Of a DNA stretch of 64,000 nt, positions 1 to 64,000 are shown piece after piece; position 1 is the stretch's first letter; every line of letters starts with the position of its first letter. Origin of the DNA: Ilumatobacter coccineus YM16-304. GTDB lineage: Bacteria > Actinomycetota > Acidimicrobiia > Acidimicrobiales > Ilumatobacteraceae. The notes beneath the pieces were generated by a model. That model had not been told where the DNA came from. It made no database searches and saw only the letters and a program-made list of their open reading frames with translations. A program made the translations under genes and the position numbers. The stretch covers positions 1,550,001 through 1,614,000 of the forward strand of contig NC_020520.1 in the NCBI RefSeq assembly GCF_000348785.1, read 5' to 3'.

Positions 1-357
1 GAGCGCGAAAGCGGTCACGTAGACGAGGTGGGCGATGTCGGACCGGCCGGTGGCGGCTTCGGTGACGACCGCTCCGCCATAGCTGTGGCCCACCAGCACC
101 ACGTCGCCGTGTCCGCTGTCGGCGAGCCGGTCGAGGACGTCGCCGACGAGGGCGGCGTCACCGTGCAGACCGGTCAGCGGCTGGGTCGACGCGCCGTGGC
201 CGGGAAGGTCGATGGCCAGCGACGGTATGCCGCGCCGATCGAGTTCGGCTTGGAACGTGGCCCAGCACCAGGCGCCGTGCCAGGCACCGTGCACGAGAAC
301 GACCGTGGCTGGTCGCGCGGCGTCGGCAGGGCGAGTGGAATCGCTGTTCGAGGTCAC
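1..357 (-). CDS. Alpha/beta hydrolase, C-terminal part outside window
   Basis: Partial gene: 119 N-terminal codons are present and the rest lies left of base 1. The protein reads as a cytosolic alpha/beta-hydrolase of the AB_hydrolase_1/6 type. The oxyanion-hole strand HGAWHGAWCW is at residues 23-32, and the nucleophile elbow GHSYGG (Ser92) follows a hydrophobic strand. The start is a GTG at 357-355; the next upstream ATG (365) runs into a stop after three codons, so it cannot be used. No signal peptide is visible. The substrate cannot be told; this subgroup includes esterases and salicylate-esterase-like enzymes. The His of the triad lies outside the window. Confidence 0.85.
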   Translation of the reverse strand, partial: MTSNSDSTRPADAARPATVVLVHGAWHGAWCWATFQAELDRRGIPSLAIDLPGHGASTQPLTGLHGDAALVGDVLDRLADSGHGDVVLVGHSYGGAVVTEAATGRSDIAHLVYVTAFAL

Positions 358-436
358 CGGCCCATCGTGTCACGCCACGCGAACACCGCCGACATCGGCG
401 GGGCCGGGTCGATGCCGGCCAGTCTGGCCAGCCGGG

Positions 437-673
437 TCAGTGTGACGTCGGGATGGCGAGGAGGTCGTGGATGGCGGAGCGGCGCACTCGGCCGGTCTGG
501 ATCCAACTGGTGACGAAGGCGACGACGATCACCGGCAGCACGATGGCGACCTGCGGTACGTCGGCGAGCGTGCTCGCAGCAACGGCGACCAACGCCGCGA
601 CGACCGACAGCACGACGGCGAGCTTGAGAGCGGCGGTCCATGTGCGGCGGCTGATTTCCATGTTTTCGATCAT
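437..673 (-). CDS. Small two-pass membrane protein, unknown function
   Basis: A 78-residue hypothetical protein. A short basic N-terminus (ISRRTW) leads into a first hydrophobic helix at about residues 14-34. A short link DVPQ then precedes a second helix (about 40-57), and the tail is basic (TGRVRRS). This predicts a two-pass inner-membrane hairpin. The start is uncertain: ATG at 673 has a purine-rich GGAAGGG immediately upstream but very close. ATG at 661 would give MEISRRTW and leave that site 12-13 bases away. An ATG at 709 gives a longer, less likely N-terminus. It lies head to tail with the preceding hydrolase. No family is recognised. Confidence 0.55.
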   Translation of the reverse strand: MIENMEISRRTWTAALKLAVVLSVVAALVAVAASTLADVPQVAIVLPVIVVAFVTSWIQTGRVRRSAIHDLLAIPTSH

Positions 674-885
674 GCCCTTCCAGAGGATTCCGAACCGTCG
701 GAATTGCACTTTGCACGCGAACTGTCATGCATGCGTCACATTTGGCGCGGAATCGCGCGAAACCATGTCGTGTCGGTGTTGCGGACACATGACGGAACCC
801 CGCCTGATTCGTGACCGTGTCATTTGGGCGGCCCGGGCGGCGTGGATTCCCGATCAGTGGTTCTCGCTTCGTAGTGTCTCGTTCC

Positions 886-1686
886 ATGCCTGACAACGAG
901 CAGCCCACCGACGCCCAGACCGCTCTCGATCCGCTGTCGATGTTCCGCCTCGACGGGCGCGTCGCGATCGTCACCGGTGCCTCGTCGGGGCTCGGCGAGC
1001 GCTTCGCTCGCGTGCTGCACGCCGTCGGGGCGAAGGTCGTGCTCGTGGCCCGGCGTGCGGATCGGCTCGAAGCGCTGAGCGCCGAACTCGAGAACTCGTT
1101 GGTCGCTCCGGCCGACCTGTCGATCGAGGCCGACCGCGAGCGAGTGGTCGCAGCCACTCTCGAGCACTTCGGCGGCGTCGACATCTTGGTCAACAACGCC
1201 GGCATCGGTCAGAAGACCTCCGTCGAGGACGAGACGCTCGACCAGTTCCGCTTCGCCATGGAGGTCAACGTCACCGCCATCTGGCACCTGTCGAAGCTGT
1301 GCTCGCCGTCGATGATCGAACGCGGCAACGGGTCGATCGTCAACATCGCCTCGATGCTCGGGCACGTCGGTGCCACGCCCGTCAAGCAGGCGCACTACTG
1401 CGCCAGCAAAGGCGCGGTCATCAACCTCACACGTGAACTGGCGCTGCAGTGGAGCCGCAAGGGCCTGCGCGTCAACGCGCTCAGCCCCGGCTGGTTCCGC
1501 TCGGAGATGACGGGCAACATGGCGACCGACGAGGCGAGCCAGAACTTCGTCAAGGCCAACACGCCGCTCGCTCGCATGGGCCACGCTCACGAACTCGACG
1601 GGGCGCTGCTGCTGCTCGCGAGCGACTCGGGTGGCTTCATGACCGGCCATTCCCTCCTCGTCGACGGCGGCTGGACGGCTCGCTGA
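886..1686 (+). CDS. Short-chain dehydrogenase/reductase (SDR)
   Basis: Classical SDR oxidoreductase, 266 residues, with an extra 20-residue N-terminus before the Rossmann fold. The cofactor motif TGASSGLG is at residues 30-37, the structural NNAG at 103-106, and the catalytic YCASK at Tyr171/Lys175 with a Ser (SMLGHVG segment) upstream. The C-terminal LLLASDSGGFMTGHSLLVDGGW is cut short here as LLVDGG, the usual SDR ending. By family it reduces or oxidises a hydroxyl/keto group with NAD(P)H; it resembles gluconate 5-dehydrogenase and FabG-like enzymes, but the substrate is not determinable. The start MPDNEQ was preferred over an upstream in-frame ATG at 811 because the extra 25 residues look non-coding. 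It is monocistronic and converges on the next gene. Confidence 0.9.
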   Translation: MPDNEQPTDAQTALDPLSMFRLDGRVAIVTGASSGLGERFARVLHAVGAKVVLVARRADRLEALSAELENSLVAPADLSIEADRERVVAATLEHFGGVDILVNNAGIGQKTSVEDETLDQFRFAMEVNVTAIWHLSKLCSPSMIERGNGSIVNIASMLGHVGATPVKQAHYCASKGAVINLTRELALQWSRKGLRVNALSPGWFRSEMTGNMATDEASQNFVKANTPLARMGHAHELDGALLLLASDSGGFMTGHSLLVDGGWTAR

Positions 1687-1701
1687 GACGAACCGGCAGG
1701 G

Positions 1702-2583
1702 TCACGACGTGGCGTTGTCGTAGACCAGGTACGCGAGCGGCGGGATCACCACCACGGCCAACACCAGCAGCACGATGGCGATGACCGCGAAGTTGTACGA
1801 CTGGTCGCGCGGCGGGTCGCCAGCCGCTCCGATCGTGTCGTACAGCGCCTGGATCGGCTGATCGGTCGTCAGCCGGATTCGTCGCCTGGCGACCGCGGCC
1901 GCGTAGAGCGCTGCCCAGCTCAACGAGCCGAGCAACAGCACCACCACGACACCGGCGATCACGACGCCCAAGGTCGTGTCGAGTGCGGCGCTGATCAGGC
2001 TGACGATGGTCGACAGGATGGTCGAGAGGATCGCGCCGCCGAGCAGGAACGTCGGGACACCGACCGGATTGCCCTTGAAGCCCTGCTCGACCTGTTCGGC
2101 GTTGATGCGCGCTCGCCGGAGCAGGACCTGGGCCGGTGAACCCCAGATCGAGTTCGCTTCTCGCCGTTCGTACAACTTGCGCAGGTTCGTGACGAGCCCG
2201 TTGACGTACCCCTTGACGATCCAGCGGGTCAGTTGCTGGACGATGTACTGGGCGATCGGTTTGAGCGGCCCCATCGGTGGCAACTTGGCGTTGCGCGACC
2301 CGTTGCGGTCGAGCACTTCGAGTGACCGCATGGCCATTCGGTGTGCTTCCGGGAACTCGTCGGGCTGCCAGAGCGGCTTCACCTTCGACAGCTGGTCGAC
2401 GATCTCCTGCTCGACCTTGCCCGACCCGCCGATCTCCTCGAGGAGCGCGCCCTTCTCCTCGTTCGACGATGCACGCAGCACGCGCAAGGCGTCGATCCGA
2501 TCGAACAGGAGCGGCTCGTCGACCCCGGCGTGCGGGTCGTCGACGTCGCCGGTGACGATGAGTGCCTCGTGCTCGTCGTTCAT
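1702..2583 (-). CDS. Membrane protein with C-terminal helices, unknown function
   Basis: A 293-residue protein of unknown function. The first half (about 1-165) is soluble and charged (NDEHEALIVTGDVDDPHAG...). It has a predicted helical stretch EEKGALLEEIGGSGKVEQEI and a YVNGLVTNLRKLYERREANS segment. Then come two closely spaced hydrophobic helices (about 182-205 and 212-235), a basic AVARRRIRLT loop, and a final helix near the C-terminus (IAIVLLVLAVVVIPPLAYLVYD). The topology suggests a cytoplasmic N-domain tethered by three membrane spans. The start ATG at 2583 was chosen because the upstream frame extension (to 2667) overlaps the mscL leader and lacks protein-like composition. It is divergent from mscL with about 108 bases between starts. 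Confidence 0.75.
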   Translation of the reverse strand: MNDEHEALIVTGDVDDPHAGVDEPLLFDRIDALRVLRASSNEEKGALLEEIGGSGKVEQEIVDQLSKVKPLWQPDEFPEAHRMAMRSLEVLDRNGSRNAKLPPMGPLKPIAQYIVQQLTRWIVKGYVNGLVTNLRKLYERREANSIWGSPAQVLLRRARINAEQVEQGFKGNPVGVPTFLLGGAILSTILSTIVSLISAALDTTLGVVIAGVVVVLLLGSLSWAALYAAAVARRRIRLTTDQPIQALYDTIGAAGDPPRDQSYNFAVIAIVLLVLAVVVIPPLAYLVYDNATS

Positions 2584-2691
2584 CACGGCCGAGAGTAGCC
2601 GGGGTATGTCATCCCAACTTGTGCCGGTGTGCTTGACTATCGTGCTGTCACAAACCCACGACCTCAATACACAACCTCAGGAGGCACTCGA

Positions 2692-3114
2692 GTGCTGCAA
2701 GAATTCAAAGACTTCATCACGAAGGGCAATCTCATCGATCTCGCGATCGCGGTCGTCCTCGCAACGTTCTTCGCGCCGGTCATCACGGCCATCGTCGACG
2801 GCGTGATCCTCAACCTCGTCGCGGCGATCTTCGGCAAGCCGAACTTCGACGAAGTGGCCCGGATCAAGATCTCCGACGGCGACGGCGACATCTCGATCGA
2901 CCCCGACACCGGGCTGCCGATCGACCCGGCGACCTATCTCGAGTTCGGCAAGGTCATCACGGCGCTGATCACGTTCGTGATCGTCGGCTTCGTCTGCTTC
3001 CTCATCGTCAAGGCCTACAACAAGATGGTCAAGGAAGAAGAGGAAGAGGAGTCCGGTCCGAGCGAGGTCGATCTCCTCACCGAGATCCGCGACCAGCTCA
3101 AAGCCAACAACTGA
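2692..3114 (+). CDS. mscL: Large-conductance mechanosensitive channel MscL
   Basis: MscL forms a homopentameric inner-membrane pore that opens under membrane tension and releases solutes on osmotic downshock. The 140-residue protein has the expected plan. There is an amphipathic N-terminus (LQEFKDFITKGNLIDL) and TM1 with the AIAVVLATFFAPVITAIVDG pore-lining helix. A periplasmic loop of about 45 residues carries an acidic DGDGDISIDPDTG segment. TM2 (ITALITFVIVGFVCFLIVKAYN) is followed by an acidic EEEEEE stretch and a C-terminal LLTEIRDQL helix, the usual bundle. The start is GTG at 2692, decided by a strong AGGAGG at 2679-2684. A terminator hairpin lies 9 bases after the stop. Confidence 0.97.
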   Translation: MLQEFKDFITKGNLIDLAIAVVLATFFAPVITAIVDGVILNLVAAIFGKPNFDEVARIKISDGDGDISIDPDTGLPIDPATYLEFGKVITALITFVIVGFVCFLIVKAYNKMVKEEEEEESGPSEVDLLTEIRDQLKANN

Positions 3115-3123
3115 GGTTCGTCG

Positions 3124-3153
3124 AGGCGGCCGATTCGGGGGAATCGGCCGCCT
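3124..3153 (+). terminator. Rho-independent-type hairpin after mscL
   Basis: Perfect 13-bp inverted repeat: arm AGGCGGCCGATTC at 3124-3136, GGGG loop, arm GAATCGGCCGCCT at 3141-3153. There is no T-run after it, as is common for actinobacterial terminators. It ends the single-gene mscL transcript and separates it from the SGNH lipoprotein gene that starts 31 bases further on. Confidence 0.75.
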
Positions 3154-3183
3154 GACGTCCGCGCGAGGGCCTGACGCGATTCA

Positions 3184-4713
3184 ATGGCCAAGATGAATCG
3201 TCGGCTGCTCCTTGCTCTGGGCCTCGTGCTGGCCGCCTGCGGCAGCGACGCCGGCGCCGAGCAGGAGTCCGACACGATCTCGACGCCCACGCCGACCGTG
3301 GCCGGGGTCGGGGAACTGCCCGACACGTTGCCCACGGTGGCGCCGACATCGAGCACCACCACCGAACCACTGGTGGTCGAGACCCGCCCGTTGGAATCGG
3401 CAGACGGCTCCGAGGTCGAACTCGTCGCCGATCTCGTCGACGGCAACCGTGTCCTGGTGATCGGCGACTCGATCATGGCGTCGACCGCGACGCGATTCGG
3501 CCGCGAGATGTGCGACACCCTCAACCCCAACGGGTGGACCGTCGAGGTCGATGCCGAACCAGGTCGGTTCGTCGACTTCGGGCTGAAGGTGCTCGATCGC
3601 CGCCTGCCCGAAGGGCTCGACCCGGACCCCGACGAGGACTGGGACGCCGCCGTCGTCCACCTCGGCAGCAACTACCGGCTCGATCAGGACGAGTACCGCG
3701 AAGCGATGACGCAGATCCTGTATCAGCTCGCACCACGGCCCACGCTGCTGTTCACGGTCACCGAGTACCGCGCCCAGTGGAGCGAGGTCAACGAGGTCAT
3801 CCGCGAGATGGCCGAACTGTTCGAGAACGTGACCCTCATCGACTGGGAGTTCGCTGCTCGCTCGCCGGGCGTGCTGAGCGGTGACGGACTGCACCCGGGC
3901 GACGCCGGGGAAGACGTGCTCGTCGGACTGACGTCGCTCGGACTCGGCGTGTTCGACGGACCGGATGGCGAGTGTCTCCGATCGTCGTTCACCGACGACT
4001 CCGCGATCGGTCAGGGCGGCGGAACCCCGAACGGCTCGAGTTCGAGCAGTTCCTCGTCCAGCAGTTCCTCGTCGGGCGGTTCGTCGAGCAGTTCTTCGTC
4101 GGGCGGTTCGTCGAGCAGTTCCTCGTCCGGTGGTTCGTCGAGCAGTTCGACGTCTGGCGGTTCGTCGAGCAGTGGCACCGGGGGCACCACCACGTTGCCG
4201 GGCGGGACCTCGACCACCGGGGGGACGGGCGGCACGACCGACACCACGGGCGGCGACACGACCGGCGGTGACACCGGCACCACGACCGACACCACCGGCG
4301 GCAACACGACCGGCGGCACCGACACGACCGGTACGACCGGCGGCACCGACACGACGGGCGGCACCGACACGACCGGCGGTACCGACTCGACGGGCACGAC
4401 GGGTGGCACCGACACGACGGGTACGACCGGTGGCACGACGAGCGGCAGCGGCACCACCGGTGGCGGCACCGACACGGGCACCACCGGGACGACGGGGTCG
4501 ACCAGCGGTTCGGGCACCACGGGCGGCACGACGGGTGCCTCCGACACCAGCACGTCGGGCTCCACCGGCGGCACGACGGGCACGACCGGAACGACGGGCG
4601 GCACGTCCAGCTCCTCCGGTACCACCGGCGGCACCACGGGTACGACCGGCACCACCGGCACGTCGGGCACCACCGGTACCACCGGCGCCGACGGCACCGG
4701 CACGACGGGCTGA
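3184..4713 (+). CDS. SGNH-hydrolase-like lipoprotein with Ser/Gly/Thr tail
   Basis: A 509-residue exported protein in three parts. (1) Lipoprotein signal: basic MAKMNRR, hydrophobic core and lipobox LAAC (Cys about 19). (2) A globular domain, about residues 80-270, resembling SGNH/GDSL hydrolases. It has the block I strand [13 protein letters not shown] (putative nucleophile Ser after GD), a central block HLGSNYR and a C-terminal block [11 protein letters not shown] with the DxxH pair. (3) A tail from about residue 279 to the end made almost only of Ser, Gly, Thr and Asp: poly-Ser/Gly-Gly blocks, then [10 protein letters not shown]-like runs. Serine codons in the tail are mixed (TCG, AGC, AGT, TCC, TCT), which argues for selection on the protein. 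The substrate is unknown; cell-wall or polysaccharide O-acyl groups are one guess. ATG at 3193 (MNRR) is an alternative start. Confidence 0.85.
4074..4181 (+). repeat. 27-bp tandem repeat, four copies, inside SGNH lipoprotein tail
   Basis: Units of 27 bases begin at 4074, 4101, 4128 and 4155 and share the core GGTTCGTCGAGCAGTTC with a few third-position changes. Each unit encodes nine residues of the pattern GGSSSSSSS. This is an in-frame minisatellite likely to vary in copy number between strains. Confidence 0.85.
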
Positions 4714-4790
4714 TCGCGAGCCCACTCGACCGGCAGCACGCTGGTCACATGTCATCATCGAACCGGCTCACGGCTTCGTAGCCTGTTGCG

Positions 4791-6407
<1,617 letters not shown>

Positions 6408-6481
6408 CGTCACATCGCTCGGCGGGCAAGCGTCACGTCTCGCGAATGGTACGTCTGGCGGAATCTGGGTACTCCCTCACC

Positions 6482-6634
6482 ATGTCACTGTTCGCCATCG
6501 CCCTCCTCGTCCTGCTCGCCATCGTCGCCGTCGCCGTCCTCGGCTTCGTGCTGAAGCTGGCATTCTGGGCCGCCGTGGTCGTCGCGGTCATCGCCGGCGC
6601 CGGGTGGCTCTTCGGCCGCGCCAAGGCGATCTGA
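6482..6634 (+). CDS. Tiny membrane protein (50 aa)
   Basis: A 50-residue peptide that is almost wholly hydrophobic: a helix from about residue 3 to 24 (FAIALLVLLAIVAVAVLGFV), a short KLAFW turn and a second helix ending in GWLFGRAKAI. It could be a two-pass membrane hairpin. The start at ATG 6482 is preferred; a longer frame upstream (to 6380) overlaps the ABC-F gene. It sits alone between the ABC-F gene and the LLM operon. Function unknown. Confidence 0.6.
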   Translation: MSLFAIALLVLLAIVAVAVLGFVLKLAFWAAVVVAVIAGAGWLFGRAKAI

Positions 6635-6682
6635 CCGCCACACGAACGGTCGGGTCACCCACGGTCCGGCTACGGTCGCCGT

Positions 6683-7588
6683 ATGCAGATCGGATACTTC
6701 GGTGGAAGAGTCAACGACGGCACGATCGACGACGTGGTCGCCGAAGCGCGCCAGGTCGAGGCCGACGGTTTCGCCTCCTACTGGGCGCCCAACATCTTCG
6801 GCCACGACGCGCTGACCGCGCTGGCCATCGTGGGCCGCGAGGTGCCGCGCATCGAGCTGGGCACCTCCGTCGTTCCGACCTACCCGCGCCACCCGTCGGC
6901 GATCGCCCAGCAGTGCCACACGGTCAACGCAGTTTCCGACGGGCGCCTCACGCTCGGCATCGGGTTGAGCCACAAGGTCGTCATCGAAGACATGCTCGGG
7001 ATGAGCTACGGCAAGCCGATCCGCCACATCCGTGACTACATGAGCATCCTCGGGCCGCTGTCGCGCCTCGAAGCGACGCACTACGCGGGCGAGGACTACA
7101 CGACCCATCTCTCGCTCACGGCGCCCGGCATGAAGCCGTTCGGCACCGTCATCGCAGCGCTGGGTCCGCAGATGTTGAAGGTCGCGGGCGAGATGGCCGA
7201 CGGCACGCTCACGTGGTGTACCGGCCCGATCACGCTCGCCGAACACATCGTCCCGACGATCAACGCCGCAGCTGAGGCCGCCGAGCGTCCGACGCCGCGC
7301 GTCATCGCCGCACTGCCGGTCTGCGTCACCGACGACTTCGAAGCCGCCAAGGCACGGGCCGCCCAGGTGTTCGAGATCTACGGCAGCCTGCCGAGCTACC
7401 GGGCGATGCTCGACCGTGAGGGCGCAGCGGGCCCGGAAGACATCGCCATCACCGGAACCGCCGACCAAGTCGTCGACCGGATCGGCAAGCTCGCCGACAT
7501 CGGCGTCACCGACTTCGCGACCGTCGAGTTCCCCGGGAACCCCGACGAAGCTGCTGCGACGCGAGACGCGATCAAGCAGCTCCTGTGA
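6683..7588 (+). CDS. LLM-class (luciferase-like) F420/flavin-dependent oxidoreductase
   Basis: A 301-residue bacterial-luciferase-like TIM-barrel protein. The N-terminal strand MQIGYFGG is followed by the typical VVAEARQVEADGFASYWAPN helix-strand. The middle holds LGTSVVPTYPRHPSAIAQQ and SDGRLTLGIGLSH, both characteristic of the F420-dependent actinobacterial branch. The C-terminus has the TADQVVDRIGKLADIGVTDF helix seen in this superfamily. It likely catalyses a hydride transfer with F420 or flavin; the substrate is unknown. It heads a three-gene unit: its stop overlaps the GTG of the enoyl-CoA hydratase, which in turn overlaps the TAP-type hydrolase, suggesting a shared lipid or acyl-CoA pathway. 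Confidence 0.9.
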   Translation: MQIGYFGGRVNDGTIDDVVAEARQVEADGFASYWAPNIFGHDALTALAIVGREVPRIELGTSVVPTYPRHPSAIAQQCHTVNAVSDGRLTLGIGLSHKVVIEDMLGMSYGKPIRHIRDYMSILGPLSRLEATHYAGEDYTTHLSLTAPGMKPFGTVIAALGPQMLKVAGEMADGTLTWCTGPITLAEHIVPTINAAAEAAERPTPRVIAALPVCVTDDFEAAKARAAQVFEIYGSLPSYRAMLDREGAAGPEDIAITGTADQVVDRIGKLADIGVTDFATVEFPGNPDEAAATRDAIKQLL

Positions 7589-8400
7589 CCGCGCTCTCGG
7601 TCGACACGACGCCGCGTGGCGTCGCCGTCGTCACGATCAGCAACGAGCCGGTCAACCTGATGACCGTGCCGGTGTTCCTCGAACTCGCCGATCTGGTCGA
7701 CGACCTCGCGCACGACGAGGCAGTGCGGGCGGTCGTGTTCCGCTCGGCGCAGCCCGACTGGTTCATCGCTCACTTCGACGTCGAGGCGATCCTCGGGTTC
7801 CCGGCCGATCAACCCACTCCCACCGAGCTCAACACGTTCCACGCGATGTGCGAGATGTTGCGAACCATGCCGAAGCCGACGATCGCACAGATCGACGGGC
7901 GCGTGGGTGGAGGAGGCTCGGAGTTCGCGCTCAGTTGCGACATGCGGTTCGCCACGCCGTCGGCGATCCTCAACCAACCCGAGGTGGCGCTCGGCATCAT
8001 TCCCGGCGGAAGCGGCACGGTCCGTCTGCCGCGGCTGATCGGCCGGAGCCGAGCCCTCGAGGCGATTCTCGGCTGTGACGACATCGACGCACGGACCGCC
8101 GCCGACTGGGGCTGGGTCAACCGGGTGTTGCCTGCCGACGAGATCACCTCGTTCGTCGACCGGCTGGCTGATCGCATCGCCGGCTTCCCGGCGCACGCCG
8201 TCGCCGAGGCCAAAGCGAGCGTGGTGCGTGCCGAGTCGGGCGTCGAGCGCGACCTCCTCGACGAAGGGGCCGCCTTCAACCGGACGTTGGGCGAGGAGCG
8301 CTCGCAGCAGGCGATGCGGCGCTTTCTCGAACTGGGCGGCCAGACCGCCGAAGGTGAGCGCCGGCTCGGCGAACTCGCCGGTGAGATCGCCGACACATGA
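7585..8400 (+). CDS. Enoyl-CoA hydratase/isomerase family protein
   Basis: Crotonase-fold protein, 271 residues, cytosolic. Features: the N-terminal strand GVAVVTISNEPVNLMTVPV, the oxyanion region FRSAQPDWFIAHFD, and the central GGGSEFALSCDMRFATPSAILNQPEVALGIIPGGSGTVRLPRLIG. The first catalytic-Glu position of classical hydratases is occupied by the E of GGSEFAL, and the second region reads PEVALGI. It probably hydrates or isomerises an unsaturated acyl-CoA, but crotonase functions are broad. GTG start at 7585 overlaps the TGA of the LLM gene by four bases (GTGA), and its own stop overlaps the next ATG. Confidence 0.88.
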   Translation: MTALSVDTTPRGVAVVTISNEPVNLMTVPVFLELADLVDDLAHDEAVRAVVFRSAQPDWFIAHFDVEAILGFPADQPTPTELNTFHAMCEMLRTMPKPTIAQIDGRVGGGGSEFALSCDMRFATPSAILNQPEVALGIIPGGSGTVRLPRLIGRSRALEAILGCDDIDARTAADWGWVNRVLPADEITSFVDRLADRIAGFPAHAVAEAKASVVRAESGVERDLLDEGAAFNRTLGEERSQQAMRRFLELGGQTAEGERRLGELAGEIADT

Positions 8401-10193
8401 ACCGGGTCGCCCGATCGGCAGCACTGGTCGCGATCGCCGTGATCGGCGCGGCGTGCGCTGCGACGCCGGCGGTGGAGGTCGAAGAAGCAAACGCCAGCTC
8501 GGGGCCGTTACGTCCCGACGGCCAGGCGAGTTTCCCCGACACCGACACCGACACCGGAACGGCTGGGTCGCCGGCGCCAGCGACGTCGCTCGACTGGGCG
8601 TCGTGTGACGAGTACGGCATTCCGAGCTGGGCGACGGCGTCGACATCGGGCTGGGAGTGCGCACGACTCGCCGTCGAGATGGACGGCTACGCGAGCACCG
8701 ACGGTCTCGCACCGGTCGAACTCGCGCTGACGCGGCATCGGGCGACCGGCGATCGACAGGGCGCCATCGTCGTCAATCCGGGCGGACCCGGAGCGGCCGG
8801 ACTCCCGACCGCTTGGGGCGTGCGCCCCAGCATGCCGACCGAACTGCTGCGGGGGTTCGACATCGTCTCGTGGGACCCGCGAGGCATCGGTCAGTCGACG
8901 CCTCGCATCACGTGCGACGGTGCCGACTCGTTCGCCGACGATTTCATCGAACGGTGCGTGGAGGCGACCGGTGAGCTGAGCGCCTACCTGTCGGCGCCCT
9001 ACAGCGCCGCCGACATGGAAGCGGTACGCCTCGCGCTGGGAGAGGACCGGCTGGACTATCTCGGATACAGCTACGGCTCGCTGCTCGGAGCCACCTACGC
9101 CGAGCGGTTCCCGGAGTCGGTCGGAGCGTTCGTGCTCGACGGCGTCACGAGCCCGCTCGCCGGTTCGTCGGAAGGTCCGTTCGAGGACGGGTTCGCGATG
9201 TTCGCCGACGACGGTCGACCCGCCGCGCTCGATCGACTGCTCGAGTTGTGTGATGCGACCGACCGGTGCCTCCCGGGACGCTCGGCGCCGGCGGTGCTCG
9301 ACGACGTGTCGGCGCGCGTCGACGCGCTGACCACCGACGACTTCGCGGGTGAACCGACCACGGTCGACGAGGAGGACTTCCGCGTGTTCGTCGACACGAG
9401 CCTGACCTACGCAGGGGACTGGGAGCTGCTCGCGACCGCGCTCGATGACGCCGACGGCGGCGACGGTTCGGCGCTCGCCGCGCTCATCGCCGACGACGCA
9501 GCGCTCCTCGACGGCGACCAGCCGACCGACGGCCCTGATGACGACAGCCCTGAAGATGCCGGCCCTGAAGATGACGGCGCGCTGCCCGACAACTTCTCCG
9601 ACGCCAACTACATGATCTACTGCGCCGACTTCGGACCGCTGATCACCCGATGGTCGTTCTGCGACGCCATGCCCGCCAACGTCGAGGCGCTCGGGCCGGT
9701 CACACCGGTCGACATCGATCGTCCGATGCTGGTGATCGGCACCGAGTACGACCCGCTCACACCCGGCAAGCATGCACCCGAGTTCGCCGCAGCGCTCGGC
9801 GAGGCGTCGCACATGATCTGGGACGGCGTCGGCCACACCGCGTTTCCGGGCTGGACCGACTGCATCGACGACGCGGTCACGGCACAGTTCGTCGGCGAGG
9901 CCGTTCCGCCCGACGGAACACGATGCACCATGGTCGAAGGCATCACCGACGACGTCGAACTCGCCGACGGTCTGTTCGGTTTCGACCGGGCCGAAGCGGT
10001 GTCGTGGCTCGAAGACGCGATCGAGTTCCACGGCCGCGTCGACGGTGAGGTGAGCTGCCTCGCGAACGGTGTGCTCGGCGCCGACGAGCCCGGTGACGAT
10101 CGAGTCGACGACCGGCTCGTGTCGCACGTCGTGCTCGACGTCACGAGCGACGTCGCCGAGGTCACCCTCGCCGCCGCCGAAGCGCGCTGTTGA
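8397..10193 (+). CDS. TAP-type alpha/beta hydrolase lipoprotein
   Basis: Exported hydrolase, 598 residues, of the actinobacterial tripeptidyl-aminopeptidase/SlpD-like group. A signal with lipobox IGAAC comes first. The alpha/beta domain then opens with IVVNPGGPGAAG (oxyanion hole) and has the nucleophile elbow GYSYGS (Ser225). A C-terminal TAP-like domain contains PMLVIGTEYDPLTPGKHA (triad Asp) and DGVGHTAF (triad His). A run of acidic residues at about 372-395 (DGDQPTDGPDDDSPEDAGPE) is inserted ahead of DNFSDANYMIYCADFG. Members cleave N-terminal peptides or ester substrates outside the cell. ATG overlaps the hydratase stop (ATGA). A distant paralog lies at 36143-37927. Confidence 0.9.
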   Translation: MNRVARSAALVAIAVIGAACAATPAVEVEEANASSGPLRPDGQASFPDTDTDTGTAGSPAPATSLDWASCDEYGIPSWATASTSGWECARLAVEMDGYASTDGLAPVELALTRHRATGDRQGAIVVNPGGPGAAGLPTAWGVRPSMPTELLRGFDIVSWDPRGIGQSTPRITCDGADSFADDFIERCVEATGELSAYLSAPYSAADMEAVRLALGEDRLDYLGYSYGSLLGATYAERFPESVGAFVLDGVTSPLAGSSEGPFEDGFAMFADDGRPAALDRLLELCDATDRCLPGRSAPAVLDDVSARVDALTTDDFAGEPTTVDEEDFRVFVDTSLTYAGDWELLATALDDADGGDGSALAALIADDAALLDGDQPTDGPDDDSPEDAGPEDDGALPDNFSDANYMIYCADFGPLITRWSFCDAMPANVEALGPVTPVDIDRPMLVIGTEYDPLTPGKHAPEFAAALGEASHMIWDGVGHTAFPGWTDCIDDAVTAQFVGEAVPPDGTRCTMVEGITDDVELADGLFGFDRAEAVSWLEDAIEFHGRVDGEVSCLANGVLGADEPGDDRVDDRLVSHVVLDVTSDVAEVTLAAAEARC

Positions 10194-10209
10194 CCGTCCG
10201 TCGGCAGGC

Positions 10210-11889
10210 TCAGCGGAGCTCGACGGGCATCGACGCTTCGGCGCGGACCTTGGCGTAGAAGTCGTTGCCCTTGTCGTCGACGACGACGAACGCCGGGAAG
10301 TTCTCGACCTCGATCTTCCAGATCGCCTCCATGCCGAGCTCGGGGTATTCGAGCACATCGACCTTGGTGATGTTGTCGAGCGCCAGACGGGCGGCCGGGC
10401 CGCCGATCGAGCCGAGGTAGAAGCCACCGTTCGCCTTGCACGAGTCGGTCACCTGCTGCGAGCGGTTGCCCTTGGCGAGCATCACCATGGAGCCGCCAGC
10501 GGCTTGGAACTCGGGCACGTACGAATCCATCCGGCCGGCAGTGGTCGGCCCGAACGAACCGGACGCGTAGCCCTCGGGAGTCTTCGCCGGACCGGCGTAG
10601 TAGACCGCGTGGTCCTTCCAGTACTGCGGCATCTCCTCGCCGGCGTCGAGACGCTCTTGGATCTTGGCGTGCGCGATGTCGCGCGCGACGATCATCGGGC
10701 CGGTCAACATCACCTGGGTCGTGACCGGCAGCGCCGCCAGCGTCGAGCGGATCTCGTCCATCGGCTGGTTGAGGTCGATGTGCACGGGCTCGGCGTCGAG
10801 CAGATCGCTCGCTTCGATCGCCGGAAGGAAGCGAGCCGGATCGGTCTCGAGTTGCTCGAGGAACACCCCGTCGGCGGTGATCTTGCCTTTCGCCTGGCGA
10901 TCGGCCGAACACGAGACGGCCATGCCGACCGGGCACGACGCGCCGTGACGTGGGAGCCGGATGATCCGGACGTCGTGGCAGAAGTACTTGCCGCCGAACT
11001 GGGCGCCGACGCCGGTGTTCTGCGCGAGTTCGAGCACCTTTGCCTCGAGTTCGAGATCGCGGAACGCGTGGCCCGAGGGCGACCCGGTGGTGGGGAGTTC
11101 GTCGAGGTAGCGGGCCGTGGCGAGTTTGGCGGTCTCGACGGCGAGTTCGGCCGACGTACCGCCGATGACGATGCCGAGGTGATACGGCGGGCAGGCCGAG
11201 GTACCGATCGACTGGATCTTGTCGAAGATCCAGGGGAGCAGCGTGGCTTCGTTGAGCAGGGCCTTGGTCTCCTGGAACAGGAAGCTCTTGTTGGCCGAAC
11301 CGCCGCCCTTGGCCATGAACAAGAACTTGTAGGCGTCGCCGTCGGTGGCGCTGATCTTGATCTCGGCGGGCAGGTTCGTTCCGGTGTTCTTCTCGGTGTA
11401 CATGTCGAGCGGCGCCATCTGGGAGTAGCGCAGGTTCGACGTGTGGTACGTGTCGGCGATGCCGTACGCGATCTGCTCCTCGTCGCCGCCGCCGGTGAAC
11501 ACGAACTGTCCCTTCTTGCCCTTCACGATCGCCGTGCCCGTGTCTTGGCACATCGGCAGCACGCCGCCGGCCGCGATCGACGCGTTCTTCAGCAGGTCGA
11601 GCGCGACGAACCGGTCGTTGTCGGACGCTTCGGGGTCGTCGAGGATGCTGCGCAACTGCTGCAGATGCCCTGGTCGGAGATAGTGCGCGATGTCGCGCAT
11701 CGCAGTGGCCGTCAGGTGGCGGATCGCCTCGGGCTCGACCTTGAGGAACGTGCCCTCGGGGGTGTCGAAGGTCGAGACGCCGTCGGTCGAGACCAGCCGG
11801 TACTCGGTCGGGTCGGGTCCGAGCGGGAACATCTCGGTGTAGTCGAAGTCGGGCGCCGTGCCCGTCGAGTTGCTGGTGTCATCGGCCAT
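10210..11889 (-). CDS. Fumarate hydratase, class I (Fe-S)
   Basis: Iron-sulfur fumarase of 559 residues, single-chain type with the alpha and beta regions fused; it converts fumarate to L-malate in the TCA cycle. Candidate cluster ligands are the Cys in PMCQDTG, in [14 protein letters not shown] and in [12 protein letters not shown]. The C-terminal swivelling domain holds [15 protein letters not shown] and KGNRSQQV, both typical of class I enzymes. Length matches E. coli FumA/FumB (about 548). ATG at 11889 gives a 20-residue disordered N-terminus. It converges on the TAP-type gene with only 16 bases between stops and is divergent from the hemolysin III gene. Confidence 0.95.
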
Positions 11890-11982
11890 GCGTCGAGCCT
11901 ACGCGGGCAGCCCTGTCAGATGAACTCCGCGCGAATGTGTCACGGCGCGGGGAACCCCGACCTGCGCCGAGCGGTACTGTTG

Positions 11983-12636
11983 ATGGTGATGACGTCGAGT
12001 TCAGAACCCGGTGACCGCCCCGTCTGGCGGGGTCGTATGCACGCAGCAGCCTTTGCGGTGTCGATTCCCGCGGGCATCTTCCTCGTCGCCAATGCCGATC
12101 GCGCCGCGGCACGAACGCCGGCTGCGATCTACGCGGCGTCGCTGCTCATCATGTTCGGCATGTCGGCGGCCTATCACCGCCTCGCCAAGTCCGACGGCGC
12201 TCGGCGCTGGATGCAGCGGCTCGATCACGCCGGCATCTACGTGCTGATCGCGGGCACCTACGTACCGATGACGATGGTGGCGATGCCGTCGAGTTGGGGG
12301 ATTCCCGTGCTCGCCGTGGTCGCCGGTGCTGCGGTCGTCGGTGTCGTGCTCAAACTGGTGGCGTTCGACCGGATCAGCTGGCTCACCTATGCGCTGTACC
12401 CGGCGATGGGCTGGGCGATCGTCATCGCCGGCCCGGTGCTGTTCGACAGCCTGACCGGCGTGCAGTTCTCGCTCGTCGTGGCCGGCGGCCTGCTGTACAC
12501 GATGGGGATCCCGGTGCTCGTCCGCAAGCGACCCGATCCGTGGCCGACGGTGTTCGGCTATCACGAGATCTGGCACAGCTTCGTGGTCGTCGCTGCGGCC
12601 CTGCACTTCGCTGCGGTCGCCAGCCTCCTGGCCTGA
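11983..12636 (+). CDS. Hemolysin III / PAQR-family membrane protein
   Basis: About 217 residues with seven predicted membrane spans, belonging to the HlyIII/PAQR superfamily. Signature elements are visible: GMSAAYHRLAK (His), RRWMQRLDHAGIYVLIAGTYVP (Asp-His) and the C-terminal YHEIWHSFVV, which together supply the metal-binding His set of the family. Bacterial members are of uncertain role, possibly lipid (ceramide/ester) hydrolysis. The start is ATG 11983 or ATG 11989 (MTSSSEPG); neither has a clear ribosome site. It is transcribed divergently from fumarase with about 93 bases between starts. Confidence 0.9.
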   Translation: MVMTSSSEPGDRPVWRGRMHAAAFAVSIPAGIFLVANADRAAARTPAAIYAASLLIMFGMSAAYHRLAKSDGARRWMQRLDHAGIYVLIAGTYVPMTMVAMPSSWGIPVLAVVAGAAVVGVVLKLVAFDRISWLTYALYPAMGWAIVIAGPVLFDSLTGVQFSLVVAGGLLYTMGIPVLVRKRPDPWPTVFGYHEIWHSFVVVAAALHFAAVASLLA

Positions 12637-12664
12637 CCCGGCCCGCCAGCGCCGCTTCCCGCCG

Positions 12665-13984
12665 CTACTTGGCGGCGAAGATCACGTCGTCGGGGATCTC
12701 GGTGTTGTCGTCGGTCACCATCTCGCCGTCTCGGAAGATGGAGTCGAGGAACGACACGGCGAACGTGTTCGTGATGTCCTTCACCCGTTCGATCGGCATG
12801 TCGCCCTCGCTGCACCCCTCAGCGGCCGACTCCTCGATCGTGTCGAGCACGGCCTGCGTCGGGTTCTCGAGCGTCGGGAAGAACTCGAGGTAGTCGCACA
12901 CGTCGGTGAAGGACTGGTGCTCGGCGGCGACGAGTTCGACGCGGTACAGCGGGCTGCTCTGCGTGAACTCGACGGCGCGGTCGACGTTCGGGCTCGGCGG
13001 GGTGGAGGTGTCGTCGGTGCCGACCATCACCAGCGTCGGCACGTCGACCTGAGCGAGTTGCTCGTCGGTGAGCAGCGACGTGTCGGGGTCGCCGCTGCCG
13101 AGAGCTGGAGCGAGCGGGATCAACGCGTCGATGCGCGGGTCGGCCTCGACGGTGCCGGCAGCGTTCGACATGCCCGATGCGACGGCGTAGGTGGCGTAGC
13201 CGCCGAGCGAGTGACCGGTGACGGCGATCTTTTCGGGATCGACCGACGCCACGAAGCCGACGGTTTCGAGGCTCTCCGGGTTGAACATCTCGTCGATGAC
13301 GACCTGCACGTCGCGCGGCCGGTTGTACGCGATCGTCGCGCCGTCGTCCTGCTGTTCGAGGAACTGATCGACCGCCGTGTTGCCGGTGTGATCGGCGGCG
13401 ACCACGACGTAGCCGTGGCTGGCGATCGTCTCGGTGTAGTCGGAGTGGATGTAGCGCAGGCCGCCAGAACCGTGCGTGTAGACGACCAACGGGAACGGAC
13501 CGTCGGGCGAGATCTGGTCGGCGGTCGCGGCGACGGCTCGCGGCGATTCGTAGTAGTCGCCGGTGATGAACGTGTAGCGCTGCGGCTCGCCGGTCGCTCC
13601 TTCGGCGAGCGGGAAGGTCACGTCGACGGTGAGCGGGCGGTCGCGTTCGACATCGGTGATCGTGATCGTCTGGACGCCGACGGCGTACGGGCCGTCGCCG
13701 ATCGGCGTGAAGGCAGCGAGTTCTTCAGCAGGGGCCTCGGTAACGGGTGGGTCGGTCGCAGGCGGGTCGGTCGCGGGTGGATCGGTCGCCGGCGGATCGG
13801 TTGCAGGCGGATCGGTCGCGGGTGGATCGGTGGCCGGCGGATCGGTGGGGGGTTGGTCGGTCGCTGGGGCCGGCTCGGTGACGGGCGCAACCGAGTCGTC
13901 GGTGGCGGGCTCGGCGCTGTCGCTTCCTGCGCATGCCGCCGAGACGACGGCGATCGAGACGAGCAGAGGAGTGAGTCGGCGCAT
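12665..13984 (-). CDS. Lipoprotein alpha/beta hydrolase (PAF-acetylhydrolase/DLH-like) with PPATD linker
   Basis: Exported esterase-like lipoprotein, 439 residues. The signal MRRLTPLLVSIAVVSAAC has the lipobox SAAC (Cys18). A Pro/Thr/Asp linker with seven tandem PPxTD units spans about residues 40-79. The hydrolase domain has YTHGSGGLRYIHSDY (oxyanion region), the nucleophile elbow GHSLGGY (Ser259), VPTLVMVGTDDTSTPP (Asp) and AAEHQSF (His). The architecture resembles platelet-activating-factor acetylhydrolase or chlorophyllase-like enzymes; the substrate is unknown. The linker probably spans the cell envelope. ATG at 13984 was chosen because it yields the signal peptide; the frame stays open much further upstream only because it overlaps hrpB. 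It converges on the hemolysin III gene. Confidence 0.88.
   Translation of the reverse strand: MRRLTPLLVSIAVVSAACAGSDSAEPATDDSVAPVTEPAPATDQPPTDPPATDPPATDPPATDPPATDPPATDPPATDPPVTEAPAEELAAFTPIGDGPYAVGVQTITITDVERDRPLTVDVTFPLAEGATGEPQRYTFITGDYYESPRAVAATADQISPDGPFPLVVYTHGSGGLRYIHSDYTETIASHGYVVVAADHTGNTAVDQFLEQQDDGATIAYNRPRDVQVVIDEMFNPESLETVGFVASVDPEKIAVTGHSLGGYATYAVASGMSNAAGTVEADPRIDALIPLAPALGSGDPDTSLLTDEQLAQVDVPTLVMVGTDDTSTPPSPNVDRAVEFTQSSPLYRVELVAAEHQSFTDVCDYLEFFPTLENPTQAVLDTIEESAAEGCSEGDMPIERVKDITNTFAVSFLDSIFRDGEMVTDDNTEIPDDVIFAAK
13746..13865 (-). repeat. 15-bp tandem repeat (8 units) encoding PPATD
   Basis: Eight consecutive 15-base units of the form GGYGGRTCGGTCGCV on the plus strand, coding on the minus strand for five-residue PPATD repeats in the lipoprotein linker. 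The units differ at third positions, so they are older than a simple slippage array but remain in frame. Confidence 0.85.
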
Positions 13985-14049
13985 CCGCAGATGCTGCCAC
14001 GTCACCCGACACACCGGGAAGTCATGGCGAGTATCAGTGCAGAGAACGT

Positions 14050-16602
14050 CTAGCGATCCTTCATGCGCTTGGGCGCGGCGTTGGCGGGGTCGTCGGGCCA
14101 CTGGTGCTTCGGATAGCGGCCCGCCATGTCCTTCTTCACGTCGGCCCAGGTGCCGGCCCAGAACCCGGGGAGGTCGGCGGTCACCTGGATCGGACGGTCG
14201 GCGGGGGAGAGCAGTTCGAGGCGGATGGGCTCGGTGCCAGCGAGCGGGTGCTCGGTCACCCCGAACAGATCCTGGACGCGGACCGATGCGGTCGGCTGCT
14301 CGCCGGAGTAGTCGACGGTGACGCTTCGCCCGGTCGGGAGGTCGAGCGACGTCGGAGCCACCGTGTCGAGATCGGCACCCGCGGGCCACGGCAGTTGCGA
14401 ACGCAGCACCATGGCCACGTCGAGTCGGTCGAGATCGGCACGTCCGGTGGCCCCGGGCAGGTACGGAGCGAGCCAGTCGTCGACGGTCGCCACCAACGTT
14501 TCGACCGACCAGTCGGGCCACGGGTCGCCCTGCTGACGGTGGAGGAAGTCGACGCGTTGACGCAGTTGCATCGCGGCCTTCGACCAACCCAGCACGGCGA
14601 GCCCCGTGTCGCGTACGCGCTGCATCAGCGCGGCGGTCGTGTCGTCGCCGGCCATGGGGCGCCGAGTGACGCTGCCGAGTCGGATCGCGCCGAGACGCCG
14701 TTCGACGGTCTCCATCAACTCGTCGCGATCGGTGTTCCACGCGAGCGTGCGCTGCTCCTTCACCTCGTCGCCGGCTTCGGCGACGACGACGTCGGCGTCG
14801 ACGGCCGCAGCCAGCCGGATGCGTGCTCGGTCGCGCCTGCCGTCGAGATCGGCGGCGACCACGAACGGCTCGTCGGCGAGCGGATCGGTGTCGGTGATGA
14901 ACGCACCACTGCCGCTGCGCAACGTGAACTGGCCCGGCCGTCGCCTGCCGGCGAGGCGATCGGGAAACGCGAGCAGGAGCAGTTCGCCGCATCGGTCGTG
15001 GTCGACCCGGCGCCGATCGAAGGCGATGCCGACCCGGCGTGCCAGCTCTTCCGAACGGTCGCGCAACCGGTGCACGGCGCCACGGTCGGCTCGGTCGTGC
15101 CCGGCGGCACCCGAGACCACCGCGACGCGCAACGCGAGATCGACCGGCAGTTCGTCGGGGCGACCGCGGAAGATGTCTCGTTCGTCGATCAACGATGCGA
15201 TCACGCAGGCGAGCGGCGACTTGTCGATGGCCACCATGCGGGCGAGTCGCGGGTGCACCGGCAGGTTCAACATCTCTCGACCGAGCGAGGTGAGCGACCC
15301 GGAGGCGTCGAGCGCGCGGAGGTCGGTCAGGAGTTCGCGGGCCTGGCGCATCGCCGCGCGCGGCGGTTCGTCGATGAAGACGAGGTCGCCGGTCGGTCGT
15401 TCCGGGTCGTTGCCGACACCCCACGACGCCAGTTCGAGCGCGAACCCCGCGAGATCGGCCTGCATGATCTCGGGAGTGCGGTGCTTCGGGCGTGTGCCGT
15501 GTTCGAGCTTGCTCCACAGCCGATAGGCCGCCCCGGGCTCGGTGCGGCCGGCTCGCCCCGCTCGTTGCTCCGCCGAGGCGCGACTCGTGGCGACGGTCGT
15601 GAGCCTCGTCATGCCGGTGCCGGCGTCGAAGCGAGGCTCGCGTGCGAGGCCGGCGTCGACCACGATCTTCACGCCGGCGACGGTGAGCGAGGTCTCGGCG
15701 ATGTCGGTGCTGAGCACCACGCGCCGACTCCCCGAGGGCGAGGGTTCGAGCGCGGCGTCCTGCTCGCTCTGCGACAGGGCTCCGGCGAGCGGATGCACCG
15801 CGATCCCCGGCCCGAGCGATTCTCGCAGCAGGCGTTCGACCCGACGGATCTCACCGATCCCCGGCAGGAACACCAACACGTCGCCGTCGTGCTCGCCGAG
15901 TGCCTGCATCACCGCAGCAGCGACCTGCGGTTCGATGCGGTCGTTCTGCGACCGTTGCGGCGCGCGGCCCTTGCGGCCGCCACCGCGTGGCGCCTGTGCC
16001 TTCGTGCGCGACGCGGTGCCGATCCAGTTCATCTCGATCTCGAACGTGCGGCCCTCGCTCGTGATGATCGGGGCATCGAGCGCTCGCACCAGGCCCTCGG
16101 TGTCGGGCGTTGCCGACATGGCCAAGAGGCGCAGGTCGGGTCGGATCGAGTTGGCGACGTCGAGCGCCAACGCCAGCCCGATGTCGGTCGGCAGGTTCCG
16201 TTCGTGGACCTCGTCGAACACGATCGCCCCCACGCCGGGGAGTTCGGGGTCGCGCTGCAGGCGGCGGGTGAGAATGCCTTCGGTCACGACCTCGATGCGG
16301 GTGTCTCGGCCGATCTTGCGCTCGTCGCGCGTCTGATAGCCGACCAGGTCACCGACGCGGGTTCCGGTGATCGACGCCATGCGCTGAGCCGCCGCTCGTG
16401 TGGCGAGGCGACGCGGTTCGAGCATGACGATGCGTTGGTCGCCCAGCCACGGTGCGTCGAGCAGCGCGATGGGCACGACGGTGGTCTTGCCGGCGCCGGG
16501 CGGCGCGACCAGGATCGCTCGCCGTTGCTCGACGAGCGCCGCCTCGACGGCGGGAATGGCCTCGACGACCGGGAGGTCGGGAAGCGGGTGGCGCCGAGCC
16601 AT
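14050..16602 (-). CDS. hrpB: ATP-dependent helicase HrpB
   Basis: DEAH-box superfamily 2 helicase, 850 residues, the usual length for HrpB. Motif I GAGKTT is at residues 36-41, followed by LEPRRLATRAAAQRM (Ia) and VTEGILTRRL (Ib). Motif II DEVHERN and motif III SATPD come next, and the helicase C half has VVLSTDIAETSLTV and the QRAGRAGR arginine-finger motif VI. The C-terminal HrpB domain ends with LPGFWAGTWADVKKDMAGRYPKHQWPDDP, the hallmark of the family. The role in RNA metabolism is poorly defined. Start ATG at 16602 lies 12 bases downstream of the next gene's stop, so the two are probably co-transcribed. Confidence 0.95.
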   Translation of the reverse strand: MARRHPLPDLPVVEAIPAVEAALVEQRRAILVAPPGAGKTTVVPIALLDAPWLGDQRIVMLEPRRLATRAAAQRMASITGTRVGDLVGYQTRDERKIGRDTRIEVVTEGILTRRLQRDPELPGVGAIVFDEVHERNLPTDIGLALALDVANSIRPDLRLLAMSATPDTEGLVRALDAPIITSEGRTFEIEMNWIGTASRTKAQAPRGGGRKGRAPQRSQNDRIEPQVAAAVMQALGEHDGDVLVFLPGIGEIRRVERLLRESLGPGIAVHPLAGALSQSEQDAALEPSPSGSRRVVLSTDIAETSLTVAGVKIVVDAGLAREPRFDAGTGMTRLTTVATSRASAEQRAGRAGRTEPGAAYRLWSKLEHGTRPKHRTPEIMQADLAGFALELASWGVGNDPERPTGDLVFIDEPPRAAMRQARELLTDLRALDASGSLTSLGREMLNLPVHPRLARMVAIDKSPLACVIASLIDERDIFRGRPDELPVDLALRVAVVSGAAGHDRADRGAVHRLRDRSEELARRVGIAFDRRRVDHDRCGELLLLAFPDRLAGRRRPGQFTLRSGSGAFITDTDPLADEPFVVAADLDGRRDRARIRLAAAVDADVVVAEAGDEVKEQRTLAWNTDRDELMETVERRLGAIRLGSVTRRPMAGDDTTAALMQRVRDTGLAVLGWSKAAMQLRQRVDFLHRQQGDPWPDWSVETLVATVDDWLAPYLPGATGRADLDRLDVAMVLRSQLPWPAGADLDTVAPTSLDLPTGRSVTVDYSGEQPTASVRVQDLFGVTEHPLAGTEPIRLELLSPADRPIQVTADLPGFWAGTWADVKKDMAGRYPKHQWPDDPANAAPKRMKDR

Positions 16603-16614
16603 CGGCTCGCCGGG

Positions 16615-17124
16615 TCAGCCGAGTGCGGGAGAACCGCGGAACGGAACCGGGTCACCGGCCCCGGGAAGCTCGATCGACGACCACTTCGTGATGGCAGCGA
16701 TCGCGTCGGCGACCTTTTCCCATTCTTCGGGGTTCCAGCCTTCGGCCTTGGCGCCGACCACCCCGTCGACCTGGGTGAGGACGAAGGCCGGCAGTTCGGT
16801 GAGTCCGAGCGCCTTGACCGCCGAGCGGTCGGGGTCACAGAAGACGAGGAACTTCTCGGTGAGCGGACCGAGGAACGCCGCGGCGTCGGCGGCGCCTGCC
16901 GTGACGATCAGGTTGATCCGCACGTCGCAACCGCGGAACTCCTCGAGCACCCGGGTAGCCGTACGGAGGATCCACGAGCTCTCGTTCGTGTACGGGTCGA
17001 GCACGACCGAGGCGAGGTGGAAGGTGGTGAGCCACTCCATCACCGGGCGGCCCTTGCCCAGCGCGCCGTTCTGCAACGGCGTGAGGACGAGGTCGGTTGG
17101 CAGTTTCACTTCGGTATCGGCCAC
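16615..17124 (-). CDS. Thioredoxin-fold-like conserved protein without CxxC
   Basis: About 169 residues. The C-terminal half looks like a thioredoxin-like fold: strand VRINLIVTAG, strand KFLVFCDPDRSAVKALGLTELPAF (with the cis-Pro-like LPAF) and the ending EGWNPEEWEKVADAIAAI. No CxxC pair exists; a lone Cys lies in GCDVRIN and another in VFCDPDR, so classical disulfide exchange is unlikely. The function is unknown. The start is ambiguous: GTG 17124 gives VADTEVKLPTDL; ATG 17166 would add 14 residues and leave only 28 bases to the divergent gene. It precedes hrpB by 12 bases, so the two likely share a transcript. Confidence 0.7.
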   Translation of the reverse strand: MADTEVKLPTDLVLTPLQNGALGKGRPVMEWLTTFHLASVVLDPYTNESSWILRTATRVLEEFRGCDVRINLIVTAGAADAAAFLGPLTEKFLVFCDPDRSAVKALGLTELPAFVLTQVDGVVGAKAEGWNPEEWEKVADAIAAITKWSSIELPGAGDPVPFRGSPALG

Positions 17125-17194
17125 AGGGAGAGGATACGTCACAACAGCGAGCTCGCCCCATCTCACCGCCGTGACGCGGGCTACGTTCGCGGTT

Positions 17195-18007
17195 GTGCAT
17201 CCGATCGAACATCTGCGATACGTGGCCCGAGCCCATGGCGTCGACCCGGCCGCCCTCGTCGAGGAGACCGCTCACGCGCTCGGCTCGATGCATTTCGACC
17301 CGGCCGGACTCGTGGTCGCCGCCCGACGGATCGTCGAGCGACACCCGTTCACCGGGCCGCTGTGGTGGTTGTGTGCCAACGTCGCCACGTCGTCCGAACC
17401 GTTCGAGGCGGTGTGGGAACTCGCCGACCGGATCCGCAGCGACCGCACCGCGTCCGAGTTGGCGGCGGAGTTGCCCGACGACGGCCAGGTCGTCACGATC
17501 GGCGACCCCAGCGTGATCGGTCAGGGGCTCGCTCGCCGTGGCGATGTACGGGTTCTGGCCCTCGACATCGACCACTCGGCGACCTCGTTCGTCCGCCTCC
17601 TCGAGCGCTACGACGTCGACTACGAACCGGTCGAGGCCGGGGCCGCCGGCGCAGCGACTCGCGTCGCCGACGTCGTGCTCGTCGAGGCGCTGGCGATGGA
17701 CGCCGAGCGAGTCATCGTCCCGTCGGGTTCGTCGACGATCGCTGCCGCAGCGGCCGCCTGGGAGACGCCGGTCTGGCTGGTCGCCGGGGTCGGACGCCGA
17801 CTGCCGGAGGGTTTCGTCGACGCGATGGTCGAGCAGCGTGCCCGCTTGGCCGACGAGGTCGACGACTGGACGATCGACGTCGAAGTGCTGCCGACCCGAC
17901 TCGTCACCGACGTGATCGGACCGCTCGGCAAGATGCCGATGGGCCCGCCTGCCGCGCAGCCCGAGTGCACGTTCGCCGCCGAGTTGCTCCGTCGCCCTCC
18001 GATGTGA
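17195..18007 (+). CDS. eIF-2B/ribose-1,5-bisphosphate isomerase-like protein
   Basis: A 270-residue cytosolic protein. The C-terminal two thirds resemble the eIF2B-alpha/MtnA/ribose-1,5-bisphosphate isomerase fold. It shows strand VVTIGDPSVIGQGLARR, then VRVLALDI, VADVVLVEALAMDAERVIVPSGSSTIAAAAAAWETPVWLVAGVGRRLP, which follows that family's pattern of a DxxVxxA strand and a GSxxIA loop. The N-terminal 70 residues are helical. Activity is unproven; a sugar-phosphate isomerase or a nucleotide-sugar-binding role is possible. Start GTG 17195 (VHPIEHLRY) fits the divergent layout with the thioredoxin-like gene. It converges on the next gene with 6 bases between stops. Confidence 0.7.
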   Translation: MHPIEHLRYVARAHGVDPAALVEETAHALGSMHFDPAGLVVAARRIVERHPFTGPLWWLCANVATSSEPFEAVWELADRIRSDRTASELAAELPDDGQVVTIGDPSVIGQGLARRGDVRVLALDIDHSATSFVRLLERYDVDYEPVEAGAAGAATRVADVVLVEALAMDAERVIVPSGSSTIAAAAAAWETPVWLVAGVGRRLPEGFVDAMVEQRARLADEVDDWTIDVEVLPTRLVTDVIGPLGKMPMGPPAAQPECTFAAELLRRPPM

Positions 18008-18013
18008 ACCCTG

Positions 18014-18319
18014 CTACAGGCCGCGGTGGCGCGGCTCGTGGCCGAGAAGCGCAGCGATGATCTCCTCGGCTTCCTCGCGCCGGTCTTCGGTGACGAAGAT
18101 GCGGGCCATCGGCTCCCGGGTCGTCATCATCGGGTTGATGCTGTAGTCGTCGGTCACCACGGCCGGCACCCCCTGGGCCACGAGCTCGTCGGTCACCATC
18201 TGCGACTGCCACAGCGGGAGCCACGCGGCCTCGACCGTCCGATCGGGATCGGGCGGTTTGGGCTCGTCGCGACCGAGGAGCCAGTCGACCGCTGCCTTCC
18301 ATTCGTCGCGAAGTCCCAT
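18014..18319 (-). CDS. Small DUF2007-like protein
   Basis: A 101-residue soluble protein. Residues about 35-98 (LPLWQSQMVTDELVAQGVPAVVTDDYSINPMM...ARIFVTEDRREEAEEIIAAL) follow the pattern of DUF2007, a small PII-like putative signal-transducing domain: a strand, a helix over 'ELVAQGVPA', a second strand and a final EEAEEII helix. The N-terminal 30 residues are charged and contain a Trp-rich helix MGLRDEWKAAVDWLLG. Start ATG 18319 is the first Met that excludes the non-coding upstream part. It lies 16 bases downstream of the MocR-type regulator gene and may be in its transcript. Confidence 0.65.
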   Translation of the reverse strand: MGLRDEWKAAVDWLLGRDEPKPPDPDRTVEAAWLPLWQSQMVTDELVAQGVPAVVTDDYSINPMMTTREPMARIFVTEDRREEAEEIIAALLGHEPRHRGL

Positions 18320-18335
18320 CGCCACAGTCAATCGG

Positions 18336-19727
18336 TCAGACCGGTGCGGCGGCGGCGACGAGCGCGTCGACCAGGTCGGCGATGTCGTCGCGGGCGTTGC
18401 CGACACTCACCCGGATGTGGTTGGAGCGATCACCGACGTCGACGCCGAACGGTGCGCCCGGCGCCACGCCGATGCCGTGCAGCGCGAGGGCGACCACGGC
18501 ACGCTGCTCGTCGGCGACGGGAATCCAGATGTTGAGGCCTTCGCCGTCGACGACCTCGATGTCGTTCGCGCGCAGCCCGTCGACCAGTGCCCGCCGACGC
18601 GAGCGATAGACGTCGGCGGCGCGTTGGACGAGCTCGTCGACCGCGGTGTCGGTCAACAGCGTGAACAGGATGTGTTGCACCAGCCGGCTCGTCCACGACG
18701 GACCGAGGCGGCGTCGATCGACCACGGCGGCGATCGGGTCGGCAGCACCGCCGATGGCAGCGATGCGCAGGTCGGGTCCGTGCGACTTCGAATAGCTGTG
18801 GACCCGCACCACGCGGCCGGGCAGACGCGTGCCGAGCGTGATGCCCGGACGGGTGACGAGGTCGCCGGCGTGATGGTCTTCGATCACCCAGGTGTGTTGC
18901 GCGTGCCGAGCGAACACGTCGGCGACTTCGTCGACGCGCTCCGGGGTCATCGACACGCCGGTCGGGTTGTGCGCCAACGGTTGGATGATCGCGATCGCCG
19001 GTTCGCTCAGCAACGCGTGGTCGAGGAGATCGGGGCGGATGCCGTGCGCATCGACGGGGACGCCGATCACCCGTGCGCCGGCGCGTTCGAGCATGTCGAG
19101 GATCGGTGGAAACGTCGGGTCCTCGACCACGACCACGTCGCCGAACGAGACGGTTGCCGAGATCAGTCGGTCGATGGCGTCGAGTGCCCCGTCGACGATC
19201 GTGAGCGCCTCGGCGTCGAACGCCCACCGGGCGAGCAGGAGATCTTCGAGGTCGGCGAGCACCGGGCGGTCCATGTACGACGAGATGGTGATGTCGGTCG
19301 GCAACGTGCGCAGCATCGCGTCGAGCGAGGGGAGCAGGGCCGTGTCGGGCGTACCGGTGCTCAGATCGAGGATGGCGGTGCCGGCCGACGCTGGCACCTT
19401 CCAGAACCGCCCGCTCATCTCGGCGCGCCCCGCCCGGACGGTGGTGCCGTTGCGTCGTGCCGTGTCGATGAGCCCGTGGCGGCCGAGGATCCGCCACGCT
19501 TCGGCAACGGTGCTCGAGCTCACGTCGAGGAACCGGGCCAGCGTGCGCACGGTCGGGAGCCGGTCGCCGGGTGCGAGCGCACCGCGACGCACGAGGCCGC
19601 CGATCGCTTCGGCCACACCGGTCGAGGTCCGGTCGACGCACGCGTCGGCGATCAACGCACAGGCGTCGCTCGACGTCGGCGACGAAGCGACCGGAATCGG
19701 AGGCGGGCTGATCGACGCGTCGGTCAT
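18336..19727 (-). CDS. MocR/PdxR-type GntR regulator (HTH + aminotransferase domain)
   Basis: 463-residue regulator made of an N-terminal winged helix-turn-helix (about 35-100: LVRRGALAPGDRLPTVRTLARFLDVSSSTVAEAWRILGRHG, GntR type) joined to an aminotransferase fold type I domain. The latter keeps HNPTG and the PLP-lysine segment SYSKSHGPDLRIA. MocR proteins sense an amine or PLP adduct and usually control an adjacent, divergent gene. Here the neighbour is an aminotransferase/pyrimidine catabolic operon, with a palindrome at 19735-19751 in the 69-base gap as the likely operator. Probable ligands are beta-alanine or 3-aminoisobutyrate (inference). Confidence 0.9.
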   Translation of the reverse strand: MTDASISPPPIPVASSPTSSDACALIADACVDRTSTGVAEAIGGLVRRGALAPGDRLPTVRTLARFLDVSSSTVAEAWRILGRHGLIDTARRNGTTVRAGRAEMSGRFWKVPASAGTAILDLSTGTPDTALLPSLDAMLRTLPTDITISSYMDRPVLADLEDLLLARWAFDAEALTIVDGALDAIDRLISATVSFGDVVVVEDPTFPPILDMLERAGARVIGVPVDAHGIRPDLLDHALLSEPAIAIIQPLAHNPTGVSMTPERVDEVADVFARHAQHTWVIEDHHAGDLVTRPGITLGTRLPGRVVRVHSYSKSHGPDLRIAAIGGAADPIAAVVDRRRLGPSWTSRLVQHILFTLLTDTAVDELVQRAADVYRSRRRALVDGLRANDIEVVDGEGLNIWIPVADEQRAVVALALHGIGVAPGAPFGVDVGDRSNHIRVSVGNARDDIADLVDALVAAAAPV

Positions 19728-19734
19728 GCGGATT

Positions 19735-19751
19735 CTTTGTATACAACAAAG
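19735..19751. promoter_or_regulatory. Palindromic candidate operator for the MocR-type regulator
   Basis: Inverted repeat CTTTG (19735-19739) - 7 bases - CAAAG (19747-19751), containing the perfect 10-base palindrome TTGTATACAA (19737-19746). It sits 8 bases upstream of the regulator's ATG, in an AT-rich patch that stands out from the GC-rich surroundings, and within 50 bases of the aminotransferase start. The position suits binding by the regulator to control itself and the catabolic operon. Confidence 0.6.
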
Positions 19752-19796
19752 AGGACCTTGTGTCGACTCGATGCGGGCAAATACTGTCGGGCGGGT

Positions 19797-21086
19797 ATGA
19801 CGATGACGAACGATCTCGACGAGCGCTATCGCTCGGTCTTCCCGTCGTGGCTGTCGCCGCTCTACGCCGAGCCGATCTCGATCGAGCGCGGCGAAGGCAG
19901 CTACGTCTGGGACCTCGAAGGCGAGCGCTACCTCGACTTCTTCGGCGGGGTGCTCACCACCATGATCGGGCACAACCAGCCCGACGTGACCGCCGCCGTC
20001 CAGGCGCAGGCCGCCAAGGTCATGCACACCTCGACGCTGTATCTCAACCAGCCGATGATCGAGTTGGCCGAGGAGATCGCCGAGGTGTCGGGCATCCCCG
20101 ACGCTCGTGTCTTCTTCACCGCGTCGGGCAGTGAGGCCAACGACACGGCGCTGCTGCTCGCCACGTCGTACCGCAAGTCGAACCAGGTGCTGGCGATGCG
20201 CAACAGCTATCACGGCCGTTCGTTCACCACGCAGGCGATCACGTCGCACTCGTCGTGGTCGTCGACGAGCACGTCGGGTCTCGACGTGCACTTCGTGCAG
20301 GGCGGCTACCGGCTTCGCAGCCCGTTCCGCGACCTCGACGACGACGCGTTCACCCAGGCCTGCTGTGACGACCTCGAACAGATCCTCGACATGACCAGCG
20401 CCGGCTCGGTCGCCGCGCTCATCGCCGAGCCGATCCAGGGCGTCGGCGGTTTCGCGATCCCGCCCGACGGGTTCTTCGGCCAGTTCCAGAAGATCCTGCA
20501 GAACCGCGACATCCTGTTCATCAGCGACGAGGTGCAGACGGGCTGGGGCCGCACCGGCGAGCACTTCTGGGGCTACCAGGCCCACGGCGTCACGCCCGAC
20601 ATCCTCACCTTCGCCAAGGGCGTCGGCAACGGTGCCGGACTCGCCGGGGTGGTGGCTCGCGCCGACGTGATGGACACGATCAAGGTTGCGTCGTTCTCCA
20701 CGTTCGGTGGCAACCCGCTCGCCGCAGCAGCCGGGCTCGCCACACTCCGACACGTGCGCGCCAACGACCTGCAGACCAACGCGAAGCGCATGGGCGAGCG
20801 GCTGCGCAACGGACTCCACGCCGGCATCGGCGACGTGCCCTGGATCGGGGAGGTGCGCGGCCGCGGCCTGATGCTGGCGATCGAGACCGTGCACGACGAT
20901 TCACTGCATCCCGACCCGTCGAAGGCCCTCGCCATCGCCGAAGGATGCAAAGCACGCGGACTGCTGGTGGGCAAGGGCGGCCTCTATGGCAACGTGGTCC
21001 GCATGGCGCCGATGCTCAACAGCACCGAGAGCGAGATCGACGAAGGCGTGGCGGCGCTCGTCGCCACCATCGAGGCGATCGCCTGA
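19797..21086 (+). CDS. Class III aminotransferase (beta-alanine / 3-aminoisobutyrate type)
   Basis: PLP-dependent aminotransferase, 429 residues, cytosolic. Class III features: GSEANDTALLLA, the SYHGRSF loop, AEPIQGVGGFAIPPDGFF, DEVQTGWGRTGEHFWG and the PLP lysine in TFAKGVGNG (Lys274). It resembles AGXT2/beta-alanine-type omega-transaminases. With dihydropyrimidinase and ureidopropionase beside it, the expected reaction is transamination of beta-alanine or 3-aminoisobutyrate to malonate- or methylmalonate-semialdehyde. First gene of the operon; ATG 19797 with ATG 19803 as alternative. An 86-base gap follows before the next gene. Confidence 0.9.
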   Translation: MTMTNDLDERYRSVFPSWLSPLYAEPISIERGEGSYVWDLEGERYLDFFGGVLTTMIGHNQPDVTAAVQAQAAKVMHTSTLYLNQPMIELAEEIAEVSGIPDARVFFTASGSEANDTALLLATSYRKSNQVLAMRNSYHGRSFTTQAITSHSSWSSTSTSGLDVHFVQGGYRLRSPFRDLDDDAFTQACCDDLEQILDMTSAGSVAALIAEPIQGVGGFAIPPDGFFGQFQKILQNRDILFISDEVQTGWGRTGEHFWGYQAHGVTPDILTFAKGVGNGAGLAGVVARADVMDTIKVASFSTFGGNPLAAAAGLATLRHVRANDLQTNAKRMGERLRNGLHAGIGDVPWIGEVRGRGLMLAIETVHDDSLHPDPSKALAIAEGCKARGLLVGKGGLYGNVVRMAPMLNSTESEIDEGVAALVATIEAIA

Positions 21087-21172
21087 CGAGCCATCCCGTC
21101 ACGAACCCGTGACGCTCACGAAACAAACGAACACCACACTGACCGACCGATTCACCGACATCTGGGGGAACC

Positions 21173-22015
21173 ATGAGCAACATCATCAAAGCAGCCCTGC
21201 TGCAGACCGACTGGACCGGCGACAAGGAGTCGATGATCGTCAAGCACGAGCAGGCCGCTCGTGACGCGGCAGCCGAAGGCGCTCAGATCATCTGCTTCCA
21301 AGAACTGTTCTACGGCCCGTACTTCTGCCAGGTCCAAGACCCGCAGTACTACGAGTACACCGAGTACATCCCCGACGGCCCCACCACGCAGCGGTTCCAG
21401 AAGCTCGCCGCCGAACTGAACATGGTGATGGTGCTGCCGATGTACGAGATCGAGCAGCCCGGCGTGTACTACAACACCGCGGCGGTGATCGACGCCGACG
21501 GCACCTACCTCGGCAAGTACCGCAAGCAGCACATCCCGCAGGTCAAGGGCTTCTGGGAGAAGTTCTACTTCAAGCCCGGCAACGGCGGGTACCCGATCTT
21601 CGACACGGCCGTCGGCAAGGTCGGCGTGTACATCTGCTACGACCGGCACTTCCCCGAAGGCTGGCGGGCGCTGGGACTCAACGGCGCCGAGATCGTGTTC
21701 AACCCGTCGGCGACGCACCGTGGGCTCAGCGAGTACCTGTGGAGCATCGAGCAGCCGGCGGCGGCCTGCGCCAACATGTACTACGTCGGCGCGATCAACC
21801 GCACCGGCATCGAAGAACTCGGTGAGAACGACTTCTACGGGCAGAGCTACTTCGTCAACCCGCGCGGCCAGTACGTCGGCGACAAGGGCGATGCGCACAA
21901 CCCCGAACTGATCATCCGCGACCTCGACATGGACCTCATCAAGGAAGTCCGAGACGGCTGGGCGTTCTACCGCGACCGCCGCCCCGAGGCGTACGGCGAA
22001 CTGGTCGAAGGCTGA
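21173..22015 (+). CDS. Beta-ureidopropionase-type carbon-nitrogen hydrolase
   Basis: Nitrilase-superfamily amidohydrolase, 280 residues. The triad is visible: Glu44 (CFQELF), Lys118 (KYRKQHIP) and Cys155 (YICYDRHFPEG). The sequence most resembles bacterial N-carbamoyl-beta-alanine/N-carbamoylputrescine hydrolases. Next to dihydropyrimidinase it would hydrolyse N-carbamoyl-beta-alanine (or its methyl analogue) to the amino acid, CO2 and ammonia. ATG at 21173 is preceded by a purine-rich TGGGGGAACC. The 86-base leader before it may hold an internal promoter, which I could not resolve. Confidence 0.92.
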   Translation: MSNIIKAALLQTDWTGDKESMIVKHEQAARDAAAEGAQIICFQELFYGPYFCQVQDPQYYEYTEYIPDGPTTQRFQKLAAELNMVMVLPMYEIEQPGVYYNTAAVIDADGTYLGKYRKQHIPQVKGFWEKFYFKPGNGGYPIFDTAVGKVGVYICYDRHFPEGWRALGLNGAEIVFNPSATHRGLSEYLWSIEQPAAACANMYYVGAINRTGIEELGENDFYGQSYFVNPRGQYVGDKGDAHNPELIIRDLDMDLIKEVRDGWAFYRDRRPEAYGELVEG

Positions 22016-22026
22016 GAGGAGTCGAC

Positions 22027-23442
22027 ATGAGCACCACACTGATCCAAGGCGGCACGGTCATCTCGGCGATCGGGCGGCGCGAGGCCGATGTCCTGATCGA
22101 CGGCGAGTCGATCGCGGCGATCCTGGCTCCCGGTCACGCCGGTGCGTACGGCATCGTCGCCGACCGGGTGATCGACGCCACCGGCAAGTACGTCGTGCCC
22201 GGCGGTGTCGACGCCCACGTGCACATGTCGCTGCCCTTCGGTGGCACGGTGTCGGCCGACGACTTCGACACCGGCTCGCGCGCCGCCGCCTGGGGAGGCG
22301 TCACCACCATCGTCGACTTCGCGTCGCAGACGGTCGGACTCGACGTCCGCGAGACCCTGGCCGCCCGACACGTCGAAGCCGAAGGCGAGTGCCACGTCGA
22401 CTACGCGTTCCACCAGATCATCGGTGACGTCAACGAGACCTCGCTCGAAGCGATGACCCACCTCGTCGAGCACGAAGGCGTCACCAGCTTCAAGATGTTC
22501 ATGGCCTACCCCGGCGTGTTCTACTCCGACGACGGGCAGATCCTGCGGGCGATGCAGAACGCCTCCGAATCGGGCGCGCTGATGATGATGCACGCCGAGA
22601 ACGGCATCGCCATCGACGTGCTGGTCGCGCAGTCGCTCGCCAACGGCGACACCGACCCGAAGTACCACTCGTACACCCGGCCCGAAGAGCTCGAGTCCGA
22701 AGCGACGCACCGGGCGATCAAGCTCGCTCGCGTGGCCGGCAACGTGCCGCTCTACATCGTGCACATGTCGGCGTCCGAAGCGCTCGAAGAGGTGTCTCGC
22801 GCTCAGCACATGGGTCTCAACGTCTTCGCCGAGACCTGCCCGCAGTACCTCTACCTCTCGATCGAGGACCACCTCGCCCAGCCGGGATTCGAAGGTGCGA
22901 AGTGGGTGTGCTCCACCCCGCTGCGCTCCAAGCACGAGCACCACCACAAGGACCTCTGGAAGGGTCTGCGAATGAACGAACTCGCCGTGGTGTCGACCGA
23001 CCACTGCCCGTTCTGCATGAAGGACCAGAAAGAGCTCGGCCTCGGCGACTTCTCGAAGATCCCGAACGGGATGGGTGGTGTCGAGCACCGCATGGAGCTG
23101 ATCTACCAGGGTGTGGTGATGGGCGAGATGACGCTCGAACGGTGGGTCGAGACCTGCTGCACCACGCCGGCGCGCATGTTCGGCCTGGAGAAGAAAGGGG
23201 TGCTCGAGCCCGGCGCCGATGCCGACGTGCTCGTGTGGGACCCCAACGGCACCACCAAGATCGGCATCGACGACAAGCATCACATGGCGATGGACCACTC
23301 GTCGTACGAGGGATTCCAGGTCGACGGCAAGGTCGACACGGTCCTGTCGCGCGGGCGGGTCATCGTGGAGAACGACACCTACGTCGGCGCCAAGGGCCAC
23401 GGCAAGTTCGTCAAGCGCGGCCTCAACCAGTACCTCCACTGA
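22027..23442 (+). CDS. hydA: Dihydropyrimidinase (hydantoinase)
   Basis: Cyclic-amide hydrolase, 471 residues, amidohydrolase superfamily with a binuclear zinc site. Metal ligands: His64 and His66 in DAHVHMSLPFGG, carboxylated Lys156 in SFKMFMAYPG, the His in MMHAENG, the His in IVHMSAS and the Asp in VSTDHCPF. These fit dihydropyrimidinases rather than dihydroorotases. It opens 5,6-dihydrouracil/dihydrothymine (or hydantoins) to N-carbamoyl-beta-amino acids, the substrate of the preceding gene's product. It lies 11 bases after that gene with a GAGGAG ribosome site, so they are co-translated parts of one operon. Confidence 0.95.
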   Translation: MSTTLIQGGTVISAIGRREADVLIDGESIAAILAPGHAGAYGIVADRVIDATGKYVVPGGVDAHVHMSLPFGGTVSADDFDTGSRAAAWGGVTTIVDFASQTVGLDVRETLAARHVEAEGECHVDYAFHQIIGDVNETSLEAMTHLVEHEGVTSFKMFMAYPGVFYSDDGQILRAMQNASESGALMMMHAENGIAIDVLVAQSLANGDTDPKYHSYTRPEELESEATHRAIKLARVAGNVPLYIVHMSASEALEEVSRAQHMGLNVFAETCPQYLYLSIEDHLAQPGFEGAKWVCSTPLRSKHEHHHKDLWKGLRMNELAVVSTDHCPFCMKDQKELGLGDFSKIPNGMGGVEHRMELIYQGVVMGEMTLERWVETCCTTPARMFGLEKKGVLEPGADADVLVWDPNGTTKIGIDDKHHMAMDHSSYEGFQVDGKVDTVLSRGRVIVENDTYVGAKGHGKFVKRGLNQYLH

Positions 23443-23458
23443 AAGCAGTCTCGAACAC

Positions 23459-24943
<1,485 letters not shown>

Positions 24944-25021
24944 CGGCCACCGGTTTCGTCTTTGGTCGTCGGGGCCTCGGGCGCGAGAATCCTCGTCAAT
25001 CTGAAATGGAGAAATGAAGCC

Positions 25022-26044
25022 ATGGACATCGGCGTCGTCTTACAAGCAACACCACCAGCAGCACGGGTGATCGACCTCGCCAAGCGAGCCGAGACCTACG
25101 GGTTCAGCCACGTCTGGACGTTCGACTCGCACATCCTGTGGGAAGAGCCGTACGTCATCTACTCCCAGATCCTGGCCGAGACGCGCAACGTCGTCGTCGG
25201 ACCCATGGTGACCAACCCGGCCACGCGCGACTGGACGGTCACGGCCTCGACGTACGCCACACTCAACGAGATGTACGGCAACCGCACGGTGTGCGGCATC
25301 GGCCGTGGTGATTCGGCGGTTCGCGTCACCAACGGCAAGCCGACCACGCTCGCCACCATGCGCGAATCGATCGACGTGATCCGCGAACTCGGCAACGGTC
25401 GAAGCGTCGAGTACAACGGCTCCACGATCACGCTGCCGTGGGCGTCGAAGAGCGAACTCGAAGTGTGGGGCGCCGGATACGGACCCAAGGCACTCAAGCT
25501 CATCGGTGAGACCTGCGACGGCTTCATCCTGCAGTTGGCCGACCTGTCGATCACCGAGTGGATGATCAACGCCGTGCGCACAGCGGCGAGCGATGCCGGG
25601 CGCAACCCCGACGACATCACGATGTGCATCGCGGCGCCGGCCTACGTCGGACCCGAATCCGACATCGCGTACATGCGTGATCAGTGCCGCTGGTTCGGTG
25701 GCATGGTCGGCAACCACGTCGCCGACATCGTCGCCCGCTACGGCGACTCGGCTCCCGTGCCCCAGGCGCTCACCGACTACATCAAGGGCCGCCAGGAGTA
25801 CGACTACAACGAACACGGTCAGTCGGGCAACACGCACACGACGTTCGTCCCCGACGAGATCGTCGACCGGTTCTGCATCCTGGGCCCGGTCGAGGCGCAG
25901 TTGGAGAAACTCGAGGCGCTCCGTGCGCTCGGTGTCGACCAGTTCGCGATCTACCTGCAGCACGACGGCAAAGACCACACGCTCCAGCAGTACGGCGAGC
26001 ACATCATCCCGGCGCTCACGGAACAGGAACTGGCCAAGCGGTGA
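25022..26044 (+). CDS. LLM-class oxidoreductase, putative F420-dependent, in pyrimidine operon
   Basis: 340-residue luciferase-like TIM-barrel oxidoreductase, distinct from the one at 6683. N-terminus MDIGVVLQATPPAARVIDLAKRAETYGFSHVWTFDS, then VVVGPMVTNPATRDWTV, TVCGIGRGDSAVR and ELEVWGAGYGPKALKLIGETCDGFIL follow the LLM F420 branch. The C-terminus has DEIVDRFCILGPVEAQLEKLEALRALGVDQF. Embedded between the semialdehyde dehydrogenase and the transporter, and overlapping the permease GTG by four bases, it must belong to the pathway. It could act on the pyrimidine ring or a precursor (inference). Start ATG 25022, with GGAG in the leader. Confidence 0.88.
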   Translation: MDIGVVLQATPPAARVIDLAKRAETYGFSHVWTFDSHILWEEPYVIYSQILAETRNVVVGPMVTNPATRDWTVTASTYATLNEMYGNRTVCGIGRGDSAVRVTNGKPTTLATMRESIDVIRELGNGRSVEYNGSTITLPWASKSELEVWGAGYGPKALKLIGETCDGFILQLADLSITEWMINAVRTAASDAGRNPDDITMCIAAPAYVGPESDIAYMRDQCRWFGGMVGNHVADIVARYGDSAPVPQALTDYIKGRQEYDYNEHGQSGNTHTTFVPDEIVDRFCILGPVEAQLEKLEALRALGVDQFAIYLQHDGKDHTLQQYGEHIIPALTEQELAKR

Positions 26045-26910
26045 GTCGACACGACGGGCTGGCGCAGGCGCTGCGCCGGGCGCTGCTCTTCGTCGTCGCC
26101 CTGGGCCTCGCCGTCGCGGCGTGGGAGTTCTACAAGTGGATCGGGCCTGCGCAAGGCGGCGATGTGTTCGGCTGGCGCATCATCCCGAAGACCAACGACC
26201 GGGTGATGCCACACACGTGGGAGATGGTGTCGGAGTTGTTCGACCCCGCGATCGGCAGCCGTGACCAGAAGGTCTGGCAGGTGCTGCTCGGTTATGCCTG
26301 GTACACGTTCCAGATGTCGATCGCCGGCCTGGCGGTCGGCGCCGCGATCGGCATCGGTCTGGCCGTGCTGATGGCGCGTTTCCGCGTGGTCGAACGCGGC
26401 CTGCTGCCCTACGTCGTGATCTCGCAGACGATCCCGCTGATCGCGCTGGCCCCGCAGGTCACGGCCATTCGCGGCAGCCTCGACTGGCCGCAGTGGACCT
26501 CGGCCGTGGCGCTCGCTGCGTTCCTGTCGTTCTTCCCCGTCACGGTGGCGACCCTGCGCGGGCTCCAAGCAGCACCCGCTGCGTCGCTCGAGTTGATGGA
26601 CAGTTACGCGGCCGGATGGTGGACCACGTTGCGCAAGCTGCGTTTCCCGGTCGCGGTGCCGTACATGGTGCCCGGCATGAAGCTGGCCGCGACCGCGGCG
26701 GTCATCGGCGTCATCGTCACCGAGATCACGCTCGGTGGCCTCCGCGGCGTCGGGTTCGCCACGATCGACTACAGCCAGAAGGTCACCGCCCAACCGGCCT
26801 CCGTCTACGCCGCGGTCTTCGCAGCAGCGGCGCTCGGCCTCGTGATGTTCGGCCTCGTGGTCGCCTCCGAGAGCCTCGTCATGCGCAAGCGTCCGAAAGA
26901 GGCGATCTGA
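26041..26910 (+). CDS. ABC transporter permease (NMT1/ThiX/SsuC type)
   Basis: 289-residue inner-membrane permease with about six spans, starting at GTG 26041 within the TGA of the LLM gene. The N-terminal cytoplasmic segment SRHDGLAQALRRA precedes the first span. A periplasmic loop (FGWRIIPKTNDRVMPHTWEMVSELF) follows, and the BPD-permease coupling helix is LMDSYAAGWWTTLRKLRFPVAVPYMVPGMKLA. It pairs with the second permease at 27731 as the channel of a ThiY-type importer. Stop and the next ATG overlap (TGATG). Confidence 0.9.
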   Translation: MSRHDGLAQALRRALLFVVALGLAVAAWEFYKWIGPAQGGDVFGWRIIPKTNDRVMPHTWEMVSELFDPAIGSRDQKVWQVLLGYAWYTFQMSIAGLAVGAAIGIGLAVLMARFRVVERGLLPYVVISQTIPLIALAPQVTAIRGSLDWPQWTSAVALAAFLSFFPVTVATLRGLQAAPAASLELMDSYAAGWWTTLRKLRFPVAVPYMVPGMKLAATAAVIGVIVTEITLGGLRGVGFATIDYSQKVTAQPASVYAAVFAAAALGLVMFGLVVASESLVMRKRPKEAI

Positions 26911-27734
26911 TGAACAGCACGAATCCCCACGTCGATCACGCGGTCCAGGTGAGCAACGCCTCGATGGTGTTCAACGCCGGTACCACGAGCGAAGTGGCGG
27001 CCCTGTCCGATGTCGACCTCACCGTCGACCCCGGCGAGTTCGTCTCGCTGATCGGCCCGTCGGGCTGCGGCAAGTCGACGCTGCTCCGGCTCGTCGCCAA
27101 CCTGCTCGATCCGACCGCCGGCACGGTGTCGGTCAACGGCAAGCCCGCCGACCAGGCACGCCTCGACCAGGACTACGGCATGGCCTTCCAGAAGTCGGGG
27201 CTGTTCGACTGGCGCACGGTGTCGAAGAACATCGAACTGCCGCTCGAACTCAAGGGGTGGGACAAGAAGCGGCGCGCCGAGCGAGCCGCCGAGATGCTCG
27301 AACTCGTCAAGCTTCCCGATCGTGGCAACCACATGCCGTGGCAGTTGTCGGGCGGCCAGCAGCAGCGCATCGCGATCGCCAGAGCGCTCGCCGCGCATCC
27401 ACCGCTGCTCCTGATGGACGAACCGTTCGGTGCGCTCGACGAGATGACCCGCGAGCACATGCAGGCCGAACTCCTCCAGATCTGCGCGGCCACGTCGACC
27501 ACCGTGGTGTTCGTGACGCACTCGATCCCCGAAGCGGTGTACCTCTCGAACCGGGTGGTGGTCATGTCGCCGGGCCCGGGGCGCATCACCGACATCATCG
27601 ACGTCGACCTGGGCCAGCACCGAGACGAAGACACTCGCGAAGACGACACCTTCTACAAGAAGATCACCGAGGTTCGTGAAGCCCTGCGCGGCGCCGAACT
27701 CGGCGACGGCGCTCGGGGGATCGAAGACCGATGA
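26910..27734 (+). CDS. ABC transporter ATP-binding protein
   Basis: 274-residue nucleotide-binding subunit of the importer. Walker A GPSGCGKST, Q-loop MAFQKSGLFDW, signature LSGGQQQRIAIARAL, Walker B LLLMDEPFGALDE and the switch VTHSIPEA are all intact. The family matches SsuB/TauB/ThiZ-like ATPases that drive uptake of nitrate, sulfonates, taurine or pyrimidines. ATG 26910 overlaps the preceding stop, and its own stop overlaps the next permease ATG (ATGA), so subunits are translationally coupled. Confidence 0.93.
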   Translation: MNSTNPHVDHAVQVSNASMVFNAGTTSEVAALSDVDLTVDPGEFVSLIGPSGCGKSTLLRLVANLLDPTAGTVSVNGKPADQARLDQDYGMAFQKSGLFDWRTVSKNIELPLELKGWDKKRRAERAAEMLELVKLPDRGNHMPWQLSGGQQQRIAIARALAAHPPLLLMDEPFGALDEMTREHMQAELLQICAATSTTVVFVTHSIPEAVYLSNRVVVMSPGPGRITDIIDVDLGQHRDEDTREDDTFYKKITEVREALRGAELGDGARGIEDR

Positions 27735-28552
27735 GTACCGCATCGGCGGGCACGGCGGCCAGCGCGTCGTCGCGTGGCAAGAGCGTGCTCGCGGCCGTGT
27801 GGCCTCCGCTGGCGTTCGGCGTCGGCATCCTGGCCGTCTGGGAGGCTGCGGTCGCTGCGTTCGACATCAAACCGTTCACGCTCCCGGCGCCCACGGCGAT
27901 CTGGTCGGCATTCATCGAACGCTTCGACGACGTGTTCGAGCAGACCATGGTCACCGGCACCAACGCGCTGATCGGTCTGTTGGTCGGCCTGCTCTTCGGC
28001 GTGGTCATGAGCCTCGTCACCGTTCGCTTCCGCCTGCTCGAAGAGCTGCTGACGCCGCTGGCCGTCGCGCTCAACGCGGTGCCCATCGTCGTGATCGTGC
28101 CGATCCTGAACAACATGCTGTTCGGCACCACCAGCCAGGTGCCGCGACGGCTCATGGTGGCGCTGATCGTGTTCTTCGTCGTGTTCGTCAACGTCAGCAA
28201 GGGGCTTCGTCAGGTGTCGGCGACGCACCTCGAGCTGATGCGGTCGTACGCGGCATCGTCGACCGACATCCTGCTGAAGGTGCGGGTGCCCAACGCCATG
28301 AGCTACCTGTTCACCGCGTTGCGCATCGCGGCGCCGCTCGCCGTCATCACGGCGTTCGTCGCCGAGTACTTCGGCGGGGTGCAGAACGGGCTCGCCACGG
28401 GCGTCCGCAACAGCCTCAACGGCAGCAAGGACGTCACGTGGGCGTATGTGATCGGAGCGTCGGCGTTGGGGCTGACGTTCTACTTGATCTCCATCGGACT
28501 CGAACGGGTCCAGTGGGGACGCCACGCAGCGAGAGCTGCGGGCCAGCAGTGA
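27731..28552 (+). CDS. ABC transporter permease, second subunit
   Basis: 273-residue permease of the same BPD family as the gene at 26041. Spans include VWPPLAFGVGILAVWEAAVAAF, ALIGLLVGLLFGVVMSLVTV and VIVIVPILNNM. The coupling loop is ELMRSYAASSTDILLKVRVPNAMSYLFTALRIAAPLAVITAF. The two permeases presumably heterodimerise. A 69-base gap with a good GGGGGAG ribosome site separates it from the binding protein. Confidence 0.9.
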   Translation: MSTASAGTAASASSRGKSVLAAVWPPLAFGVGILAVWEAAVAAFDIKPFTLPAPTAIWSAFIERFDDVFEQTMVTGTNALIGLLVGLLFGVVMSLVTVRFRLLEELLTPLAVALNAVPIVVIVPILNNMLFGTTSQVPRRLMVALIVFFVVFVNVSKGLRQVSATHLELMRSYAASSTDILLKVRVPNAMSYLFTALRIAAPLAVITAFVAEYFGGVQNGLATGVRNSLNGSKDVTWAYVIGASALGLTFYLISIGLERVQWGRHAARAAGQQ

Positions 28553-28621
28553 GGACACCAGGCAGACAATGACATCACCGTCAACTACACATCGGGAGCT
28601 TTCCCGGGGGAGCACAACACC

Positions 28622-29836
28622 ATGAACAAACGACTCAGCACCATCGTGGCGGGGGTCTCCGTACTCTCGCTCGTGGCCGCAGCGTGCGGCAGCGACGACG
28701 AGCCGGCAGCCGAACCGGCACCGGCCGAAGAAGAAGCTCCGGCCGAGGAGCCTGCCGACGAGGAGGCACCGGCCGAAGAGCCCGCAGCCGACGGCGACTG
28801 TGAGACGACCGACTCGGTCAGCTTGCAGCTCCAGTGGTTCACGCAGGCGCAGTTCGCCGGCTACTACGCCGCCGTCGACAAGGGCTTCTACGCCGACCAG
28901 TGCCTCGACGTCGAGATCAAGGAAGGCGCCGTCGAGATCGTGCCGCAGACCGAACTCGCGAACGGCAACGCCGACTTCGCGATCGCCTGGGTGCCCAAGG
29001 CACTCCAGACCCGTGAAGCCGGTGCCGACATCGTCAACATCGCACAGGTCTTCGGCCGCTCGGGCACGCTGCAGGTCAGCTTCGCCGACAGCGGCATCAC
29101 GTCGCCCGACGACTTCGCCGGACGCACGATCGGCAACTGGGGCTTCGGCAACGAGTACGAAGTGTTCGCCGCCATCGGCCAGGCCGGTCTCGACCCGGCG
29201 AGCGACGTCACGCTCGTCGGTCAGCAGTTCGACATGATCGCACTGCTCGAAGGCGAGATCGACGCCGCCGAAGCGATGACCTACAACGAGTACGCGCAGG
29301 TCCTCGAAGCCGTCAACCCCGACACCGGTGAGCTGTACCAGCCCGAAGACTTCAACGTCATCAACTACGAAGAGGTCGGCGTCGGCATGCTGCAGGACAG
29401 CATCTGGGCCGATGCGGCCAAGCTCGCCGACGACGCGGACTACCGCGACCAAGCCGTTCGCTTCGTCGCCGCCTCGCTCCAGGGCTGGGCGTACTGCCGT
29501 GACAACGTCGAAGAGTGCGCCACCATCGTGACCGACGCCGGCTCGACGCTCGGCGCCAGCCACCAGCAGTGGATGATGAACGAGGTCAACAAGCTCATCT
29601 GGCCCGCCGAGAACGGTGCCGGCATGCTCGATCAGGCCGCCTGGGACCGCACGGTCGAGATCAGCCAGAGCACGCCGAACCTCGACGGCGCGACGGTGCT
29701 CACCGCACCGCCGACCGACGGCGCTTACACGACCGACATCGCCACCGAAGCCATGGCGCTCCTCGGCGACTCGGTCGACCTGGTCGGTGCCGACTACGCA
29801 CCGATCGAGGTCACCCTCAACCCCAACGGCGAGTGA
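28622..29836 (+). CDS. ABC substrate-binding lipoprotein, NMT1/THI5 (ThiY/RibY) type
   Basis: 404-residue exported solute-binding protein. A signal with lipobox VAAAC is followed by an acidic, Ala/Glu/Pro-rich spacer (residues about 25-58, EEEAPAEEPADEEAPAEEPA). The two-lobed NMT1-like domain opens with LQLQWFTQAQFAGYYAAVDKGFYADQCLDVEI. That segment is characteristic of pyrimidine-precursor (ThiY) and riboflavin-type (RibY) binding proteins. With the catabolic genes upstream, the cargo may be a pyrimidine or a dihydropyrimidine-like ureide (inference). Last gene before a strong terminator at 29866. Confidence 0.9.
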   Translation: MNKRLSTIVAGVSVLSLVAAACGSDDEPAAEPAPAEEEAPAEEPADEEAPAEEPAADGDCETTDSVSLQLQWFTQAQFAGYYAAVDKGFYADQCLDVEIKEGAVEIVPQTELANGNADFAIAWVPKALQTREAGADIVNIAQVFGRSGTLQVSFADSGITSPDDFAGRTIGNWGFGNEYEVFAAIGQAGLDPASDVTLVGQQFDMIALLEGEIDAAEAMTYNEYAQVLEAVNPDTGELYQPEDFNVINYEEVGVGMLQDSIWADAAKLADDADYRDQAVRFVAASLQGWAYCRDNVEECATIVTDAGSTLGASHQQWMMNEVNKLIWPAENGAGMLDQAAWDRTVEISQSTPNLDGATVLTAPPTDGAYTTDIATEAMALLGDSVDLVGADYAPIEVTLNPNGE

Positions 29837-29865
29837 TCCACAAGATCACCCACCGGTGAATGCAG

Positions 29866-29896
29866 CGGAGCCCCGAGGACGATCCTCGGGGCTCCG
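29866..29896 (+). terminator. Strong hairpin terminator at the end of the pyrimidine operon
   Basis: A 14-bp stem: CGGAGCCCCGAGGA (29866-29879) pairs with TCCTCGGGGCTCCG (29883-29896), with a CGA loop. No T-tract follows. It lies 29 bases after the binding-protein stop and closes the operon begun at 19797. Confidence 0.85.
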
Positions 29897-29920
29897 TCGC
29901 GTCGCACTACGTTTGACGTC

Positions 29921-30613
29921 ATGGCAACCATGGTCGAATTCGCGAGCAACGGCATCGATGCCCAGGGCTACCTGGCACTTCCCGACACCGGATCAGGTCC
30001 GGGTGTCATCGTGGTGCAGGAGTGGTGGGGACTCGACTCGGGCATCAAGGAGATGGCCGACCGCCTCGCCACCGCCGGGTTCGTGGCGTTGGCGCCCGAC
30101 CTGTACCACGGCGAACTCGCCGCCCACGACGAGATGGACAAGGCCGGCGAGTTGATGACGGCGTTGCCGGCCGACCGGGCCGCCCGCGACATGAGCGGCG
30201 CCGTCGACTTCCTCGACGCCCACGAGGCCACGACCGGCGACGCGATCGGCGTGATGGGATTCTGCATGGGCGGCATGCTCAGCTTCGTCCTCGCCGCCGA
30301 CCGTCCCGACAAGATCAAGGCGGTCGTTCCGTTCTACGGCTTCCCACAGGGCGACGCCCAGCCCGACTACTCGAAGATCGAAGCGGCGATCCAAGGGCAC
30401 ATGGCCGAGCACGACGACTTCTTCCCGCCCGCCGCGGCGGCCGAGCTCGAGAGCACGCTCAAGGCCCTCGGCAAGTCGGTGACCCTCACCGTGCACCCCG
30501 GCAGCGGACACGCATTCATGGCACCGCACAACGCGCTCGGCACGCAGAACCAGGCGCTCTACGACGAGATCTGGCCACGCGCCACGGCGTTCCTGCACGA
30601 GCATCTCGGGTGA
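29921..30613 (+). CDS. Dienelactone hydrolase family protein
   Basis: 230-residue cytosolic alpha/beta hydrolase of the dienelactone hydrolase type. The strand VIVVQEWWGLDSGIKEMADRLA contains the conserved Glu, GFCMGG holds the Cys nucleophile, AEHDDFFP the Asp and HPGSGHAFM the His. Natural substrates range from chlorinated dienelactones to other esters; none is suggested by context. It starts its own unit after the operon terminator. Its stop overlaps the next GTG (GTGA), pairing it with the HAD phosphatase. Confidence 0.93.
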   Translation: MATMVEFASNGIDAQGYLALPDTGSGPGVIVVQEWWGLDSGIKEMADRLATAGFVALAPDLYHGELAAHDEMDKAGELMTALPADRAARDMSGAVDFLDAHEATTGDAIGVMGFCMGGMLSFVLAADRPDKIKAVVPFYGFPQGDAQPDYSKIEAAIQGHMAEHDDFFPPAAAAELESTLKALGKSVTLTVHPGSGHAFMAPHNALGTQNQALYDEIWPRATAFLHEHLG

Positions 30614-31302
30614 CCGCCGCACGGTTCGACGCCGTTCTGTTCGACGCGGGTGGCGTGCTGGTGCTGCCCGACCCACTGGTGCTCGGGCCGCTGCTCGCGT
30701 ACTACGGCGGATCGGCCGACGTCGCCGACCACGTCCGTGCGCACTACGCGGGGATGAAGGCCAAGTCCGACGCCGGGTCGGGGGAGACGTCGTGGGAGGT
30801 CTACAACCGGGCGTACGTACACACGGTCGGCGTCGACACCGCCGACGTCGACGAGGCGGTCGAGGTGCTCGACCGGACCCGCTATCACGCGACGTGGCGC
30901 TACGTCATCGACGAGTCCCGAACCGCGCTCGGGCGACTCGCTGCGGCGGGCGTGCCGATGGGGGTCGTGTCGAACGCATCGGGACAGATCGAAGCGATGC
31001 TGGCCCGCTCGATCTGCCAGGTGGGGCCGGGCGCGCATGTCGAGATGCGGGTGATCGTCGACAGTCACGTCGTGGGTGTCGCCAAGCCCGACCAGCGGAT
31101 CTTCGACTTCGCGCTGCCGTCGTTCGCCGAGTTCGAGCGCTCGCGGATCGCGTACGTCGGCGACTCGGTCACGATGGACATCGCGGCGTCGTCGGCGGCC
31201 GGATTGCACCCGATCCTGATCGACCCGTACGACGATCACGTCGGGGCCGAGTTCGAACGCATTCGCTCGGTCGGCGAACTCGCCGACGAGCTCTGCGGCT
31301 GA
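30610..31302 (+). CDS. HAD-family hydrolase
   Basis: 230-residue haloacid-dehalogenase-like hydrolase. Motif I reads LFDAGGVL, with Gly where phosphatases often have a second Asp; motif II VVSNASG holds the Ser; motif III is the Lys in VAKPDQRIF; motif IV is YVGDSVTMDI. Motif I with Gly is found in some IA members. Substrate is unknown. It is coupled to the dienelactone hydrolase through an overlapping GTG start and converges on cydB with 24 bases between stops. Confidence 0.88.
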   Translation: MTAARFDAVLFDAGGVLVLPDPLVLGPLLAYYGGSADVADHVRAHYAGMKAKSDAGSGETSWEVYNRAYVHTVGVDTADVDEAVEVLDRTRYHATWRYVIDESRTALGRLAAAGVPMGVVSNASGQIEAMLARSICQVGPGAHVEMRVIVDSHVVGVAKPDQRIFDFALPSFAEFERSRIAYVGDSVTMDIAASSAAGLHPILIDPYDDHVGAEFERIRSVGELADELCG

Positions 31303-31326
31303 GCCGACGCGAGGCCGCCGTGCCGA

Positions 31327-32331
31327 TCAGTGGGTGCGCGCCCAGCGCTTGCCGTTGACGAGCACGTAGAGCCAGGCGAGCGCCGGGACGACGGTGACCG
31401 CAGCCAGGCCGAACACGACGAGCAGGCCGACCTGCGTCGGGCGAGCGCCGATCACGTCGTCGATGTCGGCGTGATCGACGAGGATCGCCGGATACTGGCC
31501 GACACCCCAGCCGACGACGATGGAGGCGACGGCGATCGTGGCACCCACCCGGGCGCGGTCCCAGCGCTGCTGACGGAGACGCAGCAGACTGAACGACCCG
31601 GCGACGGCGGAGATGGCGATCAGCGGCAGGCCTCGGCCGTGCAGCCCACTGGCGAGATGCTCGGCATCGATCTCGAGCGTCACCGCGGCGACGAGCGCCG
31701 CCCCGCCGGTGATCGCGCCGACGAACAGCGCGGTCGTTCCGACCCGCTCGGCGAGCTCGGTGTTGCCGGCACGGTGAGCGTCGGCGGCCAGGAAGGTTCC
31801 GGCGAGGAACGTGCAGGTCAGCACGGCCAACGCTCCGCCGACCCACGAGGTCGGTCCCGTCCAGCTCGTCCACACGTCGCCCGATCCGTCGAGGGGGACC
31901 CGCCCGCTGGCGATGGCACCGGCGATCATGCCGAGGAAGAACGGGGTGATCAGCGACGACGCGGCGAAGACGGCTCCGTGGATCTGCGCTTCGCGCAGGG
32001 TCGACGCGAACTTTCGGAACGCGAACGCACCGCCGCGCAGGACGATGCCGAGGCCGACGAGGAGCCACGGGATGAACAGCGTGTTCATGATCGCGGCGAA
32101 CGCGGTGGGGAAGCCGGTCCAGAGGAACACGAGGATGTAGATCAGCCACACGTGGTTGGCCTCCCAGACCGGCCCGATGCTGCGGTCGATCTGCGAGCGC
32201 AGCGGGGCGCCGCTCTCCGCGTCACCCGCCGTGAGGTCCCAGACGCCCGACCCGAAGTCGGCTCCACCGAACAGCGCGTAGGCGACCACGCCGACGAACA
32301 TCAGGCCGGCCACGATGTCACTCAGGCCCAT
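31327..32331 (-). CDS. cydB: Cytochrome bd ubiquinol oxidase subunit II
   Basis: 334-residue polytopic subunit of the bd-type terminal oxidase. The N-terminal MFVGVVAYALFGGADFGSGVWDLTAG is the CydB signature, followed by RSIGPVWEANHVWLIYILVFLWTGFPTAF. About eight spans are predicted. CydB stabilises CydA and helps hold haems and ubiquinone/menaquinone access. Its ATG overlaps the cydA stop by one base, so the two are translated together. No cydC/cydD assembly transporter genes are present in the window. Confidence 0.95.
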   Translation of the reverse strand: MGLSDIVAGLMFVGVVAYALFGGADFGSGVWDLTAGDAESGAPLRSQIDRSIGPVWEANHVWLIYILVFLWTGFPTAFAAIMNTLFIPWLLVGLGIVLRGGAFAFRKFASTLREAQIHGAVFAASSLITPFFLGMIAGAIASGRVPLDGSGDVWTSWTGPTSWVGGALAVLTCTFLAGTFLAADAHRAGNTELAERVGTTALFVGAITGGAALVAAVTLEIDAEHLASGLHGRGLPLIAISAVAGSFSLLRLRQQRWDRARVGATIAVASIVVGWGVGQYPAILVDHADIDDVIGARPTQVGLLVVFGLAAVTVVPALAWLYVLVNGKRWARTH

Positions 32332-33752
32332 CAGGCTTCACCTCCGTCACCTCCGTCGCCTCCGTCGATCGCCGCTGTCGAGGCGCCGACGGATTCGAGC
32401 TCCCGGCTCGGGCCGTACGGCGTCGGCAGGTCGACGTCGTCGGACTCTCTCCAGCGGCGGGTCATGCCGCGGATCACCCGCGTGGCGAGCGCACCCATCG
32501 AGGCGTAGACCACGATCATCGCGACGAGACTGAACCAGATACCGCTGTTGTCGGTGACGGCGTCTTCGGTGCGCATCACCCCGTAGGCGATCCACGGCTG
32601 GCGGCCGACCTCGGTCGCGGTCCACCCCGCTTCGAGCGCGAGCACCGAGAGGCCACCACCGGCGACCACCGACCACATGAGCCAACGCCGCTCGAACACG
32701 GCGTCACCGACGCGTCGTCGACGCCACCAGTACACGGCGACGATCCCGGCCATCGCCGTGCCGGCGGCGACCATCGCCTGGAACGCGAGGTGGGTGACGT
32801 TGATCGGCGGTTGCTCGTCGAGCGGGATGTCGTCAAGGCCCGGCACGACCTGGTTGAGCGAGTTGCCCGAGGCGATCGAGCCGAGCCAGGGGATCTCGAT
32901 CGCGAAGCGCTTCTCACCGTCGATCCACAAGCCGCCCACGGTGAGCGGCGCGCGATCCTCGGCCTCGGCGCTGAGTTCGAACGCGGCGAGCTTCGCCGGC
33001 TGGTCTTCGGCCAGTCGCTGGCCGGTGAAGTGCCCGATCGCAGGCTGGGTGATCGCAGCGATCGACGCGAACACCATCGCCACGGTGAATCCCAGGCGGT
33101 GCGCACGGTCTCGGCGGCCCTTCAGCATGCCGATCGCGTAGACCGACGCGACCAGGAAGCCGGTGACCGCGTACGTGGCCACGAACATGTGCGCCGCCTG
33201 CCCCCACACCGCATTGTTGAACATCGCGGCGAGTGGATCGATGTCGACGACGTCGCCGGTCTCCGGGTCGATCGAGAACCCGGCGGGATTGTTCATCCAG
33301 GCGTTGACCGCGATGATGCAGAACGTCCCGAACGCGCCCGACGCGATGATCGGGATCAGCGTGTTGAGATGGAGCCGAGGCGGGAGCCGGTCCCAGCCGT
33401 ACAGGTAGATGCCGATGAAGATCGCTTCGAGGAAGAACGCGATGCCTTCGAGCGCGAAGGGGAGGCCGATCACGTCGCCGTACGTCGACATGAGGCCGGG
33501 CCAGAGCAGGCCCATCTCGAAACTCAGGATCGTGCCCGACACGGCTCCGACCGCGAACAGCACGGCCGACACCTTCGCCCACTTCTTCGCGAGGACGAGC
33601 GCGTCGTGGTCGTCGTGCTTCAGGCCACGGCGATGCAGGACGTAGATCAGGGCCGGGAGGGCGACGCCGAAGCACGAGAGGATGATGTGGAAACCCAGTG
33701 ACAGGGCCATCTGGTATCTGGCCGCCATCAGTTCGTTCGCTGCGAGCAACAC
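32331..33752 (-). CDS. cydA: Cytochrome bd ubiquinol oxidase subunit I
   Basis: 473-residue catalytic subunit that oxidises quinol and reduces O2 with high affinity. Candidate haem ligands: His in SLGFHIILSCFG, Glu in LPFALEGIAFFLEAIF, and His in GQAAHMF. The GRQPWIAYGVMRTEDAV segment is typical of short-loop CydA. The Q-loop (LAAFELSAEAEDRAPLTVGG...) is short, unlike the long loop of E. coli CydA, placing it with the cyanide-insensitive/short-loop type. GTG start at 33752 is supported by an AGGAGG six bases upstream. A Gly/Asp-rich tail (GGDGGDGGEA) ends the protein. Confidence 0.95.
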   Translation of the reverse strand: MLLAANELMAARYQMALSLGFHIILSCFGVALPALIYVLHRRGLKHDDHDALVLAKKWAKVSAVLFAVGAVSGTILSFEMGLLWPGLMSTYGDVIGLPFALEGIAFFLEAIFIGIYLYGWDRLPPRLHLNTLIPIIASGAFGTFCIIAVNAWMNNPAGFSIDPETGDVVDIDPLAAMFNNAVWGQAAHMFVATYAVTGFLVASVYAIGMLKGRRDRAHRLGFTVAMVFASIAAITQPAIGHFTGQRLAEDQPAKLAAFELSAEAEDRAPLTVGGLWIDGEKRFAIEIPWLGSIASGNSLNQVVPGLDDIPLDEQPPINVTHLAFQAMVAAGTAMAGIVAVYWWRRRRVGDAVFERRWLMWSVVAGGGLSVLALEAGWTATEVGRQPWIAYGVMRTEDAVTDNSGIWFSLVAMIVVYASMGALATRVIRGMTRRWRESDDVDLPTPYGPSRELESVGASTAAIDGGDGGDGGEA

Positions 33753-33840
33753 GGGAACCTCCTGGTCGAACCATAACTTCGACGCACGGTCGGCGGGGTG
33801 CGCCGGTCGTCACGCGCGGTCGACGATGGGGAGTTTCGGC

Positions 33841-35472
33841 TCAGTCGGCGTTGCTGGCAGCGATGAGCTGCCGGGCGATCACCTTGAGACACAGCGTCTC
33901 GTCGGCGCCTTCGAAGATCGACAGCACGCGAGCGTCGACGAAGAGCCGACTGACCGGGAACTCCTCGGCGTAGCCCATGCCGCCGTGGATCTGCATCGCT
34001 TCACGGGTGACCCATTCGGCGGCCTTGCAGACGTACGCCTTCACCATCGACGCCTCCATCGCTCCCTGGCCCTTGGCCATGAGCGTGGCGACGGCGAGCG
34101 CGAACTGGCGACCGGCTTGGGTGAGCACGGCGATACGGCCGAGCTTGGCGCGGGTGAGCTGGTAGTCGAGGATCGCCGTGCCGAAGACCTTGCGGTTCTC
34201 GGCGTAGTCGAGCGCCTGCTCGTACGCAGCCTGCATGACCCCGACGGCGCGTGCAGCCGTTTGCAGACGGCCGTTCTCGAAACCGGCCATCTGGTAGTAG
34301 AAGCCCTTGCCGAGTCCTTCTTCGCCGCCGACCTGGTTCTCGGCGGGGACCCACCAGTCCTCGAGGGAGATCTCGTAGCTGTGCATGCCGCGGTAGCCGA
34401 TCGTGTCGATCGGGCTGCCCTCCATGCGACCGCCGGTCGACACCGGGCCGTCGGGTCCGTCGATCTCCTGACGCAGATCGAAACCGTGCGCGTCGCCGCG
34501 CGGCTTGGGGACGATGAACAGGCTGAGCCCGCGGTGCGTCTTCGTCCGGTCGGGGTCGGTGCGGGCGAGCAGGGTGAGTGCGTCGGCGCGGGCACCGAAC
34601 GTGCACCAGGTCTTCACACCGTTGATCACCCAACCGGCTTCACCGTTGGGGCCGTCCTTCGGGGTGGCGGTGACCTTGATGCCGGCGACGTCGGAGCCGT
34701 AGTCGGGCTCGGTGACCGCAACGGCGGGCATGACCTCGGCGGTGGCGAGGAGCGGCAGCCACTTCTGCTTCTGCTCCTCGGTGCCACCCTTGACGAGCGC
34801 ACGGGTGAGGATCTCGGGACGCGTGATGAGCGAACCGCCGATGCCGAGGCTCGCCTTCGACAGCGCCTCGGTGGCGGCGACCATCGCGATGTACTCCTCG
34901 TCGCCGCCCTCGCTGTAGCCGCCGTACTCGGCCGGGACGCTCAGCCCGAACGCGCCGAGTTCGGCCATGCCGCTGACGATCTCCTCGGGCACGTCGGCGT
35001 TGGTTCGGTGCACGTGCTCGGCGTGCGGCGCAATGACGTTCTGCGCGAAGGAGTCGAACGTGTCGGCGACCATCTCCATGTCGCTGCTGAGGTGCGACGG
35101 GCCGGGCGTGTCGGCCAGCGAAGCGAGGAACTCGGGAGCGCGGTACGTCGCCATGAAGGCGTGCGCATCGGCCATCGCGTCTCGTTCGACGCCCCAGTCG
35201 GCCTCGCGGCCCAGGATCTTCGAGGTGAGATCGTGCGCCATGTCGGCGGCGTAGGCGCACGTGATCTTCGCTTCGACGTCACCCTTGTTGCCGTAGTCGA
35301 CGAGCGACTTCGCCGTGGCGACCGCCGATGCAGCGTGAGCGATGTCGTACGCGAGCACCTGGTGCTCGTCGGGACCGCCGTCGAGCGATGCGAGTCGGCG
35401 TACCGCCTTGCCGACGACTCGGTCGGCCAGATCGATGACGTCGGCGGCTGCGGGAAGGTCTGGGGCAGTCAT
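33841..35472 (-). CDS. Acyl-CoA dehydrogenase with N-terminal extension
   Basis: 543-residue flavoprotein, about 140 residues longer than classical acyl-CoA dehydrogenases (380-400). The extra N-terminal part (1-130) is helical and Ala-rich (VGKAVRRLASLDGGPDEHQVLAYDIAHAASAVATAK). The core has VTEPDYGSDVAGIKV, WVINGVKTWCTFGARAD and the C-terminal IHGGMGYAEEFPVSRLFVDARVLSIFEGADETL. It oxidises an acyl-CoA, transferring electrons to ETF; chain length is not deducible. ATG 35472. It is divergent from the LOG-family gene. Confidence 0.92.
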   Translation of the reverse strand: MTAPDLPAAADVIDLADRVVGKAVRRLASLDGGPDEHQVLAYDIAHAASAVATAKSLVDYGNKGDVEAKITCAYAADMAHDLTSKILGREADWGVERDAMADAHAFMATYRAPEFLASLADTPGPSHLSSDMEMVADTFDSFAQNVIAPHAEHVHRTNADVPEEIVSGMAELGAFGLSVPAEYGGYSEGGDEEYIAMVAATEALSKASLGIGGSLITRPEILTRALVKGGTEEQKQKWLPLLATAEVMPAVAVTEPDYGSDVAGIKVTATPKDGPNGEAGWVINGVKTWCTFGARADALTLLARTDPDRTKTHRGLSLFIVPKPRGDAHGFDLRQEIDGPDGPVSTGGRMEGSPIDTIGYRGMHSYEISLEDWWVPAENQVGGEEGLGKGFYYQMAGFENGRLQTAARAVGVMQAAYEQALDYAENRKVFGTAILDYQLTRAKLGRIAVLTQAGRQFALAVATLMAKGQGAMEASMVKAYVCKAAEWVTREAMQIHGGMGYAEEFPVSRLFVDARVLSIFEGADETLCLKVIARQLIAASNAD

Positions 35473-35539
35473 GACTGGCGAGATTACCGATCGGTATCCG
35501 GGCGAGTGATATCTGGCTCTCCCTGGCACCATGTGACTC

Positions 35540-36109
35540 ATGGCAAACATCACGGTCTTCTGCGGGTCGAGTTCGGGCGGCGACGGGGCCTTCCGCCAGA
35601 TGGCGGAGCGCCTGGGCACCGAGATCGCGAATGCCCGACACCGGCTCGTGTACGGCGGCGGGCACGTCGGTCTGATGGGGGCGGTCGCCGACGGTGTGCT
35701 GAGCGCCGGCGGAGAGGTCACGGGTGTGATCACCGAACAGTTGAAGTCGTTGGAGGTCGCGCACTCGACGCTCAGCCTGCTCGAGGTCGAGGCGACGATG
35801 CACACCCGCAAGGCCCGCATGGCGGAGTTGGCCGACGGCGTCATCGTGTTGCCCGGCGGCTTCGGGACCCTCGACGAGACGTTCGAGATCCTCACGTGGA
35901 ACCAGCTCGGCATCGTCTCGTTGCCGGTGGTGTTCCTCGACGTCGACGGGTACTTCGAGTCGTTGTTCGACTTCGTCGGTCGCGTGGTCGACGCCGGGTT
36001 CATGAAGCCCGAGCACGGCGGACTCGCGCAGCGCACCGTCGATCCGGCCGCAGCGGTCGCGCTCGCCACTTCGCCGCCGACCGCCTACTCGCCGAAGTGG
36101 GTCGACTGA
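35540..36109 (+). CDS. LOG family protein (TIGR00730)
   Basis: 189-residue LOG-type (Lonely Guy) protein with the PGGFGTLDETFE phosphoribohydrolase signature and N-terminal ITVFCGSSSGGDGAFRQMAERLG and YGGGHVGLMGAVADG motifs. Family members cleave cytokinin riboside 5'-monophosphate, or nucleoside monophosphates more generally; in bacteria the physiological role is often unclear. It lies 33 bases upstream of the TAP-type lipoprotein gene on the same strand and could share its transcript. Confidence 0.93.
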   Translation: MANITVFCGSSSGGDGAFRQMAERLGTEIANARHRLVYGGGHVGLMGAVADGVLSAGGEVTGVITEQLKSLEVAHSTLSLLEVEATMHTRKARMAELADGVIVLPGGFGTLDETFEILTWNQLGIVSLPVVFLDVDGYFESLFDFVGRVVDAGFMKPEHGGLAQRTVDPAAAVALATSPPTAYSPKWVD

Positions 36110-36142
36110 CCGACGGCGCCCGGCCTGGTTAGCGTCGTGCCC

Positions 36143-37927
36143 ATGAAACACCTCTCTGTGGTCGTCGCCATGGCGATCGTCGTCGCGTCGTGCAGCGGTT
36201 CCGACTCGGCCTCGCCCGACGTGGCGAACTCCGACGAGTCGGTCTCCGACACCGTGACGGTCTCCGACACCGCGCCGGTCTCCGGCTCCGTGCCGACCGA
36301 GACGGACGGCGACGCGTCGGCGCTCGACTGGGGGCCGTGCGACACACCCAACCCGCTGGTCGAGACCGAGTGCGCCACGCTCGTCGTGCCACTCGACCAC
36401 GCCGACCCCGACGGGGAGCAGATCGAGATCGCCGTGTCGCGCGCCGACACGGCCGGCGATGCCGAGCAGATCGGTTCGATCGTGTTCAACCCGGGCGGTC
36501 CCGGCGGCTCGGGCGTCGACTTCTTGCTGCAGGCGGCAGCGATCATGCCGACCGAGGTGTCGTCGGCGTTCGACCTGGTCGGCTTCGACCCGCGAGGTGT
36601 GGGGGCGAGCACGGCGGTCGAGTGCGACGTCGAGGTCGACGACAGCGTGGTGCTGATCGCCGAGGTAGACATGGCGGCCGTCGACGAGCTGTTCGCGACG
36701 CAAGCTGCCGACCTCGCGAGCTGCACCGAGCAGACCATGGCACTCGCCCCGCACCTCGGCACGCTCAACGCAGCCCGCGACCTCGACCTCCTGCGCGCTG
36801 CGCTCGGCGACGACGGACTCACCTACGTCGGGTACTCGTACGGCACTCGCCTCGGCGCGGTGTACGCCGAACTGTTCCCCGACAACGTCCGGGCGCTCGT
36901 GCTCGACGCCGCGGTCAAACCGTCCACCGATCCGCAGGAGCTGGCACTCGGTCAGGCCGCCGGGTTCGACCAGGCGCTGCGCAACTTCGCCGCGGCCTGC
37001 GACGCCGACACCGACTGCCTGCTGCACGACGTCGGCCCGACCCTCGAGGTGCTCGACGGCCTGCGCTCCGAGATCGCCGAGGTCGGCTCGTTCCCGGTCG
37101 ACGATCCCGATCGGATGCTCACCGCCGGCGAGTTCGACCTCGCCGTCATCGCGTCGCTGTACAGCAAAGACACGTGGCCGTTCCTCGCGCAGGGACTGTT
37201 CACCGCCGAGGCCGAACAGGACGGCACCATCCTGCAGGTACTCGCCGACGCCTACTCGGGTCGGCGACCCGACGGCACCTACGACAACTCGCAGGTGGCG
37301 AACACGTTCATCAACTGTGCCGACGACGCCGACCGGATCGATCGGGACGCGATCGTGGCCGGGGCCGCCGAGGTCGCCGCGCAGTCGGAGTTCTTCGCCG
37401 ATGCGCTTCGTGCGTCGACGGGATGTCTCGGATTCCCCGAGTCGGCCGAGCCGCTCGCGCTCGGGTCGGCCGACGGTGCCGCACCGATCCTGGTGATCGG
37501 CAACACGGGTGACCCGGCGACGCCGTACGAGTGGTCGGTCGAGTTGGCCGAGGTGCTGTCGTCGGCCACGTTGTACACGGTCGAGGCCGAGGGCCACACG
37601 GCCTACGGCACGATCGAGTGTGTCGAGGCCGACGTCACCGCATATCTCGTCGATCTGGTGGTTCCCGACGACGGCTCGTCGTGTTCCGACAACGCCGACG
37701 CCGACTTCTTCGTGCCGATGGCGGAGTCGGAGGTGGGGTTGGTGATCTCGCTGTTCGACTGTCTGCGAGACAACGGGGCCGACGTTCCCGAGATCTCGAC
37801 GGCCGACGTGCTCGCCGACCCGGCGGGGGAGTTGTTGGCCGAGAGCCTCGACCCGACCGACCCGGCGTTCGCCGCAGCCGCCCTCGCCTGCACCGACGTC
37901 CTCCTCGAGCTGCAAGGTTCGCTCTAA
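36143..37927 (+). CDS. TAP-type alpha/beta hydrolase lipoprotein, second copy
   Basis: 594-residue exported hydrolase, distant paralog of the gene at 8397. Signal MKHLSVVVAMAIVVASC has lipobox VASC. SIVFNPGGPGGSG forms the oxyanion hole, GYSYGT is the nucleophile elbow (Ser232), LVIGNTGDPATPYEW holds the triad Asp, and EAEGHTAYG holds the His in the C-terminal TAP-like domain. Both proteins share a low-complexity spacer followed by ALDWGPCDT or similar. Here a further C-terminal domain with VGLVISLFDCLRDNGADVPEIS is present. Start ATG 36143 (a GTG at 36137 is an alternative). Confidence 0.9.
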   Translation: MKHLSVVVAMAIVVASCSGSDSASPDVANSDESVSDTVTVSDTAPVSGSVPTETDGDASALDWGPCDTPNPLVETECATLVVPLDHADPDGEQIEIAVSRADTAGDAEQIGSIVFNPGGPGGSGVDFLLQAAAIMPTEVSSAFDLVGFDPRGVGASTAVECDVEVDDSVVLIAEVDMAAVDELFATQAADLASCTEQTMALAPHLGTLNAARDLDLLRAALGDDGLTYVGYSYGTRLGAVYAELFPDNVRALVLDAAVKPSTDPQELALGQAAGFDQALRNFAAACDADTDCLLHDVGPTLEVLDGLRSEIAEVGSFPVDDPDRMLTAGEFDLAVIASLYSKDTWPFLAQGLFTAEAEQDGTILQVLADAYSGRRPDGTYDNSQVANTFINCADDADRIDRDAIVAGAAEVAAQSEFFADALRASTGCLGFPESAEPLALGSADGAAPILVIGNTGDPATPYEWSVELAEVLSSATLYTVEAEGHTAYGTIECVEADVTAYLVDLVVPDDGSSCSDNADADFFVPMAESEVGLVISLFDCLRDNGADVPEISTADVLADPAGELLAESLDPTDPAFAAAALACTDVLLELQGSL

Positions 37928-37937
37928 ACATCACGGT

Positions 37938-37966
37938 TCGTCCACAGTCGGCGCGGGTTGTCCACA
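37938..37966 (+). promoter_or_regulatory. Pair of DnaA-box-like 9-mers
   Basis: TTGTCCACA at 37958-37966 matches the actinobacterial DnaA box; TCGTCCACA at 37938-37946 differs by one base. They lie 20 bases apart in the gap before a small orphan gene and about 750 bases upstream of nrdA. Nearby AT-rich DNA is lacking, so an origin is not indicated. A regulatory role is possible but unproven. Confidence 0.3.
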
Positions 37967-38047
37967 GGACGCGCACAGCTGGTCACCGCGCAATTCACAT
38001 GGTTGCGGCACTAGCGCCCCACAGGGTGGGTCGTTCACGATGGGGTC

Positions 38048-38449
38048 ATGCCCGCCGACACCAACTCACCCCGGAACAGCGCTTCCCGGCCGGTGGCGCG
38101 CCGTCAGACGTTCGGCGTGACCGGTTTTCGTCGTCGTCAGCACGGCAGCGTGCAACAGTTCGATCGGTGTGAGCTCGAGCGATCCGGATGGCGCACGACG
38201 CTCGACTACCAGGAGAATCACGTCCGGGGTCGCGACGGCCGGCTCGAACAGCTCCACGTCGTGTGGCGGGCCGAGGCCGAGCGTGTCGGCCGCGACGGGG
38301 TCACCCAGGTGGTCGCAGCGAGCGGTTCGACCCTCGCAAAGGCGTGGTCGCGGCTGCGTGCCGAGGCCGATCTGGCCGAGGTGCGGATGCATCGCGACGG
38401 TCCGATGATGCGGCGAGCGCCGCGCCGAAATGGTCTCGCGAGGCTGTGA
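38048..38449 (+). CDS. Small basic hypothetical protein
   Basis: 133-residue protein rich in Arg, with no family recognised. A central segment (RTTLDYQENHVRGRDGRLEQLHVVWRAEAERVGRDGVTQVVAA) has mixed aromatic and hydrophobic residues like a folded domain. The first 35 residues and the end (MMRRAPRRNGLARL) are basic, so nucleic-acid binding is possible. Third positions are G/C-rich as in neighbours, supporting real coding, but a frame on the other strand is also open. ATG at 38048 is preceded by GATGGGG. Confidence 0.5.
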   Translation: MPADTNSPRNSASRPVARRQTFGVTGFRRRQHGSVQQFDRCELERSGWRTTLDYQENHVRGRDGRLEQLHVVWRAEAERVGRDGVTQVVAASGSTLAKAWSRLRAEADLAEVRMHRDGPMMRRAPRRNGLARL

Positions 38450-38502
38450 CCTGCTCTTTCGCGAAGGTCGAAAAAATATCGCCCGAAAGTCGACAGATAG
38501 GC

Positions 38503-38531
38503 TTGCGCGCGTCGAATGACGCTGCTGTAAT
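38503..38531 (+). promoter_or_regulatory. Candidate nrdAB promoter (-35/-10)
   Basis: TTGCGC at 38503-38508 and TGTAAT at 38526-38531 are spaced by 17 bases, the ideal sigma-70-type distance; the -10 matches TATAAT at five of six positions. The -35 is weak. It lies about 180 bases upstream of the nrdA start and just before the NrdR-like boxes. Not proven. Confidence 0.35.
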
Positions 38532-38544
38532 TACTCCTCCGTCA

Positions 38545-38602
38545 TCACAGCATGTGGTGTCGGCACGGGGGAAACGACCGAAGCGAACACCAGATGTGGT
38601 GG
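38545..38602 (+). promoter_or_regulatory. Two NrdR-box-like sites upstream of nrdA
   Basis: TCACAGCATGTGGTGT (38545-38560) and ACACCAGATGTGGTGG (38587-38602) each resemble the 16-base NrdR box (about 11 of 16 positions) and share ATGTGGTG. Their starts are 42 bases apart, four helical turns, the in-phase arrangement typical of paired NrdR operators. NrdR represses ribonucleotide reductase genes when dATP is high. The sites are 110-170 bases upstream of nrdA. Confidence 0.55.
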
Positions 38603-38711
38603 TTGGGGCCAGATGGTTCGAACTGTTGCTCAGGGCACATGTGCGCAGTGGATGTCGAGTCTCGACACCACGTCTGCACGACACAACGAAGAAGAAGCAC
38701 GAGGAGTGACA

Positions 38712-41264
38712 GTGACACTGATCGAAGACGGAATCGAACCCGGAACGCCCGCAGCGCCGACCCTGACCGATGCGGCACGTACGCCGGTCAACGACGGGTC
38801 GGTCGACGCAGGCCCGACCGGAATGCGTGTCACCAAGCGCAACGGCGGTGTCGAACCGGTCGACCTGAACAAGATCGTCAACGCCATCGCCCGTGCCTCC
38901 GAAGGGCTGCTCGGTGTCGACCCGATGCGTGTGGCCACCCGCACCATCTCGGCGCTCGCCGACGGTGCCACCACCCGTGAGCTCGACGAACTCTCGATCC
39001 GCACGGCGGCAGGGCTCATCGTCGACGAGCCGAACTACTCGAAGCTCGCGTCGCGGCTGCTCGCCACGATCATCGACAAAGAGGTCCGCAACCAGAACAT
39101 CCCGTGGTTCTCCGAGTCGGTCAAGGTCGGCTACGACGAAGGCATCGTGTCGCAGGAGGTGTACGACTTCGTCGAAGCGAACGCTCCCGAACTCAACGCC
39201 GCCATCAACTCCGACCGCGACCGTCACTTCGAGTTCTTCGGTCTCCGCACGGTGTACGACCGCTACCTCCTGCGTCACCCGGAGCGACGCGACGTCATCG
39301 AGACGCCGCAGTACTTCTTCCTGCGCGTCGCCTGCGGCCTCGTGGCCGGCAACGACCGCGGCGAGTTCACCGGCGACGTCACCGAAGCGGTGAAGTTCTA
39401 CGACCTCATGTCGTCGCTGGCGTACCTGCCGTCGAGCCCGACGCTGTTCAACTCCGGCACCACGCACAGCCAGATGTCGAGCTGCTACCTGCTCGACTCG
39501 CCGCCCGACAGCCTCGAAGGCATCTACAAGCGCTACACCGACATCGCCAAGCTGTCGAAGTTCGCCGGCGGCATCGGTGTCGCCTGGCACCGCATCCGTT
39601 CGAAGGGCAGCCTCATCACGGGCACCAACGGCCTCTCCAACGGCATCGTGCCGTGGCTGCGCACGCTCGACTCGTCGGTCGCCGCCGTCAACCAGGGCGG
39701 GCGCCGCAAGGGTGCCGCCTGTGTGTACCTCGAGTCGTGGCACGCCGACATCGAAGACTTTCTCGAACTGCGCGACAACACCGGCGACCACGCTCGCCGT
39801 ACCCACAACCTCAACATCGCCAACTGGGTCCCCGACCTCTTCATGGAGCGCGTCGAGAAGGACTGGCAGTGGAGCCTGTTCGATCCGAAGAAGGTCCCGC
39901 AGCTCACCGATCTGTACGGCGACGACTTCCGTCGTGAGTACGAGAAGGCCGAGACCGACGGGCTCTTCGAGAAGCAGATCCCGGCCCGCCAGCTCTACAG
40001 CCGCATGATGCGCACGCTCGCGCAGACCGGCAACGGCTGGATGACCTTCAAGGACGCGTCGAACACCAAGTGCAATCAGACCGGTTCGACGAACGACGAC
40101 GGTTCGCCCCGTGTCGTGCACCTCTCGAACCTCTGCACCGAGATCCTCGAGGTCACCGACCAGGACAACACGGCGGTCTGCAACCTGGGCTCGCTCAACC
40201 TCGGCTCGTACGTCGACACCAACGCGCAGGGCGACACCGTGTTCGACTTCGCCCGTCTCGGGCGGGTCGTGCGCCAGGTCGTGCCGTTCCTCGACCGGGT
40301 CATCGACATCAACTACTACCCGACGCCCGAAGCCGAGTTCTCGAACAACAAGTGGCGCCCGGTTGGCCTCGGCCTCATGGGTCTGCAAGACGTCTTCTTC
40401 AAGAAGGGCTTGGCGTTCGACTCCAACGAAGCCAAGGCGCTCAGCGAGCAGATCTCGGCACACATCTACTTCCACGCACTGTGGGCGTCGACCGAACTCG
40501 CCGAAGTCAGCGGCCCGCACGAAGCCTTCGATGGCACTCGTGCGGCCAAGGGTGAGCTGCAGTTCGACATGTGGATGCGCGACGGCAAGACCGTCAACGT
40601 CCCGACCGATCTCGACTGGGCCGAGCTGCGTGGTCGCATCTCCGAACACGGTCTGCGCAACTCGCTGCTCATCGCCATTGCGCCGACCGCCACGATCGCG
40701 TCGATCGCCGGTTGCTACGAGTGCATCGAGCCGCAGGTGTCGAACCTGTTCAAGCGTGAGACGCTCTCCGGCGAGTTCATGCAGATCAACCGCTACCTCG
40801 TGCGTGAACTCCAGGCACGAGGCCTGTGGGACGAGAAGATGATCTCCGACATCAAGAAGGCCGAAGGCTCGATCCAGGGCGTCGACCGTATCCCGGCCGA
40901 ACTGCAGGAGATCTACCGCACCGCGTGGGAGATCCCGCAGCGTCAGCTGATCGACATGGCCGCCGACCGTGGCGCCTTCATCGACCAGAGCCAGTCGCTC
41001 AACCTCTTCATGGAGACCCCGACGATCGGCAAGCTGTCGTCGATGTACCTGCATGCGTGGAAGGCCGGTCTCAAGACCACCTACTACCTGCGCAGCCGTG
41101 CGGCCACCAAGATCAACAAGAGCACGACCGGCGGAGCTGCACCGACGCCGACGGCACCCACCGATGGCGGTGCTCCCGCCCCGACCGAGAAGAAGACGTT
41201 CACCGACGACGAGGCGATCGCCTGCTCGTTGGAGAACCCCGAAGCATGTGAGGCCTGCGACTGA
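38712..41264 (+). CDS. nrdA: Ribonucleoside-diphosphate reductase alpha subunit, class I
   Basis: Catalytic large subunit, 850 residues, which reduces ribonucleotides to deoxyribonucleotides. An N-terminal ATP-cone (GMRVTKRNGGVEPVDLNKIV...) supplies allosteric activity control by ATP/dATP. Active-site residues: Cys258 (SSCYLL), radical Cys475 and Glu477 (NLCTEI), Cys490 (AVCNLGS), the tyrosine pair Tyr791-Tyr792 of the radical path (TTYYLRS), and the C-terminal redox pair Cys846/Cys849 (CEACD). A Pro/Thr-rich linker precedes the swinging tail. Start GTG 38712 is fixed by GAGGAG five bases upstream; earlier starts extend into the regulatory region. Stop overlaps nrdB ATG. Confidence 0.96.
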   Translation: MTLIEDGIEPGTPAAPTLTDAARTPVNDGSVDAGPTGMRVTKRNGGVEPVDLNKIVNAIARASEGLLGVDPMRVATRTISALADGATTRELDELSIRTAAGLIVDEPNYSKLASRLLATIIDKEVRNQNIPWFSESVKVGYDEGIVSQEVYDFVEANAPELNAAINSDRDRHFEFFGLRTVYDRYLLRHPERRDVIETPQYFFLRVACGLVAGNDRGEFTGDVTEAVKFYDLMSSLAYLPSSPTLFNSGTTHSQMSSCYLLDSPPDSLEGIYKRYTDIAKLSKFAGGIGVAWHRIRSKGSLITGTNGLSNGIVPWLRTLDSSVAAVNQGGRRKGAACVYLESWHADIEDFLELRDNTGDHARRTHNLNIANWVPDLFMERVEKDWQWSLFDPKKVPQLTDLYGDDFRREYEKAETDGLFEKQIPARQLYSRMMRTLAQTGNGWMTFKDASNTKCNQTGSTNDDGSPRVVHLSNLCTEILEVTDQDNTAVCNLGSLNLGSYVDTNAQGDTVFDFARLGRVVRQVVPFLDRVIDINYYPTPEAEFSNNKWRPVGLGLMGLQDVFFKKGLAFDSNEAKALSEQISAHIYFHALWASTELAEVSGPHEAFDGTRAAKGELQFDMWMRDGKTVNVPTDLDWAELRGRISEHGLRNSLLIAIAPTATIASIAGCYECIEPQVSNLFKRETLSGEFMQINRYLVRELQARGLWDEKMISDIKKAEGSIQGVDRIPAELQEIYRTAWEIPQRQLIDMAADRGAFIDQSQSLNLFMETPTIGKLSSMYLHAWKAGLKTTYYLRSRAATKINKSTTGGAAPTPTAPTDGGAPAPTEKKTFTDDEAIACSLENPEACEACD

Positions 41265-42349
41265 TGGCATTGATCGACCCGATCACCCCCGACGAGTACA
41301 TCCCGGAGAACATGTCCACCACCGTTCCGGTGGGCAACGCACGACCGAAGCACATTCTCGACCCGGGCTTCGACCTGACGCTGCGGCCCATGCGCTACCC
41401 GCAGTTCTTCGACATGTACCGCGATGCGATCAAGAACACGTGGACCGTCGACGAGATCGACTTCTCCGACGACCTCGTCGACCTCGACCGCAAGCTGATG
41501 CCGGCCGAGAAGCACCTCGTGTCACGACTGGTGGCGTTCTTCGCGACCGGTGACTCGATCGTGGCGAACAACCTGGTGCTCAACCTGTACCAGCACATCA
41601 ACGCTCCCGAAGCTCGGATGTACCTGTCTCGCCAGCTGTACGAAGAGGCGTTGCACGTCCAGTTCTACTTGACGCTGCTCGACAACTACATCCCCGACAT
41701 GAAAGAGCGCGAAGCTGCGTTCGCCGCGGTCGAGAACATCCCGTCGATCAAGGCCAAGGCCGAGTTCTGCTTCAAGTGGATGGACGAGGTGCATCATCTC
41801 GACGCCATCACCACGCAGGAGGAACGTCGCAAGTTCCTGATGAACCTCATCTGCTTCGCGACGTGCATCGAAGGCCTGTTCTTCTTCGCGGCGTTCGCGT
41901 ACGTCTACTTCCTGCGTTCGAAGGGTCTGCTCAACGGTCTCGCCGACGGCACCAACTGGGTGTTCCGCGACGAGTCGTGCCACATGAACTTCGCACTCGA
42001 AGTCGTCAACACCGTGCGGGCCGAAGAGCCCGAACTGTTCGACGATCGCCTCGAAGCCGACATCCGCGAGATGTTGCGTGACGCCGTCGACTGCGAGTAC
42101 CAGTTCGCTGCCGACGTCCTCGGCGAAGGCGTGCCGGGCATGAGCCTGCCCGACACTCGCGAGTACCTCCAGTACGTCGCCGACACCCGTCTGCACCTCC
42201 TCGGTTACGCCTCGGAGTTCGGGTCGAAGAACCCGTTCAGCTTCATGGAACTCCAAGACGTGCAGGGCCTGTCGAACTTCTTCGAACGCACCGTGTCGAG
42301 CTACCAGACCGGTATCGAAGGCGACGTCAGCTTCGACGAAGACTTCTAG
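41264..42349 (+). CDS. nrdB: Ribonucleoside-diphosphate reductase beta subunit
   Basis: 361-residue di-iron radical subunit. Ligands: Asp in FATGDSIVANN, Glu128 and His131 in EALH, Glu in CIEGLFFF, and Glu and His in RDESCHMNF. Tyr135 lies four residues after His131, the radical-tyrosine position of class Ia; Phe would have indicated class Ic. The C-terminal GDVSFDEDF is the tail that docks into NrdA. Its ATG shares one base with the nrdA stop, ensuring coupled translation. Confidence 0.96.
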   Translation: MALIDPITPDEYIPENMSTTVPVGNARPKHILDPGFDLTLRPMRYPQFFDMYRDAIKNTWTVDEIDFSDDLVDLDRKLMPAEKHLVSRLVAFFATGDSIVANNLVLNLYQHINAPEARMYLSRQLYEEALHVQFYLTLLDNYIPDMKEREAAFAAVENIPSIKAKAEFCFKWMDEVHHLDAITTQEERRKFLMNLICFATCIEGLFFFAAFAYVYFLRSKGLLNGLADGTNWVFRDESCHMNFALEVVNTVRAEEPELFDDRLEADIREMLRDAVDCEYQFAADVLGEGVPGMSLPDTREYLQYVADTRLHLLGYASEFGSKNPFSFMELQDVQGLSNFFERTVSSYQTGIEGDVSFDEDF

Positions 42350-42493
42350 GCTTCGGGCGCTCGGAGGCCGGTCGCTTCGCTCCCTTCCTCGCTTGCGCTC
42401 GCCTTCGGCTCGACCCTTCGGTGGCAGGCCGTTGGTTGGAGCGCTCCGCTTGCTTGGTTCTCGCTGATCATTTGACTGGGGCAGACTGTCGCC
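42350..42493. other. Gap after nrdB with no recognised element
   Basis: 144 bases between nrdB and the lyase gene. It contains the 10-base palindrome GGAGCGCTCC near 42437 and runs of CTTCG/GCTTGCG-type triplets, but no clear terminator stem, promoter or small gene. Confidence 0.4.
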
Positions 42494-43393
42494 ATGACGT
42501 TTCCTCGTTCTGTGCTGCTTCGGGATGTTTCGCTCAGAGATGGGTTGCAGGACGAGGCTCCGGTTTCGACTGAGGTGAAGTTGGCGTTGTTCGAGGCGCT
42601 GGTGGCGGCGGGCATCCGTGAGCTCGAGCTCACGAGTTTCGTGCGGCCGGATCGGGTGCCGGCGATGGCTGACGCCGACGCGCTGTGCGCGGCGACCGAC
42701 GGCGCCGACGTGATCCGGTGGGGGCTCGTACTCAACCGACGCGGCGCCGAACGGGCGCTCGCCGCTGGCCTCACCCATCTGCAGTACGTCATCTCGGTCA
42801 GCGACACCCACAGCCGGCACAACGCCGGCGCCGGCACCGACGACGCGATCGCTGCGTTCGAAGCCGCTGCAGTCCCGGCCATCGATGCCGGCGCCACGGT
42901 CGAGATGACACTGTCGACGGCGTTCGGCTGCCCGTACGAGCAGCGCATCGACCCGGCTCGCGTCGTCGACGTCGCCCGTCGTGTCGCCGCCGCCGGCGCC
43001 ACCTCGATCGGACTCGCCGACACCATCGGCGTGGCCGTTCCGACCGAGGTCGCAGCGCTCACGCAGGCCGTGGCCGACGCCGTCGGCGACGACGCCTCGA
43101 TCGGCGCGCACCTCCACGACACGCGTGGGCTCGCCATCGCCAACGGACTCGCCGCGCTCGAACACGGTGCCACACGCCTCGATGCAGCGGTCGGCGGACT
43201 CGGCGGTTGCCCGTTCGCTCCCGGTGCGAGTGGCAACGTGGCCATCGAAGACCTCGCTCACGGCCTCGACGGCATGGGCATCGACACCGGACTCTCGATC
43301 GACCGACTGGTCGACGCAGCCCGCTTGGCCTGCGACGCCGTCGGCCGTCCGGTCGCGAGCGCGGTGGGCATCGCCGGCCCACGGTTCGCCTGA
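42494..43393 (+). CDS. Hydroxymethylglutaryl-CoA lyase family protein
   Basis: 299-residue TIM-barrel lyase of the DRE-TIM/HMGL-like group. Key elements: the N-terminal LRDVSLRDGLQDE (catalytic Arg-Asp), the metal-binding HLHDTRG and the HMG-CoA lyase signature VGGLGGCPFAPGASGNVA with the catalytic Cys. HMG-CoA lyase splits 3-hydroxy-3-methylglutaryl-CoA into acetyl-CoA and acetoacetate, the last step of leucine degradation. No leucine genes are nearby, so the substrate is inferred from the signature only. The ATG at 42494 follows the nrdB gap and has no obvious strong ribosome site. Confidence 0.9.
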   Translation: MTFPRSVLLRDVSLRDGLQDEAPVSTEVKLALFEALVAAGIRELELTSFVRPDRVPAMADADALCAATDGADVIRWGLVLNRRGAERALAAGLTHLQYVISVSDTHSRHNAGAGTDDAIAAFEAAAVPAIDAGATVEMTLSTAFGCPYEQRIDPARVVDVARRVAAAGATSIGLADTIGVAVPTEVAALTQAVADAVGDDASIGAHLHDTRGLAIANGLAALEHGATRLDAAVGGLGGCPFAPGASGNVAIEDLAHGLDGMGIDTGLSIDRLVDAARLACDAVGRPVASAVGIAGPRFA

Positions 43394-43468
43394 CCCGGTG
43401 CGCCCACGGCCGGGCCCGACCGTCGGGGTGACCGCAGATCGAGGCCCACGTCGCTACGGTGAGCACCG

Positions 43469-44437
43469 ATGAGCGACTCGGGGACGGATTGGTTGACGGC
43501 GGCCCGGGTCATGGTGGTCGCCGGCAAGGGCGGCGTCGGATCGTCGACCGTGGCGGCAGCCGCTGCGTGGGCAGCGGCTCGCGACGGCGCCGACGTCATG
43601 TTCATCTCGGTCGACGGGAGACCCGGCATGGGCACGCTGCTCGGCGGACGCGAGATCAACGACCGAGAGCAGACCCTGCAACGCTTCGACGGCGGCGGCA
43701 AGATCCGAGCCCGCACGATCCCCGCCGACCAGGCGTTCGGCGACTACCTCGAACTCAAAGGCGTCGGCGGGCTCCTTCGTCGTGCGGCCTCGGCCGCATC
43801 GCTCCCGATGATCGCCGCGGCCACCCCCGGCCTCGAACACCTGCTCGTGCTCGGAAAGATCAAGGAGATCGAACGCAACCGTGAGGCAGACCTCGTCGTC
43901 GTCGACGCCCCACCCGCCGGCCACGCGGCACCGTTCCTGCGGTCGGCGTCGGGGCTCTCCGACGTGGTCAAATCCGGTCCGGTCCTCGACCAGGCGCGAG
44001 AGGTGTCGGAGATGCTCGCCGACGTCGAACGTTGTCGAGCCCTGCTCGTCGCGCTCCCCGAAGAGACACCGATCACCGAACTGATCGAACTCGCCCGCGA
44101 CCTCGGCGACGACCTCGGCCTGGCGCTGCACCCGCTCGTCGTCAACGGTTGCTGGCCCGACCGACCCGGCCTCGCCAAGTCGCCGGCGATGGCAGCGCGG
44201 ACGCACAAGCTCAAACTGTCGGGCGACGCGAAGCGAGCGCTCGAGTCGGCTGCGGCGTTCGGCCGAAGTCGGCTCGAACAGCAACACGAGCAACTCGATC
44301 GGCTGCGGGCAGCTCGCGACGAACCGGTCATCACGCTGCCTCGGCTGCCGACGCCGACCCTCGGCCTCGACGAGATCGTCGAGTTGGCCGATGCGCTGAT
44401 CGACCCGGTCAATCTCACGACGGAGACGGCGAAATGA
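43469..44437 (+). CDS. Get3/ArsA-like ATPase, A subunit, P-loop lysine missing
   Basis: 322-residue deviant Walker A (ArsA/Get3) ATPase-like protein. The nucleotide loop reads GKGGVGSST: the signature Lys20 is kept, but the P-loop lysine (GKT/S position) is replaced by Ser25. Other elements remain: switch-like ISVDGRPGMG and the Walker B-type strand LVVVDAPPAGHA. It probably binds ATP poorly by itself. Its stop overlaps the ATG of a second ATPase with the reverse defect, suggesting an obligate heterodimer. Actinobacteria such as mycobacteria carry a similar adjacent pair (Rv3679/Rv3680), as I recall. Confidence 0.85.
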   Translation: MSDSGTDWLTAARVMVVAGKGGVGSSTVAAAAAWAAARDGADVMFISVDGRPGMGTLLGGREINDREQTLQRFDGGGKIRARTIPADQAFGDYLELKGVGGLLRRAASAASLPMIAAATPGLEHLLVLGKIKEIERNREADLVVVDAPPAGHAAPFLRSASGLSDVVKSGPVLDQAREVSEMLADVERCRALLVALPEETPITELIELARDLGDDLGLALHPLVVNGCWPDRPGLAKSPAMAARTHKLKLSGDAKRALESAAAFGRSRLEQQHEQLDRLRAARDEPVITLPRLPTPTLGLDEIVELADALIDPVNLTTETAK

Positions 44438-45579
44438 GCAAGCGATCGAGCACCGCAGCCGAACTCACCGTCGCCGGTGCCATCGCCCGCTCCGAGCTGA
44501 TTCTCACCTGCGGACCCGGTGGGGTGGGCAAGACCACCACCGCCGCAGCGCTGGGCGTGGCCGCAGCTCGCGCCGGTCGACGCACGGTGGTGGTCACCGT
44601 CGACCCGGCTCGCCGGCTCGCCGACGCCCTCGGGCTCGAAGCCGGGGCAGCTGCCGACGAGCCACACAAGGTCGCCGGGGTCACCAAGCGATCGACCGAC
44701 GGCGAACTCTTCGCGCTGATGCTCGACGCCGAGCAGACCTTCGACCGGCTCGTCCGCGACCAGGCGGGCAGCCGCAAACAAGCCGACGCCATCCTCAACA
44801 ACCCCGTCTACCAGGCGATTTCCGGGTCGTTGTCGGGCGCGCAGGAGTACATGGCGATCGAACGGCTGCATCAGTTGCACACCAGTGGCGACTGGGATCT
44901 CGTCATCGTCGACACGCCGCCGTCGCGTCACGCGATCGACCTGCTCGACGCACCCGATCGACTCGTCGGATTCCTCAGCCATCCGGTGTATCGCGCGCTC
45001 ACGGTCGGTCAGCGCACGTTCGCCAAGATCACCGATGCGGCATCGTCGATGTTTCTCTGGGCGGTCAAACGCCTCGCCGGGCCGCAGATCGTCGAAGACA
45101 CCGTGCAGTTCTTCCGCTCGCTCGCGAACATCGAAGGTGGCCTGCGCGACCGAGCCAAGGAGGTGTCGAAGCTGCTGCGTTCCGACGCGACCGCGTTCAT
45201 CGTCGTGTCGAGTCCGCGGTCCGAAGCTGTCGGTGAGGCCGAACACCTCCTCGACGCCATCGACGAGAAGCACTTCCCGCTGGCCGGCGTGGTCGTCAAC
45301 CTGATCCATCCGCTACCCGAACCGCTCGGCGAGGCCGTCGAAGCCGAACTCGCCGACATGGGCGAAGGGCCACTGGTCGACCACCTCGAGTGGCACCGCG
45401 AACTGACCAGACTCGCGGAGGCCGAACGATCTCAGATCGCCGAGCTCGAACGGCTCAGCGGACATGCCGAACTGATCGAACTGCCACTGCTCGACGTCGA
45501 CATCCACGACATTCCCGGACTCGTCGGCCTGAGCGATCGGCTCGTCGACCCCGCCGACCGCCGAGGAGAGGCGCACTGA
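44434..45579 (+). CDS. Get3/ArsA-like ATPase, B subunit, signature lysine missing
   Basis: 381-residue ArsA/Get3-type ATPase. The loop reads CGPGGVGKTTT: P-loop Lys33 with Thr34-Thr35 is intact, while the signature lysine position is Pro28. Switch I VVTVDPARRLADAL and the strand LVIVDTPPSRHAIDLLDAP are well conserved. A long helical region (about 170-260) may form a client or membrane-facing surface. Eukaryotic Get3 delivers tail-anchored proteins and ArsA drives arsenite export, but no arsenic genes are nearby. It is translationally coupled to the A subunit (ATGA). Confidence 0.88.
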   Translation: MSKRSSTAAELTVAGAIARSELILTCGPGGVGKTTTAAALGVAAARAGRRTVVVTVDPARRLADALGLEAGAAADEPHKVAGVTKRSTDGELFALMLDAEQTFDRLVRDQAGSRKQADAILNNPVYQAISGSLSGAQEYMAIERLHQLHTSGDWDLVIVDTPPSRHAIDLLDAPDRLVGFLSHPVYRALTVGQRTFAKITDAASSMFLWAVKRLAGPQIVEDTVQFFRSLANIEGGLRDRAKEVSKLLRSDATAFIVVSSPRSEAVGEAEHLLDAIDEKHFPLAGVVVNLIHPLPEPLGEAVEAELADMGEGPLVDHLEWHRELTRLAEAERSQIAELERLSGHAELIELPLLDVDIHDIPGLVGLSDRLVDPADRRGEAH

Positions 45580-45580
45580 C

Positions 45581-46582
45581 ATGCCGGTCCCGACCGACGA
45601 ACTGCTGGAGGAGTTGTTCCACCGTCCGAGCGAACAGGGCGTGTCACTCGCGCTCGTCGCCACCCGCCACGGCGCGATCGTCGCCGAGCGGTACGGCGTG
45701 CAACCGAGCAACGAGTTCCAGGAAGCGCAGACGATCTCGGCATCGTCGACGCTGCTGTCGTGGAGCATGGCGAAGTCGATCACACACGCAGCCGTCGGCG
45801 TCCTCGTCGGCGACGGCGTCCTCGACGTCGACGCTCCCGCCGCCGTGCCGTCGTGGGCCGGCACCGACAAGGAACAGATCACGCTGAACCATCTGCTCGA
45901 GATGCGTCCGGGGCTCGCGTTCGTGGAGGACTACGTCGACGGCGAGACCTCGAACTGCATCGAGATGCTGTTCTCCGGTACGGCGCCGAGCTTCGCACAG
46001 TACGCGGCCGATCTGCCGCTCACCTCCACCCCGGGCACCGTGTTCAACTACTCGTCGGGCACGACCAACATCGTGTCGCGCATCGTCGGCGACGTCGTGT
46101 GTCGTCGCGCCGGGCTCGCCGTCGACGCGGCTCCATCGGAGCGCGAGCGCGCGGTGACCGACTTCCTGCACGAGCGGGTGTTCGCGCCGGCCGGCATGAC
46201 CTCGGCGATTCCGAAGTTCGACGAGGTCGGCGACTTCGTCGGCTCGTCGTACGTGTACGCCACGGCTCGCGACTTCACCCGCTTCGGCGAGTTGTACGCC
46301 CGTGACGGCGTGAGTGTCGACGGCCGACGGGTGCTGCCCACCGGCTGGGTCGACCACGCCAGCGAGTGGACTGCCCACGACGACTCTGGCCTCGACTACG
46401 GCCGCCACTGGTGGCTGTGGCCGGCGTTTCCCGGCAGCTACGCGTGCCACGGGTACGAAGGGCAGTACGTCGTGGTCGTCCCCCAATCCCAGCTCGTCGT
46501 GACGCACCTCGGCAAGACCGACACCGCACACGCCCCGGGTCTGCGGATGCGACTGGCGCGCATCATCGACTCCTTGCTCTGA
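45581..46582 (+). CDS. Beta-lactamase-fold serine hydrolase (class C-like)
   Basis: 333-residue serine hydrolase. Motif 1 SxxK is SMAK (in LLSWSMAKSITHAAVG), motif 2 YxS/N reads YSS in NYSSGTTN, and the third region carries HGYEGQY in place of KTG/HxG. Such proteins include esterases and D-peptidases as well as beta-lactamases. It lacks a signal peptide, so is likely cytosolic and not a beta-lactamase. It begins 1 base after the ATPase pair, so it is part of that operon; the functional link is unclear. Confidence 0.88.
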   Translation: MPVPTDELLEELFHRPSEQGVSLALVATRHGAIVAERYGVQPSNEFQEAQTISASSTLLSWSMAKSITHAAVGVLVGDGVLDVDAPAAVPSWAGTDKEQITLNHLLEMRPGLAFVEDYVDGETSNCIEMLFSGTAPSFAQYAADLPLTSTPGTVFNYSSGTTNIVSRIVGDVVCRRAGLAVDAAPSERERAVTDFLHERVFAPAGMTSAIPKFDEVGDFVGSSYVYATARDFTRFGELYARDGVSVDGRRVLPTGWVDHASEWTAHDDSGLDYGRHWWLWPAFPGSYACHGYEGQYVVVVPQSQLVVTHLGKTDTAHAPGLRMRLARIIDSLL

Positions 46583-46688
46583 CTCGGCCGTTCGCGTCCG
46601 GTTTCGGTCGCTCGCCGTCACCGGGCCGGCACTCCGCGCGACGACCCGATGGCGTTGGGAAGGTGCACGAACTTGCTAGGAAGTAGGA

Positions 46689-47951
46689 GTGAGCACGACC
46701 CCAGAAGGGGATGACTTCGACGCCACCTACGAGATGGCACGCGATGAGTTCCCGACGGGGGAACTCCCGGTGCTCCCGCGCGTCACGCCGGCGGTCAAGC
46801 CACGGATCCGGCCGGTTCGTTTCGGCATCAAGATGGCGGTCTTCGCGCTCGTCGTCTACTACTCGATCGCGCTGCTTCCGAAGTTCCGAGAAGCGGCGAG
46901 CGAACTCACCGACCTCAACCCGGTGCTGATCGGCGTCGGCTTCGCGCTCGAACTCGTCGCGCTGTTCTTCTACTCCCTGCTCACTCGCGCAGCGCTCGGC
47001 GAGGCCGCCGACCCGCTCTCGCCGATGCGCATGTTCCGCATCCAGCTGAGCACCAAGGCGCTGACCAACGTCGTGCCCGGTGGCAACGCAGCCGGCTCCG
47101 CGCTCGGGTACCGGTTGCTCACGCTGTCGGGGATCCGTGGCCCCGACGCGGGCTTCGCACTCGCCACCGCCGGCATCGGGTCGGCGGTGGTGCTCAACCT
47201 CGTGTTCTGGCTCGGACTGATCGTGTCGGTCCCGCGCCGCGGCGTGAACCCGGTCTACGGGTCGGCCGCGCTGATGGGCATCATCGTCATCGGTATCGCC
47301 GCTTTTCTGGTCGTCGGGATCATGGAAGGGCAGGGGCGTGCGGAGAAGTTCGTGCGGTGGATCGCGCGCAAGATGCGAACCGACGAAGACAAGATGGCCA
47401 ACGCGCTGCGACAGATCGGCACGCGTCTCGAAGAGCTCATGAGCGACCCGGCGCTCCTGCGTCGCGTCGTGTTCTTCGCGTTGGCCAACTGGCTGGTCGA
47501 CGCGGCAGCGCTGTGGGTGTTCATCCGTGCGTTCGGCGGCAGTCTCGACATCGACGCGTTGATCGTGGCGTTCGGGCTCGGCAATCTCCTCGCAGCGATT
47601 CCGATCACGCCGGGCGGACTCGGCTACGTCGACGCCGTGTACGTCGTGACGCTGGTCGGTTTCGGCCTCACCGAGAACGTCGCAACGCTCGGCTTCGCGG
47701 CGTACCGGTTCGCGCAGTTCTTCTTCCCGATCTTCCTCGGCGCCATCGCGTACGCCACGCTCAGGATCGGTCCGTGGAAGATCGAGAAGCGTGATCGGCT
47801 GGCGCGCCTCCGAGAGCTCGCCCGCGACGGCTCGAACACCGGCGAGTCGAAGATCGACTTCGCGTTGCGATTCGGCCGTCGCGTCACCGAACCCCCCGAC
47901 GAGCCGGTCGCCGACGCCGCCGAGATGGGCCACGGGGCCGACGAGGCCTGA
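46689..47951 (+). CDS. Lysylphosphatidylglycerol synthase TM/UPF0104 (YbhN-like) membrane protein
   Basis: 420-residue polytopic protein of the LPG synthase TM/AglD/YbhN family, with about eight spans and a long soluble N-terminus (1-45) and C-terminal tail. The family elements QLSTKALTNVVPGGNAAGSALGYRLL and IPITPGGLGYVDAVYV are present. No lysyl-transferase domain follows, so it is not a full MprF. Roles proposed for the family include lipid translocation and lipid-linked sugar transfer. GTG start 46689 has a GGAAGTAGGA upstream. About 106 bases without a gene precede it. Confidence 0.9.
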   Translation: MSTTPEGDDFDATYEMARDEFPTGELPVLPRVTPAVKPRIRPVRFGIKMAVFALVVYYSIALLPKFREAASELTDLNPVLIGVGFALELVALFFYSLLTRAALGEAADPLSPMRMFRIQLSTKALTNVVPGGNAAGSALGYRLLTLSGIRGPDAGFALATAGIGSAVVLNLVFWLGLIVSVPRRGVNPVYGSAALMGIIVIGIAAFLVVGIMEGQGRAEKFVRWIARKMRTDEDKMANALRQIGTRLEELMSDPALLRRVVFFALANWLVDAAALWVFIRAFGGSLDIDALIVAFGLGNLLAAIPITPGGLGYVDAVYVVTLVGFGLTENVATLGFAAYRFAQFFFPIFLGAIAYATLRIGPWKIEKRDRLARLRELARDGSNTGESKIDFALRFGRRVTEPPDEPVADAAEMGHGADEA

Positions 47952-48018
47952 CCGGGAGCGAGTCGCACCTCCACGACGGGTTGGTAGCGGTGCAGGCGTC
48001 GCGGATACGTTGCGATCC

Positions 48019-48543
48019 ATGACGACGCATGAGCGCCCGTTCGGGCGATACCTCGAAGACTTCACGCCCGGCGACATCCTCCGGCACTGGCCCGGCAAGA
48101 CGATCACCGAGTACGACGATCATCTGTTCTGCATGATCACGATGAACCACCATCCGTTGCACACCAACGACTGGTTCGCCGCCGAGTCGGTGCAAGGCCG
48201 CAACGTGGTCGTCGGCAACCTCGTCTACTCGCTCGTGCTCGGCATGAGCGTCCCCGACGTGTCGGGTGCGGCGATCGCCAACCTCGAGATCGAGACCCTG
48301 CAGCACAAGTTCCCCACGTTCCACGGCGACACCATCCACGCCGAGACGCGCGTGCTCGAGGTGAAGGAGTCGAAGTCGAAGCCCGACCGCGGCATCGTCA
48401 CCGTCGAGACCAAGGGCTTCAACCAGGACGGCAAAGAGGTGTGCTACTTCAAGCGCAAGGTGCTCATCTGGAAGAAGGATGCCGCACCCGACCGGAAGCG
48501 CCCATACGACGGCGTCGAGGTGTGGAGCGACGAATCGTCGTGA
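48019..48543 (+). CDS. MaoC family (R)-hydratase, mesaconyl-CoA hydratase-like
   Basis: 174-residue hot-dog-fold hydratase. The opening GRYLEDFTPGDILRHWPGKTITEYDDHLF and the catalytic-region MNHHPLHTNDWFAA (conserved His and Asp-type positions) match the MaoC branch containing mesaconyl-CoA hydratase. Together with two malyl-CoA lyase-type genes downstream it could act on C4/C5 dicarboxyl-CoA esters, for example hydrating mesaconyl-CoA to beta-methylmalyl-CoA (inference). Start ATG 48019. It is followed 12 bases later by mutY. Confidence 0.85.
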   Translation: MTTHERPFGRYLEDFTPGDILRHWPGKTITEYDDHLFCMITMNHHPLHTNDWFAAESVQGRNVVVGNLVYSLVLGMSVPDVSGAAIANLEIETLQHKFPTFHGDTIHAETRVLEVKESKSKPDRGIVTVETKGFNQDGKEVCYFKRKVLIWKKDAAPDRKRPYDGVEVWSDESS

Positions 48544-48555
48544 GTCGACGGCCCG

Positions 48556-49431
48556 ATGCCCGCACCGCGGCCTGACGACGTTCCGAACGGGGTCACGGCC
48601 GACGAGCCGCCGTTCGACTCGGGCGCGGTGCTGGCATGGGGCATCCCCCGTCTGCGAGAACTGCCGTGGCGGGCCGAGCGCGATCCGTGGCGGATCCTCG
48701 TCGCGGAGGTGATGTTGCAGCAGACCCAAGCGGAGCGTGTGATCCCGAAGTGGCTCGCGTTCCTCGACGCGTACCCGACGCCGTCGGTGTGCGCCGACGC
48801 CTCCGTCGGCGACCTGCTCCGGCTCTGGCAGGGGCTCGGGTATCCGCGTCGAGCGCGCAACCTGCATCGCACGGCCCAGCAGGTGGTCGAGGAACACGAC
48901 GGGCGGCTTCCCGACGATCTCGACGACCTGTTGGCGTTGCCCGGCATCGGCCCGTACACGGCGCGAGCGGTGCTCGCGTTCGCGTTCGAGCGTGACGTCG
49001 CCGTCGTCGACACCAACATCGCGCGCATCCTCGCGCGCAGTACGGGGGAGCGGTTGACGCCGAAACGAGCGCAGGCTGCGGCCGACGCGCTCGTCCCGGC
49101 AGGCGACGGGTGGATCTGGAACCAGGTCCTGATGGACCTCGGCGCGATGGTCTGCCGTCCGACGCCGTCGTGCGGTGACTGTCCGATTTCAGCGGAGTGC
49201 GCATGGCAGCAGGCCGGGAAGCCGAGCCCCGACCCGGCGGTCGGATCCGCAGGCGTCAGCACCAAGCAGGCCCGCTTCGAAGGGAGCGACCGCCAGGCTC
49301 GCGGCCGCGTGCTGGCCTCGCTCGCCGCCGGGCCACGACCGACCGACGCCTTCGACGAGCGCATCGTGCACGGCCTGCTCGCCGACGGACTGGTCGAGAC
49401 GGTCGGTGACCGACTCCGGCTGCCGCACTGA
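48556..49431 (+). CDS. mutY: A/G-specific adenine glycosylase MutY
   Basis: 291-residue base-excision repair glycosylase that removes adenine opposite 8-oxoguanine. HhH-GPD core: Glu51 in [11 protein letters not shown], hairpin [11 protein letters not shown], and catalytic Asp152 in [10 protein letters not shown]. The iron-sulfur cluster region has four Cys in [18 protein letters not shown], spaced C-x5-C-x2-C-x5-C, one residue shorter in the first interval than the usual C-x6-C. There is no C-terminal NUDIX-like domain, which is short but usual in actinobacteria. It lies inside the MaoC-lyase gene group but is unlikely to be functionally linked. Confidence 0.92.
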
Positions 49432-49492
49432 GTTCGCGCTTCGAGCCCGCCGATTACCTCTCGGTCGTCACTTCGCTCTAGCGTTTCATCCG

Positions 49493-50557
49493 ATGCGTCC
49501 AGCAAAAGACTTCTTCCGTCCACTCGCCGTCGGTGCGCCCGAACCCATCAGGGAGGTGCCCTTCCCACCGAGCCGGATGATCCACTTCTTCCCGGCCGCC
49601 AACGAGAAGATGCGCTCGAAGGTGCCGGCGATCGCGCCGACCGTCGACATCCTGCTCGCCAACCTCGAAGACGGCGTGCCCGCCGATCAGAAGGAAGCAG
49701 CGCGAGCCGGACTCGTCGAGGTGGCGCAGACCGTCGACTTCGGTCAGACGCAGTTCTGGACGCGAGTCAACAGCCTCGATTCGCCCTGGGCGCTCGACGA
49801 CATCACCGCCGCCGTCCTCGAATGCGGTGAAGCGCTCGACGTCATCATGATCCCGAAGGTCGAGGGTCCCGAAGACATCCACTACGTCGACCGACTGCTG
49901 GCGCAACTCGAAGCCAAGTCGGGTCGCACGCGGCCGCTACTCGTGCACGCGATCTTGGAGACGGCTCGCGGCGTCGCCAACGTGGAGGAGATCTGTGCGG
50001 CGTCTCCGCGCATGCAGGGGCTCTCGCTGGGGCCTGCCGATCTCGCGGCCAACCGCCGCATGAAGACCACCCGCGTCGGCGGCGGTCACCCGGGCTACCT
50101 GGTGCGAGAAGACCCGCCCGTCGGCGACGACGGCGAGACGGTGATCGACGCGACCCGCGCGACGCACCAACAGGACCTGTGGCACTACACGATCGCTCGG
50201 ATGGTCGACGCCTGCGTCACGCACGGCATCCTCCCGTTCTACGGACCGTTCGGCGACATCAAGGACACGGTCGCGTGTGAAGACCAGTTCCGCAACGCGT
50301 ACCTGCTCGGCTGTGTCGGCGCCTGGAGCCTGCACCCGGTGCAGATCGACGTCGCCAAGAAGGTCTTCAGCCCCGATCCCGCCGATGTCGCACACGCACA
50401 GCGCGTGATCGAGGCGATGGGCGACGGCACGGGCGCGCTGATGCTCGACGGCAAGATGGAAGACGACGCGTCGGTCAAGCAGTGTCACGTCGTGGTCGAA
50501 CTCGCCAAGCGTCTCAGCGAACGCGACCCCGAACTCGCCGCCACCTACGGCTTCTGA
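49493..50557 (+). CDS. HpcH/HpaI (CitE-like) CoA-ester lyase 1
   Basis: 354-residue TIM-barrel lyase of the malyl-CoA/citryl-CoA lyase family. It has the N-terminal [19 protein letters not shown] (metal-binding Glu-Asp segment), [32 protein letters not shown] (Glu) and the C-terminal [16 protein letters not shown]. The length, with an insert around [22 protein letters not shown], resembles L-malyl-CoA/beta-methylmalyl-CoA lyase (Mcl). These enzymes cleave beta-methylmalyl-CoA to propionyl-CoA and glyoxylate. The ATG at 49493 follows a 61-base gap after mutY. Catalysis not proven. Confidence 0.87.
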
Positions 50558-50602
50558 ACGCCCCGCCCCCTGTTCGCACGATCACACGAAAGAACCATCA
50601 CC

Positions 50603-51472
50603 ATGTCCGAAGACCTTCGTCCCCGCCGCTCGGTGCTCTACATGCCCGCGGCCAACGAGCGAGCGCTCGAGAAGGCGAAGTCGATTCCGGCCGACGCCAT
50701 CATCTTCGACCTCGAAGACGCCGTCGCTCCCGACGCGAAGTCGGCGGCCCGCAACAGTGCGGTCGACGCCGTCCGGTCGGGGGAGTACGGCAACCGCGAG
50801 CTCACCATCCGTTGCAACGGACTCGACACCGAGTGGGGTGCTGCCGATGTCGCCGCCGCCGGAGCGGCAGCACCGTCGGCCGTGGTGATCCCGAAGGTCG
50901 ACTCGGTGTCGATGGTCGACGACGTGTCGGCCCTGCTCGATGCCGCTCACGCACCCGCCGGCCTGAAGATCTGGCCGATGATCGAGACGCCGTCGGCGAT
51001 CTTCAACGTTCGCGAGATCGCGGCGCATCCTCGCGTCGCCGTGCTGATCATGGGCACCAACGACCTCGCGAAGGAACTGCGTTCACCACTCGTCGAGGGC
51101 CGTCATCCGCTCGTGCCGCATCTCGCCACGGCGCTGCTCGCCGCTCGCGAGGCCAGCAAGGTCGCCATCGACGGTGTCTACAACGACGTGAAGAACCCCG
51201 ACGGGTTCGCCGCCGAGTGTCGTCAGGGCATGGAGATGGGCTTCGACGGCAAGACGCTGATCCACCCGAGCCAGGTCGAGCCGGCCAACGACATGTGGGC
51301 GCCGTCGGCCGACGAGATCGACTACGCGCAACGCGTGATCGCCGCGTTCGACGAAGCGGTCGCCGAGGGCAAGGGTGTCGTCACGGTCGACGGTCGCATG
51401 ATCGAGAACCTCCACGTCGACAACGCCCGCCGCACCCTCGCCACCGCCGACGCCATCAACGCCCTCACCTGA
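50603..51472 (+). CDS. HpcH/HpaI (CitE-like) CoA-ester lyase 2
   Basis: 289-residue paralog of the preceding lyase, compact. It shows RRSVLYMPAANERALEKA, AIIFDLEDAVAPDAK (metal Asp/Glu), VVIPKVDSVSM, WPMIETPSAIFNVREI and GFDGKTLIHPSQVEPAN. Such short forms include malyl-CoA thioesterase (Mcl2) and citrate-lyase-beta-like enzymes. With the first lyase and MaoC it suggests a C4/C5 acyl-CoA cleavage pathway. It starts 45 bases after the first lyase and converges on the sugar transferase gene. Confidence 0.88.
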   Translation: MSEDLRPRRSVLYMPAANERALEKAKSIPADAIIFDLEDAVAPDAKSAARNSAVDAVRSGEYGNRELTIRCNGLDTEWGAADVAAAGAAAPSAVVIPKVDSVSMVDDVSALLDAAHAPAGLKIWPMIETPSAIFNVREIAAHPRVAVLIMGTNDLAKELRSPLVEGRHPLVPHLATALLAAREASKVAIDGVYNDVKNPDGFAAECRQGMEMGFDGKTLIHPSQVEPANDMWAPSADEIDYAQRVIAAFDEAVAEGKGVVTVDGRMIENLHVDNARRTLATADAINALT

Positions 51473-51489
51473 CGCCGCTTCGTTCGGCG
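51473..51489. terminator. Weak hairpin between convergent genes
   Basis: CGCCG (51473-51477) and CGGCG (51485-51489) can form a 5-bp stem with a seven-base loop in the 30-base gap between the lyase and the convergent sugar transferase gene. It is short and could be chance in GC-rich DNA. Confidence 0.25.
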
Positions 51490-51502
51490 GGCGACTCGTG
51501 TA

Positions 51503-53068
51503 TCAGGCAGCGCCGCGTCCGGTGAGGACGACGCCGATCGTCCGAGCGCAGATCTTCAGATCGTGGAGCAGCGACCAGTTGTCGACGTAGTAGAGGTCGA
51601 GTCGCTTGTAGGTCTCGAATGACGCATCGGAGCGGCCCGACACCTGCCACATGCCGGTGAGGCCCGGCAGCACTCGAAGCCGTTCCCGAACCGAATCGTC
51701 CCACTGCTCGAACTCGCTCGGGAGCGCCGGCCGAGGGCCCACCATGCTCATCGACCCGATCAGTACACAGAACAACTGTGGAAGCTCGTCGATCGACAAC
51801 TTTCGAAGCACGCCGCCGACCTTCGTGATGCGCGGATCCTTGCGAATCTTGAACAGCGGTCCATCGGCCTCGTTCTGGTCGAAGAATTCGTGTTTGCGTT
51901 GCTCTGCGTTGTGTTCCATCGTGCGGAACTTCAGTACCTCGAACAGTTCACCGTCTTTGCCGATTCGGATCTGCCGGAAGAAGACCGGCCCACGCGAGGT
52001 GAAGGCGATCAACAGCCCGGCGATGATCTGAATCGGCAACGTGACGACGAGGATGGTCAGCGCAAGGCACACGTCGAATGTTCGCTTGGCCGATTCCTGC
52101 CAACCGTTGCGCATCACGGGTTCGACGTAGATCATGGTTCGGCCGTCGAGCGTCTGGGGACGGATTCGAGCGATGTCGATGTCACGAAGGCTCGACGACA
52201 ACGCGACGTGGTATCCCGCATCGGTCAGGCGGCGCGTGAGGACGTTGACCTCGTCGGAATCTACCGACGACAGAGAGACGACGACTCCGACAGCGTCGTG
52301 CTCGTCGAGCACGTGACAGATGTTGTCGATCGTGCCGAGCACGGCAACGCCGCCGCGTTCGCCGAGATCGTCGTCGCCGGCGAACCCCACGACCTTGTAG
52401 CCGAGGGAGGGGTTGCGTTCATACGCATGCATGAGCCCGATCGCGTGGGCGTCGGTGCCGACGATGATGATCCGGCGTTGCAGGCGACCCTGGCTGCGCA
52501 TCCGTGCGAACAGCGAACGGGCGAATCGGCGCTCCAGCAGCAGCGCCGTCGAGATGCTGAACGCCAGGAGCAAGACCCACAGTCGCGAGAGTTCGTTGTA
52601 CTGCGATGCCAGCGAGATCAGCAACAATCCGCTCATTCCAACGCCGACAGCCTTGAGGATGTTGCTGGCTTCCTCCATGCGTCGCTCGTTGGCACGTCCC
52701 TTGTAGAGCCGATTGAAACCCGCACCGACCGCGAAGAATGGGAGGCTCGCGACCACCAACATGAGATGGCTCGACATGACGAAGCGCGGGACCGGTCTGA
52801 GAATCGCCTGGATGGCGAACGCAGCGACCACTCCGACCGCCATCGCCACGGCGTCGGCAACCACGAGTCGGGACTTGAGTTGACGAGACGTCAGCGTCGT
52901 GGGGGCGTCGTCACCCGTGGCCGACGGCACATCGCCACCATCCGCGCTCGATGTCGGTCCGGCCGGTAACTTTGCATATCGTTCCGGTCGCCTGATGATC
53001 GCGACGCGCTTCGACCGTTTTCGATCGCCGCTTGTCGGATTGTCCGCTCGGTGTAGTCCGCTTTTCAT
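51503..53068 (-). CDS. Polyprenyl glycosylphosphotransferase (sugar transferase), copy 2
   Basis: 521-residue inner-membrane enzyme that starts polysaccharide repeat-unit assembly by moving a hexose-1-phosphate onto undecaprenyl phosphate. Four N-terminal spans (about 67-205) come first. A CoA-binding-like Rossmann domain follows (RRIIIVGTDAHAIGLMHAYERN), then a span (DVCLALTILVVTLPIQIIAGLLIAF). The catalytic WcaJ/bac_transf domain is last, with GPVFFRQIRIGKDGELFEVLKFRTM, LSIDELPQLF, MSMVGPRPALP and LPGLTGMWQVSGRSD. Start ATG 53068 is favoured by a GCGAGGG site; ATG 53074 is two codons earlier. It is highly similar to the next upstream gene. Confidence 0.93.
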   Translation of the reverse strand: MKSGLHRADNPTSGDRKRSKRVAIIRRPERYAKLPAGPTSSADGGDVPSATGDDAPTTLTSRQLKSRLVVADAVAMAVGVVAAFAIQAILRPVPRFVMSSHLMLVVASLPFFAVGAGFNRLYKGRANERRMEEASNILKAVGVGMSGLLLISLASQYNELSRLWVLLLAFSISTALLLERRFARSLFARMRSQGRLQRRIIIVGTDAHAIGLMHAYERNPSLGYKVVGFAGDDDLGERGGVAVLGTIDNICHVLDEHDAVGVVVSLSSVDSDEVNVLTRRLTDAGYHVALSSSLRDIDIARIRPQTLDGRTMIYVEPVMRNGWQESAKRTFDVCLALTILVVTLPIQIIAGLLIAFTSRGPVFFRQIRIGKDGELFEVLKFRTMEHNAEQRKHEFFDQNEADGPLFKIRKDPRITKVGGVLRKLSIDELPQLFCVLIGSMSMVGPRPALPSEFEQWDDSVRERLRVLPGLTGMWQVSGRSDASFETYKRLDLYYVDNWSLLHDLKICARTIGVVLTGRGAA

Positions 53069-53074
53069 ACCCAT

Positions 53075-53240
53075 CCCTCGCCTTGACTAACCGTTCTACA
53101 CCTGTGGCATGCCGCTGTCATGAGAATTATGGGTTTGCGTCGAAGATTTCTCCATTTCGATGCGTTACGCGCGTACGTGACCGCGCTGCGTCGCGCTCTT
53201 GGTCGGCGGCCCGCGACCGGACGTGCGTCGACGTCCGTGC
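53075..53240 (-). promoter_or_regulatory. Intergenic gap between the two sugar transferase copies
   Basis: 166 bases between two same-strand paralogs. An AT-richer patch (53110-53160, with ATTATGGG and AAGATTTC) may hold a promoter for the downstream copy, but no clear -10/-35 pair emerged. I see no terminator stem and no small gene. Confidence 0.3.
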
Positions 53241-54749
53241 TCAGGCTGCGCCGCGGCCGGTCAGAACGACCTTGACCGTTCGGGCGCAGATCTTGAGATC
53301 GTGGAGTAGCGACCAGTTGTCGACGTAGTACAGGTCCATTCGTTTGTAGACCTCGAACGAACTGTCGGACCGCCCACTCACCTGCCACATGCCGGTCAGG
53401 CCCGGAAGCACGCGAAGGCGTTCTCGGACCTCGTGGTCCCATTGTTCGACCTCTGTCGGCAGGGCCGGTCGAGGCCCGACCATGCTCATCGAACCGATCA
53501 AGACACAGAACAGTTGCGGAAGTTCGTCGATGGAGAACTTGCGCAGCAGACGTCCGACGGGAGTGATTCTCGGATCGTCCTGGATCTTGAACAACGGACC
53601 ATCCGCTTCGTTCTGGTCCATGAGGCCCGCCTTACGATCTTCGGCGTCGACGCGCATCGTCCGGAACTTCAACAACTCGAACAGCTCTCCGTCCTTGCCG
53701 ACGCGGATCTGTCTGAAGAAGACCGGACCCTTCGACGTCACAGCTACCGCGAGTGCCGCGATGATCTGTAGCGGCAGCGTCACGAGCATCAGCACGGACG
53801 CGAGCCCGACATCGAGAACTCGTTTCGCGCTGGATCGCCAACCGTTGCGAACCGTCGGTTCGACGTAGATCATCGTCTGGCCGTCGAGGGTTTGCGGGCG
53901 AAGACGACCGAGGTCGATGTCACGCAGGGAGGACGAGAGCGCAACGTGATAGCCGTGGTCGGTGAGCTGCCTCGTGAGGCGGTTGACGGCATCCGACGCG
54001 ATGGATGCCAGCGACACGACGACGCCGACTGCGTCGTGCTTCTCGAGAACGTGGATGAGGTCTTCGACCGAGCCGAGTACCGATGCGGCGCCCTGCTCGT
54101 GGCCGACGACGCCGGCGAATCCAACGACCTCGTAGCCGAGCGTCGGATTGCGCTCGTACGAGTCCTTCAACGCGATGGCGTGATCGTCGGTTCCGACGAT
54201 CACGATCCGCCGCAGCAGCGATCCTTCGCGGCGGAGACGCCGGAAGATGAAACGGACGATGCGACGTTCGATCAGCATGCAGGACGTCACGCTGACGGCG
54301 AGGGCGGCGATCCACAGCCGGGAGAGTTCGCCGAACTGGACGCCGAACGCGATGATCAGAATCACGCTGATGCCGAAGCCCAGGGCCTTCAAGATGTTGC
54401 TGGCCTCTTCGAGGCGGCGCTCATTCGCTCTTGCCTGGTACAGGTGGTTGAAACCGGCACCGAGTGCGAAGGCGGGCAGACTGACGACGACGAGTAGGAG
54501 GTGGTCGGTCACGATGAACCAGGGCACCGGTTTGGCGATCGCCTGGAACACGAAAGCCAGAGCGATGGCGAAGAGCAGGGTCGATGCATCGGCCAGCATC
54601 AAGCGCCGCCGGATCACCGACGGGGTCATCGGCGATGGCGAGCGCTCCAGACCTTCGGCCTGGCCGTTCTCGACGTTTGGGATCTCGGTCTGGACGAGTC
54701 GGAAGCGTTCGTTGGGTGTTTCCGAGCCATGTGCTGCCGTCTCCGCCAT
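53241..54749 (-). CDS. Polyprenyl glycosylphosphotransferase (sugar transferase), copy 1
   Basis: 502-residue paralog of the enzyme at 51503, with the same order. Membrane spans from about residue 45 are followed by a Rossmann-type domain (RRIVIVGTDDHAIALKDSYERN), a later span, and a catalytic domain with GPVFFRQIRVGKDGELFELLKFRTM, FSIDELPQLFCVLIGSMSMVGPRPALP and LPGLTGMWQVSGRSDSSFEVYKRMDLYYVDNWSLLHD. Both copies end in RGAA. It lies upstream of copy 2 on the same strand. ATG 54749 is fixed by a GGAGGAGGAGG ribosome site; the frame extends upstream only over the divergent promoter region. The sugar accepted by each copy may differ in the middle domain. Confidence 0.93.
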   Translation of the reverse strand: MAETAAHGSETPNERFRLVQTEIPNVENGQAEGLERSPSPMTPSVIRRRLMLADASTLLFAIALAFVFQAIAKPVPWFIVTDHLLLVVVSLPAFALGAGFNHLYQARANERRLEEASNILKALGFGISVILIIAFGVQFGELSRLWIAALAVSVTSCMLIERRIVRFIFRRLRREGSLLRRIVIVGTDDHAIALKDSYERNPTLGYEVVGFAGVVGHEQGAASVLGSVEDLIHVLEKHDAVGVVVSLASIASDAVNRLTRQLTDHGYHVALSSSLRDIDLGRLRPQTLDGQTMIYVEPTVRNGWRSSAKRVLDVGLASVLMLVTLPLQIIAALAVAVTSKGPVFFRQIRVGKDGELFELLKFRTMRVDAEDRKAGLMDQNEADGPLFKIQDDPRITPVGRLLRKFSIDELPQLFCVLIGSMSMVGPRPALPTEVEQWDHEVRERLRVLPGLTGMWQVSGRSDSSFEVYKRMDLYYVDNWSLLHDLKICARTVKVVLTGRGAA

Positions 54750-55009
54750 CGAACCTCCTCCTCCGCAACTAGATCGTCGATTCGCCATCGAGCGACTCTC
54801 TATCATCGGTAGAGCCGCCGATTTCTTGAATATTCCTTGCCGACGCGACGTCGCGCGACCGCCGAGAACTAGCGCGGAGGGTGGCGCAGCGCACTTGGCT
54901 CGCGGCGGTTGGCGACCGGCGCAGAGACGATCCAAACGTTGCGACTGTCGCGAGCGAGATTTGTCGCCGCTGCCGATCGCCGAACATGTCGAGCCGGTAC
55001 GTTTCCATC
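54750..55009. promoter_or_regulatory. Divergent promoter region of the polysaccharide locus
   Basis: 260 bases between the divergent sugar transferase and secreted-protein genes. Visible features are a strong ribosome site for the minus gene, the hairpin-like CTCTA-N7-TAGAG near 54790-54810, the palindrome GCGACGTCGC near 54845 and an AT-rich TTTCTTGAATATTCC patch (54819-54835) that could be a promoter. Nothing was assigned firmly, and no gene is supported here. Confidence 0.4.
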
Positions 55010-56437
55010 ATGGCGTTGGTGCCGAGCGGTCGAACCGCGAGATGGGCCGCCCTCACGGGGGTCGTGGCACTGATCGCTGGAGTCGCGCTCGCGAGCGTGT
55101 CCCTCCGCCGGATCCCTGCCGGTGGAGCCGAGCAACCGTCAATCGAGAACCCGGGCGGTGACGCCGCGCCGTCGGCTCATCCGCAATCGCCCGGCGAGGA
55201 TCAGCGAGCCGGCAGCGAGACAACCGGTGGGGAGGGCGATGTGGACAACCTGCGAATCCCGTCAGGGCCGTACGAGGGTGTCGTCGACGATCGAACGTTC
55301 ATCGCCGCCTTCGACGACGATCCGCTGGTGCCGACCCCGTGGTCAGCAGAGAACTGGGACGTCACGGTGCATTCCCGTGACCCGGAGACGTGGCTCGAGC
55401 TCGACAAGGTCGACGCGGCTCACGGGCCCAACTGCGAGCCGCCGCCGGAGTCGCACCCGGTGGTCGCCTACGACCACACGGTGTTCTCGTGCAAGAACCA
55501 CATGATGACAGCGATCCGCGGAGACGCCTACGGCTTGATCTATCTCACGCCCAATCAACTCGTCGACTTCTCCGACGGTACGGCGACCATCTCGCTCGAC
55601 ATCTCGACGCTGCGAACCTCGGTGCGCGACTGGTGGGACGTCTGGATCACGCCGTACGACGAGCATTCGCAACTCCCACTGGATCTCGATGCGTCAGCCG
55701 ACCTGGCAGGCCCGCCGCGCGATTCCATCCGAGTCGGGCTGGGAAGTGAGAATCAGATGCTGGCGGAGATCTACGACGACTTCGAGAATGTCCAGTTTCC
55801 CGATTGGCCGAATGGGCAGGTCACGGGTGACACGTTCACGGGGTACGAGACCTTCCTCGAGCCGGACGCCAAGCGTCGCGACACGTTCGTCATCGAGTTG
55901 TCGACCGATCATCTTCGGGTCGGGATGCCCGCCTACGACTTCTGGTGGATCGACACAGCGATCCCCACGCTCGACTGGAACGTCGGCGTCGTTCAGTTCG
56001 GGCATCACTCGTACAACCCGACCAAAGACTGCAACGTCGCCAACAACCCGGTTCCGCCGGTCACCGAGTGTCTGCCGACGACATGGCACTGGGACAACAT
56101 CTCGATCTCACCGGCCATCCCATTCACCATCATCAAGGCGGCGGAACGCGGTGTCGGTGAGAATGTGCCGTCGTTCAACTTCCCGGCACCAGCCCCCGCC
56201 GACGCTCACTTGAGGTTCTCTGGCATCGGGCACGACCTCGAGGTCAGCTACGACGGCGGGCCGTGGCAGCCGGCCCTCGCACAACCGACGAAAGACGCGG
56301 TCAAAGAAGAACACTTCGCTTCGTACTGGACTCCGATCCCGGCCGGCACGACGCGAGTCGACGTCAGAGGTGCGGACTGGTACGGCGGGGACTGGCACGT
56401 GCGTGACGCCACCATCTGGTCACGCGACGTCGGCTGA
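55010..56437 (+). CDS. Secreted or membrane-anchored protein of unknown function
   Basis: 475-residue exported protein. A basic start and one hydrophobic helix (RWAALTGVVALIAGVALAS) form a signal peptide or anchor. A disordered Gly/Pro/Ser/Glu linker (about 45-80) follows. The large C-terminal region has many Trp, Asp and Tyr residues (WSAENWDVTVHSRDPETWLELD, ISLDISTLRTSVRDWWDVWITPYDEHSQLPLD), typical of extracellular beta-sandwich domains. Later segments RLRFSGIGHDLEVSYDGGPWQ-like and VDVRGADWYGGDWHVRDATIW repeat the pattern. There is a Cys pair near CNVANNPVPPVTEC. No catalytic signature was found; a glycan-binding or glycosidase-like role is plausible from the locus. ATG 54986 is an alternative start. 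Confidence 0.75.
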   Translation: MALVPSGRTARWAALTGVVALIAGVALASVSLRRIPAGGAEQPSIENPGGDAAPSAHPQSPGEDQRAGSETTGGEGDVDNLRIPSGPYEGVVDDRTFIAAFDDDPLVPTPWSAENWDVTVHSRDPETWLELDKVDAAHGPNCEPPPESHPVVAYDHTVFSCKNHMMTAIRGDAYGLIYLTPNQLVDFSDGTATISLDISTLRTSVRDWWDVWITPYDEHSQLPLDLDASADLAGPPRDSIRVGLGSENQMLAEIYDDFENVQFPDWPNGQVTGDTFTGYETFLEPDAKRRDTFVIELSTDHLRVGMPAYDFWWIDTAIPTLDWNVGVVQFGHHSYNPTKDCNVANNPVPPVTECLPTTWHWDNISISPAIPFTIIKAAERGVGENVPSFNFPAPAPADAHLRFSGIGHDLEVSYDGGPWQPALAQPTKDAVKEEHFASYWTPIPAGTTRVDVRGADWYGGDWHVRDATIWSRDVG

Positions 56438-56506
56438 GTTGCTGCTCGACGCCCTCGCCTCGTCGGAATCGGTCGGTGCGAAAATCTGCGTTAGGGTCAT
56501 ATTCCC

Positions 56507-58513
56507 GTGAGTGCCGCACTCGACGAAACCTTTGCTTCGGTGATCGTGTGCACTCGCGACCGCGGCGACAGCATCGTCGGAACGATCGCATCGATCCTCG
56601 CGAGCACGCATCGCAACTTCGAGCTGATCATCATCGATCAGAGTTCGTCCGACGAGACTCAGCACGTCGTCGCCGACCGCTTCTCCGACGACAGGATCCG
56701 CTTCGTCCGCGTGAGCGATGCAGGCGTCAGCCGGTCACGAAACCGCGGACTCCGACTGGCCCGGAGTGAGTTCGTCCTCTCGACCGACGACGACTGCGCA
56801 GTCGATGCCAACTGGATCGAGGAGAATGTGCGCGCGCTCGAGGACGACGCTCGTCCGGGCGTTGTGTACGCCGACGTGCGAGGCATGCCGGATCCTGACG
56901 GGGGCTACGTCCCCGAGAGCGTCGCTGATGCCGATGTGCTGCTTCGCGATGTTCGTGACTGGCGCTCCTCGTCCGACGGCGTGAACGTCGGCATCGGAGC
57001 ATCGATGGCCGTGCGCCGCTCCGTCGCTCATGAAGTCGGCGGCTTCGATGTCGACCTCGGCCCCGGGAGTGAGCTGCGCAACGCCGAAGACACCGATCTG
57101 GCCCTCCGGATCCTGCTCGCCGGGCATCCGGTTCGTCGTCTGATTTCGACCGGCGTCGACCACCACGGCGCTCGTACGCCAGAGGAGTTCCGGACGCTCA
57201 CGCGCCACGCCGCGCGGGGGCTCGGCGCCATGGCCGGCAAACTGGCCCGACGTCGGCCTCGTCGAATGGTTCCGTTCCTGTGTCGCCTGTACTGGAATCT
57301 CGTCCTCGCCGATGTGGGCCGAAGCCTTCGACGACGCAAGATCCCGAGAGTGCTCGGGCGAGCCGTCTATCTGACACGAGGCGTCGGCATCGGGCTGACT
57401 CGGCAGTCGTCACGAGACTCGTTGTGCTTCTCACCACCGAGCCCCTCGGTCGGATTCGTCACCGAGCGTCAAGTGGGATTGCGGACGTATTCCGACAATC
57501 TCGAACGGTTCGTCGTCGTAGACGACCGCATTCAGTCGACGTTTCACCCCATCGAGTATCGGGTCGGGTCGACGCGTTTCGATCGACTGCGTATGGTTCC
57601 GGAATCGGTTCTCGGATCGCTCCGGGGGCGCGCCGAGGTGCGCCGATCGCTACGGAGCGACGCCGACGCTCACCTCTTCCTGACCCAGACCCCAGTGGCA
57701 CTCGGTGGTCGGCTGGCCCGGCGTCGGCCGTACGTCGTCATGGTCGACGACACCCCCCGCTTGTACGACGACATGGCGGTGCACTATGGCGAGAACGCCG
57801 ATCGCGGTGGACCGATCGCCGCATGGAAGCACCGCGCCAACATTCGGGGCCTTCGAGGTGCACACGCGGTCGTTCCGATGTCTGATTGGGCGCGCCGGTC
57901 GCTGATCGATGACTACGGCGTCGCCGACGACCGAATCGTCGTGATCGCCACCGGTCTCGATCTCGACGAATGGACCGTCGGCGAGGCGGTTCCTGGAGCG
58001 ATGCCGAGGATCTTGTTCGTGGGCGGCGACTTCGAGCGCAAGGGTGGTCCGTTGTTGATCGACGCCTTCGACGAGCTTCGCGGTCGAGCGGAACTGGACA
58101 TCGTGACACGATCGGAAGTCGAACCTCAGGAGGGTGTGCGGGTTCATCGCGGACTCGGGCCGAACAGCCCCGAGCTCAGACGCCTCTATGCCGAATGCGA
58201 CATCTTCGTGTTGGCGAGTATGGCCGAGGCATTTCCCAACGTCATCGTCGAGGCGAGCGCGTCCGGCCTGCCGTGTGTGGTCAGCGATGTCGGGGCGATG
58301 GGGGAGATGATCGTCGAGGGGGAAACCGGATTCGTCGTGCCCCCCGCCGATGCTGATGCGCTGGCGAGTCGGCTTGCCGATCTCGTCGACGACCACGAAC
58401 TCCGAGCTCAGATGTCGGCTGCGGCCCGTCGTCATGCCGAACGGCACTTCGACGGTGATGTGAATTCGAAGAGAGTCGTCGATCTGCTCCTTGCTGCGCT
58501 CGACGACTCCTGA
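56507..58513 (+). CDS. Fused glycosyltransferase: GT2 domain + GT4 domain
   Basis: 668-residue bifunctional protein. The N-terminal 1-250 is a GT-A fold GT2 enzyme (ASVIVCTRDRGDSIVGTIASILAS, STDDDCAVDANWI with DDD metal site, NAEDTDLALRIL). After a positively charged middle (RHAARGLGAMAGKLARRRPRR), the C-terminal about 330-668 is a GT-B fold GT4 enzyme. That part has ILFVGGDFERKGGPLLIDAFDELRG, the E-x7-E motif in ASMAEAFPNVIVEASASGLP, and VVSDVGAMGEMIVEGETGF. It would add two sugars to the repeat unit from one chain. It has no membrane helix. GTG start 56507; the sequence before it lacks a strong ribosome site. Confidence 0.9.
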   Translation: MSAALDETFASVIVCTRDRGDSIVGTIASILASTHRNFELIIIDQSSSDETQHVVADRFSDDRIRFVRVSDAGVSRSRNRGLRLARSEFVLSTDDDCAVDANWIEENVRALEDDARPGVVYADVRGMPDPDGGYVPESVADADVLLRDVRDWRSSSDGVNVGIGASMAVRRSVAHEVGGFDVDLGPGSELRNAEDTDLALRILLAGHPVRRLISTGVDHHGARTPEEFRTLTRHAARGLGAMAGKLARRRPRRMVPFLCRLYWNLVLADVGRSLRRRKIPRVLGRAVYLTRGVGIGLTRQSSRDSLCFSPPSPSVGFVTERQVGLRTYSDNLERFVVVDDRIQSTFHPIEYRVGSTRFDRLRMVPESVLGSLRGRAEVRRSLRSDADAHLFLTQTPVALGGRLARRRPYVVMVDDTPRLYDDMAVHYGENADRGGPIAAWKHRANIRGLRGAHAVVPMSDWARRSLIDDYGVADDRIVVIATGLDLDEWTVGEAVPGAMPRILFVGGDFERKGGPLLIDAFDELRGRAELDIVTRSEVEPQEGVRVHRGLGPNSPELRRLYAECDIFVLASMAEAFPNVIVEASASGLPCVVSDVGAMGEMIVEGETGFVVPPADADALASRLADLVDDHELRAQMSAAARRHAERHFDGDVNSKRVVDLLLAALDDS

Positions 58514-58529
58514 TCTTCTCGGTACGAGC

Positions 58530-60167
58530 TCAGTTCCTCGAGAGATCGTCGGCGAGACGAAGCGCCAACGCGATGATCGTCAGGGTCGGATTTGCATAGC
58601 CAACCGTCGGGAACGTCGAGCTGCCGATGACGAAGAGGTTGTCGGTTCCGTGGACCCGGCATCGATCGTCGACGACGCCGTTGTGTGCGGTCGCCGACAT
58701 CCGGGTCGTCCCGGACGGGTGGAAGGCCCCACATGGCGTCGTCAGTTCGGGCGTCGAACCCCACCTCGTCGGAGCGAAGGCTCCCACGCCCGTCTGCTCG
58801 CATGCTCGGCCGAGGAGGTCGGTGGTGCGGCGGAGGCTGTCGAGGTCGGCGTCAGACCAGGTCCAGGTCAGGTCGCAACGCTGTCTCCCGAATCGGTCGA
58901 CCGTCGTTCCGAGAGTGAGTCGATTGCCAGCGTCCGGTGCGAGCTCGATTTGTGTTTCGATGTCGAATCGCTCGAAGGGCGTCCACCGTCCGGAGACGCC
59001 CGACCAGCCGGCGTCGATCCTCGGTGGCATGCGTCGCTGAGCTGCGGTGAGCCCGACGCCGAGACGGAGCGAGTGAAGTGCTGTGCGTGCGACTCGACTC
59101 GCAGATCGCCGTTCGCCGAGCACCCGTAGGTTTCCGCGTAGCAGTCGCCCGATGTCGGATCGCCCGGCCGCGATCAGTGGTGACGGCTTGGGGAGGAGCA
59201 TCGACGCGCTGTGCAGCAGTTCTTCGCTGCGCAGCAGCGCAGCCGTGGGGATTAGCTTGCCCATGACCGAAGGGCGAGCGGAACCAGCATCGGTCTCGCG
59301 CTGGGTGAGGTCGTACATCCTGGCAGTGCTGAACATGTCACGTCGGGCGGGTGTCAGGGTCCCAGTGAAGACGCGATGGTGGTCGGTGTAGAAGCGGCCG
59401 ACGATGTCGGAACCGCCTCCGAAACCTGCCCCGGCTCGCGCATCGAGCAGTAGGCGTGCGTTCTCAAGTCCGCCCGTAGCCACGACGAACCGGGAAGCAG
59501 CGGCGCTCAAGCGCGCCGGACGGTCGTGGTCGATCTCGAGCACGGTCGCCCGAGACGGCGAGCCCTGCAGTTGGCCGGCGGATCCACCGAGCACGACATG
59601 AACGTTGGGGGACGCCTCGAGCACGTCGAGAAGATCGCGAGTGAACCGTCGTGGATCGGCGAACTGTTCGATGCCGGTGCTGAAGCCAGCGGTGTCGAGG
59701 GCGAGCGGTTGATGATCGTCGTCGGTCCAAGCATCGAGTTCGTAGCCGCGTTCGTCCAGTGACAAGAAACGGGTGGCAGCGCCGTAGTAACGCTGGAGTT
59801 CATCCCAGGAAATCGGCCATCCGCTGTTGGGGATCCATGAGCGGCGTTCGAGGTCGATGGGGGAGAGCGGCACCATCCGCACGCCGCGGCGGTTCCAAGG
59901 CAGACGCACGATCCACTCGTTTGCCGCACCGCCGAATCGGTGGGGAACGAGCGCTGGGGCATCGAAGTCTCCCGACATTTCGGCAACGCCCGCCTCGTGG
60001 AGCCCATCTGGCGTGCCCGGGTATCCACCGGCTTCGACCACGAGGACGGTGTGTGGACCACCGTCGAGTTGTGCGGCGAGGGTCAAGCCGGCCGGACCTG
60101 CACCGATGATGCAGATGTCGGCGGTGAGCCTGGTGTCGTCGCTGTGGCGGTCACAGGTCGTGATCAA
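58530..60167 (-). CDS. GMC-family FAD-dependent oxidoreductase
   Basis: 545-residue flavoprotein. The FAD dinucleotide fold CIIGAGPAG is at residues 19-27, with a later FVVATGGLENARLLL segment. The C-terminal GMC_oxred_C part reads GAFHPSGTTRMS, VHGTDNLFVIGSSTFPTVGYANPTLTIIALALRLAD, with His of HPSG as the likely catalytic base. The family oxidises alcohols or sugars. It lies inside the polysaccharide locus in the opposite orientation to the glycosyltransferases, so it may modify a sugar or acceptor. It is 34 bases downstream of the deacetylase gene and likely co-transcribed with it. ATG 60167. Confidence 0.88.
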   Translation of the reverse strand: MITTCDRHSDDTRLTADICIIGAGPAGLTLAAQLDGGPHTVLVVEAGGYPGTPDGLHEAGVAEMSGDFDAPALVPHRFGGAANEWIVRLPWNRRGVRMVPLSPIDLERRSWIPNSGWPISWDELQRYYGAATRFLSLDERGYELDAWTDDDHQPLALDTAGFSTGIEQFADPRRFTRDLLDVLEASPNVHVVLGGSAGQLQGSPSRATVLEIDHDRPARLSAAASRFVVATGGLENARLLLDARAGAGFGGGSDIVGRFYTDHHRVFTGTLTPARRDMFSTARMYDLTQRETDAGSARPSVMGKLIPTAALLRSEELLHSASMLLPKPSPLIAAGRSDIGRLLRGNLRVLGERRSASRVARTALHSLRLGVGLTAAQRRMPPRIDAGWSGVSGRWTPFERFDIETQIELAPDAGNRLTLGTTVDRFGRQRCDLTWTWSDADLDSLRRTTDLLGRACEQTGVGAFAPTRWGSTPELTTPCGAFHPSGTTRMSATAHNGVVDDRCRVHGTDNLFVIGSSTFPTVGYANPTLTIIALALRLADDLSRN

Positions 60168-60201
60168 CGAACGTCGGTCCCTGTCGACGCGATGATGAGC
60201 A

Positions 60202-60954
60202 TCAGTCGTGCGTGCTCTCAGCGGCGTATGGGCTGACGCCGAGCATCTCAGGAATCGTGACGAACTCGTACCCGTCTGCTCGAAGTCGTTCGACGATGAT
60301 GCGAACTGCGATGGCGCTCTGAGTCTTTTGGCAGTTTCGAATGTTCGACGTTGCGTCGTGCATCAGGATGATCGACCCCGGCTGAACGCGCGAGCAGACC
60401 TGTTCGGCGGTGACAGCAGCGTCGGTCTCGGGGTCTTTCCAATCATCGGGATAGACGTCCCAGCCGATGATCGTCTGACCGCGACGCCGAACGCGGCGAG
60501 CTTCCCATGGTGTGAGCCATCCCCACGGAGGCCGGTACAGCGATGGTCGCATCCCGATGGCGCGCTCGATTGCGTCGTCTGTCGCGGTCAGGTGAGCGTC
60601 GCTGCGCAGTGACGCTGCCTGAGCGCGCGAGTGATACATCGAGTGGCTCGCGACGATGTGGCCACTGTGGTGGGCACGCTGGACGATGTCGGGGTACCAC
60701 TCGACCATCTCGCCGACACAGAAGAATGTCGCCTGCACGTCGAGATCGTCGAGAACATCGAGCATCGACTCGGTCGACGGCCTGCTCGGCCCGTCGTCGA
60801 AGGTCAGCGACACCGTGCGCTGACTTCGGTCGCCGTGCTGGTGGTAGCTGCCGAACCCGGTGCGAGGAGGTGCGAGCAGCGAGGTGCCGAGGCGATCGAG
60901 GCGGGGGCGAACGACTGGGCCGATGCGCCGTCTCACCTCGTGTTGAATGCCCAC
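60202..60954 (-). CDS. Polysaccharide deacetylase family protein (CE4)
   Basis: 250-residue NodB/CE4-type deacetylase. Motif 1 TFDDGPS carries the catalytic Asp pair, motif 2 SHSMYHS the zinc His pair, motif 3 YRPPWGW the Arg, motif 4 WDVYPDDWKD the Asp, and motif 5 ILMHD the His. CE4 enzymes de-N-acetylate polysaccharides such as chitin, peptidoglycan or PNAG-like chains. No clear signal peptide is visible, so action on a cytosolic lipid-linked intermediate is possible. The divergent GT4 gene starts 38 bases away. Confidence 0.92.
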   Translation of the reverse strand: MGIQHEVRRRIGPVVRPRLDRLGTSLLAPPRTGFGSYHQHGDRSQRTVSLTFDDGPSRPSTESMLDVLDDLDVQATFFCVGEMVEWYPDIVQRAHHSGHIVASHSMYHSRAQAASLRSDAHLTATDDAIERAIGMRPSLYRPPWGWLTPWEARRVRRRGQTIIGWDVYPDDWKDPETDAAVTAEQVCSRVQPGSIILMHDATSNIRNCQKTQSAIAVRIIVERLRADGYEFVTIPEMLGVSPYAAESTHD

Positions 60955-60992
60955 GTCTCAACGATAGCTGAGCTGAAATCGCTAATGTGCTC

Positions 60993-62177
60993 ATGAAACG
61001 AGGACGGGTGCAGACTGGAATGACAAGCGAGTGGCCACTCCCAAAGCGGCGGCTGTTGATGGTGCACGACAGCCATCAGTTCGGTGGCCTGGAGAACGTG
61101 ATGCTTCGCTCGGCCGATGCGCTCGCACACGAGTTCGACGTCGCGATACTCGTGCGCGGATTCGCCGGGACCGAGCACACGAGTCCGATACGCCTGATCG
61201 AAGAGGCCGAGAAGATGGGCATCAGGGTGCTCCGCCCGAACACGACGACGCAACGTCTTCCGATGCCGATCCGCCGCATGCTGAACCTGGTCGCTGTCGG
61301 GCGGCTCATTCGGCGTTTCGACCCTGACATCGTGCACGTTCACACCGCTCGAGTCGAGGGCGGACGAATGCACACCGTCGTTGCCCGTCTGGTGCGTCGA
61401 TGCGCGGTGGTGCGCACGGAACACAACTCGCCGTCGGCCTACAGCAGCGCACCGTTCGGTGGCATCGTTCAGCGCGTGACCGATCGTCTGACCGCACGCG
61501 TGCTGACGGTGTCGCGATCCGATGCGGCCGAACAGTGCGAACTGGTCGGTCGCGATCCGGCCAAGGTGCAGTGCGTCCACAACGGCGTCGACGTCGACCG
61601 GTTCGTTCCGGCGTCGCCGGTCGGAGCCGGTACCGACGATCTGGTCATCGGTACCCTCGGCCGTCTGACACCGCAGAAAGACCACGCGACGCTGGTCGCA
61701 GCGATGGCCGAAGTACATGAACGTGTTCCATCGGCCAGATGCCTGATCGTCGGAAGTGGCGAGCTGTGCGGCGACTTGGCAGAACAGATCACGGCCCTCG
61801 ACCTCGATGAGATCATCGAGCTGCGCGATGCCGTCGATGACGTGGTACCGGTGCTCCACTCGTTCGACATCGGGGTGATGACGTCGAGGCACGAAGGATT
61901 GTCGCTCGCGCTCCTCGAGATGTTGGCAGCAGGCTTGCCGACCGTCGTCTCCGACCACCCGGGTCTCACCGAGGCGATCGTCGAGGGGACGACGAGTCGG
62001 GTCGCGGTAATCGGTGATCCGTCGGCGTTCGCCGACGCCATCGTGCAGTTGATCGAGAATCCGGGCCTTCGGATCGCGTTCTCGATGGCGGCGCGGTCAC
62101 ATGCGGTCGAGAACTTCTCGTTCAGCGTTCACATCGAGCGACTCACGTCGGTCTACCAGGACTGTCTGAAACGATGA
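60993..62177 (+). CDS. Glycosyltransferase family 4 protein
   Basis: About 394 residues, GT-B fold GT4. The N-domain begins RRLLMVHDSHQFGGLENVMLRSADAL. The C-domain has IGTLGRLTPQKDHATLVAAMAEV, and the nucleotide-sugar region contains DIGVMTSRHEGLSLALLEMLAAGLPTVVSDHPGLTEAIVEG with the family E-x7-E. It transfers a sugar from an NDP donor to the growing lipid-linked unit. The start is ambiguous among ATG 60993, GTG 61008 (with GAGG four bases away) and ATG 61020. Its stop overlaps the ATG of the next GT2 (ATGA), so the two are coupled. Confidence 0.9.
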   Translation: MKRGRVQTGMTSEWPLPKRRLLMVHDSHQFGGLENVMLRSADALAHEFDVAILVRGFAGTEHTSPIRLIEEAEKMGIRVLRPNTTTQRLPMPIRRMLNLVAVGRLIRRFDPDIVHVHTARVEGGRMHTVVARLVRRCAVVRTEHNSPSAYSSAPFGGIVQRVTDRLTARVLTVSRSDAAEQCELVGRDPAKVQCVHNGVDVDRFVPASPVGAGTDDLVIGTLGRLTPQKDHATLVAAMAEVHERVPSARCLIVGSGELCGDLAEQITALDLDEIIELRDAVDDVVPVLHSFDIGVMTSRHEGLSLALLEMLAAGLPTVVSDHPGLTEAIVEGTTSRVAVIGDPSAFADAIVQLIENPGLRIAFSMAARSHAVENFSFSVHIERLTSVYQDCLKR

Positions 62178-63241
62178 GCAGTGCCACCGATGCCGGCTCC
62201 TCGTCGGGCGTGAGCGACACCGTTATCTCGGTCGCGATCCCGTGCTACAACTACGGGCGCTATCTGGAGAGCTGCGTGCGCAGCGTGGTCGAGCAACAAG
62301 GCGTCTCGACGAGAGTGCTGATCGTCGACGACTGCTCGTCGGACGATTCGCAGGAACGCGCGGCCGAACTCGTGCGGGTGTTCGACAACGTCGAATACAC
62401 GCGTCACGCCCGCAATCAGGGCCACATCGCGACGTTCAACGACGGCGTCGACTGGGCGAACGGACTCGGGTTCGCCCTGCTGTCCGCCGACGATCTGCTC
62501 GCGCCGGGTTCGCTCGGCACGGCGGCGTCGGTGCTGACCGCACACCCGTCGGTGGGCCTGCTGTACGGCGACGTGCTCCGATTCGACGAAGTGGCTCCGA
62601 GTCCGGTGGTCGCGCCTCCGGTTGTCTCGATCGTTCCCGGCGGTACGTGGGTGCGCCGCAGGTGTTCGACGGGTGAGAACAACACGTTTTCGCCTGAGAT
62701 CGTCGTTCGGACCGACGTGCAGCGCCAGATCGGGCCGTACCACCATGGTCTCAAACACACGTCAGATCTGCATATGTGGCTGCGGGCAGCGACGGTCTCC
62801 GACGTCGCTCGGGTCGCGGGCCCGACCCACGCGTTCTACCGAGTCCACGGCGACAACATGTCGGCCGGTTTCGGAGAGGCAGCGCTCGACCTGGAGCAGC
62901 GACGCGAAGCGTTCAGGCTGTTCTTCGCCGACGCCGACTTCCGCCGACCCGAATCCGAACGGCTGGAGCGTCTGGCGATGCGTGCGCTCGCCCGTGATGC
63001 GGTCGAGCGGTCGAGTCGGCGGATGGACCACGATGCGGAGTTCGACCCATCCGATCTCGTCGACTTCGCTCTCGACACGGATCCCGGACTGACGCGATCT
63101 CCGGCGTGGCTGGGCCACACGCTCCGCCGCCGACTCGGCCCGGGTCGTTGGCCGTGGTTCCCACCGTTCGTTCTGGGACGACTTGCGCGGAGGGCCCGTT
63201 TCCTGCGCCGTCATCCTCGGCTTCGACGAGATCCCGACTGA
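62174..63241 (+). CDS. Glycosyltransferase family 2 protein
   Basis: 355-residue GT-A fold GT2. VISVAIPCYNYGRYLESCVRSVVEQQ opens the fold, VLIVDDCSSDDS is the donor-binding strand, LLSADDLLAPGS the metal-binding DxD-type site, and YRVHGDNMSAGFG a family-conserved C-terminal segment. No membrane span is present; a basic C-terminus (RRRLGPGR...LARRARFLRRHPRLRRD) could bind the membrane. It is coupled to the preceding GT4 gene by a four-base overlap. Sugar donor not deducible. Confidence 0.9.
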   Translation: MSSATDAGSSSGVSDTVISVAIPCYNYGRYLESCVRSVVEQQGVSTRVLIVDDCSSDDSQERAAELVRVFDNVEYTRHARNQGHIATFNDGVDWANGLGFALLSADDLLAPGSLGTAASVLTAHPSVGLLYGDVLRFDEVAPSPVVAPPVVSIVPGGTWVRRRCSTGENNTFSPEIVVRTDVQRQIGPYHHGLKHTSDLHMWLRAATVSDVARVAGPTHAFYRVHGDNMSAGFGEAALDLEQRREAFRLFFADADFRRPESERLERLAMRALARDAVERSSRRMDHDAEFDPSDLVDFALDTDPGLTRSPAWLGHTLRRRLGPGRWPWFPPFVLGRLARRARFLRRHPRLRRDPD

Positions 63242-63286
63242 CGACGGTCGCGAGGAGATCCGCGGGTTCATCGATGCCGTGCAGGG

Positions 63287-63997
63287 TCAGCGCTGTCCCG
63301 CGCCGACGTCGATGTGGACCGAGACGCTGCGACGGGCCAGAACATCGAGAACGGAGTAGAGAAACACCGCGGCGCCCACCATTTCGAAGAGTTCTTCCAC
63401 ACCCGTTTGGAGCGCGTACTGAAGTCCTCGTTCGCCGTCTTCGGTGGCTGACCCCACCGCTGCATTGACCATTTCCATCAGGACTGCTCCACCGACATAG
63501 AGCGCCCCCGAAAGGACGAACAGGTTGCGGGAGCGACGGTCGAGTCGGGCGAGAAACGGCAAGTACACGAGTCCGACTGCGATGACGAACGCGATGCCGA
63601 CGACGACCCACTGGTAGTACAGCACGCCGGTTCGGTTCTCGATGAGGCCCTGATCGCCGACCCATTCGTGAATGGCGGCCACTTCATCGATCGAGAGCAG
63701 GGCGAAGATCACCGAGAGTCCGAGCCAATGGCGACCGTTGCGCGGGTCGATTGCCGCTGAGGTTCGGTATACGACCAGCAATGCGACCGCTGACATAAAC
63801 AACAACAACGCCGCGAACCAGGTCGGAATGGCCGTGTCGATACCGAGATTCACTTTGTCGATGAACCCGCGTCCGGTGATGCCGCGCTCGATGGCCAAGG
63901 TGACGGCGACTGAATGTGTGACGAAGAACAGGCCGGATATGCCGACGAGGACGTTGAGGAGATGGAGCGGTCGAATCTCTATGGTCCATCTCTGCAT
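63287..63997 (-). CDS. Multipass membrane protein at window edge
   Basis: 236-residue membrane protein. Predicted spans include LLNVLVGISGLFFVTHSVAV, WFAALLLFMSAVALLVVYR, HWLGLSVIFALLSIDEVAAIHEW, YYQWVVVGIAFVIAVGLVYLPF, LFVLSGALYVGGAVLMEMVNA and a C-terminal FEMVGAAVFLYSVLDVLA. That gives about six, with conserved Glu/Asp/His residues inside helices (SIDEVAAIHEW, GVEELFEMV). The function is unknown; oligosaccharide or lipid chemistry is possible from the locus. ATG 63997 is only 3 bases from the edge, so a start further upstream cannot be excluded. Confidence 0.7.
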   Translation of the reverse strand: MQRWTIEIRPLHLLNVLVGISGLFFVTHSVAVTLAIERGITGRGFIDKVNLGIDTAIPTWFAALLLFMSAVALLVVYRTSAAIDPRNGRHWLGLSVIFALLSIDEVAAIHEWVGDQGLIENRTGVLYYQWVVVGIAFVIAVGLVYLPFLARLDRRSRNLFVLSGALYVGGAVLMEMVNAAVGSATEDGERGLQYALQTGVEELFEMVGAAVFLYSVLDVLARRSVSVHIDVGAGQR

Positions 63998-64000
63998 GAC

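What the first reader, a model, noticed from the sequence alone, without database searches (positions are those of the whole stretch)
43469..45579. Get3/ArsA-like pair with complementary loss of the two nucleotide-binding lysines
In this ATPase class each subunit normally has a signature lysine (GK) that reaches across the dimer and a P-loop lysine (GK[TS]). Here the A subunit keeps the signature Lys20 but has Ser25 in place of the P-loop lysine. The B subunit keeps P-loop Lys33 but has Pro28 in place of the signature lysine. The genes overlap by four bases. This predicts a forced heterodimer with one working ATP site: B binds ATP and A supplies the trans-acting lysine. Mycobacteria have an adjacent Get3-like pair (Rv3679/Rv3680), as I recall, but the extra P-loop loss in A may be lineage-specific.
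Basis: partly seen in the sequence, partly recalled or inferred. Interest (0 to 1): 0.65.

Follow-up and report, generated by a model that had tools for sequence, protein, structure and literature searches.

The report
Paired ATPases sharing one ATP site
Two neighbouring bacterial genes encode partner ATPases, related to a known mycobacterial pair, in which one partner has lost the lysine that grips ATP and appears only to lend a finishing lysine to the other, so the pair probably runs on one shared ATP site instead of two.

Summary
Gene A (43469-44437) reads GKGGVGSST (Lys20, Ser25); gene B (44434-45579) reads GPGGVGKTT (Pro28, Lys33); they overlap by ATGA. Both belong to the Get3-like BagA/BagB type (Rv3679/Rv3680, PDB 6BS3-5). 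B's missing signature lysine is not a local loss: in 155 aligned Actinomycetota pairs no B has it, while A's signature Lys, B's P-loop Lys and B's switch I Asp are invariant. A's own P-loop Lys is dispensable. It is Ser or Thr in all 33 readable relatives of this A, a monophyletic extra paralogue confined to part of the window's family, and Arg in four further A proteins. A mirror search for B proteins without the P-loop Lys found none in the same 395 genomes. The gene is under purifying selection. Best reading: an A:B heterodimer with one composite catalytic site (B binds ATP, A supplies Lys20 in trans); A's site lost its trans lysine first, then its P-loop lysine, and its surroundings were rebuilt and fixed. 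TadZ and McdA show that such lysines can be replaced, so loss of hydrolysis at A is inferred, not shown. The genome holds two more, ordinary pairs. New variant of a known kind.

The parts
43469..44437 (+). gene A: BagA-like Get3/ArsA-fold protein, 322 aa
   Evidence: AlphaFold model pLDDT 93, closest solved chain 6bs3_A (Z 29.4)
43526..43528 (+). codon AAG, Lys20 of A: signature (trans-acting) lysine, retained
   Evidence: sequence; 155/155 A proteins
43541..43543 (+). codon TCG, Ser25 of A, in place of the P-loop lysine
   Evidence: sequence; Ser/Thr in 33/33 orthologues, Lys or Arg in all other A proteins
43838..43840 (+). codon CAC, His124 of A: fixed in the window-type clade, Asp/Glu in all others
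   Evidence: 33/33 versus 0/122
44434..44437 (+). ATGA overlap of A stop and B start (translational coupling expected)
   Evidence: sequence; ATGA or GTGA in 30/33 orthologous pairs
44434..45579 (+). gene B: BagB-like Get3/ArsA-fold ATPase, 381 aa, proposed catalytic subunit
   Evidence: AlphaFold model pLDDT 83, closest solved chain 6bs3_B (Z 31.8)
44515..44517 (+). codon CCC, Pro28 of B, in place of the signature lysine
   Evidence: sequence; never Lys in 155 B proteins (Ser, Ala, Pro, Thr, Gly)
44530..44532 (+). codon AAG, Lys33 of B: P-loop lysine, retained
   Evidence: 155/155; switch I Asp57 and D160-T-P-P also 155/155

Best explanation
A and B form a Bag-type (bacterial Get3-like) heterodimer with a single composite catalytic ATP site. 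B holds the nucleotide with its complete P-loop (Lys33), switch I (Asp57) and switch II (Asp160); A completes the site from across the interface with its signature Lys20. The opposite site, in A, is non-catalytic: it first lost the trans lysine (B has none, a state shared by all Bag pairs sampled), and in this lineage A then lost its own P-loop lysine, with neighbouring residues rebuilt and fixed. Shown here: the residues, their conservation pattern, monophyly, purifying selection and family membership. Inferred: heterodimer formation in this organism, Lys20 reaching B's site, absence of hydrolysis at A, and any role in handling hydrophobic or tail-anchored clients.
For: Of four lysine positions in 155 aligned pairs, exactly the two that build the B-site are invariant (A Lys20, B Lys33); B signature is never Lys and A P-loop is S/T/R in 36 (regex survey of 159 pairs). 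B's switch I (D57, P58, A59, R61) and switch II (D160-T-P-P) are 155/155, while A's switch I acid is Asp or Glu in most and Ala in 9. 76 further named pairs have A with both lysines and B without the signature one. Three separate losses of the A P-loop Lys on the tree, with L077 as a further case not placed on it; the mirror search for B with a lost P-loop Lys gave no B-type hit in the same 395 genomes in which the A-type pattern gave 11 Bag hits. The solved Mtb relative is a complex of A and B chains, titled ADP-bound. Purifying selection on both genes. Known role of the two lysines in Get3: PMC10248533.
Against: No complex was modelled and no assay done. TadZ of Eubacterium rectale is reported to keep ATPase activity without both lysines, with a lysine from a neighbouring helix compensating (PMC10482377); McdA lacks the signature lysine yet is very active (PMC6328274); Nostoc Get3d with Arg at the P-loop position is active (PMC10248533). 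So neither loss strictly proves a dead site. Three A/B pairs per genome allow cross-pairing. There are few independent events, and the loci with Arg were found with a pattern that required the A signature Lys.
Confidence: 0.7

Rival explanations
1. A still binds ATP or ADP firmly but does not hydrolyse it: a structural or regulatory nucleotide site, as in asymmetric heterodimeric ATPases. The Ser/Thr replacement keeps the glycine loop and the Mg-binding Ser/Thr26. (Compatible with one catalytic site; differs in what A's pocket holds.)
For: The glycine loop, Ser/Thr26, Asp49, Asp146 and Asn226 (aligned with the base-binding Asn) are all kept in the window-type A. Substitution is only to Ser or Thr, not random. 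The entry title of the Mtb complex says ADP-bound.
Against: Which subunit holds ADP in 6BS3 was not read; residues fixed around the pocket (His124, Cys228, Trp229, Arg292) could equally block a nucleotide.
Confidence: 0.4
2. Both sites remain active because another basic residue takes over the P-loop lysine role in A, as reported for TadZ.
For: Basic residues specific to the window-type A exist: Lys97, Arg244, Lys255, Arg292; TadZ precedent.
Against: None of these lies in the helix that follows the P-loop, and A's site would still lack B's trans lysine. Lys97 lies in the region expected to bind clients.
Confidence: 0.1
3. B works as a homodimer without any signature lysine, as McdA does, and A is a regulator.
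For: McdA lacks the signature Lys and is highly active; B's own catalytic residues are invariant.
Against: A's signature Lys is invariant in 155/155 pairs, which a pure regulator would not need; the genes are coupled by overlap in 30/33; the Mtb relative crystallised as A plus B.
Confidence: 0.12
4. A is a decaying gene and the lysine loss is drift.
For: The catalytic lysine is missing; most genomes also carry another A-type gene (31 of 35).
Against: dN/dS 0.02-0.16, Ser/Thr fixed in 33/33, open frames throughout and coupling in 30/33.
Confidence: 0.03

Closest known systems
Mycobacterium tuberculosis BagA/BagB (Rv3679/Rv3680; PDB 6BS3-6BS5; NCBIfam NF053622, NF053621)
   Same: Adjacent A then B genes, same folds (Z 29.4 and 31.8), A keeps the signature Lys, B keeps the P-loop Lys and lacks the signature Lys.
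   Different: Mtb BagA keeps its P-loop Lys (GKGGTGKST); window A has Ser there plus other fixed changes. Window proteins score well under the NCBIfam equivalog cut-offs (130 vs 400; 318 vs 521 bits). In this genome the best BagB scorer is another pair, which lies near a WhiB gene.
Eukaryotic and archaeal Get3/TRC40
   Same: Fold, intradimeric Walker A, switch motifs in B.
   Different: Get3 is a homodimer with two complete sites; here the two halves are separate, unequal genes; no CXXC zinc motif.
ArsA arsenite pump ATPase
   Same: Fold and Pfam PF02374.
   Different: ArsA is one chain with two halves and arsenite-binding cysteines; A has two Cys, B one, and none of the neighbouring genes scanned is a pump gene.
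TadZ and McdA, ParA/MinD-type ATPases lacking one or both lysines
   Same: Natural loss of deviant Walker A lysines.
   Different: Different families, and not known to me to split the two losses between two partner genes.

Membership tests
Get3/ArsA superfamily (PF02374) | PF02374 match over cut-off | tested here: met
   A 64.6 and B 94 bits against a cut-off of 24.3
Get3/ArsA superfamily (PF02374) | Intradimeric Walker A with both lysines in one chain | tested here: not met
   A has only Lys20, B only Lys33
BagA/BagB pair type | Tandem A-B gene order with best match to BagA and BagB | tested here: met
   Best NCBIfam hits NF053622 and NF053621; best solved chains 6bs3_A and 6bs3_B
BagA/BagB pair type | B keeps P-loop Lys and lacks signature Lys; A keeps signature Lys | tested here: met
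   155/155 pairs including this one
BagA/BagB pair type | A keeps the P-loop Lys | tested here: not met
   Ser25; Ser/Thr in all 33 orthologues
BagA/BagB equivalog of mycobacteria | Score over NCBIfam equivalog cut-off | tested here: not met
   129.8 < 400 and 317.7 < 521 bits
Get3 tail-anchored protein targeting factor | Binds tail-anchored clients | not testable with these tools
   needs experiment
Get3 tail-anchored protein targeting factor | CXXC zinc motif at the dimer interface | tested here: not met
   no CXXC in A or B; the motif is also missing in Get3d (PMC10248533)

The most novel reading that the evidence does not exclude
The A pocket has not merely lost catalysis but has been rebuilt into a fixed, different binding or sensing site (Ser/Thr25, Asp/Glu to His124, Cys228-Trp229 beside the base-binding Asn, Arg292), so that this paralogous pair is a one-ATP machine with a second, non-ATP ligand or regulatory site in its dead half.
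Probability: 0.2. Interest if true: 0.65.

Novelty: new variant of a known kind. Interest (0 to 1): 0.45.

Why it matters
Get3-type ATPases are understood as symmetric dimers with two sites. The Bag pairs, common in Actinomycetota (BagB-like match in 165 of 396 genomes sampled), look asymmetric throughout, with one complete site. The window lineage is a natural separation-of-function case: evolution removed the second site's P-loop lysine and kept the protein. That makes a simple question testable: does a Get3-like machine need one or two ATP hydrolyses per cycle?

Tried and rejected
Sequencing error or pseudogene: rejected (33/33 orthologues, dN/dS). A functional link to neighbours (ribonucleotide reductase, HMG-CoA-lyase-like, beta-lactamase-like, LPG-synthase-TM): neighbours are shared mainly in the nearest genera, the A-B pair alone is shared more widely. 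Other proteins with GKGGxG[ST] in the phylum (L289, L292, L293, L295) score only weakly with the Bag A profile; by eye they look MinD/CpaE-like and ArsA-like. Most other loci of the pattern search are chance matches. L242, apparently without a P-loop, is a frameshift in the record. A compensating lysine in the P-loop helix: none specific to the clade. Papers on BagA/BagB are not in the library held, so whether the asymmetry was already noted there is not known.

Full report
The observation. Gene A is 43469-44437 and gene B 44434-45579, both on the + strand, overlapping by ATGA. A reads GKGGVGSST with Lys20 and Ser25; B reads GPGGVGKTT with Pro28 and Lys33.

What they are. Both match PF02374. 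The nearest named families are BagA and BagB of Mycobacterium tuberculosis (Rv3679/Rv3680), by NCBIfam, by solved sequences and by fold: AlphaFold models of A (pLDDT 93) and B (pLDDT 83) match 6bs3_A (Z 29.4) and 6bs3_B (Z 31.8) best. Both fall well under the equivalog cut-offs, so they are relatives, not the mycobacterial equivalogs.

Three pairs in one genome. The window's genome (4,830,181 bases, one contig; from memory this size is that of Ilumatobacter coccineus YM16-304, not verified) holds three A-B pairs. Pair 2 (4309071-4310996, minus) and pair 3 (1099077 to about 1101200, plus) have the usual GKGGVGKTT in A and GSGGVGKTT in B. Pair 2 has the best BagB score of the three and lies near a WhiB gene, as the mycobacterial pair lies next to whiB4 (from memory).

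The four lysine positions. I collected 159 distinct tandem pairs across Actinomycetota and aligned 155, Mtb included. A signature Lys: 155/155. B P-loop Lys: 155/155. B signature Lys: 0/155. A P-loop: Lys 119, Ser 28, Thr 5, Arg 3 (a fourth Arg case, L077, is in the survey but not in the alignment). B's switch I (Asp57-Pro-Ala, Arg61) and switch II (Asp160-Thr-Pro-Pro) are invariant, while A's switch I acid is Glu, Asp or Ala. Seventy-six further pairs from named records all have A with both lysines and B without the signature lysine, though that scan's pattern partly selects for the B P-loop. So the two residues that would build one composite site (B's pocket plus A's trans lysine) are fixed, and the two that would build the other are not.

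The loss in A. Window-type A proteins form one clade (SH-aLRT 100, stem 0.94 changes per site, P-loop excluded from the tree) within the pairs of the window's class and relatives. They occur in 35 of 221 genomes of the family, 33 readable at the P-loop; 31 of the 35 also carry another A-type gene at E <= 1e-30. All have Ser or Thr at the P-loop position and Pro in B. Losses to Arg occur in L077, L078 and L091/L092; on the tree, which lacks L077, the K/not-K change count is three. The mirror search for B proteins that had lost the P-loop lysine gave hits in 15 of the same 395 genomes, none a Bag protein. Limits: the Arg cases were found with a pattern that demanded the A signature lysine, and the number of independent events is small.

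Decay or rebuilding. dN/dS of A is as low as that of B, 0.02-0.16. Besides Ser/Thr25, the clade has fixed His124 (Asp/Glu in all 122 others), Cys228-Trp229 beside the conserved Asn226, and Arg292 near the C-terminal loop. The glycine loop, Ser/Thr26, Asp49 and Asp146 are kept. This looks like a rebuilt pocket under selection, not erosion. That these residues line the nucleotide pocket is inferred from alignment to Get3, not measured.

Mechanism. In Get3 the P-loop lysine contacts the beta-phosphate in its own subunit and the signature lysine reaches across the dimer to assist catalysis (PMC10248533). The conservation pattern fits an A:B heterodimer in which B is the catalytic subunit and A Lys20 completes its site. 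A's own site lost its trans lysine when B lost the signature lysine (shared by every Bag pair sampled) and, in this clade, lost the P-loop lysine too. Caveats: TadZ and McdA remain active without such lysines, and Nostoc Get3d is active with Arg. Therefore the absence of hydrolysis at A, and the need for heterodimers, are inferences. What the pair does for the cell is unknown; the family suggests handling of hydrophobic or tail-anchored proteins, which is a lead only.

Neighbourhood. Upstream lie ribonucleotide reductase and an HMG-CoA-lyase-like gene, downstream beta-lactamase-like, LPG-synthase-TM and MaoC genes. They are shared mainly with the nearest genera, whereas A-B alone is shared further, so the neighbours do not explain the function.

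Verdict. The residue observation is right, the composite-site reading is the best supported, but one half of the 'complementary loss' is shared by the whole family. New variant of a known kind.

Noticed in passing
G000 pair 3, locus L106:8954-11100, next to L106:11123-12640: A third, ordinary Get3-like pair lies directly upstream of a PdtaS-type histidine kinase (GAF_PdtaS, HisKA_2).
   Followed up: partly
L237:3974-5110: A Solirubrobacteraceae contig carries a B-like protein (GSGGVGKTT, no signature lysine) with no recognisable A gene on the 9 kb locus; it could test whether a B can work alone.
   Followed up: no
L295 (minus strand, ORF of 817 aa): An ArsA-like protein with GKGGAGTST, apparently another natural loss of the P-loop lysine outside the Bag pairs.
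   Followed up: no
L261, L229: Bag-type pairs on contigs labelled Desulfobacteraceae and Bifidobacterium breve MAGs; contamination or transfer not resolved.
   Followed up: no
L105:12248-15284: Selenocysteine genes SelA and SelB lie near pair 2 and WhiB in the window's genome.
   Followed up: no
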